Source: Bacillus weihaiensis
Lineage (GTDB): Bacteria; Bacillota; Bacilli; Bacillales; Bacillaceae
Length of the DNA: 64,000 nt
Reading direction: 5' to 3'
Assembly (NCBI RefSeq): GCF_001889165.1
Contig: NZ_CP016020.1
Coordinates: forward strand, 2,516,501-2,580,500
Each line of letters starts with the position of its first letter. Within the stretch, counting starts at the first letter, position 1. The notes under the pieces are model-generated. The model was not told where the DNA came from and ran no database searches. It was given only the letters and a program-made list of their open reading frames with translations. The translations under genes were made by a program, and so were the position numbers. Shown in pieces: positions 1 through 64,000 of the stretch.

Positions 1-647
1 TTTCATTTTCTTTTTCGTAGTATGATTAGTCTTAGGTTCTCGTTTTCAAATCGCTTTCAAAGAGTCTTTGTAAATCTTATTTAGTTTTTTATATAGTATG
101 TGTAATAAAATTAAGATGGAACTAAACGTATGAAATTGTGTATATACCTAATTTATACCACCAGTTTCCTACCTTAAAACGTAACATCTATTTATTTTAT
201 AGGATTAGTACACTATCTCTTCAAATCTATCTCTTCATTTCTTACTATTTCCAGTGAACGATTATAGTAACAAGTTCATCATTAAGGGAACCCTATGATA
301 CATTGAGGTATAGGTTTAACTGTTTACCTAACATTTTTTCTTCCTTTCATTTGCGACCATGTTCTTCGGATCTGTTTGAGGCTTTTCCTTTTGGGTTGCA
401 TGATCTTTTGCTTAAAAATTTGCGGATAAATAATAAACAGTATTATCTGAAATAACACCTTCTATGATCGCTTAATGAATTGAGCTCCTTTCCAAGAGAT
501 TGTTTCCTTATAAATAGGTTATTTGAACGAAAACTATTTAAGATAGCCTCAAGTTTACGAAAATAGTCAAAATTTAAAGGGTCTCTAAATTAAGTAGGTC
601 TGTGTTTCTTTAAAATAAGTATTTATGAAATTGATTCAGGTATGCAT
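1..647. other. Intergenic region, no intact gene
   Basis: Very AT-rich stretch before the yktB promoter with no convincing gene. On the minus strand around 345-415 there is a short open frame reading AKDHATQKEKPQTDPKNMV, charged and SASP-like in composition, but a TAA lies directly before it and no start codon or ribosome site is present. It may be a decayed small gene or chance. Nothing else is recognisable. Confidence 0.5.
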
Positions 648-676
648 TTGTCAAATTCTATCCTGTAGATTATAAT
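648..676 (+). promoter_or_regulatory. SigA-type promoter of yktB
   Basis: TTGTCA (648-653), a 17-base spacer and a perfect TATAAT (671-676), 42 bases before the yktB start. Seen directly; assignment to SigA follows the consensus. Confidence 0.65.
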
Positions 677-717
677 TATTATTATATAATAAAGAAATCA
701 ATTGGAGGCTCTAAAGA

Positions 718-1335
718 ATGAATTTTGAAGGATTTACTCAACAGGATTTTGAAACATTCACTATTGAAGGTTTAGATGAAAGAATGGAAGCCATTCGCGG
801 CAGAATTCAACCTAAATTTAATGAAGTAGGACAATTATTAACGGACGATCTTTCTAGCATGCTTCAAAATGAAATGTTCTTGCATATAGCTAAGCACGCA
901 AGAAGAACGGTTAATCCACCTAAGGACACGTGGCTCGCCATTGCTGCTAATAAAAGAGGATATAAACAACACCCTCATTTTCAAGTAGGTTTGTTTGATG
1001 ACCACCTCTTCATATGGCTAGCATTTATCTATGAATTACCGAACAAGGAAAAAATCGCTACAAACTTCCTAGATAATATTGATTTAATTAAGCAAGCTAC
1101 AAACCAAGAATTTTACATTTCTTTAGATCACACAAAGAAGGATGCTAAGCCTATTCAAGAGGTAGACTTGGAGAGTTCTTTAGAACGATTTAAAAACGTT
1201 AAAAAAGCGGAGTTTCTTATAGGTAGACACTTTGATGCTAATGACCCAATTGTGAAGGATGGAGAAAAACTTTATCATACCATTCGTGATACATACGAGG
1301 CATTACTACCATTATACAAGCTCTCTTTTAAGTAA
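718..1335 (+). CDS. yktB: DUF1054 / UPF0637 family protein YktB
   Basis: A 205-residue soluble protein matching the YktB (DUF1054) family in length and sequence, e.g. the start MNFEGFTQQDFETFTIEGLD and the conserved NPPKDTW and YEALLPLYK stretches. The biochemical role of the family is unknown. The ATG follows a GGAGG ribosome site with good spacing and a clear promoter lies at 648-676. It converges on yktA, as expected for this neighbourhood in Bacillus. No signal peptide or membrane segment is seen. Identity is confident, function is not. Confidence 0.9.
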   Translation: MNFEGFTQQDFETFTIEGLDERMEAIRGRIQPKFNEVGQLLTDDLSSMLQNEMFLHIAKHARRTVNPPKDTWLAIAANKRGYKQHPHFQVGLFDDHLFIWLAFIYELPNKEKIATNFLDNIDLIKQATNQEFYISLDHTKKDAKPIQEVDLESSLERFKNVKKAEFLIGRHFDANDPIVKDGEKLYHTIRDTYEALLPLYKLSFK

Positions 1336-1447
1336 ACGAGCTCATAGGGCTTAGATAATGTGCAAAGGTATTGTAAATAGTACAGACCATCTTATAATTT
1401 GTATAACCTTTCTTATAACTATACTATGGTAAATTCATCTCATTAAA

Positions 1448-1476
1448 AAACCGTCCTATTATTTATAGGGCGGTTT
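1448..1476. terminator. Terminator between yktB and yktA
   Basis: Stem AAACCGTCCTAT / ATAGGGCGGTTT with a short loop; read on the minus strand it is followed by a T-run, so it mainly terminates yktA. The stem overlaps the last codons and the stop of yktA (1459-1461), so the 3' end of the gene doubles as the terminator arm. Confidence 0.75.
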
Positions 1477-1752
1477 CGATTGAGCAGTCATTTTTATTTT
1501 TTCAGATTCTACTTCCTTCGCTTTTTTCATTACACGGTAAGCAGAATAACCGCTTACTTCTTCAAATTCACTGCAAATTGTTTTTTCTTCTGCTTTACTC
1601 GGTACAATTTCTTTAAAGCGACGATATACTTTCATTAATTGCTCACGGTCGATACCATTTTCATAGGCTTTTTCTATGCATTCAAAAAATTGAATAGCAT
1701 CAACCGTTTCCTCTGTACTCCATTCTAATGAAATTGGATATTGATATTCCAT
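1459..1752 (-). CDS. yktA: UPF0223 family protein YktA
   Basis: A 97-residue acidic, helical protein of the UPF0223 family. The [12 protein letters not shown] and [15 protein letters not shown] stretches match YktA of Bacillus. The start is placed at the ATG giving [12 protein letters not shown], preceded by AAAGGA; a longer frame begins 12 codons upstream but does not fit the family's N-terminus. Function is unknown. The gene converges on yktB and its 3' end lies inside the terminator stem. It may share a transcript with the nitronate monooxygenase-like gene upstream (88-base gap). Confidence 0.85.
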
Positions 1753-1839
1753 GTTGTCACAATCCTTTCCTACTACAAGATCTTTCATTTATTTCGTTAT
1801 TTTATACACGTCGATGTTTAATTGCAAGCATCTACTACA

Positions 1840-2799
1840 CTACTTACTCCATTTTCTTCTTATTCCTTCTGCGTCATTAACAATGTTACTAAAAAGGTCT
1901 TGAACGGTTGGTATATCTTTAATTAACCCCATCACTTGACCTGCCCACGCAAAGCCATCATCCATATTTCCATCATATATGTACTTTTTATTAGCGCTTC
2001 CACTAATATAATCTTTTAGTTCATCATACCCTCCACCGTTTCTTTCTATTTCTAAAATTTTTTCAGTCCACTTATTTGAAATCGCACGTGCTGGAGCACC
2101 GATCATCTTCTTAATCACGACTGTACTATTTTCATCCCCATTTACTAACGCTGATTTATATGTTTCATGAGCATGGATGCACTCCTTTGTCGCAATGAAT
2201 CTTGTACCCATTTCAATACCTTCTGCCCCTAAACTTAAGGCAGCCATTAACCCTCTGCCATCGCCAATTCCGCCCGATGCAATGACTGGGATCGAAACAG
2301 AATCAACTACTTGAGGTACTAATACCATTGTACCAATATCATGTCTACCTAAGTGTCCTCCACCTTCTTGACCAACAACCATCACCGCATCTGCTCCTAA
2401 GGCCTCCGCTTTAACCGCTTGTCTTTTGGCTGCTACTAAAACAAGTTTTTTACTATTTGTCCCTTTAAGTAACTCAAATATAGGTGCTGGATTACCTCCA
2501 GTCATCGAAATAACAGGTACTTCTTCATCAATGGCTACCCTAACTAAATCTTCATATCCTCTGCCGTGCTGACCTATTGCAAAATTAACACCAAATGGTC
2601 GATTTGTCATCGTTCTAATCTTCCTAATCTCACCTCTTAACGCATTAGCAGATCTTAATGACATAGCTGTAATTTGTCCTAATCCTCCAGCATTTGAAAC
2701 AGCTGCTGCAAGTTCGGCATATGCTAAGTAAGCTAACCCACCTTGAATAATTGGATACTTAATTGACAATAATTCCGTTACACGTGTTTTCCAGTCCAT
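1840..2799 (-). CDS. Nitronate monooxygenase / FabK-like flavoprotein
   Basis: A 319-residue TIM-barrel FMN enzyme of the nitronate monooxygenase family, which includes 2-nitropropane dioxygenase and FabK-type enoyl-ACP reductases. Diagnostic stretches are the N-terminal YPIIQGGLAYLA, the loop QEGGGHLGRHD near residues 145-155, and the FMN-phosphate motif GGIGDGRG with GAEGIEMGTRF near 176-202. Known members oxidise alkyl nitronates; paralogues reduce enoyl-ACP, so the substrate cannot be fixed here. Start ATG follows GGGGGAG. It is an insertion relative to the B. subtilis order, where yktA directly neighbours speA. Confidence 0.85.
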   Translation of the reverse strand: MDWKTRVTELLSIKYPIIQGGLAYLAYAELAAAVSNAGGLGQITAMSLRSANALRGEIRKIRTMTNRPFGVNFAIGQHGRGYEDLVRVAIDEEVPVISMTGGNPAPIFELLKGTNSKKLVLVAAKRQAVKAEALGADAVMVVGQEGGGHLGRHDIGTMVLVPQVVDSVSIPVIASGGIGDGRGLMAALSLGAEGIEMGTRFIATKECIHAHETYKSALVNGDENSTVVIKKMIGAPARAISNKWTEKILEIERNGGGYDELKDYISGSANKKYIYDGNMDDGFAWAGQVMGLIKDIPTVQDLFSNIVNDAEGIRRKWSK

Positions 2800-2975
2800 C
2801 TCTCACTCCCCCTATCATTTGTTATTCTCTCCTCTTACAGAATATCCTCTTTATAAATAGGAAACGCTTTAAAGTAAACACTATTAGTATTCTCACCTAA
2901 ACTAATTGACTCACATAGCCCTAAATGAAGGTGCACCATAGCTTGTGAAACTCCTACTATAAATCACACTTTTTA
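2800..2975. other. Divergent intergenic region
   Basis: Region between the divergent nitronate monooxygenase-like gene and the speA promoter. A GGAAACGCTTTAAA stretch near 2862 resembles half of a cre site but misses consensus at several positions. No other feature seen. Confidence 0.3.
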
Positions 2976-3004
2976 TTGACTCATATTCTCTATAAAGGTA
3001 TAAT
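2976..3004 (+). promoter_or_regulatory. SigA-type promoter of speA
   Basis: TTGACT (2976-2981), a 17-base spacer and a perfect TATAAT (2999-3004). It implies a leader of about 185 bases before the TTG start of speA, long enough to hold a regulatory structure, though I recognise no known riboswitch in it. Confidence 0.7.
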
Positions 3005-3198
3005 TCATTTGTTTTAATAAATATACAAAGTTCGACACGCATGCAAATCTTGATCTTTTCCACACGTACTTCTAAGAAGAACTATAATTAATCGGGTTGC
3101 ATGGTTGAAATGAAAATGAAAACAAGTAAAAACTGATTGGCATCAAATCCGTATTTTACCTAAATATTTATTTTTTGAAAAAGAAGGTGGGAAGTAAA

Positions 3199-4671
3199 TT
3201 GTTACAAAATGAAACACCATTATTCACAGGATTGATTGAGCATGCGAAAAAAAATCCTATACAATTTCACATTCCTGGTCATAAAAAAGGCGCAGGAATA
3301 GACCCTGAATTTAGAAATTTTATCGGGGACAATGCATTATCAATTGATTTAATAAATATCGGACCTTTAGATGATTTACATGCACCTAAAGGAATGATAA
3401 AAAAGGCACAGGAATTGGCAGCAGAAGCCTTCGGTGCTGATCACACATTTTTCTCTGTACAAGGAACTAGTGGCGCTATTATGACGATGGTAATGGCTGT
3501 ATGCGGACCTGGAGACAAGATTATTGTCCCTCGTAACGTTCATAAATCTGTCATGTCTGCCATTGTATTCTCAGGAGCAACCCCGATTTTCATTCATCCA
3601 GAAATTGATAAAAAATTAGGAATTTCTCATGGCATTACAAACGATGCAGTTGAGAAGGCTTTAATGCAGCACCCAGATGCAAAGGGTGTACTTGTTATTA
3701 ATCCTACATACTTTGGTATCTCTGCTGACCTGAAGAGAATTGTTGAAATTGCCCACTCTTACTCAGTTCCAGTATTGGTAGATGAAGCACATGGAGTACA
3801 CATACACTTCCATGAAGATCTTCCACTAAGCGCAATGCAAGCAGGTGCTGATATGGCAGCTACTAGTGTACATAAGCTTGGTGGATCTATGACTCAAAGC
3901 TCAGTATTAAATGTTAGAGAAGGTCTCGTATCACCTCAACGCGTTCAATCTATATTGAGCATGATGACAACAACTTCAACCTCTTACTTATTATTAGCGT
4001 CCTTAGATGTTGCTCGCAAACGCCTAGCAACAGAGGGCAAAGAGTTAATTGAAAAAACAATTACACTTGCTAATGAAACGAGAAATAGAATTAATGGAAT
4101 TCCTAAACTTCATTGTATAGGTAAAGAAATTCTAGGGACAAAAGCAACCTTTGATTTTGATCCTACTAAGCTTATTATCCCTGTATATGAATTAGGAATT
4201 ACGGGCTACGATGTAGAAAATTGGTTAAGAGAAAAGTACTCAATTGAAGTTGAGCTATCAGATCTCTACAATATATTATGCATCATCACTCCAGGAGATA
4301 CGAAGCAAGATGTTGACACGCTGGTTCATGCACTTCAAGAATTATCAAGTAACATAACCTCAGAAAGTGTGATTGATAATAAAGAGAGAATATATTTGCC
4401 AGATATTCCCGTATTAGCTCTTACACCTCGAGATGCATTTTATGCAGAAACAGAAATTATTCCTTTTGAAGAATCTGAAGGACGAATAATTGCTGAATTT
4501 GTTATGGTATACCCACCTGGTATTCCAATTTTTATTCCGGGTGAAATCATAACAAAGGATAATTTAGTGTATATCAAAAAGAACCTTGAAGTTGGACTCC
4601 CAGTTCAAGGACCAGAAGATCCTTCCTTAAATCAAATTCGTGTCATTAAGGAACATAAGGCCATACGATAA
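3199..4671 (+). CDS. speA: Arginine decarboxylase SpeA (PLP enzyme)
   Basis: A group III PLP-dependent decarboxylase of the Orn/Lys/Arg family, about 490 residues as in B. subtilis SpeA, which converts arginine to agmatine for spermidine synthesis. Near-identical stretches include PIQFHIPGHKKGAG, DDLHAPKG, the PLP-lysine region ATSVHKLGGS and the C-terminal FVMVYPPGIPIFIPGE. I place the start at TTG 3199, because GAAGGTGGG lies just before it and the product then begins LQNETPLFTG like its homologues; an in-frame TTG 24 bases earlier has no site. A SigA promoter lies 195 bases upstream. It converges on the SR1-like RNA. Confidence 0.93.
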   Translation: MLQNETPLFTGLIEHAKKNPIQFHIPGHKKGAGIDPEFRNFIGDNALSIDLINIGPLDDLHAPKGMIKKAQELAAEAFGADHTFFSVQGTSGAIMTMVMAVCGPGDKIIVPRNVHKSVMSAIVFSGATPIFIHPEIDKKLGISHGITNDAVEKALMQHPDAKGVLVINPTYFGISADLKRIVEIAHSYSVPVLVDEAHGVHIHFHEDLPLSAMQAGADMAATSVHKLGGSMTQSSVLNVREGLVSPQRVQSILSMMTTTSTSYLLLASLDVARKRLATEGKELIEKTITLANETRNRINGIPKLHCIGKEILGTKATFDFDPTKLIIPVYELGITGYDVENWLREKYSIEVELSDLYNILCIITPGDTKQDVDTLVHALQELSSNITSESVIDNKERIYLPDIPVLALTPRDAFYAETEIIPFEESEGRIIAEFVMVYPPGIPIFIPGEIITKDNLVYIKKNLEVGLPVQGPEDPSLNQIRVIKEHKAIR

Positions 4672-4680
4672 GCTAACTTA

Positions 4681-4718
4681 AGAAAGTGGATGAAGCTAAA
4701 AGCTTACATCCACTTTCT
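4681..4718 (+). terminator. Terminator of speA
   Basis: Perfect 12-bp stem AGAAAGTGGATG / CATCCACTTTCT immediately after the speA stop, followed by TCCTTT. Confidence 0.85.
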
Positions 4719-4749
4719 TCCTTTACCTAAGTTTTGCTTACCTAGAAAA

Positions 4750-4790
4750 AATAAGAAAAGCACTCAATGCCATTTATAGCTTGAGCGCTT
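4750..4790 (-). terminator. Terminator of the SR1-like RNA
   Basis: Minus-strand stem AAGCGCTCAA / TTGAGTGCTT (one G-U pair) with a 13-base loop followed by TTTTCTTATTTTTT. Matches the 3' end expected for an sRNA. Confidence 0.8.
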
Positions 4791-4823
4791 CAATCCCCTA
4801 TGCTTTCCTTCTATGATAACCCC

Positions 4824-4964
4824 TTATTTAACTTTAACAGATACTCTTGATTGCTTTTGATCACCACAGTTATGATGATTACATTGACCATAAAGTGTTG
4901 TCACTTTTTCCCCTTCAATATGACCAATAGTAGAGTTGCAGTGTTGACAAATGATTGTTCCCAT
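4824..4964 (-). CDS. sr1P: GapA-binding peptide SR1P
   Basis: A 46-residue peptide beginning MGTIICQHCN and containing GEKVTTLYGQC. It has the Cys-x-x-Cys and later Cys pairs of SR1P, the peptide encoded by SR1 in B. subtilis, where it binds glyceraldehyde-3-phosphate dehydrogenase GapA and promotes its interaction with RNase J1. The RNase J1 gene rnjA is in this same window at 22.8 kb. GAAAAGGGG gives 7-base spacing to this ATG; an ATG two codons earlier is too close to the site. The gene is too short for routine ORF calling and a shadow frame covers it on the other strand. Confidence 0.85.
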   Translation of the reverse strand: MGTIICQHCNSTIGHIEGEKVTTLYGQCNHHNCGDQKQSRVSVKVK

Positions 4965-5013
4965 CTTCATACCCCTTTTCAATCAAGAATAGCACTCTCA
5001 AAGTCTCCCACAT

Positions 5014-5028
5014 TTGAAAGCGTTTTAC
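5014..5028 (-). promoter_or_regulatory. cre-like site in the sr1 leader
   Basis: Plus-strand TGAAAGCGTTTTACA. It carries the central AANCG core and near-palindromic flanks, but the right half is offset by one base from the TGWAANCGNTNWCA consensus. It sits just downstream of the sr1 promoter, a position where CcpA would block elongation. A weak to moderate match. Confidence 0.45.
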
Positions 5029-5041
5029 ATTTGTTATCTTT

Positions 5042-5070
5042 ATATTAATATGTCACATTTAATTCGTCAA
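5042..5070 (-). promoter_or_regulatory. SigA-type promoter of sr1
   Basis: Minus strand TTGACG (5065-5070), a 17-base spacer and TAATAT (5042-5047). Located about 80 bases before the SR1P start. Confidence 0.75.
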
Positions 5071-5089
5071 GTGTTATATTGTATAACAC
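5071..5089. promoter_or_regulatory. CcpN-type operator upstream of sr1
   Basis: Perfect 8-bp arms GTGTTATA / TATAACAC around a 3-base centre, directly adjoining the -35 box. On the minus strand TGTGTTATACA fits TRTGHYATAYW, the CcpN motif as I recall it from the gapB, pckA and sr1 promoters, at all 11 positions; the other strand fits at 10 of 11. CcpN represses sr1 in B. subtilis. Confidence 0.65.
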
Positions 5090-5218
5090 ATTTAATTTTT
5101 TTATCCATTTTTCATCTTAATTACTCTCTTACACATCTTTATGTAAGGCTCTTTTCTTAAATTTCATTTTACTTTTACTACTTTTAAACGTAACCCTCAT
5201 GCTCCTTACATTAATAAA

Positions 5219-5251
5219 GCCGCATATCATGTCATCTTCATGATATGCGGC
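5219..5251 (-). terminator. Terminator of the small TPR-like gene
   Basis: Stem GCCGCATATCATG / CATGATATGCGGC with a short loop, followed on the minus strand by CTTTATT, 20 bases after the stop at 5272. Confidence 0.8.
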
Positions 5252-5271
5252 AGAAAGCATGAGGAAGAGGA

Positions 5272-5730
5272 TTATTTCACACGTTTCTTTGCTGTTTCTA
5301 AATCCTTTAATATCGAATCATACGTCGCTTTCGAGAGGATACTTGAATCCTTTTTATAGCTTTCGATTAGGTATTCAAAATCTTCTATTGTAGTAGCTGT
5401 TCTATGAAAAACTGATTCAGGCATTCTTAGACATACATTACCTCTTAAAATACGAACAGTAATGTTCGTAGGCTCTTTAGTAACAGCCTGATCTAATAAA
5501 GAAAGTCCCTCTAAAGCATACTTCTTCTTATCTTTAGGTATTGGTGTATCTCTCGCTAGTAAGGCGGTAGCACTGGCATAATAAGCTAGTGCCTCAACAT
5601 TATTTTGATTCTCTTTACTAAGTTCCTTTAGGCGCTCATAAGCCTCTTGTGAAGCTTTACGATTTCCTTTTACAGCCTTATGGTAAGTATTAATCGCTTC
5701 CTGAAAACGTTCATTCCAACTTGCAGTCAT
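5272..5730 (-). CDS. TPR-like helical protein, one repeat unit
   Basis: I do not recognise a named family. The 152-residue product is cytosolic and all-helical with a TPR-like pattern (EALAYYASATALL, ALEGLSLLDQAVTKEPTN). Near residues 107-122 it carries MPESVFHRTATTIEDFEYL, a signature found twice, with a third variant, in the larger neighbouring paralogue. It corresponds to one repeat unit of that protein. Start ATG follows TGGAG. Same strand as the larger gene, 197 bases downstream of it, so the two may share a transcript. Partner binding is plausible from the fold; the function is unknown. Confidence 0.7.
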   Translation of the reverse strand: MTASWNERFQEAINTYHKAVKGNRKASQEAYERLKELSKENQNNVEALAYYASATALLARDTPIPKDKKKYALEGLSLLDQAVTKEPTNITVRILRGNVCLRMPESVFHRTATTIEDFEYLIESYKKDSSILSKATYDSILKDLETAKKRVK

Positions 5731-5927
5731 TACTCATCACTCCATTATCTTTTTTCGATTATGTGATGTTCCTATTGCCAATTCACAGCTTCCTAATTAC
5801 TAAATTAAAGGAATTTATCTTTCCGTTAAGAAGACACAATATGATTTAAAGGTAAAATACATGGTTAAATCAACTATCTTAAACATTTCTCTCCATTCAC
5901 ATGTTGAATATAAGCCCTACAAAACGT

Positions 5928-7673
5928 CTACTTAACGCCTTTCATTTGAAGAAATACTTGATAGATCATCTCTTCATCTTCTTTTTTCAGGATTTCCCAC
6001 ACTTCCTTCGCTTTATGAACGAAATGTTTTCTTTCATAAACAGTTCCAAGATCTGCTAAAATTTTCAGGTATTTATGCTTTGAAAGTTTTATTTTCCCTT
6101 CATGCTCTCTATAGAGAGCACAAATCATTTCAAAATCTTCAATGATTTTGTCATTGTTGTGGAAAAAGCTGTCAGGTAATTGAAACTCAATATATGCTCT
6201 TTTAATATACAAATCAATAAGCTCAAAGTTATTCTTCGGTAATGCAGTAGCCAACTTCTTTAGACCTTTTATTGTTTGGCTAAATAAATCATTCGGATCC
6301 TCATTGAATTTTCCTAACAATGTTAGAGAGGCAGCATAATAAAATTTGGCAATTGCACATGTAGGGTTTGCTTTTGTAGCTAATTCCCATATTTCAACAG
6401 ATTGCTTTGCAGCCTTTTTATTACCTAATACGCCAAATCGATGAATTATTTTCCCTTTTTCATATAATTCTTTTACATCTGAAGTGGTGGATACGTGGAA
6501 ATCTTCACTTGTAAAGGCGTCAACAAGTTCTTTCGCTTCTTTTTTAGTCGATGATTCTGTTGATAGCTGAAGTAGTTTATTCCAGCTCTCTACAGCTTCT
6601 TCGACCATATTAAGAGTCACTAAGCTCTTTCCTAATAGTAAGAGAATTTCCTCATACTGAGAAACAGAAAAGATTCGATAGTCTTTTTCATATTGCGTCG
6701 CTAAGTATTGAAAATCCCTTGCTGCAGTTGACGTTCGGAAGAAGAAGAACTCAGGTAACCTATAGCTTTGTAATGCTCTTATCATGCGAATTTCATAAAG
6801 CTCTGGGTATTCACTCACCAACTGATCTAAGGTTTGAGATGTTTTAATAGCCGTCATAAATAGTTCTACATAACCCGTTGCTTGATTTGCTACTTTCATT
6901 GCTAAACAATGAGTCATGTACGCTTGAATAATTGGGTTTTCGTGCTTTTGCTTTTGAATCGCATTTAATTCATTTAGTGCATGATATAGAGCCACTTCAT
7001 CTCCATGAACTGCTTGTTTATAGTATTCTACTAAAGTAGGATTGGTAGATGGTAGTTCATTGATATCTACTGTCTTCCCTTTATTTTGGTCACTATTATT
7101 TAAAGCAGGGAGTTGATAATCAGGATCTTTCTCTTTTACTTTTTCCGCATATGCTCTTGCCATATCTAGTTTATTTACTCTTTCGTATGCTTTCACTAAT
7201 CCCTTCATTACATCTATGAGTAATGATGATGGGATAGCACTTGGGTTCTCTGAATGCACTGATATCATATACTCAAAGTCTTCTATTGCGGTTTGAGTCC
7301 TTCTAAATCGATTTTCTGGTAGATTTATCGCTACATTCGCTCTTAGCATTCTGATTAATGGATTCGTCGGATCTTTTAACACTGCTACATCCATCATCTT
7401 TAACCCTTCATTCGCATATTTTCCTTTTTCTCTTAAATCTACTTCATCTCTAGCAAGCATCATCTTAACGGCCCCTAAATATGCCATTACTTCTGTGTTT
7501 GACGGATCTTCTTCTAGAAGTGACTTAAAAAGAGTATGCGCTTTACTTGCCGTTTTCTCCCCTTTAATGGAGCGATAGTATAATTCAAGAGCCACATCAA
7601 ACGGTTCAAGATCATCTTCATTTTCTTCAAGTGTTTTATCTATTTCTTTTTTTCTCTTCTTATTTTCTCCCAT
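5928..7673 (-). CDS. TPR-like helical protein with three internal repeat units
   Basis: A 581-residue cytosolic helical protein without signal peptide. Three units of about 150-170 residues are visible, at roughly 20-190, 205-365 and 385-575. Each has a helical pair resembling TPR and a motif of the type LPE-x-F-x-RT-x-AIEDFEYM: LPENRFRRTQTAIEDFEYM in unit 1, LPEFFFFRTSTAARDFQYL in unit 2, and the more divergent LPDSFFHNNDKIIEDFEMI in unit 3. The downstream 152-residue protein is a single such unit. Start is at the ATG giving MGENKKRKKE after GGAGGT; the open frame extends 54 codons further upstream without a site. Role unknown. It lies between SR1 and a BCCT transporter, which gives no functional clue. 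Confidence 0.75.
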   Translation of the reverse strand: MGENKKRKKEIDKTLEENEDDLEPFDVALELYYRSIKGEKTASKAHTLFKSLLEEDPSNTEVMAYLGAVKMMLARDEVDLREKGKYANEGLKMMDVAVLKDPTNPLIRMLRANVAINLPENRFRRTQTAIEDFEYMISVHSENPSAIPSSLLIDVMKGLVKAYERVNKLDMARAYAEKVKEKDPDYQLPALNNSDQNKGKTVDINELPSTNPTLVEYYKQAVHGDEVALYHALNELNAIQKQKHENPIIQAYMTHCLAMKVANQATGYVELFMTAIKTSQTLDQLVSEYPELYEIRMIRALQSYRLPEFFFFRTSTAARDFQYLATQYEKDYRIFSVSQYEEILLLLGKSLVTLNMVEEAVESWNKLLQLSTESSTKKEAKELVDAFTSEDFHVSTTSDVKELYEKGKIIHRFGVLGNKKAAKQSVEIWELATKANPTCAIAKFYYAASLTLLGKFNEDPNDLFSQTIKGLKKLATALPKNNFELIDLYIKRAYIEFQLPDSFFHNNDKIIEDFEMICALYREHEGKIKLSKHKYLKILADLGTVYERKHFVHKAKEVWEILKKEDEEMIYQVFLQMKGVK

Positions 7674-8036
7674 GTACCTAGCTGACCTCCAATCAAAAAT
7701 ATGAATTGATTCTTTTCTAAAAACACAGTGATAATTTATGAAAAAAAGGAAAAGAAGTGCTTTAAAACGATAAATAGTATGAATTCGTCTACGTACAAAT
7801 TGACTGAGGATATAAACTGAATGGGAAATAATCACTTAGAACAAAAACTCTTTACACATTTGACTCAATTTTCTCAAATCAGGCCAAGTGGTAAAAAAAG
7901 AATAGTAAAAAAGGTCGTATAGTTTAAGCCACTATGCTTCACTATATAGAGGAGGATCGTTAGAATTATTTTCATGTGCACATTTTTAGAGAAAGATTAA
8001 ATATGAAAGATATAAAGGAGGAACAAGATCTACAAT

Positions 8037-9557
8037 ATGAATACAAAGAAAGTAACCCCTGTATTTATACTATCTGTTATTGTCACATCTCTTTTTATTA
8101 TCTGGGGACTTATTCCTGAAAGGATGCTACCGAATGGAAACATCAATGTCGTTACCACAAATATCCAGAGCTTTATCATTGAAAAATTTGGCTGGTTTTA
8201 TTTATTAACAGCCACATTCTTTTTAATTTTTGCTATCAGCTTAATATTTTCAAAATATGGAAACATTAAGTTAGGAAAGGATACAGATGAACCAGAATAT
8301 TCTTACCTATCATGGTTTGCTATGCTATTTAGCGCAGGTATGGGAATAGGTCTAGTTTTTTGGGGAGTTTCTGAACCAATTTTCCATTATAGTGGCCCAC
8401 CAACAGGGGAAGGATTTACAGATCAAGCTGGTCGAGATGCATTACGCTATTCTTTTTTCCACTGGGGATTACATCCGTGGGCAATTTATTCTACAATTGC
8501 GCTAGCACTTGCTTATTTCACTTTTAGAAAAGAACAGAATGGTGTAATGAGTAACATTCTCAGACCAATATTAGGTGATAGAGTTGATGGAAAAACAGGA
8601 ATACTTATTAATTTTATTGCTGTTTTTGCAACTGTATTCGGTGTAGCCACTTCCTTAGGTTTTGGAGCGGCACAAATTAGTGGAGGAATTTCTTACTTAG
8701 TTGATGGAGTTGAGAACAATTTCACTACACAAATCATTATTATTCTTATTGTAACTGTATTGTTTATGCTATCTGCTCAGACAGGCTTAAATAAAGGAAT
8801 AAAATACTTAAGTAACTTAAATGTGATTTTGGCCATCTCTCTCATGTTGTTTTTACTTTTTGCAGGTCCTACCAACTTTATCATGGACCTCTTTACAACA
8901 ACATTAGGTAGTTACCTACAAAATCTACCTTCCATGAGCTTTAAGATGACCCCCTTTCAAAGAGATAATACCTGGGTACAGGATTGGACAATCTTCTATT
9001 GGGCTTGGTGGATTTCTTGGGCTCCATTCGTAGGTACATTTATCGCACGTATTTCTAGAGGTCGGACAATTAGAGAGTTCGTTATTGGCGTATTAGCTGT
9101 ACCAACTGTGTTCGGAGCTTTATGGTTCTCTGTTTTTGGTGGATCCGCTATCTTTTTAGACTATTTACAGAACGCACCTATTGTCGATATTGTTAATGAA
9201 CAAGGGAAAGAAGTCGCTTTATTTGCCGTATTAGATTTTTTTCCACTAGGTACAGTCATGTCTATCCTAGCTATATTCCTTATTAGCACATTTTTCATTA
9301 CATCAGCGGATTCTGCAACATTTGTATTAGGTATGCAAACAACGAATGGGGATTTAAACCCTCCAAATCGGATAAAATTCATTTGGGGAATTATTCAATC
9401 CTCCGCAGCTGCCATTCTTTTATGGTCTGGTGGACTCGGTGCCTTACAAACCTCAGCAATCATTGCAGCTCTTCCTTTTGCTGTCATTATGATTATGATG
9501 GTTTTCTCCTTGTTAAAATCACTATCTGAAGAGAAAAAAACCAGTAAAGCTAAGTAG
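8037..9557 (+). CDS. BCCT-family betaine/choline/carnitine transporter
   Basis: A 506-residue secondary transporter with 12 predicted membrane segments, length typical of OpuD-type BCCT proteins that take up glycine betaine or related osmolytes with sodium. Seen directly are the glycine-rich helix GMGIGLVFWGVSEPIFHY near residues 100-117 and the aromatic box WTIFYWAWWISWAPFVG near 319-335, which form the trimethylammonium site. It lacks the long C-terminal osmosensing tail of BetP. The AAAGGAGG ribosome site is about 14 bases from the ATG, which is unusually far. Single gene with its own terminator. Substrate (betaine, choline or carnitine) not resolvable. Confidence 0.9.
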   Translation: MNTKKVTPVFILSVIVTSLFIIWGLIPERMLPNGNINVVTTNIQSFIIEKFGWFYLLTATFFLIFAISLIFSKYGNIKLGKDTDEPEYSYLSWFAMLFSAGMGIGLVFWGVSEPIFHYSGPPTGEGFTDQAGRDALRYSFFHWGLHPWAIYSTIALALAYFTFRKEQNGVMSNILRPILGDRVDGKTGILINFIAVFATVFGVATSLGFGAAQISGGISYLVDGVENNFTTQIIIILIVTVLFMLSAQTGLNKGIKYLSNLNVILAISLMLFLLFAGPTNFIMDLFTTTLGSYLQNLPSMSFKMTPFQRDNTWVQDWTIFYWAWWISWAPFVGTFIARISRGRTIREFVIGVLAVPTVFGALWFSVFGGSAIFLDYLQNAPIVDIVNEQGKEVALFAVLDFFPLGTVMSILAIFLISTFFITSADSATFVLGMQTTNGDLNPPNRIKFIWGIIQSSAAAILLWSGGLGALQTSAIIAALPFAVIMIMMVFSLLKSLSEEKKTSKAK

Positions 9558-9587
9558 AAAAGAGGATTTATTCTCTTTTCTTTTTTT
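9557..9587 (+). terminator. Terminator of the BCCT gene
   Basis: Stem GAAAAGAG / CTCTTTTC followed by seven T, overlapping the stop codon region. Confidence 0.8.
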
Positions 9588-10349
9588 ATGGCTGCATTTT
9601 AAAAATTTGTTGTCGTCGGGTGAATTCCATTGTAGTGTGTTATATTCCATTCATCAACCTGCATATTAACTAGAAATTGAAACAAAGTGCTGGAAAAGCA
9701 AACTAATTAGTTCATTTTTTTATAAATTGACCGTTGAATCAATCTCATAAATGCTTATTTTAAAGAAACATAGATCTTCAAAATTTAGATCTGGTTGAAC
9801 TCAGCTTTAGTTGCTCGCTTTTTCGTGGTGAGGCGGTGAGCCACCTCGGCGTAAACACCTATAAGGTCTCACCTGTCCCACTCCTCCCGCAGGAGTATCG
9901 CACTTCATTCAACCTAACGTCATTTTCGTTCATATTTAAAAGGCAACAAACTCTAATAAAAGAGCTCGATTTTTTAACTAGGCATATGGAGTCTTCCTCC
10001 AGTCGTTAATTAGTTTGTTTTGTTTTAGTCACGTACTATTTTCGACTTTTCGGGGGAGGTACTCCTTTTTCTAGTTTCTAAAACCATGTGCCTGTAAGCC
10101 TCAAAATGATAACATTCATTAAGTAAAATTTAGGGTTGATGCTTCTCTTTGTTGATTGGAATCGAAGGCAGGAGAATCCTGCGGGAAGCGTGTCAAAGGC
10201 TTCCCCTGCAGGCGTAGCTTACGAGAAGGCTCCGAGACAGCTCTAGGAAGAAATGCATTTGAAGTGGTCAGTAGTTTTTTTGGGGTCACTATTCTCATCG
10301 CGGAATATAGATAGCTGTAACGGAAATCTACAACTAGACTTAATAGTGC
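9588..10349. repeat. Intergenic region with two decayed GC-rich interspersed repeats
   Basis: No gene. Two copies of a Bacillaceae interspersed element are visible as GC-rich islands: about 9815-9905 (minus orientation, ACTCCTGCGGGAGG, GGTGAGACC, GAGGTGGCTCACCG on that strand) and about 10150-10255 (plus, ATCCTGCGGGAAGCG, CCTGCAGGCG). Both carry internal palindromes and many substitutions. Related islands occur at about 12130-12230, 26790-26930, 33897-33990, 39150-39310, 42310-42370 and 49240-49310. Confidence 0.6.
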
Positions 10350-10580
10350 CTAAACATTATGAATACAATAAAAACAAACAAAGGTGAAAAGTGAGGAAAA
10401 TAACGCAACTTTTCTCTTCTTAAGAAATCGCAGGGCAAACAAATAGGACAAATAAAAAAACAAAAGTAATAAAATAGACTTAGCTAATAGTCCATCCTTT
10501 TTAGACAAAAAATCAATCCATGAATAGGAAATCCACAACATTATATGAACAGAGAAAGCTAATAACCATGGTATTTTCAA
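10350..10580 (-). CDS. Small membrane protein, unknown
   Basis: A 76-residue very hydrophobic protein with two to three predicted membrane segments (residues about 5-20, 33-52, 58-75) separated by a basic FLKKRKVALF stretch. No family recognised. TTG start with AAAGGGGG seven bases upstream, which supports translation. A second frame overlaps its 5' end: 10513-10671 on the same strand would give a 52-residue MFKKIAYVFDERF protein with a weak AAAGGC site. The two cannot easily both be full genes; I prefer the membrane protein. Confidence 0.5.
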   Translation of the reverse strand: MKIPWLLAFSVHIMLWISYSWIDFLSKKDGLLAKSILLLLFFYLSYLFALRFLKKRKVALFSSLFTFVCFYCIHNV

Positions 10581-10981
10581 TGTTCATCCCCCTTTGACTT
10601 ATATCCCGTTCTATCTTATGCACAAGCTGTACAAATCTTTCATCAAAAACATAGGCAATTTTCTTAAACATAAAGTTGCCTTTATATTCGCTACAGGCTA
10701 GCAGCAGACGCAGGGGAAAAATCAACTGCTTTTTTCATAGGATGGGCTGTGAGCCACCTGTCCTCGCACCCATTTTATGTATTTTTCATTTATGTAACAT
10801 TTAGATGACAATTGCTAGAAATTACATGTTGTATGATAAAATTAATACAATATATAAGGCTGAATGATTATAATTTAACGATAACGGTCTTTTTCTAACA
10901 CTTCATCATAGAGATCCACTTTCAGGCATTTAAACTCTTGAATACATATATATGAAACTATACTAAAAGAGGTGGGCAAGG
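10581..10981. other. Intergenic region
   Basis: Holds the doubtful overlapping frame noted for the preceding gene, a short decayed GC-rich repeat fragment around 10736-10772 and the AT-rich upstream region of the lipoprotein gene. Nothing else seen. Confidence 0.4.
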
Positions 10982-11356
10982 ATGAAAAGAACAATACTCA
11001 TTGCCTTCATCATACCAGTAGTCATTCTTTCTTCATGTGATACTATTCATTTTTCAACGCCATCCGCCAATGAACGTATTACTCAAGAAAAACAACTTCT
11101 ATTTTTTTCTGATGATGAAAATATTGATCGTGAAGCAGTTTACTATGATGCATTACTAGATATTAAAAGGGAATTTCCAGAGGATTTCAAGAAAATGGAG
11201 ATCATATCAGGAAAGCACCATAATAAGGAGTACAATGTAGACACGTATCCATGCCTACTTGTCGTTGAACAACAAGAAGTTTTAGTCCATATAGAAGGTT
11301 CTGTTTCTTCTAAAGACGATATAATAGAACCTATAAAAACAATTCTTACTCAATAG
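10982..11356 (+). CDS. Small lipoprotein, possibly thioredoxin-fold
   Basis: A 124-residue predicted lipoprotein: signal peptide MKRTILIAFIIPVVILSS followed by the lipobox cysteine at residue 19, so it is likely anchored to the outer face of the membrane. The C-terminal half (NVDTYPCLLVVEQQEVLVHIEG) resembles the later strands of a thioredoxin fold with a cis-proline (YP), but no CxxC is present, so redox activity is doubtful. Ribosome site AGAGGTGGG. Single gene; the hairpin directly after it belongs to a repeated element. Identity as a lipoprotein is firm, function unknown. Confidence 0.7.
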   Translation: MKRTILIAFIIPVVILSSCDTIHFSTPSANERITQEKQLLFFSDDENIDREAVYYDALLDIKREFPEDFKKMEIISGKHHNKEYNVDTYPCLLVVEQQEVLVHIEGSVSSKDDIIEPIKTILTQ

Positions 11357-11368
11357 CACCCTTTATTA

Positions 11369-11484
11369 AAGAGGCTGACCTAAAAGTCTAGATTTTAGAC
11401 CTTGGGTTAGCCTCTTTTCATACTTTTATCTTTTTAATTCAGTTAACGTAAAAACCGGGACGTTCCATTGCGCTCCAGAAACTT
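11369..11484 (+). repeat. IS1182-linked repeat end with hairpin, copy A
   Basis: A hairpin (AAGAGGCTGACC ... GGGTTAGCCTCTT with inner AAAGTCTAGATTTTAGACCTT) followed by about 70 bases ending ACGTTCCATTGCGCTCCAG. The whole block is nearly identical, in inverted orientation, to 33950-34066. It probably serves as terminator for the lipoprotein gene. In both places it adjoins an IS1182 transposase relic on the same side. Confidence 0.75.
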
Positions 11485-11488
11485 GCTT

Positions 11489-12116
11489 TCCGCGGGGCTA
11501 GAAGAAAAGCTGAAAGAAACACCGATTACTTCAGAACAGATTGAACACAGTATTAAAAAGTTAGAAAAACATTTAGAAACAGAACCCAAAAATAAAGAGG
11601 CGAAAAAAGTTGTTCGATTACTAAAAAAGACTATCTTCCTCGAAAGGTAAAATATGAAAAATAAAATCGACTATTCAATGGAAAAAACAGTTCTTCGCAA
11701 ACAGATACTGATGCGACCTTTATGAGACTGAAGGAAGATCATATGCGAAATGGGCAATTAAAACCAGGATATAATGTACAAACAGGAACAGAAGGTCAGT
11801 TTATTATAGGTGTCTCACTACATCAAAGAGCATGTGATCCAGGCTGCTTAATCCCTCATCTTCAACACCTGAGGGAGCACGGAGTGAAACCAGAAAAAAT
11901 AATTGCCGATTCTGGCTATGGTAGCGAGTAAACTATGACTTTTTAGAAAGAGAAGGACGAACAACGTACATAAAATATAATACATTTGATCAAGAACACA
12001 AAAGAAACTGGAAAAAGAAAATCGAACGTGTAGAAAATATGGAGTACGATGAGGAATTAGATGAGTTTATATGTGCAAACAGTCAACGCCTTTTTCTCAT
12101 AGGCTCTGATTGCACA
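11489..12116 (+). pseudogene. IS1182-family transposase relic (middle part)
   Basis: Recognisable IS1182 transposase sequence: SAGLEEKLKETPITSEQ, then after a frameshift KDYLPRK with an in-frame TAA near 11687, then DATFMRLKEDHMRNGQL, KPGYNVQTGTEGQFIIG and GVKPEKIIADSGYGSE, then a second frameshift near 11931 and NYDFLEREGRTTYIKY. The N-terminal part and the C-terminus are absent, so it cannot be active. The left junction with the repeat lies in the sequence TTCCGCGG, which is also present at the matching point in relic B. Confidence 0.85.
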
Positions 12117-12370
12117 TAGTGATTGATTTTCGTTACAAGCATTCGCTTTCCGCTGGAGGTCCGAAAGCCTCCTCGTATGCTTGCTCGCTTGCAAGATTAT
12201 CTATACCACAGTCCTCCACCAGAAGTCTACTGCCACATCCAATCAACAATTTCAAATATAACATTAAACAATTAACACAGCCTTTTCATATCTATCCATT
12301 GAGAATAAAGTATTCAAATGAGTATGTTCCTTTTTTAGCTATTTTTCTATTCTTAAAGAATTTTCACATT
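12117..12370. other. Decayed repeat before the pdhD terminator
   Basis: Starts with a GC-rich island (CATTCGCTTTCCGCTGGAGG, palindromic CTTGCTCGCTTGCAAG) of the interspersed repeat type, then AT-rich sequence. No gene supported; a long open frame here has no ribosome site and is chance. Confidence 0.4.
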
Positions 12371-12406
12371 AAAAAAGGTAAACTGCTAAGCAGCTTACCT
12401 TTTTTT
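12371..12406 (-). terminator. Terminator of the pdh operon
   Basis: Stem AAGGTAA-CTGCT / AGCAG-TTACCTT flanked by A- and T-runs on both sides; directly after the pdhD stop at 12409. Confidence 0.85.
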
Positions 12407-12408
12407 TA

Positions 12409-13821
12409 TTATTTTACGATATGAATTGGGTTACCAATTGCTACTTCAGCAGCTTCCATCGTAATTTCGCCTAATGTTGGGTGAGCATGGATCGTCATTG
12501 CGATATCCTCAGCAGTCATTCCTGCTTCAATTGCTAAACCAAGCTCTGAAATCATGTCAGATGCGCTAGGACCAGCAATTTGTGCACCGATAACTAACCC
12601 GTCCTCTTTACGAGTGATAAGTTTTAAGAAACCATCTGCGTTATTAAGAGATAACGCACGGCCATTAGCACCGAATGGGAATTTAGAAGCTTTCACTTCA
12701 ATTCCTTCTTCCTTAGCTTGAGTTTCAGTGTAACCAACTGTAGCAAGCTCTGGTTCAGAGAATACAACAGCAGGAATACCTAAGTAATCAATTTCAGCTT
12801 TCTCTCCAGCAATTGCTTCTGCAGCAATTTTACCTTCGTAAGAAGCTTTATGAGCTAATGGTGGTCCTTCTACAATATCACCAATTGCATAGATGTTTGG
12901 AATGTTCGTACGGCATTGTTTATCAATTTTGATAACGCCTCTCTCATTCAATTCAACACCCACTTGCTCTAAGCCAAGTTCATCTGTGTTAGGACGACGG
13001 CCTACTGTTACTAATAGGTAATCAGCTTCAACCGTTTTTTCTTCACCTTTTACTTCAAATGTAACTTTTACTCCATTTTCGTCTTCCTCTACACCTTTAG
13101 CCATAGCTTTTGTGAAGATTTCAACATTACCTTTTTTCTTAAGGTTACGCGTTACTAAAGAGCTCATTTGCTTCTCAAAACCAGCAAGAATTTCGTCAGC
13201 TGCTTCAATGAATGTTACTTCTGTACCAAAGTTAGCATAAGCCGTACCTAACTCTGTACCAATATAACCTCCACCAATTACAACCATCTTCTTAGGAATT
13301 TCTTGAAGATTTAGAGCACCAGTCGAATCTAATACACGCTTAGAGTATTTGAAAGCTGGGATTTCGATTGGACGAGAACCAGTAGCAATAATTACATTTT
13401 TGAATTTATACGTTTGTGAAGACGTTTCATCCATTACTTTAACAGTTTCATTATCAACAAAGTAAGCTTCTCCACTAACAACGTCTACTTTATTACCTTT
13501 AAGTAATCCAGCTACACCACCTGTTAGTTTTTTCACTACACCTTGTTTGAATTCTTGAACTTTAGAAAAGTCAACTGTAACCTTCTCGGCTTTAATACCC
13601 ATATCTTCTGAGTGCAAAGCGTTCTCGTAGCGGTGTCCAGCAGCAATTAATGCTTTTGAAGGAATACACCCTACATTTAAACAAACTCCACCTAAAACAC
13701 TTTTTTCTACAACTGTTACTTTTTGTCCAAGTTGAGCAGCGCGGATTGCTGCAACATATCCGCCAGGACCTGCTCCAATGACAAGAGTATCTGTTTCAAT
13801 TGGGAAATCTCCAACTACCAT
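12409..13821 (-). CDS. pdhD: Dihydrolipoyl dehydrogenase (E3) PdhD
   Basis: A 470-residue FAD-dependent pyridine nucleotide-disulfide oxidoreductase that reoxidises the lipoyl groups of the pyruvate dehydrogenase complex with NAD+. Visible are the FAD motif [15 protein letters not shown] at about residues 17-31, the redox disulfide [14 protein letters not shown] near 44-57, the NAD motif [10 protein letters not shown] near 188-197, FAD motif YAIGDI, and the C-terminal HAHPTLGE carrying the catalytic His-Glu. Last gene of pdhABCD; its GGAGG site lies inside the final codons of pdhC. E3 may also serve other 2-oxoacid complexes. Confidence 0.97.
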
Positions 13822-13824
13822 CGA

Positions 13825-15159
13825 TTACGCCTCCATTAAAATAAGTTGTGGATCGTTCAGTAAACGCTTGATGTGGTTAAGAGCATTTTGAGCAGTAGCA
13901 CCATCAATCATTCTGTGGTCAAAGCTTAGAGATAAAGCTAAGACTGGAGCTACTACAATCTCTCCATCACGAACTACTGGTTTTTCAGCAATACGGCCAA
14001 TACCTAAAATTGCAACTTCAGGATGGTTAATTACTGGTGTAAACCATTGTCCACCTGCTGATCCAATATTCGTAATTGTACATGATGCACCTTTCATCTC
14101 GTTAGGAGCTAACTTACCATCACGTGCTTTTGTAGCAAGTTCGTTAATTTCATTTGAAATTTCGAAAATAGCTTTGCGATCTGCATTCTTCACAACAGGT
14201 ACAAGCAGACCTTTTTCAGTGTCAGCTGCAATACCAATGTTGTAGTAATGCTTTTGAACCACTTCATCCGTGCTATCATCTAAAGATGTATTAAGAACTG
14301 GATACTTTTTAAGCGCTGAAGTAAGAGCTTTCACTACGTACGGTAAATATGTTAACTTAATACCCTGGTCTGCTGCAACAGTTTTAAATTGTTTTCTATG
14401 CGCAACAAGGTTCGTTACATCCACTTCATCCATTAATGTAACGTGTGGCGCTGTATGTTTAGAGTTAACCATTGCTTTTGCAATTGCCTTACGCATTCCG
14501 CTAATTTTCTCACGAGTTTCAGGGAATTCACCCTCTGGAACTGCTACAGCTTGTGGCTTAGCTTGTTTTTCATCTTTAGCTGCTGGTGCTTCTTCAGCTA
14601 CAGGCGCTGCTTGTGCAGAAGTGCCACCTTGTAAGAATGCATCGATATCTTCTTTAACTACGCGACCATTTTTTCCGCTACCAGATACTTGACGGATCTC
14701 AACACCTTTTTCACGAGCATACTTACGTACAGAAGGCATTGCGATTACACGTTTAGTAGGGTCAACATCCACTTCTTGTTGTGTAGCCTCTTGCTTAGGC
14801 GCTTCTTCTTTTTTCACTTCTTGACCAGCTTCAGCTGTTGCTTGAACCTGTGCTTCTGTTTTTTCTTCTTTCTTAGGCTCATCATCACCATGATCGCCTT
14901 TGAACTTAAGGTCTTCGTATCCAGGAGCATCAAAAGTAATAATTGTTTGACCTACTGTTGCTACTGTTCCTTCTTCTACGTTTACTTCAGTAACTGTTCC
15001 TTTTACTGGTGATGGGATTTCTACAACAGCTTTATCATTTTGAACTTCTGCTAGAACATCATCTTCTTCAACTTGATCGCCTGGTTTTACGAACCATTTT
15101 ACGATTTCACCTTCGTGAATACCTTCACCGATATCAGGCAATTTAAATTCGAATGCCAA
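13825..15159 (-). CDS. pdhC: Dihydrolipoamide acetyltransferase (E2) PdhC
   Basis: The 444-residue core of the pyruvate dehydrogenase complex. Order: one lipoyl domain at about 1-80 with the lipoyl-lysine in [12 protein letters not shown], an Ala/Glu/Lys-rich linker, the peripheral subunit-binding domain near 140-170 ([12 protein letters not shown]), a second Ala/Pro linker, and the acetyltransferase domain from about 205 with the catalytic [10 protein letters not shown] near the C-terminus. I choose the TTG at 15159 giving [13 protein letters not shown], which has GGAGG nine bases upstream; the earlier TTG touches the ribosome site. It follows pdhB after a 106-base gap with a hairpin. Confidence 0.96.
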
Positions 15160-15199
15160 TTCATTCAACCTCCTTAAGAATATAAAAAATAGATAAAAC

Positions 15200-15232
15200 G
15201 TGGCTTATCCTTTTGAAGCATAAGCCATTCGT
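15200..15232 (-). other. Hairpin in the pdhB-pdhC gap
   Basis: Short inverted repeat GGCTTAT / ATAAGCC in the only sizeable gap of the pdh operon (106 bases). No T-run follows, so it is more likely a processing or stability element than a terminator. Confidence 0.4.
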
Positions 15233-15265
15233 TCCATTTACATGATGTTATGAAAAAATATTTAA

Positions 15266-16243
15266 TTAGAAATTAACAACTTTACGAGCAGTTTCAAGGA
15301 TATCCTTATAAATTGGTAACCAGATGTTTTCTGCTTCAGTGAATGCATAAACAGTATCTGGAGCAGTAACACGTAAAACTGGAGCCTCTAAGCTTAAGAT
15401 CGCACGTTCTGTAATTTCCGCTACTACGTTCGCTGCAATACCAGCTTGTTTTTGAGCTTCTTGAACAACAATTGCGCGACCAGTTTTTTCAACTGAAGCA
15501 ATAATTGTTTCAATATCTAGTGGGCTAATAGTACGTAAGTCAACGACTTCAACTGATACTCCATCTTTTTCTAACTCTTCTGCAGCTTTTAATGATTCGT
15601 GAACCATTGCTCCATAAGTGATAATCGATAGATCCGTACCTTCGCGCTTAACATCAGCTTTACCAATTTCGATTGTGTACTCTTCTTCTGGTACTTCTTG
15701 ACGGAAAGAACGGTATAATTTCATATGCTCTAAGAATACAACTGGATCGTTATCACGAATCGCAGAAATTAATAATCCTTTTGCATCATATGGAGTTGAT
15801 GGAATAACAACTTTTAATCCAGGTTGTTGAGCCACTAATCCTTCTAAGCTATCTGCGTGTAGCTCTGGCGTATGTACGAACCCTCCGAAAGGAGAACGAA
15901 TTGTTACTGGTGCAGTCCAATGACCACCAGAACGGTAACGCATACGAGCTAATTGTCCACTAATTGAATCCATTACTTCATATACAAATCCGAAGAATTG
16001 AACTTCCATAACCGGACGGAAACCTGTCAGTGCGAATCCAATAGTTAAACCACCAATACCTGATTCAGCAAGTGGAGTATCGAATACACGATCTTCACCA
16101 AATTCTTTTTGAAGTCCCTCCGTTGCACGGAATACGCCACCATTTAATCCAACGTCTTCTCCAAATACAAGGACGTTTTCATCTTTTTTCAACTCAGTGC
16201 GTAAGGCATCTGTGATGGCTTGAATCATTGTCATTTGTGCCAT
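15266..16243 (-). CDS. pdhB: Pyruvate dehydrogenase E1 beta subunit PdhB
   Basis: A 325-residue transketolase-like beta subunit; with PdhA it decarboxylates pyruvate using thiamine diphosphate and acetylates E2. Stretches such as [41 protein letters not shown] and [14 protein letters not shown] match Bacillus PdhB almost exactly and the length is the same. ATG start after AAAGGAG, with pdhA ending three bases before it. It acts in the cytosol within the large PDH complex. Confidence 0.97.
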
Positions 16244-16246
16244 GGC

Positions 16247-17656
<1,410 letters not shown>

Positions 17657-17686
17657 AGTTTACACTACAATTTTTATATTCGTCAA
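17657..17686 (-). promoter_or_regulatory. Probable SigA promoter of pdhA
   Basis: Minus strand TTGACG (17681-17686), an 18-base spacer and TAAACT (17657-17662). Reasonable but not ideal -10. Confidence 0.5.
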
Positions 17687-18090
17687 TTAGTTTGTATCAG
17701 GTTTCTTTTCATTCTATAAAAGTATTTTCAAAACAAAAACCTACATCTGTATTAATACAAAAATATATACTGTTTCATTGTTTATGATACAGTTTCTTCA
17801 AATTTGAAACACTTTTAGTTAAACCCTTTCATTTCTAAGGATGTTGCATTCCCTTTCTATGGTAGATTCCCTTTTGACAAATAGGTTTCCCACAGACATG
17901 TTATTTTTTAGATGGTATTGATGGGAAGACTACTAGTATTGCTCTACCATATTTAAGCCTTATCTTAAGTTGCTATTTTTATGTGAGTAAATATAACCTT
18001 TACCAATAAGCGTGGGATTGACCTAACTTTCTTGCTTACCATGGTATTACATGTGAATGATGACTAGATAGTGTAAAGAGCATGTAAAAA
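17687..18090. other. Intergenic region
   Basis: AT-rich region between the pdhA promoter and the ykyA terminator. I see no gene, repeat or recognisable regulatory element in it. Confidence 0.4.
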
Positions 18091-18113
18091 GAACCTATCC
18101 TTAAGATAGATTC
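18091..18113 (-). terminator. Terminator of ykyA
   Basis: Minus-strand stem GAATCTATC / GATAGGTTC with a five-base loop and a T-run. Confidence 0.75.
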
Positions 18114-18126
18114 TTCTGCACACTGT

Positions 18127-18786
18127 CTATTCAGCTTCTTTTACATTTAAACCAGCTATTTGATAAAAATCTGTTTTTAATTGATTATATTCCTCGGTAT
18201 AGCCGTTAAATATTTCATTTTCATTCATAACCTTTTCATACGAGTCATTGATTTTAGAGATTTGTTCCTCTAATTCTTCCATCGTTAACTCTTCATTTTG
18301 AAGCATTTCATACAATTCTTTATCTAATTTAATGGATGTAGAATAGTGATTATATAATGTCTCATACGAATCATAGCGATTTTCCATTGTCGTTTGCAAA
18401 TTTTCAAGGATTTCCAAAGTATCCTCATCTTCTATTTTTTCCATTTCTAAGGTTATTCCTTTGAATTCCTCCTTAGAAGCCATGATACTCTCATTTTCAA
18501 CCTGCATTTTCTCTTCACGTTCGTCTATCATTTCAAGAGCTTGGTTTGATAATGATACAACTTGATCAAACTCTTTCATTCCTAAATCCATAATCTGATT
18601 AAAAAGTTCATTTTCCTCTTTTTCAAGAGCAAGTAATGGTTCCTGCTGCTCTTGAAATGACTCCTCTAAAGAAACAACTTTTTCTAATTTTTGATAAATC
18701 GTTTCTTCAGGACTAGGTCCCAAGCATCCAACTAAGATGACAAGCAATAAAGTTGTAAGTATACTTACGTTCATAAGCTTTTTCAT
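18127..18786 (-). CDS. ykyA: Putative cell-wall binding lipoprotein YkyA
   Basis: A 219-residue lipoprotein of the YkyA family: signal peptide with lipobox LVGC (cysteine at about residue 21), then a highly charged, Glu/Lys-rich region with heptad-like leucines predicted to form long coiled coils across almost the whole mature protein. The family is described as putative cell-wall binding; its biochemical role is not established. It sits between def and pdhA exactly as in B. subtilis. Single gene with its own terminator. Confidence 0.85.
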   Translation of the reverse strand: MKKLMNVSILTTLLLVILVGCLGPSPEETIYQKLEKVVSLEESFQEQQEPLLALEKEENELFNQIMDLGMKEFDQVVSLSNQALEMIDEREEKMQVENESIMASKEEFKGITLEMEKIEDEDTLEILENLQTTMENRYDSYETLYNHYSTSIKLDKELYEMLQNEELTMEELEEQISKINDSYEKVMNENEIFNGYTEEYNQLKTDFYQIAGLNVKEAE

Positions 18787-18969
18787 AACTGTTCCCCCTA
18801 TAAATCAACACAATTCTTACTATAAGTGGTTCAACAAATTAATACAATGCTTCTTCTTTGTTTTTAATAAATTTTGGAAAAATGCCTAGATACTTTACTA
18901 GTATATTAGCTTGTCTACAAATTAGACCTAATACTAAGAGGATTTTCTTTGTTCTGGGCGAATGACTAT

Positions 18970-18995
18970 ACACAATTTCATTAATTACATACAGT
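18970..18995 (+). promoter_or_regulatory. Possible SigK-type promoter of the YjcZ peptide gene
   Basis: AC (18970-18971), 16 bases, then CATACAGTG, close to the late mother-cell SigK pattern AC-N16-CATANNNTA (last position differs). Weak motif, supported mainly by the sporulation annotation of the downstream family. Confidence 0.35.
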
Positions 18996-19041
18996 GTACT
19001 AAACGTCAAAAGGCGTTAAGAACATTAGGAGGTTGTTAAAT

Positions 19042-19182
19042 ATGCATAATTACTATGGTTGTGGTTGTGACAGTTATGGGTATGGATACGGAGCACCAAC
19101 AGGATATGGAAACAGCTTTGCTTTGATTGTTGTTTTATTTATTCTATTAATTATCGTTGGTGCAGCTTATTTAGGTTGCTAA
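19042..19182 (+). CDS. YjcZ-family sporulation peptide
   Basis: A 46-residue peptide: a Tyr/Gly/Cys-rich N-terminal half ([13 protein letters not shown]) followed by one membrane helix [21 protein letters not shown]. This C-terminal helix is the hallmark of the YjcZ family of small sporulation proteins. AGGAGG ribosome site seven bases from the ATG. Its exact role in the spore is unknown. It is an insertion between ykyA and def relative to the B. subtilis order, and faces the opposite way from ykyA. Confidence 0.85.
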
Positions 19183-19702
19183 TTGTTTAACTAATTAAAA
19201 CTTTAAACTATCACCTAGGCTTACCTCCATTGCATCTTTGGATGACTGGGGGTTTGTCCTTTTCTCTTATATCCAGAGAGGTTCAATACTACATTTCACT
19301 TTTTCACCATTTTTAACAGCTCACTACTCTCCCACTCTCAAAATAGACAAGCTTCACTTTTCGTTTCAGAGATCTTGCATTATAATCTTATATATCCAAG
19401 AAGCTTTTTAACCTTTTTTGTACATAGCTTCCTCCCCTTTTTTAAAAGAAATTACGTAAAGGGTCAATTCAATAATAATGGCTATATTCTTATATTTTGT
19501 TGATTTTGGAGAGGATCATCGTTTATCCTTTGCACCTATTTAGTTATCAGCAAACCTATGGATAAGCGGTGAGCTTCTGTGAATCTCTCCTTTTCTTCTA
19601 ACTACTGTTCTCTCACATGTCTCGGAATAGTCAATATAAAGAAGCTTTTCAAATAAAACGTTAGAAAAATAGCCAGGATAAAAGACGAAGGAGTGTAACA
19701 AC
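19183..19702. other. Intergenic region before def
   Basis: About 520 bases of AT-rich sequence. A weak CCTCCATTGCATC ... GGATGACTGGGGG inverted repeat near 19219-19254 may terminate the YjcZ gene. No gene seen. Confidence 0.35.
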
Positions 19703-20257
19703 ATGATTACAATGAATGATATTATTAGAGAAGGTCACCCTACTCTACGTAAAGTAGCTGAAGAAGTACCAATACCAGCATCGGAAGAGGATAAGAAGAC
19801 TCTCCAGGATATGCTTGATTATGTGAAAAATAGCCAAAATCCTGATATTGCTGAAAAATATGGGTTAAGACCTGGAATTGGTATAGCAGCTCCACAAATA
19901 AATGTTAGCAAGAGAATGCTTGCTATTTATGTAAAAGATGAAAAAGGAGAGCAGCATAGTTACGCATTGTTTAATCCTAAAATTGTCAGTCACTCTATTG
20001 AAGGAAGTTATTTATCATCAGGAGAAGGCTGCTTATCTGTTGATAGGGCTGTTCCAGGAATTGTTCCAAGATATGCTCGCATTAGAGTAAAAGCAACGAA
20101 TGTAGATGGAGAAAAAATTGATATAAGATTAAGAGGATTACTCGCTATTGTATTTCAACATGAGATTGATCATTTAAATGGGGTAATGTTTTATGATCAT
20201 ATAAATGAAGAAAATCCATATCAAGAGCCTGAGAACGCGATAGCCGTTGATCGTTAA
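19703..20257 (+). CDS. def: Peptide deformylase
   Basis: A 184-residue type II peptide deformylase, removing the formyl group from initiator methionine of new proteins. All three metal-site motifs are visible: GIGIAAPQI near residues 58-66, EGCLSVD near 110-116 (metal Cys), and QHEIDHLNG near 153-161 (two metal His and catalytic Glu). It matches the DefB (YkrB) paralogue of B. subtilis in sequence (MITM start, [16 protein letters not shown] insert, C-terminal EPENAIAV) and in position between ykyA and ykrA. GGAG site nine bases from the ATG. Confidence 0.95.
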
Positions 20258-20287
20258 GAATAAGATAAACACACTTTTCCAAAAAGA

Positions 20288-20317
20288 CAGAAGCCACAAA
20301 ATCCTATGTGGCTTCTG
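20288..20317 (+). terminator. Terminator of def
   Basis: Perfect stem CAGAAGCCACA / TGTGGCTTCTG with an eight-base loop, about 30 bases after the def stop; the 3' side is weak in T. Confidence 0.7.
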
Positions 20318-20384
20318 AATTAACAATACAATAGAAGGAGACTTATTAAAAACATTTGTTAATATATGATGAGAACCTATATAT

Positions 20385-21155
20385 TCACAATAATCCTAGC
20401 TGTTTTACTGCAAATAAAATTCCATCTTCATCGACTGGCTTCGTAACGAAATTGGCAAGATCTTTTAATTGATTAACTGCATTGCCCATTGCCACACCTG
20501 TCCCCACATATTCGATCATTTCTAGATCATTTAGGCCATCACCAAAAGCATATATGTTTTCCTTTTTGATACCTAACCGCATAGCTAATTGTTTAATTCC
20601 CTCAGCTTTAGATCCTCCGACTGGAAGAATGTCCGTAGACACTTTATGCCATCGAATAAATCGCAAGTCTTCGTACCGTTTGTATCGTTCTTCTATTCCG
20701 TCTTCACAAAATAAAAGTGTTTGAAAGATATCTTTTTCAAGATAATAATCACGATTTTTTAAAGGATGCGAAAATTTTAAACTTCCCATACTTTGCTCTA
20801 TATAGGGGTGGATACCTGTTGTAGCCATCATATCTTCCTCACTAAGAAAAACTAACGGATGTTTTTCTTTATCTGCATACGTCAATAAGCTTGCAAGTGT
20901 ATCCTTGTTTAAGGGATTTTCATAAATAACTTCCCCTTCAAAAACAACATACTGGCCATTAAAACTTACATAAGAGTGAATATCTAATTCTTCTCGTAAA
21001 TCTTCAAACATAAATGGAGCGCGACCAGTTGCTATCGCTACATGATGACCTTTTTCCTTCAATTTTCCAATGGCTACTCTAGTTGAATCTGGTATTTCTT
21101 TGTCATGATTTAGAATTGTTCCATCAATATCAAAGAAAATTACTTTGTTGCTCAT
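20385..21155 (-). CDS. ykrA: HAD-family (Cof-type) phosphatase YkrA
   Basis: A 256-residue Cof-type HAD phosphatase. Motif I FFDIDGTIL (catalytic Asp at about residue 8), motif II ATGRAP near 42-47, motif III lysine in GGSKAEGIKQ near 180 and motif IV FGDGLNDLEM near 203-212 are all present, with a C2B cap between. Members dephosphorylate sugar or cofactor phosphates; the substrate here is unknown. The position next to def matches ykrA of B. subtilis. It may be co-transcribed with the DMT exporter directly upstream, 18 bases away. Confidence 0.88.
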   Translation of the reverse strand: MSNKVIFFDIDGTILNHDKEIPDSTRVAIGKLKEKGHHVAIATGRAPFMFEDLREELDIHSYVSFNGQYVVFEGEVIYENPLNKDTLASLLTYADKEKHPLVFLSEEDMMATTGIHPYIEQSMGSLKFSHPLKNRDYYLEKDIFQTLLFCEDGIEERYKRYEDLRFIRWHKVSTDILPVGGSKAEGIKQLAMRLGIKKENIYAFGDGLNDLEMIEYVGTGVAMGNAVNQLKDLANFVTKPVDEDGILFAVKQLGLL

Positions 21156-21173
21156 ATTACAACTCCTTATTGT

Positions 21174-22082
21174 TTATCCGACTTTTGTTGTTATCTGTAT
21201 ACTTTTTCGTCTCTTTACAGTACTTAAATAAACACCTGAAAATACAAATAGTAAACCACTTATCATATTAGCTGAGATGTTTTCGCTGAGTAATAAATAC
21301 CCCCATAGCATAGCGGTAATTGGTACGATATATGTAACTAATGAGGCAAATTCCGCCCCGCCTTCTTTTACCATATAATAATAAAAAAGATAAGCAATCC
21401 CAGAACCAAAAACACCTAACCCAATTAATGAATACACAATATCTATTGAAGAAATTCCTACGAATCCTTTTTCACTGCTTAACATAATAAAAAAACTAAG
21501 CAATGTAGAAATAGATAGTGTCAGCAATGAAACAATAATGATAGGAACGTTCTTTAAATATTTCCTTGCAAGCTGAGCACCAATTCCATAACATAACGTA
21601 GCAAATAACATTGTCCCTGCACCAATAAAGTTTTCTCCAATTAAACCCATAACATTTAAGTTTAATAGCAAGATGATGCCTACAAACCCCATTAATACAC
21701 CGATCCATTGTTTTATATTACTTGAGACATGAAAAAATAAAACGCCGATGACAATGGTCCAAATAGGAGTCGTAGCATTAATAACGGAAGCAAAGCTGCT
21801 TGATATTTTCATTTCACTCATTGCAATAAATCCAAAAGGAAGAGTATTATTAAATATTGCAACAAAAAGTAATGCTATCCAAGGGATTTTTTCTGACTTA
21901 ACCTTTGCTACTTCCTTCCTTTTAAAAAGCAAAAGTATGACAATCAATGTTAGTGCCCCAAATAAACATCTCCAAAACACAACACCCCATGGGCCTAATT
22001 CCTCTACTAACATTTTTATAAATAAAAATGATGTCCCCCATATCATACTCAAAGTAAATAATGAACCGTATAATTTTTTCAA
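21174..22082 (-). CDS. EamA-domain (DMT superfamily) transporter
   Basis: A 302-residue protein with ten predicted membrane helices in two EamA repeats, the layout of RhaT/YdcZ-like metabolite exporters. N-terminal helix FTLSMIWGTSFLFIKML and the LGPWGVVFWRC segment are typical of the first repeat; VTYIVPITAMLWGYLLL of the second. I set the start at TTG 22082 (MKKLYGSLFTLS), because GGGAGGGG lies five bases upstream; the open frame runs 46 codons further without a site. It probably forms a pair with ykrA. Substrate unknown. Confidence 0.85.
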   Translation of the reverse strand: MKKLYGSLFTLSMIWGTSFLFIKMLVEELGPWGVVFWRCLFGALTLIVILLLFKRKEVAKVKSEKIPWIALLFVAIFNNTLPFGFIAMSEMKISSSFASVINATTPIWTIVIGVLFFHVSSNIKQWIGVLMGFVGIILLLNLNVMGLIGENFIGAGTMLFATLCYGIGAQLARKYLKNVPIIIVSLLTLSISTLLSFFIMLSSEKGFVGISSIDIVYSLIGLGVFGSGIAYLFYYYMVKEGGAEFASLVTYIVPITAMLWGYLLLSENISANMISGLLFVFSGVYLSTVKRRKSIQITTKVG

Positions 22083-22258
22083 AGAAGCCCCTCCCGTATG
22101 ATGTACACATAAATTCAAGCTAAGTGAAAAGCACATATTTGTCAATTGCAAATCCATAAATTCCCTAGAGTAATCATGTAATTCTTGTGAGTTTCTACAT
22201 ATACTACTTGTGAGAACCAAAATGGCCGGAAACTAAAATAAAGGAGGAAATAATTAAT

Positions 22259-22330
22259 ATGTTAAAAAAACTCAAAAAGTCAATTAGAAAGCAATTAAAA
22301 CATTTTGTAAAACGGAAAACAATTGCGTAA
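22259..22330 (+). CDS. 23-residue strongly cationic peptide ORF
   Basis: ATG preceded by a near-perfect AAAGGAGG site (AAAGGAGGAAATAATTAATATG) and encoding 23 residues with ten Lys/Arg and no acidic residue: MLKKLKKSIRKQLKHFVKRK then TIA. Leu, Ile, Phe and Val fall at positions 2, 5, 9, 13, 16 and 17, an amphipathic helix pattern. It is divergent from the EamA gene and 237 bases upstream of rpoY. No homologue recognised. It could be a microprotein, a membrane-active peptide or a leader peptide; the strong ribosome site is the main evidence that it is translated. Confidence 0.5.
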   Translation: MLKKLKKSIRKQLKHFVKRKTIA

Positions 22331-22492
22331 TATCTCAAGATTTAACTAGATAAGTGGTTTATAAAGCTCGTTTAAAGTGAAATTTGTACTGTAAGAAGTC
22401 TTAAACATTTTTTATTAAGTCCTTATAATGAAAAACACACGTAGTCAAGTTCACTTTTCATTCCCGAATATTGAACAGATTTCCTTCCAGAC

Positions 22493-22521
22493 TTGGCTTG
22501 TTTGCAAATATCGAATATAAT
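22493..22521 (+). promoter_or_regulatory. SigA-type promoter of rpoY-rnjA
   Basis: TTGGCT (22493-22498), a 17-base spacer and a perfect TATAAT (22516-22521), 46 bases before rpoY. Confidence 0.65.
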
Positions 22522-22567
22522 AGAAAAAGCTAGTCTAACATACGGTAGTTAAGGAGAGATTTGGTAA

Positions 22568-22777
22568 ATGATTTTCAAAGTATATTTTCAAGAAAATAAA
22601 ATAGAGGTTCCTGTTCGCGAAAGAACAAACACTCTATATATTGAGGCAACAACTGAAGGGGAAGTTCGCGCAAAATTAAAAGACCGCCCTTATAATATTG
22701 AATTTGTTTCTCCTGTAGAAGGAGCTTATTTAGAATATGAGAAGCAAAGTGAAAACTATAAAGTATTGGAGATTTGA
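22568..22777 (+). CDS. rpoY: RNA polymerase epsilon subunit RpoY
   Basis: A 69-residue protein of the RpoY (YkzG, DUF1447) family, the small epsilon subunit of Firmicutes RNA polymerase that binds near the beta' jaw. [20 protein letters not shown] and [13 protein letters not shown] match the family, and the gene is immediately upstream of rnjA as is typical. Start ATG after AAGGAGAG. Its stop overlaps the start region of rnjA, so the two are translationally coupled. Confidence 0.92.
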
Positions 22778-22782
22778 TGGGT

Positions 22783-24450
22783 ATGAAATTTGTAAAAAAT
22801 GACCAAGTAGCTGTTTTCGCCTTAGGCGGACTTGGTGAAATTGGTAAAAACACGTACGGAGTTCAATTCCAGGATGAAATCGTCTTAATCGATGCAGGTA
22901 TTAAATTTCCTGAAGACGAGTTATTAGGAATCGACTATGTTATTCCTGATTACTCCTATTTAGTAAAAAATGAAGATAAGATAAAAGGTTTATTTATTAC
23001 GCACGGACATGAAGACCATATCGGTGGGATACCTTACTTACTTCGCCAAGTGAACATTCCTATTTATGGTGGTAAGCTAGCACTTGGACTTCTTAGAAAT
23101 AAATTAGAAGAGCACGGTCTTTTAAGACAAACAAAGTTAATTGAGATTCAAGAGGATGACATTATTAAATTTAGAAAAACTTCCGTCACCTTCTTCAGAA
23201 CAACTCATAGTATCCCAGATTCTTACGGGATTGTTGTAAAGACTCCTCCAGGAAACATTGTACATACTGGAGACTTTAAATTCGACTTTACTCCAGTTGG
23301 AGAGCCTGCAAACTTAACTAAGATGGCTGAAATCGGACGTGATGGAGTATTATGCTTACTTTCAGATAGTACAAATAGTGAAATTCCAAATTTCACAATG
23401 TCTGAAAGACGTGTTGGCGATAGTATACATGAGATCTTCCGTAAAGTTGACGGACGTATTATTTTCGCAACATTTGCTTCTAATATACATCGTCTTCAAC
23501 AAGTTGTTGAGGCAGCTGTTACACACGGTCGTAAGATTGCCGTTTTCGGGAGAAGTATGGAAGCAGCAATAAACATTGGACAAGAGTTAGGTTATATTAG
23601 CTGTCCAAAAGATACATTTGTTGACGCACATGAAATAAATAGAATGCCAGCTCACAGAGTAACAATCCTGTGTACAGGTAGCCAAGGAGAACCTATGGCT
23701 GCTTTATCACGCATTGCAAACGGGACTCATAGACAAATTCAAATAATTCCTGGTGATAACGTTGTATTCTCTTCATCACCAATCCCTGGTAATACGCTGA
23801 GTGTAAGTAAAACGATTAATCAGCTTTTCCGCGCTGGTGCAGAAGTTATCCATGGTACTTTAAGCGATATCCACACGTCTGGACATGGTGGACAAGAAGA
23901 ACAGAAGCTAATGCTTCGCTTAATGAAGCCTAAATACTTCATGCCGATACATGGTGAATACCGTATGCAGAAAATGCATGCTAGACACGCCGTAGATTGT
24001 GGTGTTGAAGAAGAAAACTGCTTCATTATGGATAATGGAGAAGTTTTAGCAATTGGTGATAAAGAAGTCGGTGTTGCTGGAAAAATCCCTTCAGGCTCTG
24101 TGTATATTGATGGAAGTGGAATCGGTGACATTGGCAATATCGTGTTACGCGACCGTCGAATTCTATCAGAAGAAGGTCTCGTTATTGTTGTTGTTAGTAT
24201 CAACATGAAAGACTTTAAAATATCTGCAGGTCCAGATATTATCTCTAGGGGATTTGTTTATATGCGTGAATCAGGAGATTTAATTAATGATGCTCAGTCT
24301 CTTATTTCTAAACATTTAAACAAAATCATGGAACGTCGTACAAGCCAGTGGTCTGAAATCAAGAATGAAATCACAGATACATTAGCACCGTTCCTATATG
24401 AAAAAACAAAACGTCGTCCAATGATCTTACCGATCATTATGGAGGTATAA
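22783..24450 (+). CDS. rnjA: Ribonuclease J1
   Basis: A 555-residue metallo-beta-lactamase/beta-CASP nuclease with both 5'-3' exonuclease and endonuclease activity, central to mRNA decay and rRNA maturation. The zinc motif HGHEDHIGG is at about residues 74-82, HTGDFKFD near 164-171, the beta-CASP region includes [12 protein letters not shown], and [14 protein letters not shown] holds another ligand. Start is set at the ATG giving [12 protein letters not shown], as in B. subtilis; in-frame ATG 22777 and TTG 22774 lie nearer the GGAG and cannot be ruled out. In B. subtilis SR1P enhances the GapA-RNase J1 interaction; sr1P is also in this window. Confidence 0.96.
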
Positions 24451-24454
24451 GAAA

Positions 24455-24482
24455 AAAGAGTGGTCATGGGACCACTCTTTTT
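24455..24482 (+). terminator. Terminator of rnjA
   Basis: Stem AAGAGTGGTC / GACCACTCTT with a T-run, five bases after the stop codon. Confidence 0.85.
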
Positions 24483-24510
24483 GTATTTAGAAACTTTGCG
24501 ACAAGTACAA

Positions 24511-25170
24511 TCAACCTAATAATCTTTTTTCAAATCGAGAAATATCTGTATCTGCTCCTATGACGATAAGGATATCATTTTTCTTAATAATTTCGTTTGC
24601 TTGAGGAGAAACTATGATATCCTTATCACGTTTCATTGCAACAATATTAATCCCATAAAGTGCCCTAATATCTAAATCAATAATAGAATTCCCATCAAGA
24701 CGATCATTTGCTACAATCTCTACAATACTATGTTCATCTGAAAGCTCAAGATAGTCTAATACATTATTTGAGATAATATTATGAGCAATTCTTCTCCCCA
24801 TATCACGTTCTGGATGAACAATTTGGTCCGCTCCTATTTTAGAGAGTACCTTCTCATGGTAATCATTCTGAGCCTTAACAGTAATATGTTTAACACCCAA
24901 TTCTTTTAACATTAATGTTGTTAAAATACTTGCTTGTATATTATCCCCTATCGCAACAATCACATGATCAAAATTACGAATACCTAGGCTTTTTAATACC
25001 GTTTCATCTGTAGTATCACCAACTACAGCATGAGATGCTACGTTTGCAAATTCATTTACCTTATCTTCATCAGTATCGATAGCCATAACCTCCATGCCTT
25101 CTTCACTAAGAGCACGGCAAATACTACCTCCAAACCGTCCAAGTCCAATGACTGCAAATTCCTTTTTCAT
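24511..25170 (-). CDS. ktrC: Potassium uptake regulatory subunit KtrC
   Basis: A 219-residue RCK protein. The N-terminal Rossmann domain has the nucleotide motif GLGRFGGSICRAL and the acidic strand end MAIDTDEDKV; the C-terminal TrkA_C domain follows from about residue 135. KtrC controls the KtrD potassium channel in response to ATP/ADP and c-di-AMP in B. subtilis. The start is the ATG after GTGGAGG; ten codons upstream are open but unsupported. Position next to rnjA is conserved. No ktrD-like membrane partner is in this window. Confidence 0.92.
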   Translation of the reverse strand: MKKEFAVIGLGRFGGSICRALSEEGMEVMAIDTDEDKVNEFANVASHAVVGDTTDETVLKSLGIRNFDHVIVAIGDNIQASILTTLMLKELGVKHITVKAQNDYHEKVLSKIGADQIVHPERDMGRRIAHNIISNNVLDYLELSDEHSIVEIVANDRLDGNSIIDLDIRALYGINIVAMKRDKDIIVSPQANEIIKKNDILIVIGADTDISRFEKRLLG

Positions 25171-25554
25171 ATATAATCCTCCACTTAGTAGTACTGTCAA
25201 AGTAGTAGACAGCAGCTACTATTTAAAATATCTTTTAGTAACAATGTGCCAAGTTAAAGATTTTTTCCTTCTTCTACATGTATCATACGCATCACTCCAT
25301 TTAATTCGTTCTGAATATGATATATAGACATAAACACTTGTAGATAATTAGGAAACTTTCTAAAAAAATCGTACCACACCTCCTCCCCTTTTCACAGTCA
25401 TATCATTAAAATTATCACGAATTTCAAAAAACCGAGATATGTTTTTACCTTCCCCCCTTCTCCTTACGAGGAAAAATTGAGAGGTAAAACAGAATGCAGG
25501 ATGTGATGTCCAGATTATGTTAAACTAGAACTAAGGAAAATAATGGAGGTCACT
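25171..25554. other. Divergent intergenic region
   Basis: Separates ktrC from the AbrB-type gene. AT-rich with a few short inverted repeats (e.g. AGTAG ... CTACT near 25200-25219). No gene or firm regulatory site seen. Confidence 0.35.
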
Positions 25555-26616
25555 ATGAGAAAATTTCAACAGGTTTTTATCCCTTATATTGTTGGTCTCC
25601 TTGGTGGGTACATTTTTTATTTGTTTCATTTTCCCATACCATGGATTTTAGGACCTATGTTTTTGCTTATCATGTGGAAAAATTTCGCTCCATTACATGG
25701 TACATATAATCAACCTACATACTTAAAAAACGTATCGTTTATAATTTTAGGTATCACTTTTGGATTATCCTTTACCGCAGATACATTTAGATTAATTGGA
25801 CCATATGCAATACCTTTCTTATTTTTTACAATCCTACTTATATGTTTAAGTATTATAAATGGTCTTTTCATTAGTAAGTTCGTTAATATAGATAAAGCTA
25901 CAAGTATTTTCGCATCTGTTCCTGGAGGACTAACAGAAATGGTCATCGCTAGTGAGTCTGTTCAGGCAAATACATCACTCGTGACTATTTTTCAAACAGT
26001 AAGACTTCTAACCGTCGTTTTTCTTGTCCCATTTTCTGTCTTACACCTTTTAGATGGGCATGAAACTCCAAGCCTGATGCTGGAAACATCCTTTAATGCT
26101 CCCTTTCTTTCTTACGCATGGTTTATTCTTGCTGGATTCGTTGGCTATATAGTACGTGCAAAGCTACCTGCTGCTTACGTCATTGGTCCTTTGTTAACAA
26201 TTGCCTTATTAAATATACTCGGTGTACCATTACCGCAATTTCATCCTGGATTTATTATCTTTGCCCAACTATCAATAGGTGTTAGTTTTGGCTTAATGAT
26301 TTCCATAAGAGATTTAATTACTGGGGGAAAATATTGCTTACTTTACTTTCTAACCACCATGATTTTAATCATATCTAGCTTTGGTGTTGGGTATTTATTC
26401 TCAGTATTTACAGATATCAATTTGGCAACTGCCATATTATCTTTTGCTCCAGGGGGATTAGTTGAAATGGTCTTAACAGCTACTTCAGTAGGTGCAGATC
26501 CGTCAGTCGTTAGTGCCCTTCAATTCATTAGGCTACTTTTCATCATTACCATTGTTCCGAGTGTACTTACATTCTTATTAAAACCGGCCATAGACCAAAA
26601 GCTCAACACTTCTTAA
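25555..26616 (+). CDS. AbrB-family (ammonia monooxygenase-like) membrane protein
   Basis: A 353-residue integral membrane protein with about ten helices in two homologous halves, each with a proline/glycine motif: FASVPGGLTEMVIASES near residues 120-136 and LSFAPGGLVEMVLTAT near 300-315. This duplicated arrangement defines the AbrB/YdjZ-like family, named after a dubious ammonia monooxygenase similarity; a transport role is assumed but substrates are unknown. It is unrelated to the transition-state regulator AbrB. Start is ATG 25555 after GGAGGTCACT. It occupies the place taken by other genes next to ktrC in B. subtilis. Confidence 0.85.
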   Translation: MRKFQQVFIPYIVGLLGGYIFYLFHFPIPWILGPMFLLIMWKNFAPLHGTYNQPTYLKNVSFIILGITFGLSFTADTFRLIGPYAIPFLFFTILLICLSIINGLFISKFVNIDKATSIFASVPGGLTEMVIASESVQANTSLVTIFQTVRLLTVVFLVPFSVLHLLDGHETPSLMLETSFNAPFLSYAWFILAGFVGYIVRAKLPAAYVIGPLLTIALLNILGVPLPQFHPGFIIFAQLSIGVSFGLMISIRDLITGGKYCLLYFLTTMILIISSFGVGYLFSVFTDINLATAILSFAPGGLVEMVLTATSVGADPSVVSALQFIRLLFIITIVPSVLTFLLKPAIDQKLNTS

Positions 26617-26635
26617 ATTAGCTACAAACTTTAAG

Positions 26636-27027
26636 AAAGAGGCTGAGACATAAGTGGTTTTAGTTAATGAGAAACCCGAACGGATCAGGTGATTTTTCAA
26701 TGAAAATCTCCTATATCGTTCGGGTTTGATTCTTTATCACTACATGTATTGTTTATGCATACGATTGGTAATCGCTAGTGTAATGGAGCGAAAAGACACT
26801 TTGCTCTAGCAGGAGGTAGAGGAAAGGGGGAGACCCCACAGGCGTAGCCGATGAGGCTAAAGATTCCTCCCTAGGAAAAAGCAGTTCATTTTTCCCTGCG
26901 GAAAGCAAGTGGATGCAGCGGAATGAACGTACTTGTTCTTTCACCACAACATATTGATAAGGAACAACGTGTCAAAGGTTAATCGTTCGTCTTTTAAAAA
27001 AATGATTGAGTTTTGACCCAACTTCTT
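26636..27027. repeat. Long interspersed element R1, copy 1
   Basis: About 390 bases, starting AAAGAGGCTGAGACATAAGTGG and ending TTGAGTTTTGACCCAACTTC. It contains a strong hairpin (AAACCCGAACG ... CGTTCGGGTTT) near 26671-26729, then a GC-rich palindromic island and a conserved ATCGTTCGTCTTTTAAAAAA tail. Copies 2 and 3 are at 39013-39399 and 49117-49401, all in the same orientation. This copy lies between the convergent AbrB-type gene and recQ, ending two bases before the recQ stop. It has no coding capacity; it may act as terminator. Confidence 0.8.
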
Positions 27028-27029
27028 TT

Positions 27030-29162
27030 CTACACCTCTACTTTCATCTTACTAATAACAGCTTTAATTTGAAAATAGCTTATTTCCTGAGGAAGAGCCT
27101 CTTTTATTGGCTTCAGCAGTTCAGTTTCTAGTGATATCACTTGTTCTTTAATTAATCTTTCTTCTTCCTTAGTAACAATTTTCGTCCAGTCAACTTCTTC
27201 TCCTTCTTCAATCGACCTAACGATATGGTTTTGAACAGTAATTTCGGATAAGCCTCTTTCTTCACTAATAGACGAAATCGAGTTTCCATCTCGGTACATT
27301 TGAAAAGTGTGAAGATGACTTGATGTTTTTTCTTGAGTTATTGGCTTAATCGTAGTTTGACTCTTTTCTGTGTCTAGCTCATCTTCTCGTTCAACTTTAA
27401 GAAAGTCACAAACCACGGCTATAAATGCTTCTCCGTAGCGTTCTAGCTTTGTTTGCGCTACCCCTTTAACAGATAAAAATTCAGTTGTATTCTTTGGACA
27501 AACTAAACTCATATCTTTTAAGCTACTATCAGAAAAAATAATGTATGGTGGAACTTTAAGCTCTTGTGCAAGCTCTCTTCTTGTTTGCTTAAGCTTTTCA
27601 AATAATTCATCATTTCCTTCAATGGCTTTAATTGTAAATTGTTGCTTTTTATATACAGCTTGTTTTTCTACTAGTACTAATAGAGCCTTTTGTGTCAATT
27701 CTAATACAGGATATCTAGAGCTAGTCATTGCTAAAAATCCTTCCGCAACTAAAAAATCTATGAATTCAACAATTTGTTTTTCTGTTTTATTCTTCATTAA
27801 TCCATAGGTTGATAATGTATGGAACTTAAATTGCGCTATTTTCTTATTGTTTGATCCCTTCAACACTTGTGCAACAAGTGTTTTCCCAAATTTTTCGTTC
27901 ATTCTTTTTACACAGGACAAGACCATTAGCGTTTCTTTTGTTACATCAATTCTCTCGCTTGTATCCCTACAGTTTACACATTTCCCGCAAGCTGAGCTTG
28001 GATTTTCTTCACCAAAATATTCAACGATATACGACTGTATGCATTTTTCAGTGTGACATAAGTCAACCATTTGCTGTAACTTGTGAAACTCATGCATTTT
28101 TTTATCGAGACTTAAAGCAGTTTGCTCAATTAAAAATTTCTGAAGCTGAATATCTTGTCCAGCGAATAGAATGGTACATTCACTTGGTTCACCATCTCTC
28201 CCTGCACGCCCAGCCTCTTGATAATACGCTTCAATATTTTTAGGTAGATTGTAATGAATAACAAACCGTATATTAGACTTATTAATTCCCATTCCAAAAG
28301 CGTTTGTGGCTACCATAATTGAAAATTCATCATAGAGAAACTTTTCTTGTTGATCGGCTCTTTCCTCTTCTTTTAAACCAGCATGATACTTACCAGCTGA
28401 AATACCCGTTTTATTTAAAAATTGACATAATTCATCTACTTCTTTTCTTGTTGAAGCATAAATAATTCCAGACTGATCTGAATTTGTTTTGACATATCGT
28501 TTAATAAAATCTCGTTTATTTTCACCTTTTACTACGTTAAAAGTAAGGTTATCTCGACTAAATCCAGTAACAAACGTATTTTCTTCATTTATAGACAAAA
28601 GTGTGCAAATATCGGTGGTAACTTCCTTTGTGGCTGTAGCAGTTAATGCTACCACAATTGGGGGTTCGGGTAAGTCATGGATGAATGTGTTAATAGATCT
28701 GTAGCTTGGTCTAAAATCATGACCCCATTGTGAAATACAGTGTGCTTCATCAATTGCTATCATTGAAATAGGAAGTGAGTAGAGCATTTCACGAAATGAA
28801 TAGGCCTCTAATCTTTCAGGAGCAATATAAAGAATCTTATATTCTCCTTCTTCTATACGAATCATCCTCTCTCTTAATTCAGATACTGATAAACTACTAT
28901 TTATATACGTAGAAGAAATACCTACGTTGTCTAATGCATCCACTTGGTCTTTCATAAGAGAAATTAACGGAGAAATCACGATCGTAAGTCCATCAAGGAT
29001 CATTGCAGGAACTTGATAACAGATTGACTTACCACCGCCTGTAGGCATAATTGCTAACGTATCGTTTCCAGTTAAAATACTTTCAATGATTTCTGCTTGT
29101 CCTTTACGAAAAGAAGAATATCCAAAATATTTCTGGAGAAGTTCTTCAGCCTTATTTAACAT
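27030..29162 (-). CDS. recQ: RecQ-type ATP-dependent DNA helicase
   Basis: A 710-residue superfamily 2 helicase, 3'-5' unwinding enzyme in recombination and replication-fork repair. Walker [13 protein letters not shown] near residues 39-50, DEAH box with downstream SQWGHDFRP, motif III ALTATAT, motif [12 protein letters not shown], then the zinc-binding RQC cysteines (SACGKCVNC), an RQC winged helix, an HRDC domain near 500-590 and a C-terminal HTH_40-type region ending near 700. The extra C-terminal domain makes it longer than B. subtilis RecQ (591 residues). Ribosome site is weak (GGTGA). Its 3' end abuts repeat R1. Confidence 0.93.
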
Positions 29163-29373
29163 ATTTTCACCAACTTTTATTCAATATACTATCTAGTAGT
29201 ATAACATGTAATCGACAAATCGTACTTTTTAAAGAAATGGGTTTTATTTGACTAAAATGAGAAAATATAAATCGCCTTAAAGAAGGCTCACCAATTCACT
29301 TTAGCCAAAATATTTATCCTTTAAAGAACTTTACTATTGCTTAATCCACATGACTTTTTAAGCTTAAAACAAC

Positions 29374-29415
29374 AAAAAAGCTATTCCTCCCATTATTAGA
29401 AGAAATAGCTTTTTT
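29374..29415 (-). terminator. Terminator of the M6 protease gene
   Basis: Stem AAAAAAGCTATT-CTCC / GGAG-AATAGCTTTTTT, located 6 bases after the stop codon on the minus strand. Confidence 0.85.
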
Positions 29416-29420
29416 CATTC

Positions 29421-31826
29421 TTACTTATGAATCCAAACAGCCCCTGCAGAATTATCTTTCGCTTCTCCAATGACTTCAATTTTTAATCCAAGCTCAGGAA
29501 TATTTCTTCCCGCATCTGGAATCTCACTATTAATATATGATACTGAGTCATCAAATTTTCGATTTCCCTTTGATTTTAGGAAATCATATAATCCCCTAGT
29601 AGGTGAATCTACTGTAAAACCTGGTGTTTTATCGTATGAGAATGCAGCATCAGCAATTTGGTAGCGAGTGCTTTGATTTACTGTTTGCTTTCCGTTAAGA
29701 GTTCCAATTACAGCTTCTGGATGTGAATCAACTACACCAAGGAAGCCATCTCCTGGATGAACTCCTACCCAGTTATCTGTATAGCTTTCATCCGCATACC
29801 AAACAACTAATCCTGTATTATAAACTGCTCCACGAGAATAAGCTAAGGCTTTATCAGATCCCGCGTAGTTTCTCCATTCTAAGTAATAATGATTTTTCGC
29901 TTTAGAGTATCCATTAGAAACGACAAATCCATCTAATGTAACTTTCGCATTTCCTTCCGCATCATCAGAGAAAATCACTTTATCATCTGCAGTTACTGAT
30001 AAGTTGTCAATTGCAAATCCATTAGGTGCAAGACCTCCATCAGTCACATATTCAAATGATAGCTTTACTTTTTCCCCAGCGAATTGACTTAAATCATACG
30101 TAAGATCATTCCATTTACCAAGTGTTGTTTCATAACCGCCTTGAGTATTTTCATCACCAATCACATCAATTTGGACTGGCTCTTGACCGTCTACAATGGC
30201 ATTAATGTACACATAGTCATAATCAGTTTCAACTTCATAAAAAGCTTTCGCATTAAATGTAGCTTTAGATGCATTTGTTAAATCAAATACAGGTGTTTCT
30301 AATACAGTGTGAAGGTCGTCACCCTTTGTACTGTAGTAATATGTTTTACCGAATTCAGGTAAAATACCTTCAACTTCTTTTTCAGGTAAGTTGATCTTTA
30401 TAATTCCAGGGTTCTTTGATTTTGTTACACTTTGGTCAAGATAGGAAGCCGTACCTAACTTAGTAATATCTTCATAATCAACTTCTAAGATATTTGCCCA
30501 GTTTCCTCCCATCATTGCTTGGAAAAACTCTTTGTTTTGTGGAGAAAAACTTGTAGGCTCTGTTCCAGCCACTTTTCCGTTCCAGCTACCACCACTCATA
30601 ATTGACCAAGAAGCAACTGGTTCACCTTGTCCAGTATACTGAGTATCATACTCATCTGGTAATCCTAAATCATGTCCAAATTCATGAGCAAACACACCAA
30701 CTGCTCCATCCTCTGGTTGAATTGTATAATCAAAAGCAGCGATATTTCCACCCCAATAATCAACGTCCGCTTGCGTTCCTTGGACAGGGTATACGCCATC
30801 TAGTGTCCAACGGTGTGACCAGATCGCATCATCACCAAGAGCACCACCACCAGCTTCTTGACCAGTACCTGCATGAATAATCATAAGATGATCTACTAAT
30901 CCATCTGGTTCGTTTTGGTTTCCATCACCATCTAAATCATATAAATCAAAGTCATCGTATTCTGATAAGTCCATTCCTGATGCTACTGCTGCATTTAATG
31001 AATCTTTAACAAGATCACGTGGTCCTTTTGGTGATAGGTTATCATGCCCGCCAGCCGGATTATCATCACCATACTCTTTTGCAGTTCCCGGAACCGTTAA
31101 CCATTGAGAAACAGTACCATCGACAGTATAGCTACCGCCAGATTGCTCTTCATAGTACTGCTTAAATGTCTTAACTTTTTCTCCATTAAAAAGTTTAAAT
31201 TCTTTATCTCCAAACATTAAGTCTTCATAATGCTTTTGATTAAAGTCATTTGAGTACATGTACCCTTCTTCTTGGATGACATTATTATGTTTAAAGTCCT
31301 CAAATTCAACCAATAAAACTAAGACCTTATCTGTTCGGACACTACCATTATATTTCGTATCCTTTGCTTTTTGCACATTAACATAACCATCTTTTTTACT
31401 GTTTTTGAATAGCTTATTATGCTTTTCTAATTGTTTAGACAATTTATCTTTTTGCTTTTTTAGAAATTCTCTTGATTTTTCATCTATCAATTCCTCAGAA
31501 TCACTATGGTCATGGGAATCATGACCTTCTTTATTTCCGTCTTTTTTCTCAACATACTCTTTCACAGCTGCTTTCAGTTGCTCTGCACTAGCATTTTTAG
31601 AAACAACACCTTTGTCTATTAATGATTCAGCAAGACGTTCTTCTGGTACCGTATTCCAATCAATTGGTGCAGACTCTTCAATTGTAGTTGTAGCAGCTTG
31701 TACACTTTGCGTGCCTGGTAAGTATGTACTAAACAATAGACCTCCTGCTACAACAGTACTTGCCGTAACCTGTATTGCTTTTTTGAGACGCTTCTTTTTT
31801 GCCATACTTCTTCGTAATTTCCTCAA
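29421..31826 (-). CDS. Secreted M6 metalloprotease, immune inhibitor A type
   Basis: An 801-residue exported zinc protease of the InhA family. Basic N-terminus (KKKRLKK) plus hydrophobic core and AQAA-like cleavage region form a signal peptide; a Lys/Asp/His-rich propeptide ([10 protein letters not shown]) follows. The catalytic motif [14 protein letters not shown] is at about residues 380-393. A jelly-roll-like domain with paired VDGQEPV / [12 protein letters not shown] strands and a C-terminal InhA region follow. Relatives degrade host antimicrobial peptides and matrix proteins, and occur in many non-pathogenic Bacillaceae as nutrient proteases. TTG start with GGGGGAG. Divergent from mreBH. 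Confidence 0.93.
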
Positions 31827-32308
31827 CGAAACTCCCCCTCTATATTTTTTAGTTCTACGTCCTTCTCGTTACATTTATATAACCGAATAAAGAGCTAAAC
31901 CTACAGAAAAATAATCAATCTATTTTTCTATAAGTCTAAATAGAACCTATATACTTATTATAATTTTTATCTAAATATAATAAATAGTCCGAAAATTCTA
32001 TTTTAGAAAAATTATACTGTTACTTTTTACCTATTTATTTCTATTTCCGAAATAAATAGATAAAATCCTAGATAATTCAATACTTATGTAAGCTACTATT
32101 ACAATGAAATAGAAAAAAATCTTAAAAATTCACAAATTTTCGCAAGGAAAAATATTATCGCTTTAAAGCTTTTAATGACAAAAGACTCTTTTCTACTAAA
32201 ATAACTAAATTAAAAAAATTACGATTTGATTACATTGTTATTACCACCTACAAAAATCAACATAAACTAACAAATTCTATAAAAAAGAGAGAAGAAATGA
32301 GGTATTTT
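31827..32308. other. Divergent intergenic region, very AT-rich
   Basis: Upstream regions of the M6 protease gene and mreBH. No classical SigA or SigI promoter is convincing by eye. Long poly-A/T tracts suggest curvature. No gene seen. Confidence 0.35.
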
Positions 32309-33316
32309 ATGTTTAACACAACTGAAATTGGGATTGATTTGGGTACAGCCAATATCCTTGTCTATACAAAAAATAAAGGAATTATATTAAATGAACCCTC
32401 TGTCGTAGCAATTGACACATCAACTCGTAAAGTATTGGCAGTGGGAACAGATGCAAAAAGAATGATCGGAAAAACGCCTGGGCAAATTGTTGCCGTTCGT
32501 CCCTTAAAGGATGGAGTTATTGCAGACTATGATATGACAACAGATATGCTAAAGCATATTATGAAGAAAGCATCTCGAAAGCTAGGTATGTCAATTCGAA
32601 AACCTACTGTCGTAGTATGCACACCTTCTGGAGCAACTTCTGTTGAAAGAAGGGCCATCCAAGACGCTATCAAAAGCTCAGGAGCAAAACAAGTCCACCT
32701 TATTGAAGAACCAGTGGCTGCTGCCATTGGGGCTGACTTACCTGTAGAAGAACCGACTGCAAATGTAGTGGTTGACATCGGTGGTGGAACAACTGAAGTA
32801 GCGATTATTTCCTTTGGCGGTGTTGTTACTTGTCATTCAATACGGATAGGAGGAGATCAATTAGACGAAGACATCATCCAATATATCCGCAAAAATTATA
32901 ATTTATTAATTGGCGAGAGAACCGCAGAAGAAATGAAAATAGAGATTGGACATGCTCTCGTTTCTCATGATGAAAAAAAGATGGAAATTAGAGGAAGAGA
33001 TTTAGTCACCGGATTACCTAAAACCATCACTGTATCTTCCTTTGAAATGCAAGATGCCATGAGAGAATCATTCTTGCATATATTAGAAGCAATTCGCTCC
33101 ACTTTAGAGGATTGTCCTCCTGAGCTCAGTGGTGATATCGTGGATCGTGGGGTCATCTTAACTGGTGGAGGAGCATTAATTAATGGGCTACAAGAATGGG
33201 TTAGTGAAGAAATGATCGTTCCTGTCCATATAGCTCCAAATCCGTTAGAATCCGTTGCAATCGGAACTGGCAAGTCACTATCTGTCATTAATAAACTATT
33301 AAAGGCAGCAAAATAA
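32309..33316 (+). CDS. mreBH: Actin-like cell-shape protein MreBH
   Basis: A 335-residue actin homologue. Phosphate-1 [15 protein letters not shown] near residues 6-20, phosphate-2 [14 protein letters not shown] near 155-168, and the adenosine motif [14 protein letters not shown] near 280-293. It matches MreBH rather than MreB or Mbl by the start [19 protein letters not shown], the exact length and the neighbourhood with ykpC and ampS. In B. subtilis MreBH guides peptidoglycan synthesis and hydrolases such as LytE. Start ATG 32309 after GAGG; an ATG four codons earlier is open but lacks a site. Confidence 0.93.
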
Positions 33317-33431
33317 TAGATCGTCGTATGATTAAAGACGAATGAACTTTATCCAGTCAGATCTAACGCATGTACTAGGATTATAGCTCATCCTAAAAGT
33401 TAACACCTGAATAAAAGCGTAAGTATTGAAG

Positions 33432-33479
33432 AGGGTGACTCAAAAGGTTGTTAAATAACGACCTTTTGAGCACCCTTTC
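33432..33479 (+). terminator. Hairpin at the inner end of IS1182 relic B
   Basis: Long stem GGGTGACTCAAAAGGTTGTTA / TAACGACCTTTTGAGCACCC followed by TTTCTTTC. It is 115 bases after mreBH and directly at the edge of the transposase relic. Confidence 0.7.
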
Positions 33480-33484
33480 TTTCT

Positions 33485-33822
33485 GAAGTAATCGGTGTTT
33501 CTTTCAGCTTTTCTTCTAGCCCCGCGGAAGGGGCGGACTTTTCCTCTTCTTCAAGGATTTTCTCAATTTGTAAAGCGAGTTGACGATATTGGTCACCTAA
33601 ACTTTTTTCGTATTTGTCTGTCGCTTTTCTCTAAACAAATGTATATTGATTTGCGTTAGCTTCTATCTTAGTCCCATCAACAAAATAGTGCTCCAGCTTT
33701 ACCAATCCTTTTTCACGTAGTAACTCTACAATTGAAAAGAAGACTTGATAGATAATGTCTTTCATACGATCAGATCGAAACCGATTGATCGTTCGAAAAT
33801 CAGGAGTTTGACTACCCGATTT
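33485..33822 (-). pseudogene. IS1182-family transposase relic (N-terminal part)
   Basis: Minus-strand fragments of the same transposase type as at 11.5 kb: SGSQTPDFRTINRFRSDRMK, LLREKGLVKLEHYFVDGTKI and EANANQYTFV, then a TAG in place of Trp near 33633, RKATDKYEKSLGDQY, and SAGLEEKLKETPITSE at the end. The first residues and everything after about residue 190 are missing. It is inactive. It ends almost exactly where relic A begins, so the two pieces are complementary. Confidence 0.85.
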
Positions 33823-33949
33823 TTTTGTTGTTTAATTATTCTTTAAAAAAGACTGTTTTCGTAGGGGTTTTGCTTCTATGAATACAATTTTAGATCGATA
33901 GTGGAATGGAGCGTAAGACACTTGACTCCTGCGGGAAGTGAGGAAAGCA
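33823..33949. other. Remains of the repeat next to relic B
   Basis: Contains AAAAAAGACTGTTTTCGTAGG, a motif common in Bacillaceae intergenic repeats, and the start of a GC-rich island (ACTTGACTCCTGCGGGAAG). No gene. Confidence 0.4.
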
Positions 33950-34066
33950 AGTGACTGGAGCGCAATGGAACGTCCCGGTTTTTACGTTAACTGAATTAAA
34001 AGGATAAAAGTATGAAAAGAGGCTAACCCAAGGTCTAAAATCTAGACTTTTGGGTCAGCCTCTTCT
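33950..34066 (-). repeat. IS1182-linked repeat end with hairpin, copy B
   Basis: Inverted, nearly identical counterpart of 11369-11484: CTGGAGCGCAATGGAACGTC, a linker, then the hairpin AGAGGCTAACCC ... GGGTCAGCCTCT. Together with copy A it forms an inverted repeat pair about 22.5 kb apart. Confidence 0.75.
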
Positions 34067-34677
34067 TTTTTGTGTAAGAAATTATAAAATACATCGATTG
34101 TGGATACGTGCTTCGACATTAAGCTCAGTGCCTAGTCCCTGCGAGGTCATTAGACTATTAGAATAGAAGGCAAAGAACACCTTATATTCTAAATCTATCT
34201 TCTTATCGCTTGACTGAATAAGGCCCCCTTTAGCTTTTGTACTTATTTCTACTTATGTGAATGTTAGTTTTTCCTACAAAATTTTCGCACGCTAAGTTGC
34301 AGGATTATTAGTGTGAAGAATGAATATTTATCGCACATATATGGTAATGAGCCTATGAATAATGATTTTTCAAACTACTAGTCACTCTAAAAACCAGGAA
34401 CAGTCATTACAGACGATTCATATACTACACTTTACAAAAAGTTTACATAAAATTGTTGCATCATTTTAAATCTTTACGAATAAATTAAGTTTGGCTTTGA
34501 TAGTTATGATTATAAAGATACTTAGTTGGGATTTTGATGATTTTAACTGAGATGTTCCTTACTTACCAAGTAAATAAAACTAGGTAAAAGCAAAACCCGT
34601 TTGAATAATGTGGAAAAAATGAAACTTTTTAGGTTACTCAAACGTCATATTAATAGGAAAACATTGGAGGTTACTTT
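34067..34677. other. Intergenic region before ykpC
   Basis: About 600 bases, AT-rich, without a supported gene, repeat or recognised regulatory motif. Confidence 0.4.
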
Positions 34678-34815
34678 GTGAAGGACTTAAGTAGAAGAAT
34701 GATCATTAGTTTAACGTTAGCAATAATTATCATGGGAGGGATGAGTGTTTCATTAGCGAATATGCCACAAAGTCCGGGAGATCATAACGAAATTGTTCAA
34801 GTACAAGGTGAATAA
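34678..34815 (+). CDS. ykpC: Small membrane-associated protein YkpC
   Basis: A 45-residue peptide with GTG start and GGAGG site: KDLSRRMIISLTLAIIIMGG is a basic N-terminus plus one hydrophobic segment, followed by MSVSLANMPQSPG. This resembles the small YkpC protein found between mreBH and ampS in B. subtilis (shared GGMS-x-SLANMP). Role unknown. It may share a transcript with the 87-residue membrane protein 31 bases downstream. Confidence 0.7.
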   Translation: MKDLSRRMIISLTLAIIIMGGMSVSLANMPQSPGDHNEIVQVQGE

Positions 34816-34846
34816 AGCATGACGTTATAGGAGGATCTAAAAAGAA

Positions 34847-35110
34847 ATGCAATATAACAAGTCTACATTTTATCAATTTATTCCGTTTATCTTTCCCATT
34901 TTAGCACTTGTCATTATTTTCACAGGATTAACTGAATCGTACACAATTCCTTTGTTTGTTATCATTTTACTACTTGGCTTTGTTTATTCCTTTCTTGCTT
35001 TCTTTTCCAAAAAAGGATTGATAGGATCCATAATTAATATGTATGTGACTGCTCTCCTAATGTTTGGTAGTGCCATTTTTTACTTAGTAGCGGTAACAAG
35101 TAGTGTATAG
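34847..35110 (+). CDS. Small three-helix membrane protein, unknown
   Basis: An 87-residue protein with three predicted membrane helices (residues about 10-28, 33-52, 62-84) and a short basic loop FFSKKG. No family recognised. AGGAGG site before the ATG. It probably belongs to a two-gene unit with ykpC. The element R2 copy starting at 35140 likely provides its terminator. Confidence 0.6.
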   Translation: MQYNKSTFYQFIPFIFPILALVIIFTGLTESYTIPLFVIILLLGFVYSFLAFFSKKGLIGSIINMYVTALLMFGSAIFYLVAVTSSV

Positions 35111-35139
35111 TAAAGACCCTTTAACGCTTGTAGATACAT

Positions 35140-35263
35140 AAGAGGCTGGGACAGAAGTGCCTGGCACCTTATCGTAACGACTATATGTACGCACTGATTT
35201 ATCTAGTGCACACAATAGATTGTATCGGAGGGTGCCTGGCTCTTTGTTTTGTCCCAGCCTCTT
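35140..35263. repeat. Short hairpin element R2, copy 1
   Basis: 124 bases with perfect 14-base terminal inverted repeats AAGAGGCTGGGACA / TGTCCCAGCCTCTT and inner GTGCCTGGCACC / GGTGCCTGGCTC. It lies between two convergent genes and ends in T-runs on both sides, so it can terminate in either direction. Other copies: 53997-54121 and, reduced, 63449-63496. Confidence 0.8.
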
Positions 35264-35310
35264 TTTCATGTTCCCTTCTAATAAATCACGTACATCTTCG
35301 CTCGTTTAAA

Positions 35311-36474
35311 TTAATCAGCAAATGCTCTATCACCAAGTATCTTCATTGTAATATCATCTGAGGGTGGATTGTGCAAGCCTGCTCTCACATCACGATAATG
35401 CCTTTGTAAGGCATTTGATTGGAATAAGCTTTGCCCACCAACTATTCTCATTGCAAGATCTACTACTTCAACAGCTGTATTTGTAACAAGTGTTTTAGCA
35501 ATCGCTAAATCATATGCTAACGTCTGTCTTTCCAAAGGGTGTTGATCCCATTTCTCTGCTGTAGAATAAAGAAATGTCCTCGCGGTTGATAATTTCAAAT
35601 CCATTTCAGCCACTTTCCTTCTCACTTCCGGAACCTCTTTAATAGGATGTGGCAAACTAGTAGGCTGATATGTTTTTGCAAAGGTAACTGCTTCGTTCCT
35701 TGCAGCAATTGCGATACCTATATAACAAGCAGGGATATGCAATAACCAACCTTGCGCACTCGGCTTTTCCTTCTTCACTCTTTTATCTACTAATGCAGCT
35801 AAAGGAACTTCCACTTGTTCCAAAATAAGGTCGTCACTCCTCGTTCCTCTCATCCCCACGGTATCCCATGTTTCCTCAATACGTAAACCAACTGATTCTC
35901 TAGGAATAAGAAATTCTCCGATTTCACCTGTTTCTTCAATTGTAGCTGGAACAATGAAATAATCTAGAACAGGAGCCAATGAGGTGAAAATTTTCTTACC
36001 GCTAATGATCCATTTAGCATCAGCTTTTACCGCATTAGTTTCTGGTTTCCCCCCTCTAGCAGGACTTCCGGAATTAGGCTCTGTTGCGGCACTATTGATC
36101 AATATATGCTGGTCAACAACTTCTTTACAAATTTCTTTAAATGTATCTTTTTTCCATTTATTTGTTTCTCTTAGGTGCATGATTAAACCTAGATGCCAGC
36201 CTAAAGATAAAGCTGTGGGTGCATCACCTTGGGCAATCTTTTCTTGAACTAATAAGAAGTCATACAATGATGCTCCATACCCTCCATATTCTTTAGGGAC
36301 GGTAAGTTTAAAATAGCCTTTATCTTTCAATTGATCAAAGTTTTCAAAAGGAAAGCTAGCTTCTTTATCATAAGACTCTGCTCTTAGAGAGAAATCCTTT
36401 ATCAGCTCTTCTGTTTTGTTTAACCATTTTCTTTGAATCTCACTCTTTATGAATTGATTATCTATACTATTCAC
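35311..36474 (-). CDS. Acyl-CoA dehydrogenase-like flavoprotein lacking the usual catalytic Glu
   Basis: A 387-residue acyl-CoA dehydrogenase fold protein. The N-terminal helical domain (VPKEYGGYGASLYDF), the middle beta domain (ATEPNSGSPARGG, WIISGKKIFTS, WDTVGMRGTRSDD) and the C-terminal helical domain (AMRIVGGQSLF) are all present. In place of the usual YEGTSEIQ segment with the catalytic glutamate it has AGLHNPPSDDITM. This resembles members related to flavin-dependent monooxygenases (DszC/SfnC-like), so dehydrogenation of acyl-CoA is uncertain. GTG start with GAGGTGAT. Stands alone, convergent with the 87-residue membrane protein and divergent from ampS. Confidence 0.8.
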   Translation of the reverse strand: MNSIDNQFIKSEIQRKWLNKTEELIKDFSLRAESYDKEASFPFENFDQLKDKGYFKLTVPKEYGGYGASLYDFLLVQEKIAQGDAPTALSLGWHLGLIMHLRETNKWKKDTFKEICKEVVDQHILINSAATEPNSGSPARGGKPETNAVKADAKWIISGKKIFTSLAPVLDYFIVPATIEETGEIGEFLIPRESVGLRIEETWDTVGMRGTRSDDLILEQVEVPLAALVDKRVKKEKPSAQGWLLHIPACYIGIAIAARNEAVTFAKTYQPTSLPHPIKEVPEVRRKVAEMDLKLSTARTFLYSTAEKWDQHPLERQTLAYDLAIAKTLVTNTAVEVVDLAMRIVGGQSLFQSNALQRHYRDVRAGLHNPPSDDITMKILGDRAFAD

Positions 36475-36672
36475 ATCATCACCTCATTCCTTCTTATTGT
36501 ATATCCTTTTCTTTCACTCAGGAAAGTATTTTGCCCTATTAACGCATACTCTTTTCTTTCTCTTATATATTTTGCTAAAATAAAAGAGCCTGTCATTTAC
36601 ATGAAACTATAGAAGATACAAACTTTTAATTCATGTCATTTCATCTATAATAAGACATACAAGGAGGAAAAG

Positions 36673-37905
36673 ATGAATAACTTTCAATCAAATTTGGAGA
36701 AATACGCTGAGCTCGCTGTCCGTGTAGGCGTAAATATCCAACCAAATCAAAATTTAACCGTAAATGCTTCAATTGAAGTCGCTGATTTTGTAAGACTTGT
36801 TGTAAAAAAAGCATATGAAGCAGGAGCACGTAATGTATATGTAGAGTGGAGTGACGAAAGCATCACTCGAACACGTTTTGAGCTAGCAAATGATGAAGCT
36901 CTAAATGATTATCCTGAATGGAAAGCTCGAGGCCTTGAAACGCTTGCTGAAAATGATGGAGCATTTATGTCAATTATTTCATCTAGTCCTGATTTATTAA
37001 GTGGGTTAGATCCAAAAAGAATTGCACTTGCAACAAAGGCTGCAGGTAAAGCTCTTACAACATATCGTAATTATTTACAAGCAGATAAAGCAAGCTGGAC
37101 AGTGATTGCCGCAGCATCTAAGGACTGGGCTGCTAAGGTATTTCCTGAAGAATCTCCTGAAAATCAAGTACATAAACTATGGGATGCTATCTTTGAAACG
37201 ACTAGAATTAATGAGGCCGATCCTGTTGAAGCCTGGAAACTACATAATGATAATCTCCATAAAAAAGTCGAATACCTTAACAATAAAAGATACAGTAAAC
37301 TTCACTACACAGCAACAGGCACAGATCTAACAATTGAACTTCATCCAACACATACATGGGTTGGTGCTGGTAGTGAAAATGAAAAAGGAAACATGTTTAT
37401 GGCAAATATGCCGACAGAAGAAGTCTTCACTGTCCCCTTAAAAAATGGTGTGAATGGAGTCGTTCAAAGTACTAAACCACTTAGCTACAGTGGGAACCTT
37501 ATTGATAACTTTTCAATAACATTTGAACATGGGAAGATTGTTTCCTTCTCAGCCGAATCAGGTGAAGAGGTCCTGAAACAACTTATTGATACTGATGAAG
37601 GTTCAAAATTTTTAGGTGAGATTGCTCTAGTTGCACACGATTCTCCAATTTCACAATCTGGCATTTTATTCTATAACACTTTGTTCGATGAAAATGCCTC
37701 AAATCATCTAGCAATAGGAAACGGATATGCCTTCTGCGTAGAAGGTGGGAAAAAAATGTCTCGTGAAGAGCTAGAACAAGTAGGTGTGAATTCAAGTATA
37801 ACTCATGTTGATTTTATGATGGGCTCAGCAGAAATGGACATTGATGGTATATTAGAAGATGGTACAAGAGAAGCCATTTTCCGTAAAGGGACTTGGGCTT
37901 TTTAA
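36673..37905 (+). CDS. ampS: Aminopeptidase AmpS (M29 family)
   Basis: A 410-residue M29 metallo-aminopeptidase, releasing N-terminal residues from peptides in the cytosol with two divalent metals. Visible are MANMPTEEVFTVP near residues 240-252 (metal Glu), the FEHGKIVSFSAESGEEVL segment, the GEIALVAHDSPISQSG stretch near 317-332 with further ligands, and the C-terminal THVDFMMGS. Length and sequence fit AmpS of B. subtilis, and the mreBH-ykpC-ampS-ykpB-ykpA order is kept with insertions. AAGGAGG site before ATG. Confidence 0.93.
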   Translation: MNNFQSNLEKYAELAVRVGVNIQPNQNLTVNASIEVADFVRLVVKKAYEAGARNVYVEWSDESITRTRFELANDEALNDYPEWKARGLETLAENDGAFMSIISSSPDLLSGLDPKRIALATKAAGKALTTYRNYLQADKASWTVIAAASKDWAAKVFPEESPENQVHKLWDAIFETTRINEADPVEAWKLHNDNLHKKVEYLNNKRYSKLHYTATGTDLTIELHPTHTWVGAGSENEKGNMFMANMPTEEVFTVPLKNGVNGVVQSTKPLSYSGNLIDNFSITFEHGKIVSFSAESGEEVLKQLIDTDEGSKFLGEIALVAHDSPISQSGILFYNTLFDENASNHLAIGNGYAFCVEGGKKMSREELEQVGVNSSITHVDFMMGSAEMDIDGILEDGTREAIFRKGTWAF

Positions 37906-37925
37906 GTAAGAACGTATACCTTAAC

Positions 37926-37962
37926 AGAGGATAAATCATTACATGTTTATGATTTATCCTCT
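37926..37962 (+). terminator. Terminator of ampS
   Basis: Stem AGAGGATAAATCAT / ATGATTTATCCTCT followed by TCTTGTATTT. Confidence 0.85.
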
Positions 37963-38096
37963 TCTTGTATTTAGCCATGTGGTATGATTATTTCACTAGA
38001 CTGTTATTTTCTACACCTCCTCCTATATACTTAGTTTTATAGAATGTTTGTAGAAGCATAACAAGAATAAACAATGTTAAGAGGATGGAAAAACAT

Positions 38097-39014
38097 ATGA
38101 AAAAAGTGGAAGTTTATATATTATCCGGCTTTTTAGGAGCTGGTAAAACCTCATTATTACAAAATATTCTCAGGCAAGAAAAAGATAACAATCGAAAAGT
38201 TGCTGTCATTATGAATGAGCTAGGTGAAATCTCAATTGATTCAGATGCAGTTCCTGGCGAAACTCCTTTAAAGGAACTGTTAAATGGATGTGTATGTTGT
38301 ACCATTCAAGGGCAACTAGAAGTACAACTGGATAATATGCTTCGTGAGTATGATTTAGATGCGATATACATTGAAACAACAGGTGTAGCTCATCCAATTG
38401 AAGTACTAGATTCATGTTTGTCTCCACTGTTCGCAGAAAAATTAGACGTGAGAGCGATCATTACCATTATTGATGCAAAACGATGGCAAGATCGTTCTAG
38501 CCTAAGTATCCAATTGCGTAAACTACTTATTGAGCAAGTCCAACATGCTGATGTTCTATTATTAAATAAAGTAGATTCTTTAACAGAAGGTGAAAAAGCA
38601 GCAGTTGTTTCAGAAATTCAAGCCATTAATCAAGATGGGAAATTAGTAATGACCGAATTTGCAAACGTGTCACTAAGCATCGTTCAACCCAGTGCACGGC
38701 TTGAAAAGAAAAAACACGAAGAAGCACATGTACACAACCATTTAAATTTAAGAACGTACGTTCACACTTTCTCAAATCCCGTGCATCTAGAGAGCTTCGA
38801 AGAATTTCTAAAAGGAATGCCCGATTCTATCTACCGTATTAAAGGCTATATTCGCTTTACAGATACCCAGGAGAGCTTTTTATTTCAATACTCCTATGGA
38901 ATGCCACTCTATATGAAGGAGCCCTTAAAACGCACGCAAACACTTGTATTCATTGGAGAAAAACTAGATCGAGCTTACTTAAAGGAAGAGCTAGATCGTT
39001 TAGAGTTAAGATGA
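38097..39014 (+). CDS. COG0523 (CobW/YjiA) GTPase, putative metal chaperone
   Basis: A 305-residue G3E GTPase. Walker A GFLGAGKTS near residues 10-18, the metal-binding CxCC in LNGCVCCTI near 63-71, ETTGVAHP near 94-101, and base-recognition NKVD near 157-160. A Lys/His-rich segment KKKHEEAHVHNH near 201-212 likely binds metal, and the CobW C-terminal domain follows. Such proteins deliver zinc, cobalt or other metals to client enzymes. No Zur-type operator is evident by eye. Start is ATG 38097; the ATG 12 bases earlier overlaps the GAGGATGG site. The stop TGA shares two bases with the start of repeat R1 copy 2. Confidence 0.9.
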   Translation: MKKVEVYILSGFLGAGKTSLLQNILRQEKDNNRKVAVIMNELGEISIDSDAVPGETPLKELLNGCVCCTIQGQLEVQLDNMLREYDLDAIYIETTGVAHPIEVLDSCLSPLFAEKLDVRAIITIIDAKRWQDRSSLSIQLRKLLIEQVQHADVLLLNKVDSLTEGEKAAVVSEIQAINQDGKLVMTEFANVSLSIVQPSARLEKKKHEEAHVHNHLNLRTYVHTFSNPVHLESFEEFLKGMPDSIYRIKGYIRFTDTQESFLFQYSYGMPLYMKEPLKRTQTLVFIGEKLDRAYLKEELDRLELR

Positions 39015-39399
39015 GGCTGGGACATAAGTGGTTTTAGTTAATGAGAAACCCGAACGATCAGGTGAATTTCAATGGAAATCTCCCCTATCGTTCGGGTTTT
39101 ATTCTTTGTCACTACATGTATTGTTTATGCATGCGATTGGTAATCGCTAATGTAATGGAGCGAAAAGACACTTGACTCCGACGGGAGGTAGAACAAAGGA
39201 TAAGACCCCACAGGCGTGGCCGAGGAGGCTAAAGCTTCCTCCCTAGGAAAAAGCAGTTCATTTTTCCAAGCGGAAAGCAAGTGGATGTAGTGGAATGGAA
39301 CGTACTTATTCTTCCACCACAACATATTAATAAGGAACAACGTGTCAAACGAAAATCGTTCGTCTTTTAAAAAAATGATTGAGTTTTGACCCAAGCTCT
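39013..39399. repeat. Long interspersed element R1, copy 2
   Basis: Closest relative of copy 1: starts GAGGCTGGGACATAAGTGG, has the AAACCCGAACGAT / ATCGTTCGGGTTT hairpin, the GC-rich island and the ATCGTTCGTCTTTT tail, and ends GACCCAAGCTCT. It occupies the whole space between two convergent genes: the left end supplies the last two bases of the COG0523 stop and the right end the first bases of the ykpB stop (39398-39400). Confidence 0.8.
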
Positions 39400-40321
39400 A
39401 TTCTTTTTTCTGCAATTCATATGTATGGAGATTTGAATAAATCATACGTAAATATGGGGTCTCAATACGATGCTTTTCAGCTAACTCAAGGAGATATCCT
39501 TGTAAGTGATCTGCTTCAATTTGAGCATTTTTCTCCATATCTCTTTGCATAGAGGATTTCATCGTTTCATCCATTTCTTTTATTTTTTTAATCTGACTAA
39601 CTTCTATTTCATCATCAATGGGTGCCCCAGTTACCCGCATAATTCTACCGATTTCATAAAAGATCTCTTGAATCATTTCTAGCCCATATTCTGCATTTCT
39701 AATTGGTCCAATACTAGAGCGAAATAATGTCGTAATTCCGGATAATCCTGTAATGAACATATATTTGTGCCACATATCCTTCATTATGGTTTGGCTTTTT
39801 ATAATGGTTGCTTTCGTACCTGAAAATAACTCTTCTACTTTTTTGATTCGTTCCGTATCTTGACCTGATCGTTCACCAAAAACAAATTGATGCGCTCCAC
39901 TTGTTTGCAGAATTTCTCCTTTTGATCCAACTGTAGATTCTACAAAACAAAGGCCTCCAGCTATGTTCCTCTTAGGGAAAACAGTCTCAAGATCATGAAG
40001 ATGCTTTATTCCATTTAACATGGGGATAATGAGTGTTTCTTCTGAGACATATGGTGAAATGTCCTCTATCGCTTGTTTAAAGTGATAAGACTTTGTACCA
40101 ACTAAAATAACATCAAAAAGAAATGGAACCTCTTGACCACTTATAATCGTTTGTGGCTTAAAAGTAAAATCCCCATGAACACTTTGAATCACTAACCCCT
40201 TTTCCTTAAGTTCACGTTGACGTCTTTCTCGAACTAAGAACGTCACATCTACCCTATTTTCAACCAACCTTCCACCAAAATAACCACCTACGGCTCCTGC
40301 ACCTACTACTAAAACCCTCAT
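39398..40321 (-). CDS. ykpB: Ketopantoate reductase-family protein YkpB
   Basis: A 307-residue NADPH-dependent reductase of the PanE/ApbA family. Rossmann motif VLVVGAGAVGGYFGGRL at the N-terminus, the GTKSYHF and MLNGIKHL segments near residues 75-105, and the C-terminal helical domain with GAPIDDE. PanE converts 2-dehydropantoate to pantoate in CoA synthesis; the catalytic Lys equivalent is likely in DMWHKYMF near 175-182. In B. subtilis YkpB is a paralogue of uncertain activity at the same position beside ykpA and ampS. AGGAGG site before ATG. Confidence 0.85.
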   Translation of the reverse strand: MRVLVVGAGAVGGYFGGRLVENRVDVTFLVRERRQRELKEKGLVIQSVHGDFTFKPQTIISGQEVPFLFDVILVGTKSYHFKQAIEDISPYVSEETLIIPMLNGIKHLHDLETVFPKRNIAGGLCFVESTVGSKGEILQTSGAHQFVFGERSGQDTERIKKVEELFSGTKATIIKSQTIMKDMWHKYMFITGLSGITTLFRSSIGPIRNAEYGLEMIQEIFYEIGRIMRVTGAPIDDEIEVSQIKKIKEMDETMKSSMQRDMEKNAQIEADHLQGYLLELAEKHRIETPYLRMIYSNLHTYELQKKE

Positions 40322-40516
40322 CTTTCATCCTCCTATACCTTTATCTATTAGATTTTTAAAAATATTCTAAATATTTGCCACTTAACTTTGTAGTGACTCA
40401 GCTTCGATCTCAAACTTACTAAGATCTAGTATAAGAAAACGGTGCCATTTTGTCATGTTATTCGATTTCAATTAATGATACTATATAACTATTATCCGCA
40501 TATAAGGAGAGACATC

Positions 40517-42256
40517 ATGTTCATATTGCTACTTACAATGCTTGAAAGACTAGGAATAATTGTCACTGTTGCATTCCTTATGACAAAACTCTCTTTTTTC
40601 AAAAATATGATTCAGCGTAACGAAATTAGTCGTAAACAAAAATATTTGGCCATTCTCTTTTTTGGCGCTTTTGGCATCATCGGAACATACTCTGGTATTA
40701 CCTTCGACTCTCACTCCCTTCAGTTTGATCGGTGGGCATATGCCCTTGGAAACGAAGAAGCAATCGCCAATTCAAGAGTCATCGGTATTATCATTGCTGG
40801 ACTACTAGGTGGCTATAAAGTTGGAATTGGAGCAGGAATTCTCGCTGGAATTCACAGATTTTCATTAGGTGGATTTACAGCACTATCCTGTGGATTTTCA
40901 GCCATTTTGGCAGGTGTTATAGCAGGTTTCTTCTATAAGAAAAAATCAAGACTAAAGCTTACAACTGCTTTTTTTGTTGGTGCACTTGCAGAGGCTGTTC
41001 AGATGCTTATCATTTTACTCGTATCTAAACCGTTTGAACAAGCGTTTCAACTTGTACAAACAATTGGAATCCCTATGATTGTTGCTAATGGTGTGGGTTC
41101 AGCTATTTTTTTACTTATTATTAAAAGTGTGATTAACGAAGAAGAGAAAATAGGTGCTCTTCAAGCTCAAAAGTCCCTTTCACTAGCAGAAAAAACACTA
41201 ACATACCTCAGAAATGGACTTAACACTCAAACAGCCGAAAAAGTATGTCATATTATCTATAATGAGGTTGATGCTGTAGCAGTTTCCATTACAAACCAAG
41301 AAAAGATTCTAGCACATGTTGGTTTAGCAGATAATCACCATTTGCCTAATGCTGTGCTTCAAACGTCCTTAACTAAAGAAGTCATACAACGCGGAGTTCT
41401 AACCATTGCAACTCAAAAAGATATACATTGCTCAACTGACGATTGTCCGTTGGGTGCTGCCATTATAGCCCCTTTAAAAAGACGTGATGAAACGATTGGA
41501 ACATTGAAATTTTATCTTCATTCGGAGAAAGACCTTTCAAATGTCATGATAGAGCTTGTTCGTGGGTTAAGCTCTTTACTAAGTAATCAATTAGAAATTG
41601 CTGAAGCAGAGCACGCAAAACAATTAGCAAGAGAAGCAGAGATTAAGGCGTTACAAGCTCAAGTTAGTCCACACTTTCTCTTTAATTCTTTAAATATAAT
41701 TGTTTCACTCATAAGAACAAATCCAGATATGGCTAGAAAATTACTTATTTCTCTTTCTAAATTTTTCAGAAAAAACGTAACTGGAACTCAGTCTAAGTGG
41801 ACAACGGTGAGAGAGGAAGTAGATCATGTAAAAGCTTATTTAGCCATTGAAGAAGCAAGATTTATAGATAAGCTTAAAATTCACTATGATATTGATGAGA
41901 GCGCCTTAGCTTATCAATTACCCCCTCTCACTTTACAGCCGATCATTGAAAACTCAATAAAGCATGGAATCCAAGACATGCAACATGCTTGTCATATAAT
42001 GATATCCGTTAAACGTATTCATTCAAAGGTTCAAATAACTATTAAAGATAACGGGAAAGGGATGGACCGGAATCGACTAGATTCTCTATTAAACTCAATA
42101 GTTAACTCAAAAACTGGCACAGGGTTTGGATTATTCAATGTAAACCGACGCTTGCTATTAATGCTCGGGGATGAAAGTAAGTTGTCGATTTCTTCGACGA
42201 TCAATAATGGGACGTCTGTATCATTTATGTTACCATCTTCTATTCATGTTGATTAA
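40517..42256 (+). CDS. lytS: LytS-type sensor histidine kinase
   Basis: A 579-residue kinase: a 5TMR-LYT membrane domain at about residues 1-200, a GAF-like domain near 215-350, and a HisKA_7TM/LytS-type catalytic core. The phospho-acceptor is in QVSPHFLFNSLNIIV near 371-385, with NSIKHGI, DNGKGMD and GTGFGLFNVNRRL for ATP binding. Relatives (BtsS, LytS) respond to extracellular pyruvate or cell-wall state. Start at ATG 40517 after AAGGAGAG; the open frame extends 25 codons upstream without a site. The partner lytT follows after a 225-base gap containing a decayed repeat. Confidence 0.9.
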   Translation: MFILLLTMLERLGIIVTVAFLMTKLSFFKNMIQRNEISRKQKYLAILFFGAFGIIGTYSGITFDSHSLQFDRWAYALGNEEAIANSRVIGIIIAGLLGGYKVGIGAGILAGIHRFSLGGFTALSCGFSAILAGVIAGFFYKKKSRLKLTTAFFVGALAEAVQMLIILLVSKPFEQAFQLVQTIGIPMIVANGVGSAIFLLIIKSVINEEEKIGALQAQKSLSLAEKTLTYLRNGLNTQTAEKVCHIIYNEVDAVAVSITNQEKILAHVGLADNHHLPNAVLQTSLTKEVIQRGVLTIATQKDIHCSTDDCPLGAAIIAPLKRRDETIGTLKFYLHSEKDLSNVMIELVRGLSSLLSNQLEIAEAEHAKQLAREAEIKALQAQVSPHFLFNSLNIIVSLIRTNPDMARKLLISLSKFFRKNVTGTQSKWTTVREEVDHVKAYLAIEEARFIDKLKIHYDIDESALAYQLPPLTLQPIIENSIKHGIQDMQHACHIMISVKRIHSKVQITIKDNGKGMDRNRLDSLLNSIVNSKTGTGFGLFNVNRRLLLMLGDESKLSISSTINNGTSVSFMLPSSIHVD

Positions 42257-42481
42257 TCAGTAAAGCGAATGGGGAAATACTCTTTTAAAAAATTGTTGTT
42301 TTTAAGTAAGTTGACCATCGGGAAGGGTACGAGATTCCAGCAGGTCCTGTGGCTCAGGTAAGACTCTTCCTCATCCTAAGAAAAATAGCTAATCCGTAAC
42401 GAATATCAACCAGACACTACTCTTATTCAAAAGAAAATCAACCATTATTTAAAATTGACTTTGTAAAACAGGAGATTACTA
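42257..42481. repeat. Decayed GC-rich repeat between lytS and lytT
   Basis: The island CATCGGGAAGGGTACGAGA ... CTGTGGCTCAGG around 42310-42370 resembles the interspersed GC-rich repeats elsewhere in the window. It separates two genes that are normally adjacent, so it probably inserted into the operon. Confidence 0.45.
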
Positions 42482-43216
42482 ATGAAAAAACAAATGATTA
42501 AAGCACTAATCGTAGATGATGAAAGATTCAGTCGAGAGGAGCTTAAGCATCTATTGTCCACTTACCATCATATACAAATTGTAGGGGAAGCTGATTCAGG
42601 TAATTCAGCATTAGTAAAATCATTACAGATAAAGCCAGATGTCGTGTTCCTAGACGTTGAAATGCCTAATATGAACGGAATTGAAACTGCTAAGGCAATG
42701 AAAGAGTTAAAAGCACCACCGCTTATTGTCTTTGCAACAGCATACCCTTCCTTTGCAGTCGATGCATTCGCATATGGAGCTATAGATTATTTGCTAAAGC
42801 CTTTTGAAGAGGAAAGAATGAAAGAAACGATTTCAAGACTTGAAGAACGATTATTGCCAACTAAAATAACTGAAGAAGAATATGCACCAAATAAATTAGC
42901 TGTAGAATCCGAGGATGGCATTATTTACATAGATCCTAGTACAATCTTATTTCTTGCTCGCGATGAACGGGTAACAAAAATCGTTGGACGAGATTTCTCC
43001 TATGAAACAAAAGCTGCTTTAAAGGATTTTGAAGTTCGTCTAAAAGAGTATCAATTTTTTAGAATCCATAAAAGCTATCTAGTTAACTTAAATCAAGTGA
43101 AGAAATTAACTCCTTGGTTTAATGGCGCCTATCAATTAGAAATGAATGACTTTCGTGAAAGTCTTTCAGTAAGTCGAAATTATGTAAAAGCACTAAGGGA
43201 AAAGCTAGAGATTTAA
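42482..43216 (+). CDS. lytT: LytTR-family response regulator
   Basis: A 244-residue regulator. The receiver domain has ALIVDDE, phospho-acceptor Asp in VVFLDVEMPNMNG near residue 59, FATAYPSF and YLLKPFEEE; the C-terminal LytTR DNA-binding domain covers about 140-244 (FFRIHKSYLVNLNQVKKL). Partner of the adjacent LytS. LytTR regulators bind paired direct repeats upstream of transporter genes such as lrgAB or cstA-like pyruvate transporters; cstA lies 2.6 kb downstream. ATG after CAGGAGATT. Confidence 0.9.
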   Translation: MKKQMIKALIVDDERFSREELKHLLSTYHHIQIVGEADSGNSALVKSLQIKPDVVFLDVEMPNMNGIETAKAMKELKAPPLIVFATAYPSFAVDAFAYGAIDYLLKPFEEERMKETISRLEERLLPTKITEEEYAPNKLAVESEDGIIYIDPSTILFLARDERVTKIVGRDFSYETKAALKDFEVRLKEYQFFRIHKSYLVNLNQVKKLTPWFNGAYQLEMNDFRESLSVSRNYVKALREKLEI

Positions 43217-43245
43217 TCATACGACTCTCAGCTTTTAGCATAATG

Positions 43246-43288
43246 AAAAAAAACGCTAGCCCCTAGGAAGAATGGCTAACGTTTTTTT
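43246..43288. terminator. Bidirectional terminator between lytT and ykpA
   Basis: Stem AAAAAACGCTAGCC / GGCTAACGTTTTTT with a 12-base loop, A- and T-runs on both sides, between convergent genes. Confidence 0.85.
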
Positions 43289-43302
43289 CATTAAAGATTG
43301 TA

Positions 43303-44922
43303 TTATACATACAATTCCTTTACTTGTTTTTGAACAGCTGAATCTTCAAGGAATTCATCGTAACTCATTTGCTTATCAACTGTACCATTTGCTGTAACTT
43401 CAATAATTCGGTTTGCAATTGTTTGAACGAATTGGTGGTCATGTGAAGTGAAAATCATCGCACCCTTGTAACCAGTTAATCCATTATTTAAAGCTGTAAT
43501 AGATTCTAAGTCCAAATGGTTCGTTGGCTCGTCTAATAGCAAAACATTCGAACCACTTAACATCATTTTAGAGAGCATACAACGAACTTTTTCTCCTCCT
43601 GATAATACACTTGGTTTTTTCAATACTTCTTCACCGGAGAATAGCATACGACCTAAGAATCCACGTAAGAAGCTTTCACTTTGATCATTTGGTGAATATT
43701 GACGAAGCCAATCAACAAGGTTTGGTTCATCACCTGCAAAATATTCACTATTATCTTTAGGGAAATAGGCTTGTGAAGTGGTGACTCCCCATTTAAATGA
43801 TCCACTATCAGGTTCCATTTCTCCAGCTAAAATCTTAAATAACGTCGTAATGGCAATCTCATCTCGACCAACTAACGCAATTTTATCTTCTTTGTTTAAA
43901 ATAAAGCTAATATTATCAAGTACCTTCACACCATCAATTGTCTTTGAGATACCTTCGACTCGTAATACATCATTTCCAATCTCACGGTCTGGAGTAAAAT
44001 TAACGTAAGGATAACGACGTGAAGATGGCTGAATATCATCTAAGGTAATTTTATCAAGTAACTTTTTACGTGATGTCGCCTGTTTTGATTTAGAAGCATT
44101 GGCACTAAATCGAGCAATAAAGTTTTGTAGTTCTTTTATTTTCTCTTCTTTTTTCTTATTCGCTTCTTGACCTAATTTAAGTGCTAATTGGCTAGACTCA
44201 TACCAGAAATCATAGTTTCCTACGAAAATTTTGATTTTTGAGAAGTCTAAGTCTGCTATATGAGTACACACTTTATTTAAGAAATGACGGTCATGGGATA
44301 CAACGATTACAGTGTTCTCAAAATTAATTAAGAACTCTTCTAACCATTGAATAGCATGGATGTCAAGATGGTTAGTAGGCTCATCCAGTAATAGGACGTC
44401 AGGCTTACCGAATAGTGCTTGAGCTAAAAGTACTTTTACTTTCTCTCCACCTGATAATTCTGCCATTTTCTTATAATGGACATCCTCAGATATGCCCAGC
44501 CCTTTTAAGAGGATAGCTGCTTCACTTTCTGCTTCCCAACCATTAAGCTCGGCGAATTCCCCCTCTAATTCTGCTGCCTTCATCCCATCTTCATCAGTAA
44601 AGTCTGCTTTCATATAGATTGCATCCTTTTCCTGCATGACTTCATAAAGACGCTTATGACCCATAATAACCGTTTTTAATACTTCGTGCTCTTCATATTC
44701 AAAATGGTTTTGTTTTAAAACAGCTAAACGTTCGCCCGGTGCCATGCTTACATCACCAGTTTGTGCTTCAATCTCACCAGATAAAATTTTTATAAAAGTA
44801 GACTTTCCCGCACCATTCGCACCAATTAATCCGTAGCAATTGCCCGGAGTAAATTTAATATTAACATCTTCAAAAAGCTTGCGATCACCAAATCGTAAGC
44901 TAACATTCGTAACTTGAATCAT
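43303..44922 (-). CDS. ykpA: ABC-F family ATPase YkpA
   Basis: A 539-residue cytosolic protein with two ABC ATPase domains and no membrane part, of the ABC-F group (YbiT/YkpA branch) that acts at the ribosome. First Walker A GANGAGKST near residues 34-42, signature LSGGEKVKVLL and Walker B LLLDEPTNHLD near 150-185, a linker near 240-300, second signature LSGGEKVRC and second DEPTNHLD. The second Walker A reads GRDEIAITT and lacks the lysine, so that site probably does not bind nucleotide normally; this may be a feature of the branch. Convergent with lytT. Confidence 0.9.
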   Translation of the reverse strand: MIQVTNVSLRFGDRKLFEDVNIKFTPGNCYGLIGANGAGKSTFIKILSGEIEAQTGDVSMAPGERLAVLKQNHFEYEEHEVLKTVIMGHKRLYEVMQEKDAIYMKADFTDEDGMKAAELEGEFAELNGWEAESEAAILLKGLGISEDVHYKKMAELSGGEKVKVLLAQALFGKPDVLLLDEPTNHLDIHAIQWLEEFLINFENTVIVVSHDRHFLNKVCTHIADLDFSKIKIFVGNYDFWYESSQLALKLGQEANKKKEEKIKELQNFIARFSANASKSKQATSRKKLLDKITLDDIQPSSRRYPYVNFTPDREIGNDVLRVEGISKTIDGVKVLDNISFILNKEDKIALVGRDEIAITTLFKILAGEMEPDSGSFKWGVTTSQAYFPKDNSEYFAGDEPNLVDWLRQYSPNDQSESFLRGFLGRMLFSGEEVLKKPSVLSGGEKVRCMLSKMMLSGSNVLLLDEPTNHLDLESITALNNGLTGYKGAMIFTSHDHQFVQTIANRIIEVTANGTVDKQMSYDEFLEDSAVQKQVKELYV

Positions 44923-45095
44923 GAAAAATCCTCCAATACTTTAACATCTAAACAATTATAACACTTAAATACTCATTTTTATACGTTATAGCGGACTACT
45001 TTTACAAAGATTTAAACTTGTGATCTTACTTTCGCCATTTACGAATAAATAGATACGAAAATGTTAAGGATTTATCTTATGGAATGGAGGTCACT

Positions 45096-45524
45096 ATGTT
45101 TTCTTTCAGAGGAGATGCACATAAATTATATGTAAAGTTTAGACAAACCAAAAATAACCACCAATCATTAGATGACTTAAAAGAATTAGCTGAAATGGAA
45201 GAAATTAAATCATTTTACCTTAGTTTATCAAGCTCTACGTTAGAGAAAATATATTATCGAATATTAAAAGAGAAAAACGGTATGGGTATGATACCCGTTT
45301 TCGTTTCTGCAGGTCCTTGGCTCTTATTTCTTTTTTCTAAAAAACTTCAGGAGTTTTTATTCCAAAATGGAAGTGGGCCTTTTTTCATTTTCATCACGCT
45401 ATATCTAGTTATCTTAACATCAAGTGTTATTCTTCACTTTAGGGAAAAGGCTTGGGCTGCTATTCACTCAACCATTGTGAAGGATATTCTGAACGATCGA
45501 AAAGCTACCGGCCATTCATCATAA
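45096..45524 (+). CDS. Small membrane protein with two helices, unknown
   Basis: A 142-residue protein: a charged N-terminal half (AHKLYVKFRQ, LDDLKELAEMEE) followed by two predicted membrane helices (about residues 66-84 and 90-110) and a charged tail. No family recognised. Start ATG 45096 follows GGAGGTCACT; a frame-compatible ATG lies in the ribosome site itself. Stands alone between ykpA (divergent) and cstA (same strand). Confidence 0.55.
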   Translation: MFSFRGDAHKLYVKFRQTKNNHQSLDDLKELAEMEEIKSFYLSLSSSTLEKIYYRILKEKNGMGMIPVFVSAGPWLLFLFSKKLQEFLFQNGSGPFFIFITLYLVILTSSVILHFREKAWAAIHSTIVKDILNDRKATGHSS

Positions 45525-45816
45525 GTGAATGGCTATAGAATTCCAGCTGAATTGTTATGATTTTTTTCACAATTCTACTTATCTTAAACAGTAACAAACC
45601 TCTTTAAGTCGACTCAGCCTCTTGAGCTGTTCATTCAGAATCTAAACAATTCTTTTCGGTCTATATAGGACCTAGTCCTCTTCTTTTCACAAAGTAAATC
45701 ACCATACTTTCTATTTTTCATTTGCATTTCACATGCTTTTTTCCACATGATAATCATGAAATTCTACATCTTAAACACGAACTAACGTAAATGAATAGTA
45801 AACCTGTTATGATTCA
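45525..45816. other. Upstream region of cstA
   Basis: AT-rich region with no gene. It holds TAACAAACC and ACCTGTTATG elements that could be parts of a LytTR site, but spacing does not fit a clear pair. Confidence 0.3.
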
Positions 45817-45830
45817 TGTAAGCGTTATCA
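45817..45830 (+). promoter_or_regulatory. cre site upstream of cstA
   Basis: TGTAAGCGTTATCA matches the cre consensus TGWAANCGNTNWCA at every position. It ends 21 bases before the cstA ATG, a roadblock position, so CcpA repression of cstA in the presence of glucose is expected, as known for B. subtilis cstA. Confidence 0.8.
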
Positions 45831-45851
45831 AATATACAAGGAGGTTCCGCT

Positions 45852-47294
45852 ATGTTTACATTTATCGGAGGAATTATACTTCTTATTTTGGGATATTTTA
45901 TTTATGGAAAATTTGTTGAAAAAGTATTTGGTGTAAAAGAACAAAGACAAACACCTGCTATTACAAAAAGAGATGATGTCGACTATTTACCTATGGGAAA
46001 AAAACGGAATTCCCTCATTCAATTATTAAATATTGCAGGTGTTGGGCCAATTTTCGGACCGATTATGGGAGCTTTATATGGACCTGCAGCTTTTATATGG
46101 ATTGTCATTGGATGTATCTTCGCAGGAGCTGTACATGACTATTTAACTGGAATGATTTCTATCAGAAATCGCGGGGCACATTTACCAGAGCTTGCAGGAA
46201 AATTTTTAGGAAAAGCTATGAAACATGTAGTAAATGCCTTTGCTATTCTTTTATTACTATTAGTTGGAACCGTTTTCGTTACTGCACCAGCAGATCTATT
46301 AGTAGGTTTAACTCCTGATTGGGTTTCCTTTGGTATGATCATTGGAGCAATCTTTATCTATTATATATTAGCTACACTTTTACCAATAGACAAAGTGATA
46401 GGGCGTTTATATCCTGTTTTTGGAGCAATGTTATTAATAAGTGCGCTTGGTGTTGGAGCTACTTTGATTATTACAGGAGCACCAATACCAGAATTAACAT
46501 TCGCAAATATGCACCCAGATAACGCACCTATTTTCCCATTATTATTTTTAACTATTTCATGTGGAGCTTTATCAGGATTCCATGCAACACAAACACCGAT
46601 TATCTCACGAACTACACAAAATGAATCTCAAGGACGGTTTATTTTTTACGGAATGATGATCGCAGAAGGAATTATAGCCATGATTTGGGCTGCAGCTGCG
46701 ATGAGTCTATTTGATGGTTACAACGGTTTAGCTGATATTTTAGCAAATGGTGGTCCAGCAGCAGTTGTGAGTGAAGCATCTATTGCTATGCTTGGTGCTA
46801 TTGGGGGAACATTAGCTGTATTAGGAGTCATTGTTTTACCAATTACATCTGGTGATACTGCGTTTAGAAGTGCACGTATGATTATTGCTGATTACTTAAA
46901 CATCTCACAGTCAAAAATTATGACGCGCCTATGGATTGCTATACCTTTATTCGTTCTTTCATTCGCTTTAACAAGAATTGACTTTACATTATTATGGCGT
47001 TATTTCTCTTGGGCAAATCAATCCACAGCCGTAATTGCTTTATGGGTTGGTGCAATGTACTTGTTTATCGCAAAGAAAAATTATTGGATTGCCATGATTC
47101 CAGGTATCTTTATGACGATGGCAACAACAACGTATATTCTTAACGCTGCAATCGGCTTTGGATTGCCACTCACTATTTCTTATATTGGAGCTAGCATCAT
47201 CACAGCCGTGATTATTGCGTTATTTTATAAGGCTGCAAGTAAATCTAGAGCAAATGCCTTACCTCTTGATGACGACATAGGTCAAGCTGCGTAA
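45852..47294 (+). CDS. cstA: CstA-family carbon starvation / pyruvate or peptide transporter
   Basis: A 480-residue membrane protein with many helices. The N-terminus (LLILGYFIYGKFVEKVFGV), GVGPIFGPIMGALYGP near residues 63-78 and HDYLTGMISIRNRG near 98-111 are hallmarks of the CstA family. Members include E. coli CstA and the pyruvate transporter BtsT, which is controlled by the LytS/LytT-like system BtsSR. This version is shorter than the roughly 700-residue E. coli proteins and close to shorter Firmicutes forms. AAGGAGG site. A perfect cre site and the nearby lytST pair point to control by carbon source and pyruvate. Substrate not proven. Confidence 0.9.
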   Translation: MFTFIGGIILLILGYFIYGKFVEKVFGVKEQRQTPAITKRDDVDYLPMGKKRNSLIQLLNIAGVGPIFGPIMGALYGPAAFIWIVIGCIFAGAVHDYLTGMISIRNRGAHLPELAGKFLGKAMKHVVNAFAILLLLLVGTVFVTAPADLLVGLTPDWVSFGMIIGAIFIYYILATLLPIDKVIGRLYPVFGAMLLISALGVGATLIITGAPIPELTFANMHPDNAPIFPLLFLTISCGALSGFHATQTPIISRTTQNESQGRFIFYGMMIAEGIIAMIWAAAAMSLFDGYNGLADILANGGPAAVVSEASIAMLGAIGGTLAVLGVIVLPITSGDTAFRSARMIIADYLNISQSKIMTRLWIAIPLFVLSFALTRIDFTLLWRYFSWANQSTAVIALWVGAMYLFIAKKNYWIAMIPGIFMTMATTTYILNAAIGFGLPLTISYIGASIITAVIIALFYKAASKSRANALPLDDDIGQAA

Positions 47295-47454
47295 TGGGCG
47301 CCTTTGTCAGCCTCGGATAATAAGACGATTTAGAATAAGAAGGTGTTCTTTCCTTCATTCTAAATTAACTTATAACCTCATATAGGTAGGCGTTGCAGCT
47401 AGTATCGATGGTCTTATCCACAAGCGATGTATTTTATCATTTCTCTATGCAACG
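47295..47454. other. Region after cstA
   Basis: Short AT-rich stretch between the cstA stop and its terminator. No feature seen. Confidence 0.3.
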
Positions 47455-47498
47455 AAAAAGTCTGGACACTTTTGGTGCCAGACTTTTTGATTTTTTGG
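47455..47498 (+). terminator. Terminator of cstA
   Basis: Stem AAAAAGTCTGG / CCAGACTTTTT with a 12-base loop and following T-runs, 160 bases after the stop. Confidence 0.8.
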
Positions 47499-47648
47499 AA
47501 AAGCTAATTTAAAGTATGATAAAATAAGCTATCTTTCTTAAAGTTCATTTTAAGAGAAAACTTTTGACTTATGAAAAAAAGTAAAGAGCACCTCACCTAA
47601 GCAACATCCTATTCTAAAAAACAGCCGTTCAAAAGGAGTATTTACAGC

Positions 47649-47909
47649 ATGAAATTACAAACATTAGTTGAATATTGTTTATTACTATTCTTCTCCGGCA
47701 TATATTTTGCCTTTTTAGGATTTCAATCAAATGGTATTGCCTTTATAGTTGGAGTTATTCTTATTTATATCATCGTTACAATTTCAGTTAAAAGAATTCT
47801 GCCACGCTATGCAAATACGGATCACAAATTGTCCATAATGGTAAGTGTCGCTTTTATAACAGGTTCTATATTTATCACAATGCTTATCTTAACGTTACTA
47901 GCCACTTAA
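47649..47909 (+). CDS. Small membrane protein, unknown
   Basis: An 86-residue protein with three predicted membrane helices (about residues 8-25, 28-46, 62-84) and a basic loop SVKRILPRYANTDHK. No family recognised. AAAGGAG site. Its last bases overlap by four the end of the convergent DUF4349 lipoprotein gene, so the two transcripts must overlap at their 3' ends; no terminator lies between them. Confidence 0.6.
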   Translation: MKLQTLVEYCLLLFFSGIYFAFLGFQSNGIAFIVGVILIYIIVTISVKRILPRYANTDHKLSIMVSVAFITGSIFITMLILTLLAT

Positions 47910-48850
47910 TCCTCTGGTTCGTTAGGGTGGTTCAAATGATTTAGCTGTTGTTTCCGTCTTCTTTTTATGAAAATAGAAACAACAGCAATCATCATTCCAA
48001 CAATCAAAAGAATCGGTAAGCTACCTACTAACCATACAAATAATCCTGAGGCAATAATCATAAGAAAGTTTACACTATCCATAAATACTTTTTGTGTCCG
48101 CTCCCAGGTGTTCAGATCTTTGTTTTCTAGACCTGGTATTTTCACTTGTATCTCTCTCAAGTGAATGGTCACTGTTGCTAGGTCTACTTTATTCTCTAAA
48201 AAGCTCATTCTTCCTTTTATTTGTTCAATCTCCTCCTGTACCGTGGCTAAATCTGTAGAAATCTTTAATAAGTCCTCTGTTTTCTCCGCCTTTTCCATAA
48301 ATTGAATGAGACGTTTTTCAACTACTTCTTTAGACGTTAACCGGGATTCTAAATCAACAAATTCCTCCGTGACATCCTGCCCAGTTAGTGATTTTTCAAC
48401 AACTTTAGAACTTCCATTCTCAACTGCTTGAAGAAACGATTGAAATGTTTCCTGAGGCACTCGTACGGTTAATGTACCTTGTGCCCTATCGTCATCATCC
48501 ATTGCGTATGAGTTGGATTCAACAATAAATCCATTCTTATTCGTAACCTGTTTTTCAATAAAATCTAATGATTGTTGATAATTTTCGACCTCAATCATCA
48601 TATTTGCCGTATAAATCACCTTACGAGCACTTTGTTGGATTTCTGGAGCAGGATTTGTTTCAGATGGTTGTTTACCTTCCTCTAAAGATTCTTCTGCTCG
48701 CTCGATTTCTTTCTCTACCCCTTCACTGCCTACATTGTCAAGTGAGCTGGTTATCGCCATGTCCTCTTGACTTTCCTGTTGTTCACTACTACATGCACCT
48801 AATATGGCTAGCATTACTGTGATACTAAAAATAATTATCCATCTATACAT
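47906..48850 (-). CDS. DUF4349 lipoprotein
   Basis: A 314-residue lipoprotein: signal peptide with lipobox LGAC (Cys near residue 20), a low-complexity Glu/Ser-rich stretch, and a DUF4349 domain from about 80 to 285 (ARKVIYTANMMIEVENY, GFIVESNSYAMDDDDRAQG, LTVRVPQETF, coiled-coil ATVQEEIEQIKGRM). One membrane helix near 265-290 and a basic tail RRRKQQ end it. Members are typically anchored at both ends with the coiled-coil domain outside. Role unknown. Confidence 0.85.
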   Translation of the reverse strand: MYRWIIIFSITVMLAILGACSSEQQESQEDMAITSSLDNVGSEGVEKEIERAEESLEEGKQPSETNPAPEIQQSARKVIYTANMMIEVENYQQSLDFIEKQVTNKNGFIVESNSYAMDDDDRAQGTLTVRVPQETFQSFLQAVENGSSKVVEKSLTGQDVTEEFVDLESRLTSKEVVEKRLIQFMEKAEKTEDLLKISTDLATVQEEIEQIKGRMSFLENKVDLATVTIHLREIQVKIPGLENKDLNTWERTQKVFMDSVNFLMIIASGLFVWLVGSLPILLIVGMMIAVVSIFIKRRRKQQLNHLNHPNEPED

Positions 48851-48936
48851 TTCAAAACACCCTCTCCTAGCTATGAATACTTAACTAGTCGGTTAAAGGG
48901 AAGAAATGTTACAGAAATATGTGAATCTCTCCAACT

Positions 48937-48970
48937 AAAAACCATAATTCCGCCTGGAAATTATGGTTTT
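48937..48970. terminator. Stand-alone hairpin
   Basis: Stem AAAACCATAATT-CC / GG-AATTATGGTTTT with short loop. Terminator-like, but no gene ends here on either strand; the nearest gene, DUF4349, starts at 48850 pointing away. It may be left from a lost gene. Confidence 0.5.
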
Positions 48971-49116
48971 GACACTACCTAACCTTTAAAATTTTTTAAG
49001 ATCGTGATAAGATCTTACCTCCTATTATTCATAATGCCACTCACTGAGAAGACCTGACAAGGAGGTTACACCCTATACCATAACCCTTATAAGACAGATC
49101 CTTCTTGTTCTATGAG

Positions 49117-49401
49117 AAAAGAGGCTGGGACATATGTGTCTTTAGTTAATGAGAAACCCGAACGATCAGGTGATATTTCAATAAAAATCTCCCATATTGT
49201 TCAGGTTTTATTCTTTGTTACGCATACGATTGTTCTCTAGTGTAATGGAGTGGGAGACACTTGACTCCCGCGGAAAGCAAGTGGATGGAGCAGAATGGAA
49301 CGCACTTGTTCTTCTACCACAACATATAAATAAGTAACATTATGTCAAACGATAATCGTTCGTCTTTTAAAAAAATGATTGAGTTTTGACCCAAGCTCTT
49401 T
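49117..49401. repeat. Long interspersed element R1, copy 3 (internally deleted)
   Basis: Same ends and hairpin as copies 1 and 2 (AGAGGCTGGGACATATG, AAACCCGAACGATCAGG, ATCGTTCGTCTTTTAAAAAA, GACCCAAGCTCTTTG), but about 100 bases shorter: the middle of the GC-rich island between ACTTGACTCC and CGCGGAAAGCAAGTGG is missing. It lies upstream rather than between gene ends. Confidence 0.8.
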
Positions 49402-49538
49402 GATTTGAATTGAATTGAAGCACTTTTTTTTGTTTGCTATAGACCTAAAAGAATCTATCGTATGGTAGAGCAATAACACATGTGATGAATAACTATATAA
49501 CTATATTGTTTTCATGTCGTGCTAAGTTGTGTACTAGA

Positions 49539-50012
49539 TTATTCAAATGAGTTTGCAACCTCTATTAATTCTTCTTTTGTAACGTTAGTATCGGATTGTT
49601 CTTTGTAATATGTTAGACGGTAATGAAGATTATCTTCGCTCCAACTTAGAATCTCTTCTCCTTGTTCACTTTTGTATGTTCCCTCATTATTCTCCAGATC
49701 AACTTTTCTACCACCCTCAAGTTTACCTACTTCTCCTCCATTAACTACAGATAGACTTAAATGATCTCCTAATTCATTAGTCCCTAAACCATAAAAGTCA
49801 ATCGTAATCTGCTTATCTTGTTCATTTGGAAGAGATGTAATCTCTGTATCCTCTACCTTGAATGGTAGACTAGTAGGTAGCTTATGCTGGAAAGCTTGTT
49901 TTTTCAGATCCTTTTCTAACTGTACAGAATCATAGGCAACAATATTCACAGCTTGATTACATCCCACAAGTATAATAATGGATATGACTAATAAGGCCAG
50001 TTTTTGTTTCAT
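49539..50012 (-). CDS. Small lipoprotein, unknown
   Basis: A 157-residue lipoprotein with signal peptide MKQKLALLVISIIILVG and lipobox Cys at residue 18. The mature part is soluble, with conserved-looking VAYDSVQLEKDLKKQAF and EVANSFE ends, and resembles small Bacillus lipoproteins of unknown role. Start at the ATG after GGAAGGTGG; six codons upstream are open but lack a site. Located between repeat R1 copy 3 and the ISL3 element. Confidence 0.65.
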   Translation of the reverse strand: MKQKLALLVISIIILVGCNQAVNIVAYDSVQLEKDLKKQAFQHKLPTSLPFKVEDTEITSLPNEQDKQITIDFYGLGTNELGDHLSLSVVNGGEVGKLEGGRKVDLENNEGTYKSEQGEEILSWSEDNLHYRLTYYKEQSDTNVTKEELIEVANSFE

Positions 50013-50258
50013 TCTTTTTCCACCTTCCATTTCCTTTTTATTACATACGTAATGATAAGACGGAAAGTTTCACTTTATTTAAATTTTTTCGACTATTATA
50101 CTTTATTTTAAATGTCTATCAATTAGGCAATAATTTAGTTAAAGGCTCTATTCTTAAACTATATTGCTATTCACATAAAATGCCCTGGTAAGCAAGAAAG
50201 AAAAAGCTTTGTACTTACCTTGCAAATCCGGCACTTGAGATTTTCACCAATAAAAATT

Positions 50259-51640
50259 GGTTCAACGTCAAATGTTGGGGTGAAGTGATTATTGCTTCAC
50301 CCTACCCAACGTGAACAGCCACCTTTTTATACTTATGTGTTAATAATATTTTGGCTCTAAAACGACTAAAGCTTCTAAAACCAAAGGCATTTCGTTTCAT
50401 AACTTTGGTTAAGTTGTTTATTCCTTCTAAAAATCCATTTGAATAGTTATAAGCAAAACTATTTAAGATTTCTACCTGCCAATTTTGGAGGGTTCGTATT
50501 GCTTTTTTGAACTCTGGAATATGAGATTCTTCCACCTCTTGATAAAATCCAAGTAATAATTCTTTAGTCTGGAGGATTGACTCTAAACCATTTTCTTTTG
50601 CCTTTCTGAACCACTTAGAAAACATTTCTTTCAGTTCATAAGCTCGTTTTAGTTCATCAGAAAACCCTACATATCGCTTTAAATACCATCGGTCTTCTTC
50701 GGTTAGTTTCTCTGAGTTTTTGTAGAATACATAGCGCATTTTCTTACACTTTTTACGGTCGTAATCATGCCAATTTGTTTGTAATCTTCTTCTCACACGA
50801 TCTAGCGCCCAATAAATATATCGTACAAAGTGGAATCGATCCGCAACGATCACTGGTTTTCCTAGTGCTTCCTGGACAGCTGCTTTAAAGGATGGGCTCA
50901 TATCCATCACAACAAACTCTACTTTTGAGCCGTATTGATGTAAGTATTGCTTGATTGTCTTTTTATATCGATTTGGCAATATATCAATAGGTTCTCTCGT
51001 TTCAGCATCAGCAATAATCAGCTGATATTTTCCTTCTTTCGTATCCCCTTTATATTCATCTATAGCGATCGCCCTTGGAAGCTCTTTAGGATCTTCTTGA
51101 ATAGTATTTTGGGACAGATCATCAAATCGACGTACAACGGTAGAAGGGGATGTACCATAAATCTCAGCTGTTTCTTTAAAGGTTTTTCCTTTAACACTAC
51201 GAATCTTAATGGCTTGATTCAACTCTACCGATAAGCGTTGATAATAGTCAACAAAGGGATTCTGTTCAGGAAATCTTTTCCCACAAACGCAAGAATAACG
51301 ACGCTTTCTATAAAAAACAACGGTGTGTCTCTCAAACAATTTTAAGTGTTTTATCTTTTGAATTCGATAATCATGAATTTTAGAAGTTATACTCCCACAT
51401 TCAGGACATGAGTGTTCTAAGACTGGCATTTCTACATGAATACAAAAATGCCCTTCAAAAATTTCGGTATTCTTTACTATCACTTCTTCAAATCCAGGTA
51501 AATTTATGTTAGAATTCTTCATGCACGTATCTCCACTCTTTACTTGTTTCTAGTCAACTCAAGTATAAAAGAATTGGATGATTTCGTGCTTTTTTTATGC
51601 ACTCAAATTGTGTAAAAACCCCAACATTTATTATAGAACC
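50259..51640. mobile_element. ISL3-family insertion sequence, apparently complete
   Basis: 1382 bases bounded by imperfect 23-base terminal inverted repeats: GGTTCAACGTCAAATGTTGG at the left and the complement of GGTTCTATAATAAATGTTGG at the right, 18 of 23 positions equal. Flanking octamers are TAAAAATT and TTAAAATT, 7 of 8 identical, fitting the 8-bp target duplication of ISL3 elements with one change. It holds one intact transposase gene. It looks the most recent mobile insertion in the window. Confidence 0.85.
50302..51522 (-). CDS. tnp: ISL3-family transposase
   Basis: A 406-residue DDE transposase. N-terminal zinc-finger-like cysteines (CPECGSITSKIHDY near residues 39-52; YSCVCGKRFPEQNPF near 76-90), an HTH near 110-135 (KTFKETAEIYGTSPSTVVRR), and the catalytic core with first Asp in AIAIDEYKGD near 151-160, second Asp in VVMDMSPSFKAAV near 204-216 and Glu in NGFLEGINNL near 363-372. 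Full length with no stops or frameshifts, so it may be active. Confidence 0.92.
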   Translation of the reverse strand: MKNSNINLPGFEEVIVKNTEIFEGHFCIHVEMPVLEHSCPECGSITSKIHDYRIQKIKHLKLFERHTVVFYRKRRYSCVCGKRFPEQNPFVDYYQRLSVELNQAIKIRSVKGKTFKETAEIYGTSPSTVVRRFDDLSQNTIQEDPKELPRAIAIDEYKGDTKEGKYQLIIADAETREPIDILPNRYKKTIKQYLHQYGSKVEFVVMDMSPSFKAAVQEALGKPVIVADRFHFVRYIYWALDRVRRRLQTNWHDYDRKKCKKMRYVFYKNSEKLTEEDRWYLKRYVGFSDELKRAYELKEMFSKWFRKAKENGLESILQTKELLLGFYQEVEESHIPEFKKAIRTLQNWQVEILNSFAYNYSNGFLEGINNLTKVMKRNAFGFRSFSRFRAKILLTHKYKKVAVHVG

Positions 51641-51669
51641 TTAAAATTCTACGTGAAAATAGGCATAAA

Positions 51670-51703
51670 AAAACAATCGGTATTATCAATACACGATTGT
51701 TTT
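51670..51703 (-). terminator. Terminator of the signal peptidase gene
   Basis: Stem AAACAATCG / CGATTGTTT with flanking T-run on the minus strand, just after the stop at 51710. Confidence 0.8.
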
Positions 51704-51709
51704 ATATTC

Positions 51710-52270
51710 CTACTCTGTTTTCTTAAAATGATTTAAAGGGTAAAAGATAAATTCTGACTTTCCTAAAATCCTGTCTTTTTCAATCAACCCTAATCCATTC
51801 CGACTATCCATACTATTTAATCGATTATCTCCCATAACAAAATAACTTTCTTCAGGTACTTCAATTTCTTCAAAATCACCCGTTAACAACATTCCCACTT
51901 GATCTGCTTCCATTAAACTTCCTTCTAAATAAGGCTCTTCCAGTTCTCTTCCATTCACATAAACTTTCCCTTGCTCTGCAGTTACACTATCACCAGGTAA
52001 CCCGATTATTCTTTTAACATAGCGTATATTTTCTTCTTTTCCATCAATGATGACAATGTCACCTTTTTCAATATCACCTATAAATTGCAACGTTTTATTA
52101 ACAAATAATCGATCCCCATCTTTAAGAGTTGGATCCATAGATGACCCTTCAACTAGATAAGGTTCAAACAAGAAGAACCGAATGATCATTGCTAGCCCTA
52201 CTGCTAAGACAATTGCCTTCGTCCATTCCCATATTTTTGATTTAGATGTTTCTGGTTCAATTTGAGACAT
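51710..52270 (-). CDS. Type I signal peptidase
   Basis: A 186-residue signal peptidase I of the Sip type, cleaving signal peptides from secreted proteins at the outer face of the membrane. One N-terminal membrane helix (about residues 17-36), the catalytic Ser in EGSSMDPTL near 43-51, the catalytic Lys in RYVKRIIGLPGD near 82-93, and the GDNRLNSMDSR box near 146-156. Start at the ATG after AGGAGG; eleven codons upstream are open without support. Which of the SipS/T/U/V paralogues it corresponds to cannot be decided. Confidence 0.93.
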   Translation of the reverse strand: MSQIEPETSKSKIWEWTKAIVLAVGLAMIIRFFLFEPYLVEGSSMDPTLKDGDRLFVNKTLQFIGDIEKGDIVIIDGKEENIRYVKRIIGLPGDSVTAEQGKVYVNGRELEEPYLEGSLMEADQVGMLLTGDFEEIEVPEESYFVMGDNRLNSMDSRNGLGLIEKDRILGKSEFIFYPLNHFKKTE

Positions 52271-52497
52271 GATGAATCCTCCTAAAGATTGCTCTAGTAC
52301 CATTATACCTTGATTCCTATTTTATTTGCTAAAAAATTTAGAAAAACTTGGGTTGTTGATTTAATTTTACAGTGGTAAAGTCTTTAGCCAAGGATGAGAC
52401 TTTACCTCTAACGATAAAAAACCTTTATAATTGTTATTATTTCCCTTATACTTGAAATATCTAGTAATTCTCATATTAGATTGAAGGTGGTGGAAAG

Positions 52498-53202
52498 ATG
52501 TTGGAATCCGTCTTTCACGTATTAAGGATATTACATATTATTGGCGGTTTCGTTGCTCTCTTTGTTTTTTGGATCCCAATTATTACAAAAAAAGGTGGAA
52601 AGCTTCATTATTTATTTGGTTGGATTTATGTATATGGAATGATACTGGTGGCAATCAGTGCATTTTATATGGGCGTCTATCGAATTTTCTTTGATTCAAA
52701 TACCACTAATGAAGAAGTCTCTTTCTCATGGTTTCTCTTATTCATTAGTATTCTAAGCTCAGCTTCAGCTTATTATGGGTTACGCGTACTCCGTTTTAAA
52801 ACTCGAAAACAGGTCCATACACATATGCTAGATCTCTTTTTCTCCCTGTTACTTCTTCTATCAGGAATCGGAATTAGTATCTATGGTTTTACACAGAGCT
52901 TTGTCCTACTTTCTTGGTTCCCATTGGTTGGAATTGCATTAGGACTTACTCAATTAATCTATTGGTTGAAAATACCTACAAAAAAAATGCATTGGTGGTT
53001 TGAACATTTCTCAGGAATGCTCGCTTGTTGTATTTCAACCATTACAGCCTTTACAGTATTTGGTGCTCCTAGACTCCTTAACGTTGAGTCAGTAAGTATA
53101 ATTCTTTGGTTCCTTCCAACTATCATCATAACACCGTTAATTATTGGGCTGGGCATATATTATACTAAGAAGTTTAATAAGCCAAAAGGAATCAACCTTT
53201 AA
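52498..53202 (+). CDS. DUF2306-like multi-helix membrane protein
   Basis: A 234-residue protein with seven predicted membrane helices. Conserved-looking histidines (LRILHIIGGFVALFVFW, KLHYLFGWIYVYGM, HTHMLDLFF, WWFEHFSGM) recall DUF2306 proteins, where they may bind haem or metal; that is inference. GAAGGTGG site before ATG. Stands alone. Function unknown. Confidence 0.7.
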   Translation: MLESVFHVLRILHIIGGFVALFVFWIPIITKKGGKLHYLFGWIYVYGMILVAISAFYMGVYRIFFDSNTTNEEVSFSWFLLFISILSSASAYYGLRVLRFKTRKQVHTHMLDLFFSLLLLLSGIGISIYGFTQSFVLLSWFPLVGIALGLTQLIYWLKIPTKKMHWWFEHFSGMLACCISTITAFTVFGAPRLLNVESVSIILWFLPTIIITPLIIGLGIYYTKKFNKPKGINL

Positions 53203-53363
53203 TACATACTGTTATTTCTCTATATTGTTGCTTTACAGAAATTCTAAAAGCCGTTTGTTCTAGAGAGCTCAAGTTTTTCTCTATGTTATGGAGAGGTTAT
53301 TTTTCTTTCTTGCCTTACTTACCCGTTATTCACATGAACCATGGCCATTTTCAAACAAATTTA

Positions 53364-53387
53364 AGGTGCTGCTTCCTAGCAGCACCT
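53364..53387 (-). terminator. Terminator of ohr
   Basis: Perfect 10-bp stem AGGTGCTGCT / AGCAGCACCT with a tetraloop, followed by TTAAATTTGTTT on the minus strand. Confidence 0.8.
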
Positions 53388-53403
53388 CAGTCTACATCAT
53401 ATC

Positions 53404-53826
53404 TTAAATCACTTCTAACTTCACTTCAATATTACCTTTAGTTGCCTTAGAATATGGACAAAATTCATGAGCTTTCTCAACTAGGTCTTCTAGCTGTGAA
53501 CGTTCTATGCCTGTCCCCTTCACTTGTAATAAAACTCCTAGTTTAAAACCATCATCTGCTTCATCCTTAAGTAGACTTACATTAGCCGTTACCTCAGAAT
53601 CAAATTCTACTTTTTCCTTCTTTGCAATAAATTGTAATGCTCCATCAAAACAAGCGGAGTATCCAGCAGCGAACAGCTGTTCAGGATTAGTAGCCTCTGG
53701 AATTTCTTTAGCCCTTGGTGTTCCTGGCATAGCTAATTTCACATTAATATTTCCGTCGGATGATTCTACTCTTCCTTCACGTCCTCCGACGGCTGTAGCA
53801 GTTGAAGTAAATAGTGGTTTAGTCAT
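53404..53826 (-). CDS. ohr: Organic hydroperoxide resistance protein (Ohr/OsmC family)
   Basis: A 140-residue thiol peroxidase reducing organic hydroperoxides. The two catalytic cysteines are present in SACFDGAL near residues 58-65 and FCPYSKAT near 122-129, with the TNPEQLFAAGYSAC stretch typical of Ohr rather than OsmC. No ohrR regulator is adjacent and no OhrR-type palindrome is evident upstream, so it may correspond to the OhrB (general stress) type, which is not settled. ATG after AAAAGGATGATATCATA. Confidence 0.92.
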   Translation of the reverse strand: MTKPLFTSTATAVGGREGRVESSDGNINVKLAMPGTPRAKEIPEATNPEQLFAAGYSACFDGALQFIAKKEKVEFDSEVTANVSLLKDEADDGFKLGVLLQVKGTGIERSQLEDLVEKAHEFCPYSKATKGNIEVKLEVI

Positions 53827-53996
53827 TATGATATCATCCTTTTCTACTTATTGACCTACATATAAACGATACCCTAATAGAAAATATTTAATCAGAAATA
53901 CTGGTTTTTTTCCTACATTTTATTGTTACATATAAATTTTATACAAAGATGAAAAGACCTATTCTACCTGTTCACTATCATTTTAAGAAATCTACA

Positions 53997-54121
53997 AAAG
54001 AGGCTGAGATCAATAAAAGAGCCAGGCATCCTCCGATACAATCATTTGTGTGCATGAAATAATTCAGTGCGTACTATGGTTGTTACGTAAAGGTGCCAAG
54101 CACTATTTGTCCCAGCCTCTT
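53997..54121. repeat. Short hairpin element R2, copy 2 (inverted)
   Basis: Terminal repeats AAAGAGGCTGAGA / TTGTCCCAGCCTCTTT and inner GAGCCAGGCATCCTCCGAT / AAGGTGCCAAGCAC, the inverted counterpart of copy 1. It ends three bases before the fruA stop (54125) and so forms the terminator of the fru operon. Confidence 0.8.
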
Positions 54122-54124
54122 TCT

Positions 54125-55987
54125 TTATTCAGTTACAGGTTTCTTTAAAAGACCCAACATAAGGGCTGTTACAATTGTCCCTGCTAAAATAGCAACTAGA
54201 TACAATAATGGATTACCTTCAACAAAGTAGATGACGAAAGCACCACCATGTGGAGCACGTAAACCGTTTCCGAAGAACATTGCTAAAGCTCCTGCTACAG
54301 CAGACCCTGTGACTATAGATGGAATCACACGAGCTGGATCTGCAGCGGCGAATGGAATGGCACCTTCCGTAATAAAGGAAGCACCCATAATATAGTTAGT
54401 AATACCAGCTTCTCGTTCACGTATTGTAAACTTATTTCTAAATAAAGTTGTCGCTAATGCAATTCCTAACGGAGGTACCATTCCACCTGCCATGACAGCA
54501 GCATGTGGAGCAAAGTTACCAGCATCAATCATGGCTATACCGAATGTAAAGGCAGCTTTATTAATTGGACCACCCATATCTACAGCCATCATTCCACCTA
54601 GAATGAGACCTAAAAGTACTAAGTTTCCAGTTCCCAATCCACCTAAAAAGTCACTAATACCTTGATTTAATGCACTTACCGGCTGATTAACAACAAAGAA
54701 CATAATCATACCAACTGTAAAGATGCTTAATACTGGATATAATAATACTGGCTTAATACCTTCTAAAGAAGACGGCATACCTGATAATAATTTTTTCAGT
54801 AAAAGAACAATGTAACCTGCTAAAAACCCTGCAATTAATCCACCTAAGAAACCAGCTCCACCTTGAGCAGCCATGAATCCCCCTACCATACCTGGTGCTA
54901 AACCAGGGCGATCAGCAATACTCAATGCAATGAATCCTGCTAAAACTGGAACCATTAATCCAAAGGCATTACCACCACCGATTGTAGCTAGCGCTTCTGC
55001 AAAACGATTATATGTTTCATGTGTAGGGTCTCCAGCATGAATACCAAACATAAATGATATAGCAATAAGGATACCTCCACCAACTACAAATGGAAGCATG
55101 TTTGATACACCATTCATTAAATGTTTATAGAAACCCGTTTTTTCTTTCGTACCGTTATTTTCTCTATTGGATTGACCGTTGCCTTGATAAACTGGTGCAT
55201 CTTGATTTAATGCTCTTTCCAAAAGTTCTTGTGGCTTTCTAATTCCATCTGCTACTGGAACAATGATCACATGCTTTCCATTGAATCGTTCCATCTCTAC
55301 TTGTTTATCAGCAGCAACAATGATGGCCGTTGCTTCATCGATTTCTTGTTGTGTTAAGACATTTTTAGCTCCACCAGATCCGTTCGTTTCCACTTTAAAA
55401 GAAAGATTCATCTCTTTCGCTTTTTCTTTTAATGAATCCGCTGCCATATACGTATGCGCAATTCCTGTTGGACATGCCGTTACAGCTAATATTTTACCAG
55501 CAGTTGTACCTTGTATTTCTGCGTCTTCTTCTTTTTCATCGTATTGATCAATAATAGAAAGAATATCTTCTTCGGTTTTCGCAGCTAAAAGCTTCTCTCT
55601 AACCTCTTGCTTCATTAAAATCGTTGAAAGCTTAGATAAAGCCTCTAAATGTGTGTTGTTTGCTCCCTCAGATGCTGCAATCATGAAAAATAAATGACTT
55701 GGCTGTCCATCAAAAGCTTCATAATCTACTCCCTGTGAAGACCGGCCAAATGCAATTGCAGGACTCTTTACAGCATTTGTTTTAGCATGTGGAATAGCAA
55801 TTCCATCGCCAATACCAGTTGTGCTTTGTTGTTCACGGTTTAAAACAGCTTGTTTATATGCTTTTGGATCTGATAATTTACCAGCCTTATCTAATACGTT
55901 TACTAACTCACTAATTGTAGCGTTTTTCGTAGTAGACGTAATATTTAGTGTAATCGTTTCCTTTGTAAGTAACTCCGTAATTCTCAT
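54125..55987 (-). CDS. fruA: Fructose PTS transporter EIIABC
   Basis: A 620-residue fused PTS permease, importing fructose as fructose-1-phosphate. Order: EIIA at about 1-145 with the phospho-His in GIGDGIAIPHAKT; EIIB at about 165-260 with phospho-Cys in AVTACPTGIAHTYMAA; and the EIIC membrane domain from about 290 to the end (GGILIAISFMFG, GAIPFAAADPARVIP, APHGGAF). Third gene of fruRKA, 13 bases after fruK. Ribosome site GAGGGTGAAGG. Expression should depend on FruR and CcpA. Confidence 0.95.
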   Translation of the reverse strand: MRITELLTKETITLNITSTTKNATISELVNVLDKAGKLSDPKAYKQAVLNREQQSTTGIGDGIAIPHAKTNAVKSPAIAFGRSSQGVDYEAFDGQPSHLFFMIAASEGANNTHLEALSKLSTILMKQEVREKLLAAKTEEDILSIIDQYDEKEEDAEIQGTTAGKILAVTACPTGIAHTYMAADSLKEKAKEMNLSFKVETNGSGGAKNVLTQQEIDEATAIIVAADKQVEMERFNGKHVIIVPVADGIRKPQELLERALNQDAPVYQGNGQSNRENNGTKEKTGFYKHLMNGVSNMLPFVVGGGILIAISFMFGIHAGDPTHETYNRFAEALATIGGGNAFGLMVPVLAGFIALSIADRPGLAPGMVGGFMAAQGGAGFLGGLIAGFLAGYIVLLLKKLLSGMPSSLEGIKPVLLYPVLSIFTVGMIMFFVVNQPVSALNQGISDFLGGLGTGNLVLLGLILGGMMAVDMGGPINKAAFTFGIAMIDAGNFAPHAAVMAGGMVPPLGIALATTLFRNKFTIREREAGITNYIMGASFITEGAIPFAAADPARVIPSIVTGSAVAGALAMFFGNGLRAPHGGAFVIYFVEGNPLLYLVAILAGTIVTALMLGLLKKPVTE

Positions 55988-56000
55988 CTTCCTTCACCCT

Positions 56001-56912
56001 CTATCCTTTTTTCATTTCTATTTGAGGTAATAGCTTTTCGACTTCTTCTTTCGTACATAGCTCTAATGAAAATGCTGTTGCACTCCCTGATGCAACTCCT
56101 ACTTTAAATGCTTCTTCAAGAGAGCTTCCTGTAGAAATTGCACTTAAAAATCCACCAACTACTGAATCCCCTGCTCCAACAGAATTTAAAACTTCTCCTT
56201 TAGGGATATTTGCAATATAGCTAGCATTCTCTGTAACTAGTAAAGCACCTTTTTCTGCCATTGACACAATCACATGTTTGACACCTTGTTCTACTAGCTT
56301 CTTTCCGTATAGTAATGCCTCATTCACTGAATGAATTTTCGTATGAAAAAGCTCACCTAATTCATGATGATTTGGTTTAATTAAGAATGGCCTTCCATTT
56401 ACTACTTCTTTTAGAGCATCTCCAGACACGTCTGCCACAACTTTTATACCTTTTTCATGACACACATCCATAATCTTGTTATAAATAGTTGGCGGCAAAG
56501 TTCCGGGAATACTTCCTGCTAGTACCACGATATCATCTTGATTCATCTCTTTAAATTTCGCCAAGAACTGGTCAAGAACTTCTGAAGAAATAGATGGACC
56601 TATTCCGTTTATCTCCGTCTCATCACCTGTTTTCAGCTTAATATTAATTCTTGTGTCCCCTGCTACTTGAATAAAGCTTGTTTCTATCTTTTCTTCCTTT
56701 AGGAATTCCTCCACATATTTACCAGTAAATCCACCGATAAACCCGAGTGCGTTTGATTCAACTCCAAGTCGTTTCAGAACGCGTGAAACATTAATTCCTT
56801 TACCACCTGGAAATTTGCTATCAGATGTTGTACGATTCAATCCACCTAACTTAAATGCTTCCACTTTAACGATGTAGTCCACTGATGGATTCAATGTGAC
56901 AGTATAAATCAT
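56001..56912 (-). CDS. fruK: 1-phosphofructokinase FruK
   Basis: A 303-residue PfkB-type sugar kinase phosphorylating fructose-1-phosphate to fructose-1,6-bisphosphate. N-terminal TLNPSVDYIVKV, substrate motif FPGGKGINVSRVLKRLG near residues 34-50, and the ATP/anion-hole motif NSVGAGDSVVGGFLS near 244-258 with the catalytic Asp. Its ATG overlaps the fruR stop by four bases, so translation is coupled. Confidence 0.95.
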   Translation of the reverse strand: MIYTVTLNPSVDYIVKVEAFKLGGLNRTTSDSKFPGGKGINVSRVLKRLGVESNALGFIGGFTGKYVEEFLKEEKIETSFIQVAGDTRINIKLKTGDETEINGIGPSISSEVLDQFLAKFKEMNQDDIVVLAGSIPGTLPPTIYNKIMDVCHEKGIKVVADVSGDALKEVVNGRPFLIKPNHHELGELFHTKIHSVNEALLYGKKLVEQGVKHVIVSMAEKGALLVTENASYIANIPKGEVLNSVGAGDSVVGGFLSAISTGSSLEEAFKVGVASGSATAFSLELCTKEEVEKLLPQIEMKKG

Positions 56913-57664
56913 GCCTTCACTACCTTTATTGCTGTATTTTTTATATATGGCTGTATCGCTTCTTCCTCTACTTCATCTGTGATAATCTTTGCATCCGCTA
57001 CTTCTGCTATTTTAGAAAAAGAGATTTCCCCGAATTTTGAGTAATCAGCTATAACAAATTTTTCCCTCGAAAGCTTTAGTGCCGTTTTTTTCATCACTGC
57101 TTCCTCAGGGTCAGGTGTTGTATATCCTAAATCCAAGTGAATTCCATTCACACCTAAAAAACACTTATCAAATCGGTATTGCTCCATTGAGTTAATAGCA
57201 CCTCTACCAATCATGGCTCCAGTTGATGGCTTTATATAACCTCCAACTAAATAGGTCCTTATTCCTTTCATTAATAGAGGCTCAATATTCGTATAGCCGT
57301 TTGTTACAACAACAATTTCCTTGTCTACCGGTAGATAATCAATCATTTGTAATGTCGTCGTACCAGCATCTAGGAAAATACAGTCTCCTTCTTCAACAAG
57401 AGAAGCTGCTTCCTTAGCAATCATGATTTTTTGTTGAAGGTTTTTGGAAGCTTTTTCACTTACATTTGGTTCATTTAAATTCCCTTGTAAAAGTGAAGCC
57501 CCACCATGAATTCTCTTTAAATATTTGTCTTCCTCTAATTGAGTCAAATCTCGTCTTATCGTAGATTCAGATGTATTTGTTAGATCAACAAGATCTTGAA
57601 TTTTAACTGAATGTTTCTCTTTAAGAAGTTCTAGAATGAGGCGATGTCTTTCTGGAGTGAGCAT
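56909..57664 (-). CDS. fruR: DeoR-family fructose operon repressor FruR
   Basis: A 251-residue DeoR regulator. The N-terminal winged helix-turn-helix (MLTPERHRLILELLKEKHSV, TSESTIRRDLTQLEE) covers residues 1-55; the DeoR effector domain follows with IFLDAGTTTLQM near 95-106 and KCFLGVNGIH near 165-175. It probably binds fructose-1-phosphate and relieves repression of its own operon. First gene of fruRKA. A cre site and tandem TGATT/TTTTGA repeats lie upstream. Confidence 0.92.
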   Translation of the reverse strand: MLTPERHRLILELLKEKHSVKIQDLVDLTNTSESTIRRDLTQLEEDKYLKRIHGGASLLQGNLNEPNVSEKASKNLQQKIMIAKEAASLVEEGDCIFLDAGTTTLQMIDYLPVDKEIVVVTNGYTNIEPLLMKGIRTYLVGGYIKPSTGAMIGRGAINSMEQYRFDKCFLGVNGIHLDLGYTTPDPEEAVMKKTALKLSREKFVIADYSKFGEISFSKIAEVADAKIITDEVEEEAIQPYIKNTAIKVVKA

Positions 57665-57684
57665 TTTTCCTTACCTCCATTTCA

Positions 57685-57700
57685 TTGTAAGCGAATTCAT
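57685..57700 (-). promoter_or_regulatory. cre site in the fruR leader
   Basis: TTGTAAGCGAATTCAT fits the relaxed cre consensus WTGNAANCGNWWNCAW at all positions and misses the strict form at one. It lies between the promoter and the fruR ribosome site, a position for CcpA repression. Confidence 0.65.
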
Positions 57701-57716
57701 TTTCTTTCTATTCTTT

Positions 57717-57745
57717 ATTATATAGTTATAAACAATCAAAATCAA
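57717..57745 (-). promoter_or_regulatory. SigA promoter of fruRKA with nearby operator-like repeats
   Basis: Minus strand TTGATT (57740-57745), 17 bases, then a perfect TATAAT (57717-57722). Around and upstream of the -35 the plus strand repeats AATCAAAATCAATCA and GTCAAAACCCATCAAAA (57735-57774); repeated TTTTGA units like these are plausible DeoR-type FruR operators. Confidence 0.65.
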
Positions 57746-57774
57746 TCATTATTTAGTCAAAACCCATCAAAATA

Positions 57775-58124
57775 TCAGGGTAATTACTAATTATAAGGTA
57801 TATATTGATCAATTTCTTCCACTACAACCTAAAATATACTGAGTACTTTTTTTGACTTTTTATATGAAAGGTGCAAATAGTGTATGTCGTGAAATGATTC
57901 CTTAATAAAAATTACTATCTTCTCAACAAATGATTGTTTCCTAAAGATTGATACCTTTCAGAAAAATCTCATGAGCTGACTCTCCCACTGGGTACAGGTT
58001 TTTCTATCTAAATTGAAAGATTAGCTCATTTCTTACTTATCTGGGTATTACTTGTAAATAATGAGACTATATTTTATGAAATTTATCCTTTATAGCAAAC
58101 AAAATATAAGAAAATAGCGAAAAA
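57775..58124. other. Intergenic region
   Basis: AT-rich region between the fru promoter and the yknZ terminator. An AAATCTCATGAGCTGACTC stretch near 57965 has a short TCATGA palindrome. No gene seen. Confidence 0.35.
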
Positions 58125-58167
58125 AAACCTTATTCGGATAGCCATTATTAGCTATTCCGAATAAGGT
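58125..58167 (-). terminator. Terminator of yknWXYZ
   Basis: Strong minus-strand stem ACCTTATTCGGAATAGC / GCTATCCGAATAAGGT with a nine-base loop and a seven-base T-run. Confidence 0.88.
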
Positions 58168-58172
58168 ACACA

Positions 58173-59366
58173 TCATTCATATCGTAATGATTCAATTGGA
58201 CTTAATTTCGCCGCTTTATTAGCAGGTAGCATCCCGAAAATCACTCCAATTAACATAGAGAAAAGAAGTCCTCCAAGGACCACTTGCCAAGAAATAAGTG
58301 GTGGCCATCCTGCAAAAATAGAGACGATATTTGCTGCAAAGGCACCTAATAAAATACCAAATATCCCTCCAATAACCGTTAAGGTTACAGATTCAATAAG
58401 AAATTGCGTTAAAATCTGCCGCTTTGTAGCACCTAATGCTTTTCTAATACCAATCTCACGTGTTCTTTCTGTTACAGATACAAGCATAATATTCATCACA
58501 CCAATTCCACCAACAACTAAAGATATACCTGCAATGGAGCCAATAATTAAAGTCATAATGCTCGTAATTTGACCAATCCCTTCTGCCATCTCCTCCATAT
58601 TAAATACATTGTATGAATCTTCTGTATTATGCGAGCTATTTAATAACTGGGTTGCAGTTTCTCCTACCTCCTTCATCGTATCCGCATTTGATGCTTGTAA
58701 GGTAATTTGATTATATTCATTCTTCCCATAGGATTGGCGGAAGGTATTCCAAGGGAGATAGACTTCCATTGAGCCAAAGGCAAAGATTCCAGTAGGTTTT
58801 TCAAGTACACCAATGATTTCTATCGGCTGACCATTTATCCAAATTACTTCACCAAGCGGGGAAGTTTCTTCAAATAATTCGCTTTTTAACTGTTCACTGA
58901 TTACCCCGACTCTTGTTCCCCCAATAAAATCACTAGCTAAAAAATCCCTTCCAGATTGAACGACCAGTTCATTTACTTCTACGTATGCCTGGTTTATACC
59001 AAGGACACTTGTATCAACAATATCCTCCCTGTATCTTGTTTGATAAAATTCAGAGGACGACGCAACAACTCTTTCTACATTCGGAATACCGCTAAGGAAT
59101 TCTACATCACTTTGTGTAAATGCTGCTTCTAAATAAGCATTTGGATTTGATCTTAATTCTTCTTCACTTGGCTCATAGTAAACTTCAATTGTATTTCCCG
59201 GACCAGTTATAGAAGTCTTTAAAAGCTGTTCTCCACCTTGACCTATCGCTACCACCAAAATAACAGAAGCCACTCCTATGATGATCCCAAGCATTGTCAA
59301 AAGTGACCTTAGTTTATGGGCAAGTACAGAGCTCAATGCCATTTTTATATTTTCGACCACACTCAT
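58173..59366 (-). CDS. yknZ: MacB-type ABC permease YknZ
   Basis: A 397-residue permease: N-terminal cytosolic helix and membrane helix (SVLAHKLRSLLTMLGIIIGV), a large extracellular MacB core domain at about 45-250, then a three-helix FtsX domain (IGVMNIMLVSVTERTREIGIRKALGA near 290-315). With YknW, YknX and YknY it forms an exporter that in B. subtilis protects against the SdpC killing toxin. Its start overlaps the yknY stop by four bases. Last gene of the operon. Confidence 0.9.
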   Translation of the reverse strand: MSVVENIKMALSSVLAHKLRSLLTMLGIIIGVASVILVVAIGQGGEQLLKTSITGPGNTIEVYYEPSEEELRSNPNAYLEAAFTQSDVEFLSGIPNVERVVASSSEFYQTRYREDIVDTSVLGINQAYVEVNELVVQSGRDFLASDFIGGTRVGVISEQLKSELFEETSPLGEVIWINGQPIEIIGVLEKPTGIFAFGSMEVYLPWNTFRQSYGKNEYNQITLQASNADTMKEVGETATQLLNSSHNTEDSYNVFNMEEMAEGIGQITSIMTLIIGSIAGISLVVGGIGVMNIMLVSVTERTREIGIRKALGATKRQILTQFLIESVTLTVIGGIFGILLGAFAANIVSIFAGWPPLISWQVVLGGLLFSMLIGVIFGMLPANKAAKLSPIESLRYE

Positions 59367-60049
59367 TCTAGGTTCCTCCTTTCTTCATCAGAAAGAATGG
59401 ACCCATCTCTAACGGTAATGATACGCTTTGCATACTCCGCTACTTCATACTCATGGGTTACAAGAATAATAGTTGTTCCTTCTTTGTTTAGTTTTGTGAA
59501 TTGATCCATAATCGCTACGCTTGTTTTGCTATCAAGAGCTCCTGTCGGCTCATCAGCTAAGATGATTTTAGGTTCATTAACAATTGAACGAGCAATTGCT
59601 ACTCTTTGCTTTTGACCCCCTGATAATTCATTAGGTAGATGATGGATTCGATCACCCAACCCTACTTTTTCTAAAGCCAGCTTAGCTTTTTCTTCTCTTT
59701 CCTTTTTCTTTATACCTGCGTAAATCATAGGTAACTCAACATTTTTAAGAGCTGTTAATCTTGGTAACAATTGAAATTGTTGAAAAACAAATCCGATAGA
59801 TAAGTTACGAACTTTTGCTAGTTTTTCATCTTCATATGTTGAAATATCAATAGAATCCAACAAATAAGAACCTGTTGAGGGTTGATCTAAACAACCAATA
59901 ACATTCATTAGCGTTGATTTTCCAGAGCCTGAAGGACCCATTATTGCAACAAATTCGCCATTTTGTATATATAGATCTATTCCTTTAAGTACATCCAGCG
60001 TTTCATTCCCTACTTTATAGGTTTTCGTAATATCCGCTAGTTCAATCAT
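59363..60049 (-). CDS. yknY: MacB-type ABC ATPase YknY
   Basis: A 228-residue ATPase of the LolD/MacB type. Walker A GPSGSGKSTL near residues 37-46, Q-loop VFQQFQLLPRLTALKNVE, signature LSGGQKQRVAIARS near 141-154, Walker B ILADEPTGALD near 161-171 and the H-loop VTHEYEVAEYA. I use the ATG at 60049 (MIELADITKTYKVG), which is better spaced from GGAAGTG than the TTG two codons upstream. It overlaps the end of yknX. Confidence 0.92.
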   Translation of the reverse strand: MIELADITKTYKVGNETLDVLKGIDLYIQNGEFVAIMGPSGSGKSTLMNVIGCLDQPSTGSYLLDSIDISTYEDEKLAKVRNLSIGFVFQQFQLLPRLTALKNVELPMIYAGIKKKEREEKAKLALEKVGLGDRIHHLPNELSGGQKQRVAIARSIVNEPKIILADEPTGALDSKTSVAIMDQFTKLNKEGTTIILVTHEYEVAEYAKRIITVRDGSILSDEERRNLE

Positions 60050-61163
60050 TTTCAATCACTTCCATATTTGAATCAAGCTCAGCTGTCGAATCCACGATGA
60101 TTTTATCACCCTCGTCCACACCTGAAATCAGTTCGATCATCTCGCCGCTTGTTGTTCCTGTTTCAACCTCTTTTAGAATTACTTTACCATTTTTACTAAT
60201 ATAAACTATTTGCTTGTCACCTTCTTGTTTAACCGCCTCTAAAGGGATAACTAGTGACGTCCTTTTTTCTGTTTCAATTTCCATTATTAGTTTAAAGCCT
60301 GGTTTAGCTTTTATCTCTTTATCTTTCATTATGATCTCAATAGGATATTGTGCTGATTGTTCTTCAGTTCCAATTCCAGATGAAGTTATTTCTGGTATAT
60401 ACCCTACGTAATTTACAGTGCCCTGCCATTCATCTTCTGGGAGAACATCCGAGGTAAGAGTGACTGCTTGTTTTTCTTTTATTTTTAAAGAATCATATTC
60501 TGATAACTTTCCTTTTACGATAAGTTCATTTTTTTCTGCTATATGTATAAGTGGAGTGTCTTGTTGTCCAGTTGTGGCAGAGGAATTAACAGATAAAATC
60601 GTTCCATTTCCTTCACTTTTGACGTCTAACTCCCCTATTTTCTTTTCGATTGTTTCTTTTTGAAGTAATACTTGCCTCGCTTCAAGGTCGGCTACTTTTA
60701 AGTCTGTATTCAATTGTGACCGTTCAGTTTCAATTTGTTTATTTGCTTCATCATCTCCTATTTGTTTCGCAAGGTCTTTTTCCTTTCCCTCTAAAGATTC
60801 GATTTGTTTTTTCACTTGGTTAATTCGTAAGTATGATGATTCTAGAGATAATGCATTTTGCTCTTTTTCTAATTCTAATTGTTCGTTCTCATATCGAAGA
60901 AGCACTGTACCCTCTTGCACTTCCTCCCCTACCTCTACTAAAATCTCAGCAACTTCTCCTTTTTCCGGTTCAAAATAAACCTTTGTCTCGTCCTTCAAGC
61001 TAAGAGTCCCTGGTACCATAACCGTTCCTGAAATTTCTTGTTCTTTTACGGTAAACGTAGTCACTTCTGGTATTTCTTTGTTTACGCCCTTCAATACATT
61101 TATCCCTACTAGCACAGCGATGATCATTACTACCCCAACTGATATCCAAATTTTCTTCTTCAT
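60042..61163 (-). CDS. yknX: Membrane fusion protein YknX (HlyD/RND adaptor)
   Basis: A 373-residue adaptor: an N-terminal membrane anchor (KKIWISVGVVMIIAVLVGINV), barrel-sandwich halves (EPEKGEVAEILVEVGEEVQEG near 70-90 and IGELDVKSEGNGTILSV near 195-210), a long coiled-coil hairpin between them, and a beta-barrel domain (VTLTSDVLPEDEWQG). It links the ABC permease to extracellular cargo. The start is the ATG that overlaps the yknW stop in TAATG; the open frame runs 52 codons upstream inside yknW and is not used. Confidence 0.9.
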   Translation of the reverse strand: MKKKIWISVGVVMIIAVLVGINVLKGVNKEIPEVTTFTVKEQEISGTVMVPGTLSLKDETKVYFEPEKGEVAEILVEVGEEVQEGTVLLRYENEQLELEKEQNALSLESSYLRINQVKKQIESLEGKEKDLAKQIGDDEANKQIETERSQLNTDLKVADLEARQVLLQKETIEKKIGELDVKSEGNGTILSVNSSATTGQQDTPLIHIAEKNELIVKGKLSEYDSLKIKEKQAVTLTSDVLPEDEWQGTVNYVGYIPEITSSGIGTEEQSAQYPIEIIMKDKEIKAKPGFKLIMEIETEKRTSLVIPLEAVKQEGDKQIVYISKNGKVILKEVETGTTSGEMIELISGVDEGDKIIVDSTAELDSNMEVIEND

Positions 61164-61840
61164 TAGAATTGTCCGCCCCCTTCTAAAGGAGCAATAGGAG
61201 GAGTAACAGCAGCGATAATTAATCCTATAATAAAGAAAATTCCTACTATTATATACGCTTGTAACTTCGATAGATTCGCTACTTTCATAAGTCCTAGTGC
61301 CAGTAAGATATAATACCAAATACTAAATACTTCTATAACACTCAAAATACGCCCTAAAGCCCCTTCTGCAGCTATAATACTTTGTAGACTAGTTATCATG
61401 ATAGAAGGGTTAGCTCCGATTGCTACAATGATTACTTGATTTAAAACTTGACCAATTAGACTAATAAAGCTTACATGTATAATGAGGGAAAACATTTGTT
61501 TGAATGATACCTCTGATTTTGCCAACTTGCTTATTCCAAGAAAAATTGCTGCAAAAATAAGGTAACTAATTGGTGTTCCTACTAATCCTCCAAGAACTGC
61601 ACTTACTACCCCAGAAACCTTCACCATTTGTTCTTGCTCAGGTGTCTTTTCCATGCCAGAAATAGCAGTAAAATCAAGATTCACTGTAACATATAGAGCT
61701 ACCAGCGTTGTAAGAACTGTAAGAATAATTAAAGGTAACCATATTACTGGTCTTTCTTTTACTCTCTCAATCTGTTCACCTGGACTAAAAATCATTCCTA
61801 CTAAGGTTGGTCTTTTTGTTTGAATTGTATCTTGTTCCAT
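61163..61840 (-). CDS. yknW: Yip1-domain membrane protein YknW
   Basis: A 225-residue protein with five to six membrane helices of the Yip1 family (MIFSPGEQIERVKERPVIWLPL at the N-terminus; IWYYILLALGLMKVANLSK near 175-193). In B. subtilis YknW is needed for assembly or function of the YknXYZ exporter. First gene of the operon, start at ATG 61840 after GGAGG; an ATG overlapping the ribosome site lies five codons upstream. A textbook SigW promoter precedes it. Confidence 0.88.
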   Translation of the reverse strand: MEQDTIQTKRPTLVGMIFSPGEQIERVKERPVIWLPLIILTVLTTLVALYVTVNLDFTAISGMEKTPEQEQMVKVSGVVSAVLGGLVGTPISYLIFAAIFLGISKLAKSEVSFKQMFSLIIHVSFISLIGQVLNQVIIVAIGANPSIMITSLQSIIAAEGALGRILSVIEVFSIWYYILLALGLMKVANLSKLQAYIIVGIFFIIGLIIAAVTPPIAPLEGGGQF

Positions 61841-61874
61841 TTGATAAACCTCCATTAACGTGATATACCTTTAC

Positions 61875-61900
61875 TACGGCTAATCATGGAAAAAGTTTCA
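61875..61900 (-). promoter_or_regulatory. SigW promoter of yknWXYZ
   Basis: Minus strand TGAAAC (61895-61900), exactly 16 bases, CGTA (61875-61878): a perfect match to the ECF SigW consensus TGAAAC-N16-CGTA, about 35 bases before yknW. B. subtilis yknWXYZ belongs to the SigW regulon. Closely related ECF factors (SigX, SigM) share parts of this motif. Confidence 0.85.
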
Positions 61901-62604
61901 AGTTTTTTAAAGCTTTATATGAAATGAAATAAGTCGGTAACTCAGATACTGTGGCATGATGAACAGCTTAAAAAGTGTAAAGGAAGGTTAATCCTTACAA
62001 AGAAAGTGAAGCCCATCTTACTGAAGCCAAAAGAGAAATCCACGAATGATTCTTTCATTTTCTAAGGCTCTTTTCTGAATATTGTTGCTAAAAACCTAGA
62101 AAGTAATTAGTAACAGAGGATTAATGATAAATAAGGTATTATTCTAAGAAGCAAAGGTGTCACTAGTCTTTATACAGCGCTTTTTTCTTCATATGACTTA
62201 AAGCAACAAAGTTTACGAAACATATTAAAATAGGAAGAGGATGAGCTAACTGTAGTGAACTTACACGTTTCGCTACAGCTTTTTTCATTGTTTAGGAATC
62301 GTTGAACGTGATGAACCATATCATTCATTGGAGGTTATCTCAATGGAACACGATTTTGAATACTTGTTTGAGAAGCTTACTAAAAGGCAAAAATTGTTTA
62401 GTGAATGAATTTCATAAATGCCATAAGTTTGTGTCATGCTTACTTGAATCCAATTAAAGAAATAAATTCAACAACCTTTAAAATGACTAATCCAATTCTT
62501 TTTTCCTACATATCGGTAAAAAATATGATGAAATGCTCCTCTTCAAGTCCACTGCTCCCCAAAATTTTCTGCTTAGAAGGCTTTCACCGTTTACTTTGAG
62601 TCCG
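61901..62604. other. Intergenic region with decayed sequence and a 21-codon ORF
   Basis: No full gene. At 62343-62408 an ATG with GGAGG encodes 21 residues (MEHDFEYLFEKLTKRQKLFS then E), which may be a relic of a larger gene. CTAAGGCTCTTTTCTGAATATTGTTGCT near 62062-62089 resembles a motif common in Bacillaceae intergenic repeats. Nothing else recognised. Confidence 0.35.
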
Positions 62605-62625
62605 TTCAGTGGCATTTTAGTGCTC

Positions 62626-62931
62626 TATCCGCGATTCTGGGCACTTTATCCGCGATTCTGGGCACTCTATCCGCGATTGTGAGTGCTCTATCCGCGATTA
62701 TGAGTGTTCTATCCGCGATTCTGGGCACTCTATCCGCGATTGTGAGTGCTCTATCCGCGATTATGAGTGTTCTATCCGCGATTCTGAGCACTCTATCCGC
62801 GATTCTGGGCACTCTATCCGCGATTCTGGGCACTCTATCCGCGATTCTGAGTGTTCTATCCGCGATAATGGGCGCTCTATCCGCGATTCTGAGTGTTCTA
62901 TCCGCGATAATGGGCGCTCTATCCGCGATTC
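62626..62931. repeat. Tandem repeat array, 15 copies of 21 bp
   Basis: Fifteen direct copies of TATCCGCGATTCTGGGCACTC and variants, starts exactly 21 bases apart from 62626 to 62920. The core TATCCGCGAT is invariant except one or two flanking bases; the last ten bases alternate between CTGGGCACTC, TGTGAGTGCTC, TATGAGTGTTC and AATGGGCGCTC types. Because 21 is a multiple of three, all frames can stay open; the minus strand reads repeated IADR(T/A/V)(L/P)R/I and the plus strand LSAI units. Neither has a convincing start site, so I treat it as non-coding. Confidence 0.9.
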
Positions 62932-63285
62932 GGGTTGTTTCGACGGATTTCACACACACATGGAGAAACGTTATGATCAGCATTGAAACAACAAGATTTG
63001 AGAAAAGAGCATTTTCTAAAAAATGTTCCGTTCAATTTTCTGTCAAATAATCACTTATTCCCTCATCCTTGCTAGATAAACATTGGTTACGCTTTCGAGG
63101 TTTAATCCTCCTTTGCATATTAAATGTCTTCTCAAAAAAGTACTAATCAATCATTTACAACCTTGATAGGAGCGAGTATGATAAACCCGAAAGTTACATT
63201 ATTGATTGATATAAGCGAGTATGATAAATGGTAAGTCAATGAATTTTCTTTCGCTCATATAAACTAAATTTGGAGGAACATTCAC
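62932..63285. other. Intergenic region with a 15-bp direct repeat
   Basis: Contains AGCGAGTATGATAAA at 63171-63185 and again at 63214-63228 (43 bases apart), each preceded by a TTGATA-type hexamer. It lies just upstream of the small protein gene and could hold operator or promoter duplicates. No gene seen. Confidence 0.45.
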
Positions 63286-63441
63286 ATGTGGGTATTAACG
63301 GTGTATGCAAATGAGACGATTAAAATGTATGAGTTTGATAATGAGAAAGAGGCAAAGGAATCTTGCCAAAAAATAGAGGGAACTGCTTTTCTTTCACACG
63401 TTGTTTATTTTAACGATGAATTTGTTGAAGCTGTTAGCTAA
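63286..63441 (+). CDS. Conserved small protein of about 51 residues, unknown
   Basis: ATG after TTTGGAGGAAC, encoding MWVLTVYANETIKMYEFDNE, then an acidic/lysine helix and HVVYFNDEF near the end. The beta-helix-beta pattern resembles a small conserved Bacillus protein of unknown role that I recall only loosely. Ribosome site and composition support a real gene. It is followed directly by element R2 copy 3. Confidence 0.65.
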   Translation: MWVLTVYANETIKMYEFDNEKEAKESCQKIEGTAFLSHVVYFNDEFVEAVS

Positions 63442-63448
63442 ATTCTTC

Positions 63449-63496
63449 GAGGCTGGGACAAAACAAAGAAGCCAAGCACTTCTGTACCAGCCTCTT
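63449..63496. repeat. Short hairpin element R2, copy 3 (reduced)
   Basis: GAGGCTGGGACA / TGTACCAGCCTC arms with AAGCCAAGCACTT in the loop. A 48-base version of R2 between the convergent small protein gene and the ABC transporter gene, acting as terminator for both. Confidence 0.75.
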
Positions 63497-63509
63497 TTGT
63501 TTCCTTTAT

Positions 63510-64000
63510 TCAAAAACCTGATTGGTTCATCGTAACTAATTGATAGTATGCGCCTTTTAAGGTCATTAAATGAGTATGGTTACCTTGTTCAATAATTTCT
63601 CCATGGTCAAGTACAACAATATTATCGGCTTCTCGTATCGTTGAAAGTCGATGAGCAATCATAATCGCTGTTCTACCTTTTAGAAGTTTTTTTAGTGCTA
63701 CTTGAATTTTCACTTCTGTTTCTGTATCAATGCTTGCTGTTGCTTCATCTAAAATGATAATAGAAGGGTTTGCAAGTAGTGCTCTCGCAAAAGAAATCAA
63801 CTGCCGTTCACCAACAGATAGAACATTACCTCGTTCTTCAACCTCTGTTTCATACCCATTAGATAAATGTCTGATAAAATCATCTGCACCAACTGCTACA
63901 GCAGCTTCAATTACTTTCTCATCCGTTGCGTCTGGTGATCCAAATCTTATATTATCCATTATTGTTCCTGAGAAAATAAACGTATCTTGTAGGACAACAC
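63510..64000 (-). CDS. ABC exporter ATPase domain (partial, runs off window)
   Basis: C-terminal 163 residues of a fused membrane/ATPase exporter of the multidrug MsbA-like type; the frame stays open to the window edge (VVLQDTFIFSGTIMDNIRFG). Seen are the Q-loop side LQDTFIFSGT, signature LSVGERQLISFARAL, Walker B SIIILDEATASID and H-loop IAHRLSTI. The signature has VGE in place of the usual GGQ, which occurs in one half of heterodimeric exporters such as YfiB/YfiC or YheI/YheH, so a partner gene outside the window is likely. Substrate unknown. Confidence 0.88.
   Translation of the reverse strand, partial: VVLQDTFIFSGTIMDNIRFGSPDATDEKVIEAAVAVGADDFIRHLSNGYETEVEERGNVLSVGERQLISFARALLANPSIIILDEATASIDTETEVKIQVALKKLLKGRTAIMIAHRLSTIREADNIVVLDHGEIIEQGNHTHLMTLKGAYYQLVTMNQSGF

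Follow-up and report, generated by a model that had tools for sequence, protein, structure and literature searches.

Only a few dual-function RNAs have been studied well in Gram-positive bacteria, and SR1 is among them. In B. subtilis, the CcpN sites of SR1 lie upstream of the -35 element and in the promoter spacer (PMC8464778), and reviews (PMC8464778 and PMC7430163) put a cre site ~260 bp upstream of psr1 and describe the contribution of CcpA as minor. The family is already on record outside B. subtilis, with 39 homologues in 2012 and 139 species in 2021 according to PMC8501984. Here we describe the SR1 locus of Bacillus weihaiensis, a Metabacillus version of this known Bacillus RNA family; the added value lies in a comparison of SR1 operators in relatives that have lost ccpN, and in a conserved, probably sugar-responsive box in the SR1 leader.

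The SR1 locus of B. weihaiensis and its surroundings

The DNA analyzed, called the window below, is a stretch of 64,000 nucleotides of B. weihaiensis, and positions 4748-5090 of its minus strand hold an SR1 homologue (Table 1). In a search of the 64-kb window, Rfam family RF02376 matched 4834-5038 on that strand (49.8 bits against a gathering cut-off of 45, E 2.1e-6), and the 46-aa frame matched the SR1P family of Pfam, PF13790 (64.7 bits against a cut-off of 26, E 8.5e-18). The predicted RNA start was placed 7 nt downstream of the -10 element and the end was taken from the terminator fold, a hairpin that was absent from a simple terminator scan and came from folding. The original prediction, made from the sequence without database searches, had called an SR1-type RNA carrying a 46-residue SR1P frame, a promoter with a spacer of 17, a cre-like site, a terminator and a convergent speA, and each of these elements was recovered; the 17-bp promoter spacing was seen again in SR1 relatives.

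Table 1. Features of the SR1 locus and its convergent neighbor, in window coordinates.
Feature	Position	Strand	Basis and remarks
speA, convergent neighbor	3175..4671	+	PF01276, 390.7 bits; order kept in relatives
SR1 RNA, ~288 nt predicted	4748..5035	-	RF02376 match; start ~5035 and end ~4748 predicted
Terminator-like hairpin, then U-rich tail	4757..4791	-	Fold, -18.4 kcal/mol
SR1P, 46 aa plus stop	4824..4964	-	PF13790
SR1P ribosome binding site, AAAGGGG	4972..4978	-	Sequence
Leader hairpin, CGCUUUCAAA / UUUGAGAGUG	4993..5022	-	Fold, -11.6 kcal/mol; overlaps cre-like box
cre-like box, + strand reading TGAAAGCGTTTTAC	5015..5028	-	2 mismatches to TGWAANCGNTTWCA; conserved
SigA-type promoter, TTGACG-17-TAATAT	5042..5070	-	Sequence; kept in relatives
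CcpN box II, TGTGACATATT, in promoter spacer	5047..5057	-	Exact motif match; conserved
CcpN box I, TGTGTTATACA, upstream of -35	5080..5090	-	Exact motif match; conserved

The shadow frame said to hide SR1P is present on the opposite, + strand at 4851-5048. When codons 1-33 of SR1P were compared with 18 genus relatives (G018 and G010 left out), the differences at codon positions 1, 2 and 3 numbered 89, 26 and 168, and this concentration at position 3 favors SR1P as the coding frame; the same codons hold 117 synonymous and 105 non-synonymous codon differences, and conservation sits within the first 25 residues. The cysteine pattern of SR1P is suggestive of a zinc protein, but for a structural Zn(Cys)4 site, which would call for two cysteine pairs on a small beta fold, the fold matches were not significant, with ribosomal and TFIID chains among the lower-ranked ones, and the assignment was not adopted. 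A PDB sequence search with SR1P gave 0 matches.

PF13790 was found in 56 of 60 genomes, B. weihaiensis included, and the SR1P frame is in this sense conserved among relatives. RF02376 matched at E <= 0.001 in all 21 genomes of the genus, again counting B. weihaiensis, with 11 above the gathering score, while among 14 control genomes both families matched B. subtilis only. A total of 128 SR1P regions was reduced to 112 by removal of duplicates and to 108 loci once 4 group-B paralogues had been set aside. The related-locus set holds the best 80 of 426 relatives; its loci are not independent, and because only these 80 were kept it leans to close relatives.

That the Rfam model only just passes, and that 10 of the 21 genus members stay below its gathering score, would be expected if the match were a chance resemblance or a decayed SR1 copy. 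Two further RF02376 matches below threshold, at L058 and L063, are indeed noise over a frame read by eye as a membrane peptidase, and they were rejected as additional SR1 copies. SR1P, however, scores far above its cut-off, and because the frame, the operators and the synteny are conserved, chance or decay is already refuted and retains next to no probability. The B. weihaiensis locus is an ordinary, well preserved further member of a known family.

A second SR1P paralogue, with neither CcpN boxes nor a cre-like box, occurs in a sugar-type operon at L022:1501-1623, L023, L019, L024 and L029 (Metabacillus genomes G003, G019, G008, G005 and G013). At L022 and L023 it has a GntR/FCD regulator gene on one side and a gene for an RpiB/LacAB-type isomerase on the other; at L029 an SDR gene and the isomerase gene flank it, and a transketolase C-terminal frame is found further upstream; at L019 it follows the regulator gene at the contig end. 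Family searches of these neighbors covered L022 and L029 only. Here SR1P appears to have passed to the control of a different regulator. Other SR1P copies, at L064/L114 (M. bambusae), L079-L082, L085 and L089, have neither speA nor pdhD within flanks of up to 1.5 kb and retain exact paired CcpN boxes as well as the cre-like box.

Convergent speA follows SR1 in 67 of 80 titled loci under a scripted rule, which L088 fails only through its shorter locus. Among L008-L065, 56 loci bear an SR1P match, and 44 of them have a piece of speA next to it, some genomes being represented twice. This neighborhood is ancestral and therefore does not in itself argue for a circuit. The proposal that proximity to speA signals a circuit kept outside B. 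subtilis thus gains nothing from the inherited position, and the presence of SR1 in other species had already been published (PMC8501984). The same proposal had pointed to rnjA and pdh in the window. The gene for RNase J1, rnjA, is present at 22774 with a score above the NF047419 cut-off, and the pdh frames at 12409-17416 are borne out for dihydrolipoyl dehydrogenase and E1 alpha, both above cut-offs; the matches of the E2 frame stay under the curated cut-offs, and E1 beta had no match at the strict threshold used.

Upstream of SR1, two adjacent genes at 5272-7835 on the minus strand are 40% alike over 145 residues, the shorter having a weak TPR match below the Pfam cut-off, and the pair recurs beside SR1 in G001, G002, G004, G007, G012 and G015. 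Elsewhere in the window, 62622-62931 is a tandem array of 14.8 copies of a 21-base unit with frames open on both strands.

CcpN boxes and the loss of ccpN

CcpN is encoded in the B. weihaiensis genome (NF053704 equivalog, 344 bits against 260) by a gene flanked by frames that read as glyS and ppdR. The genome also encodes AhrC, pckA and two GAPDH genes, which we call gapA and gapB after neighbors read by eye. The CcpN motif, TRTGHYATAYW, occurs twice before gapB; near pckA, no more than 250 nt from its longest frame, there is one exact copy and one with 1 mismatch. In the 8 other Metabacillus that have gapB-type loci, all 10 of these loci carry two CcpN boxes with at most 1 mismatch. Two ppdR-type regulators occur in one genome (L002:1483-3770 and L003:1486-2301), one beside ccpN and the second directly preceding a frame read as pyruvate phosphate dikinase.

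At SR1, the original prediction had proposed an 8-bp palindrome as the CcpN operator and had missed box II. Both boxes are present with at most 1 mismatch, 31-34 bp apart, in 89 of 108 loci, compared to 1 in 5400 shuffled leaders, and in 64 loci both are exact. A promoter-anchored count miscalls the promoter at L016 and L017, scoring them as misses though their boxes exist, and the paired-box count misses L030 and L106 owing to their spacing; both counts are 89/108. Single matches to the motif are not above chance in the window (6 found, 2.72 expected, with 6 reached in 10 of 100 shuffles), and it is the pair at 31-34 bp that exceeds chance. The conserved predicted operator of SR1 is a pair of direct CcpN boxes 32-33 bp apart. 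The palindrome at 5089-5071 is real, but at least 7 of its 8 mirror pairs are found in only 1 of 108 loci, namely this one, with 6 in the next best; it comes about in this species through a fortuitous mirroring of box I by the bases that follow it. The CcpN-type control of the original prediction is supported, and the palindrome as operator is rejected. At 41242-41254, inside a frame read as a sensor kinase (40442-42256), exact CcpN-type matches overlap on the two strands, probably by chance.

Of 60 genomes, 57 have an NF053704 match above cut-off. Those without one, G008, G017 and G018, are all Metabacillus, and the weak sub-cut-off matches that are widespread, including in 12 control genomes besides B. 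subtilis, are not CcpN. In G017 and G018, glyS and ppdR are intact with ~0.23-0.25 kb and no ccpN between them, and in G008 the contig begins shortly before ppdR. The three genomes form one clade, so that the loss of CcpN amounts to about one event; the speA tree covers 20 of 21 genus members, with G018 left out for its short speA piece and placed by a tree of other genes, and the position of G010 differs between the two trees. These three genomes and G010, which has kept ccpN, have a single GAPDH that is 57-58% like GapB, compared to two or three GAPDHs in 8 others tested, an absence of gapB read from draft genomes of 70 to 460 contigs. CcpN and SR1P are not strictly coupled, as the 4 of 60 genomes without SR1P have CcpN above cut-off.

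A weight matrix whose training set was 68 other loci, including a G013 paralogue, gives the CcpN-less genomes the three lowest SR1 box scores of the 21 (8.8, 4.6 and -15.3, against 18.6 to 41.1 for the others), and G010 is fourth from last. Outside the 21, 5 of 87 loci score no higher than 8.8 and 11 of 87 no higher than 18.3. CcpN loss is not required for weak boxes, since at least one of these low-scoring loci, L037, comes from a genome with CcpN. In two of the three CcpN-less genomes box I still fits the loose consensus and box II has 2 mismatches, a state shared with several other loci. The -35 element has drifted in all three, against TTGAC in 18/18 of the others. The clade can be read as a ccpN knock-out made by nature: its predicted operators are weakened, and the leader element described below is not.

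A conserved cre-like box in the SR1 leader

The cre-like box lies at about +8 to +21 from the predicted SR1 start. Taken alone it is no better than chance, with 14 cre-like matches in the 64-kb window against 15.0 expected. Across loci, the pattern AANCGNTNWCA, which we take to be the cre core and which was picked after inspecting SR1 leaders, is exact in 82 of 108 leaders (0.24 expected from shuffles) and within one mismatch in 96 (5.04 expected); by this measure the predicted box is conserved order-wide, far above chance. In the 82 exact cores, the variation at positions 6, 9 and 12 stays within the pattern, but position 11, which the pattern also left free, is always T. All 21 genus leaders carry CGCTTTCA, the CcpN-less ones included. 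Of the 12 leaders without the box, 2 are mis-called (L016 and L017), 8 have a length of 42 nt, with Anoxybacillus or Parageobacillus as the title of 7, and 2 are others.

The + strand reading of the box has G2, C7 and G8, the cre positions singled out as very conserved in PMC3463425, which the core exact in 82 of 108 leaders fixes; in the SR1-strand reading only 2 of 82 have G2. An elongation-block type of CcpA site has been described, and the position of the box fits that type (PMC3463425). Between 5029 and 8710, a stretch that takes in the place corresponding to the upstream cre of B. subtilis, TGWAANCGNTTWCA had no match at up to 2 mismatches, the pattern being narrower than the published cre range. 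In the literature consulted we found no report of a cre box in the SR1 leader, though the primary SR1 papers may contain one. Two cre-like matches with one mismatch elsewhere in the window lie at 45817-45830, just before a gene at 45852 (+), and at 57686-57699, upstream of the DeoR-like regulator gene that belongs to a fructose-type PTS operon at 54125-57664 (-), the names being given by eye.

In B. weihaiensis the box is also an arm of the leader hairpin, so a role in the RNA is possible: the conserved element could be a 5' hairpin arm that tunes SR1P translation or SR1 stability and not a CcpA site. The two arms pair at -11.6 kcal/mol in this species, and a similar second arm is seen by eye in many of the 21 genus leaders. 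The second arm is, however, altered in several of them (e.g., G001, G002 and G012) with the box itself unchanged; across the order the box mostly keeps a distance of 15-20 nt from the -10 element while the leaders span 42 to 102 nt (two mis-called leaders excluded), and core position 12 is T in 62 and A in 20 of the 82 cores without a partner change evident by eye. We judge an RNA element to be improbable. The leader box is probably a CcpA site, and its conservation is an evolutionary pointer to a likely CcpA site in a short stretch of the SR1 leader.

Products, targets and comparison with known systems

SR1 was paired with 47 targets in 24-nt windows with accessibility, and ahrC ranked 11th, gapA 15th and gapB 23rd; a run with unbounded duplexes (ahrC 12th of 47) was discarded as its duplexes spanned whole RNAs. 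In 19 genomes, with the ahrC start found in 18, pairing with ahrC showed no consistent site, some RNA ends having run past the terminator. G021 was the only one of the 18 in which none of 15 shuffles equaled the ahrC pairing; 3 of 15 equaled or beat it in B. weihaiensis, and 2 of 15 in each of the B. subtilis-like G031 and G034. The ahrC signal is not distinguishable from background by this method, which lacks a working positive control. The top-ranked target in the 24-nt window run, pdhD, was a candidate new target with 14 perfect pairs to the SR1P tail codons, but the longest run in six relatives is 7 to 9 (in a seventh, G010, no pdhD start was found), and the pairing was taken as chance.

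The ahrC rank and the shuffle results, together with the excess of changes at codon position 3, the 117 synonymous against 105 non-synonymous differences and the conserved first 25 residues, would also suit an SR1 that is in effect only the mRNA for SR1P, its ahrC pairing having been lost or never kept in the genus. Set against this are the missing positive control, with the pairing equaled or beaten by shuffles even in G031 and G034, and the introduction of PMC8501984, which gives both SR1 functions as conserved. We therefore regard an mRNA-only SR1 as unlikely, although less so than an RNA element in the leader, and keep SR1P as the main product with ahrC pairing as a possible addition.

Taken together, we are highly confident in an SR1 orthologue of Metabacillus with CcpN repression through two boxes, probable CcpA control, SR1P as its main product and ahrC as a possible target. 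In glucose, CcpN on the boxes before the -35 element and in the spacer would hold RNA polymerase at the SR1 promoter, and CcpA would probably add repression at the cre-type box ~8-21 nt inside the transcribed region. Once glucose is gone SR1 would be made, with SR1P as its main product; SR1P, by analogy, would bind GapA, then idle for glycolysis, and raise the activity of RNase J1, and a second function may come from pairing of SR1 with mRNAs, ahrC among them. Of this scheme, the analysis itself shows that the RNA belongs to the family, which genes are present, and how the operator is laid out and conserved; the repression of SR1 and the effects on GapA and RNase J1 are carried over from B. 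subtilis.

A broader reading, which we offer tentatively and at somewhat less than an even chance, is that SR1 of Bacillaceae has a second catabolite operator, a CcpA cre at ~+8 to +21 acting by elongation block, and that the loss of gapB and ccpN in the M. malikii clade has left an SR1 under CcpA only, with an SR1P that would work with GapA where there is no separate gluconeogenic GAPDH. The clade without gapB raises the question of what retains SR1P, a product for gluconeogenic cells, where one GAPDH has to serve both directions.

Compared to SR1/SR1P of B. subtilis, the locus is alike in the N-terminal part of SR1P, in the CcpN boxes before the -35 element and in the spacer, in its SigA-type promoter, and in a genome that encodes CcpN, GAPDH, RNase J1 and AhrC. 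It differs in the predicted length of the RNA (~288 nt against 205 nt), in SR1P, which is 46 aa long compared to 39 aa and has another tail, in the leader hairpin, and in a box I palindrome restricted to this species. The cre-like box lies in the leader here, whereas the reviews cited above give the cre ~260 bp upstream in B. subtilis. With regard to the CcpN regulon, the same box motif precedes gapB and pckA in this genome, but the gapB boxes are on opposite strands while the SR1 boxes are direct and 32-33 bp apart. Among CcpA cre boxes, the candidate site, known here from sequence alone, departs from the consensus CA at its last two positions, and TGAAAGCGTTTTAC differs by one letter from the published boxes of mtlR and mleN (PMC3463425, Table 4).
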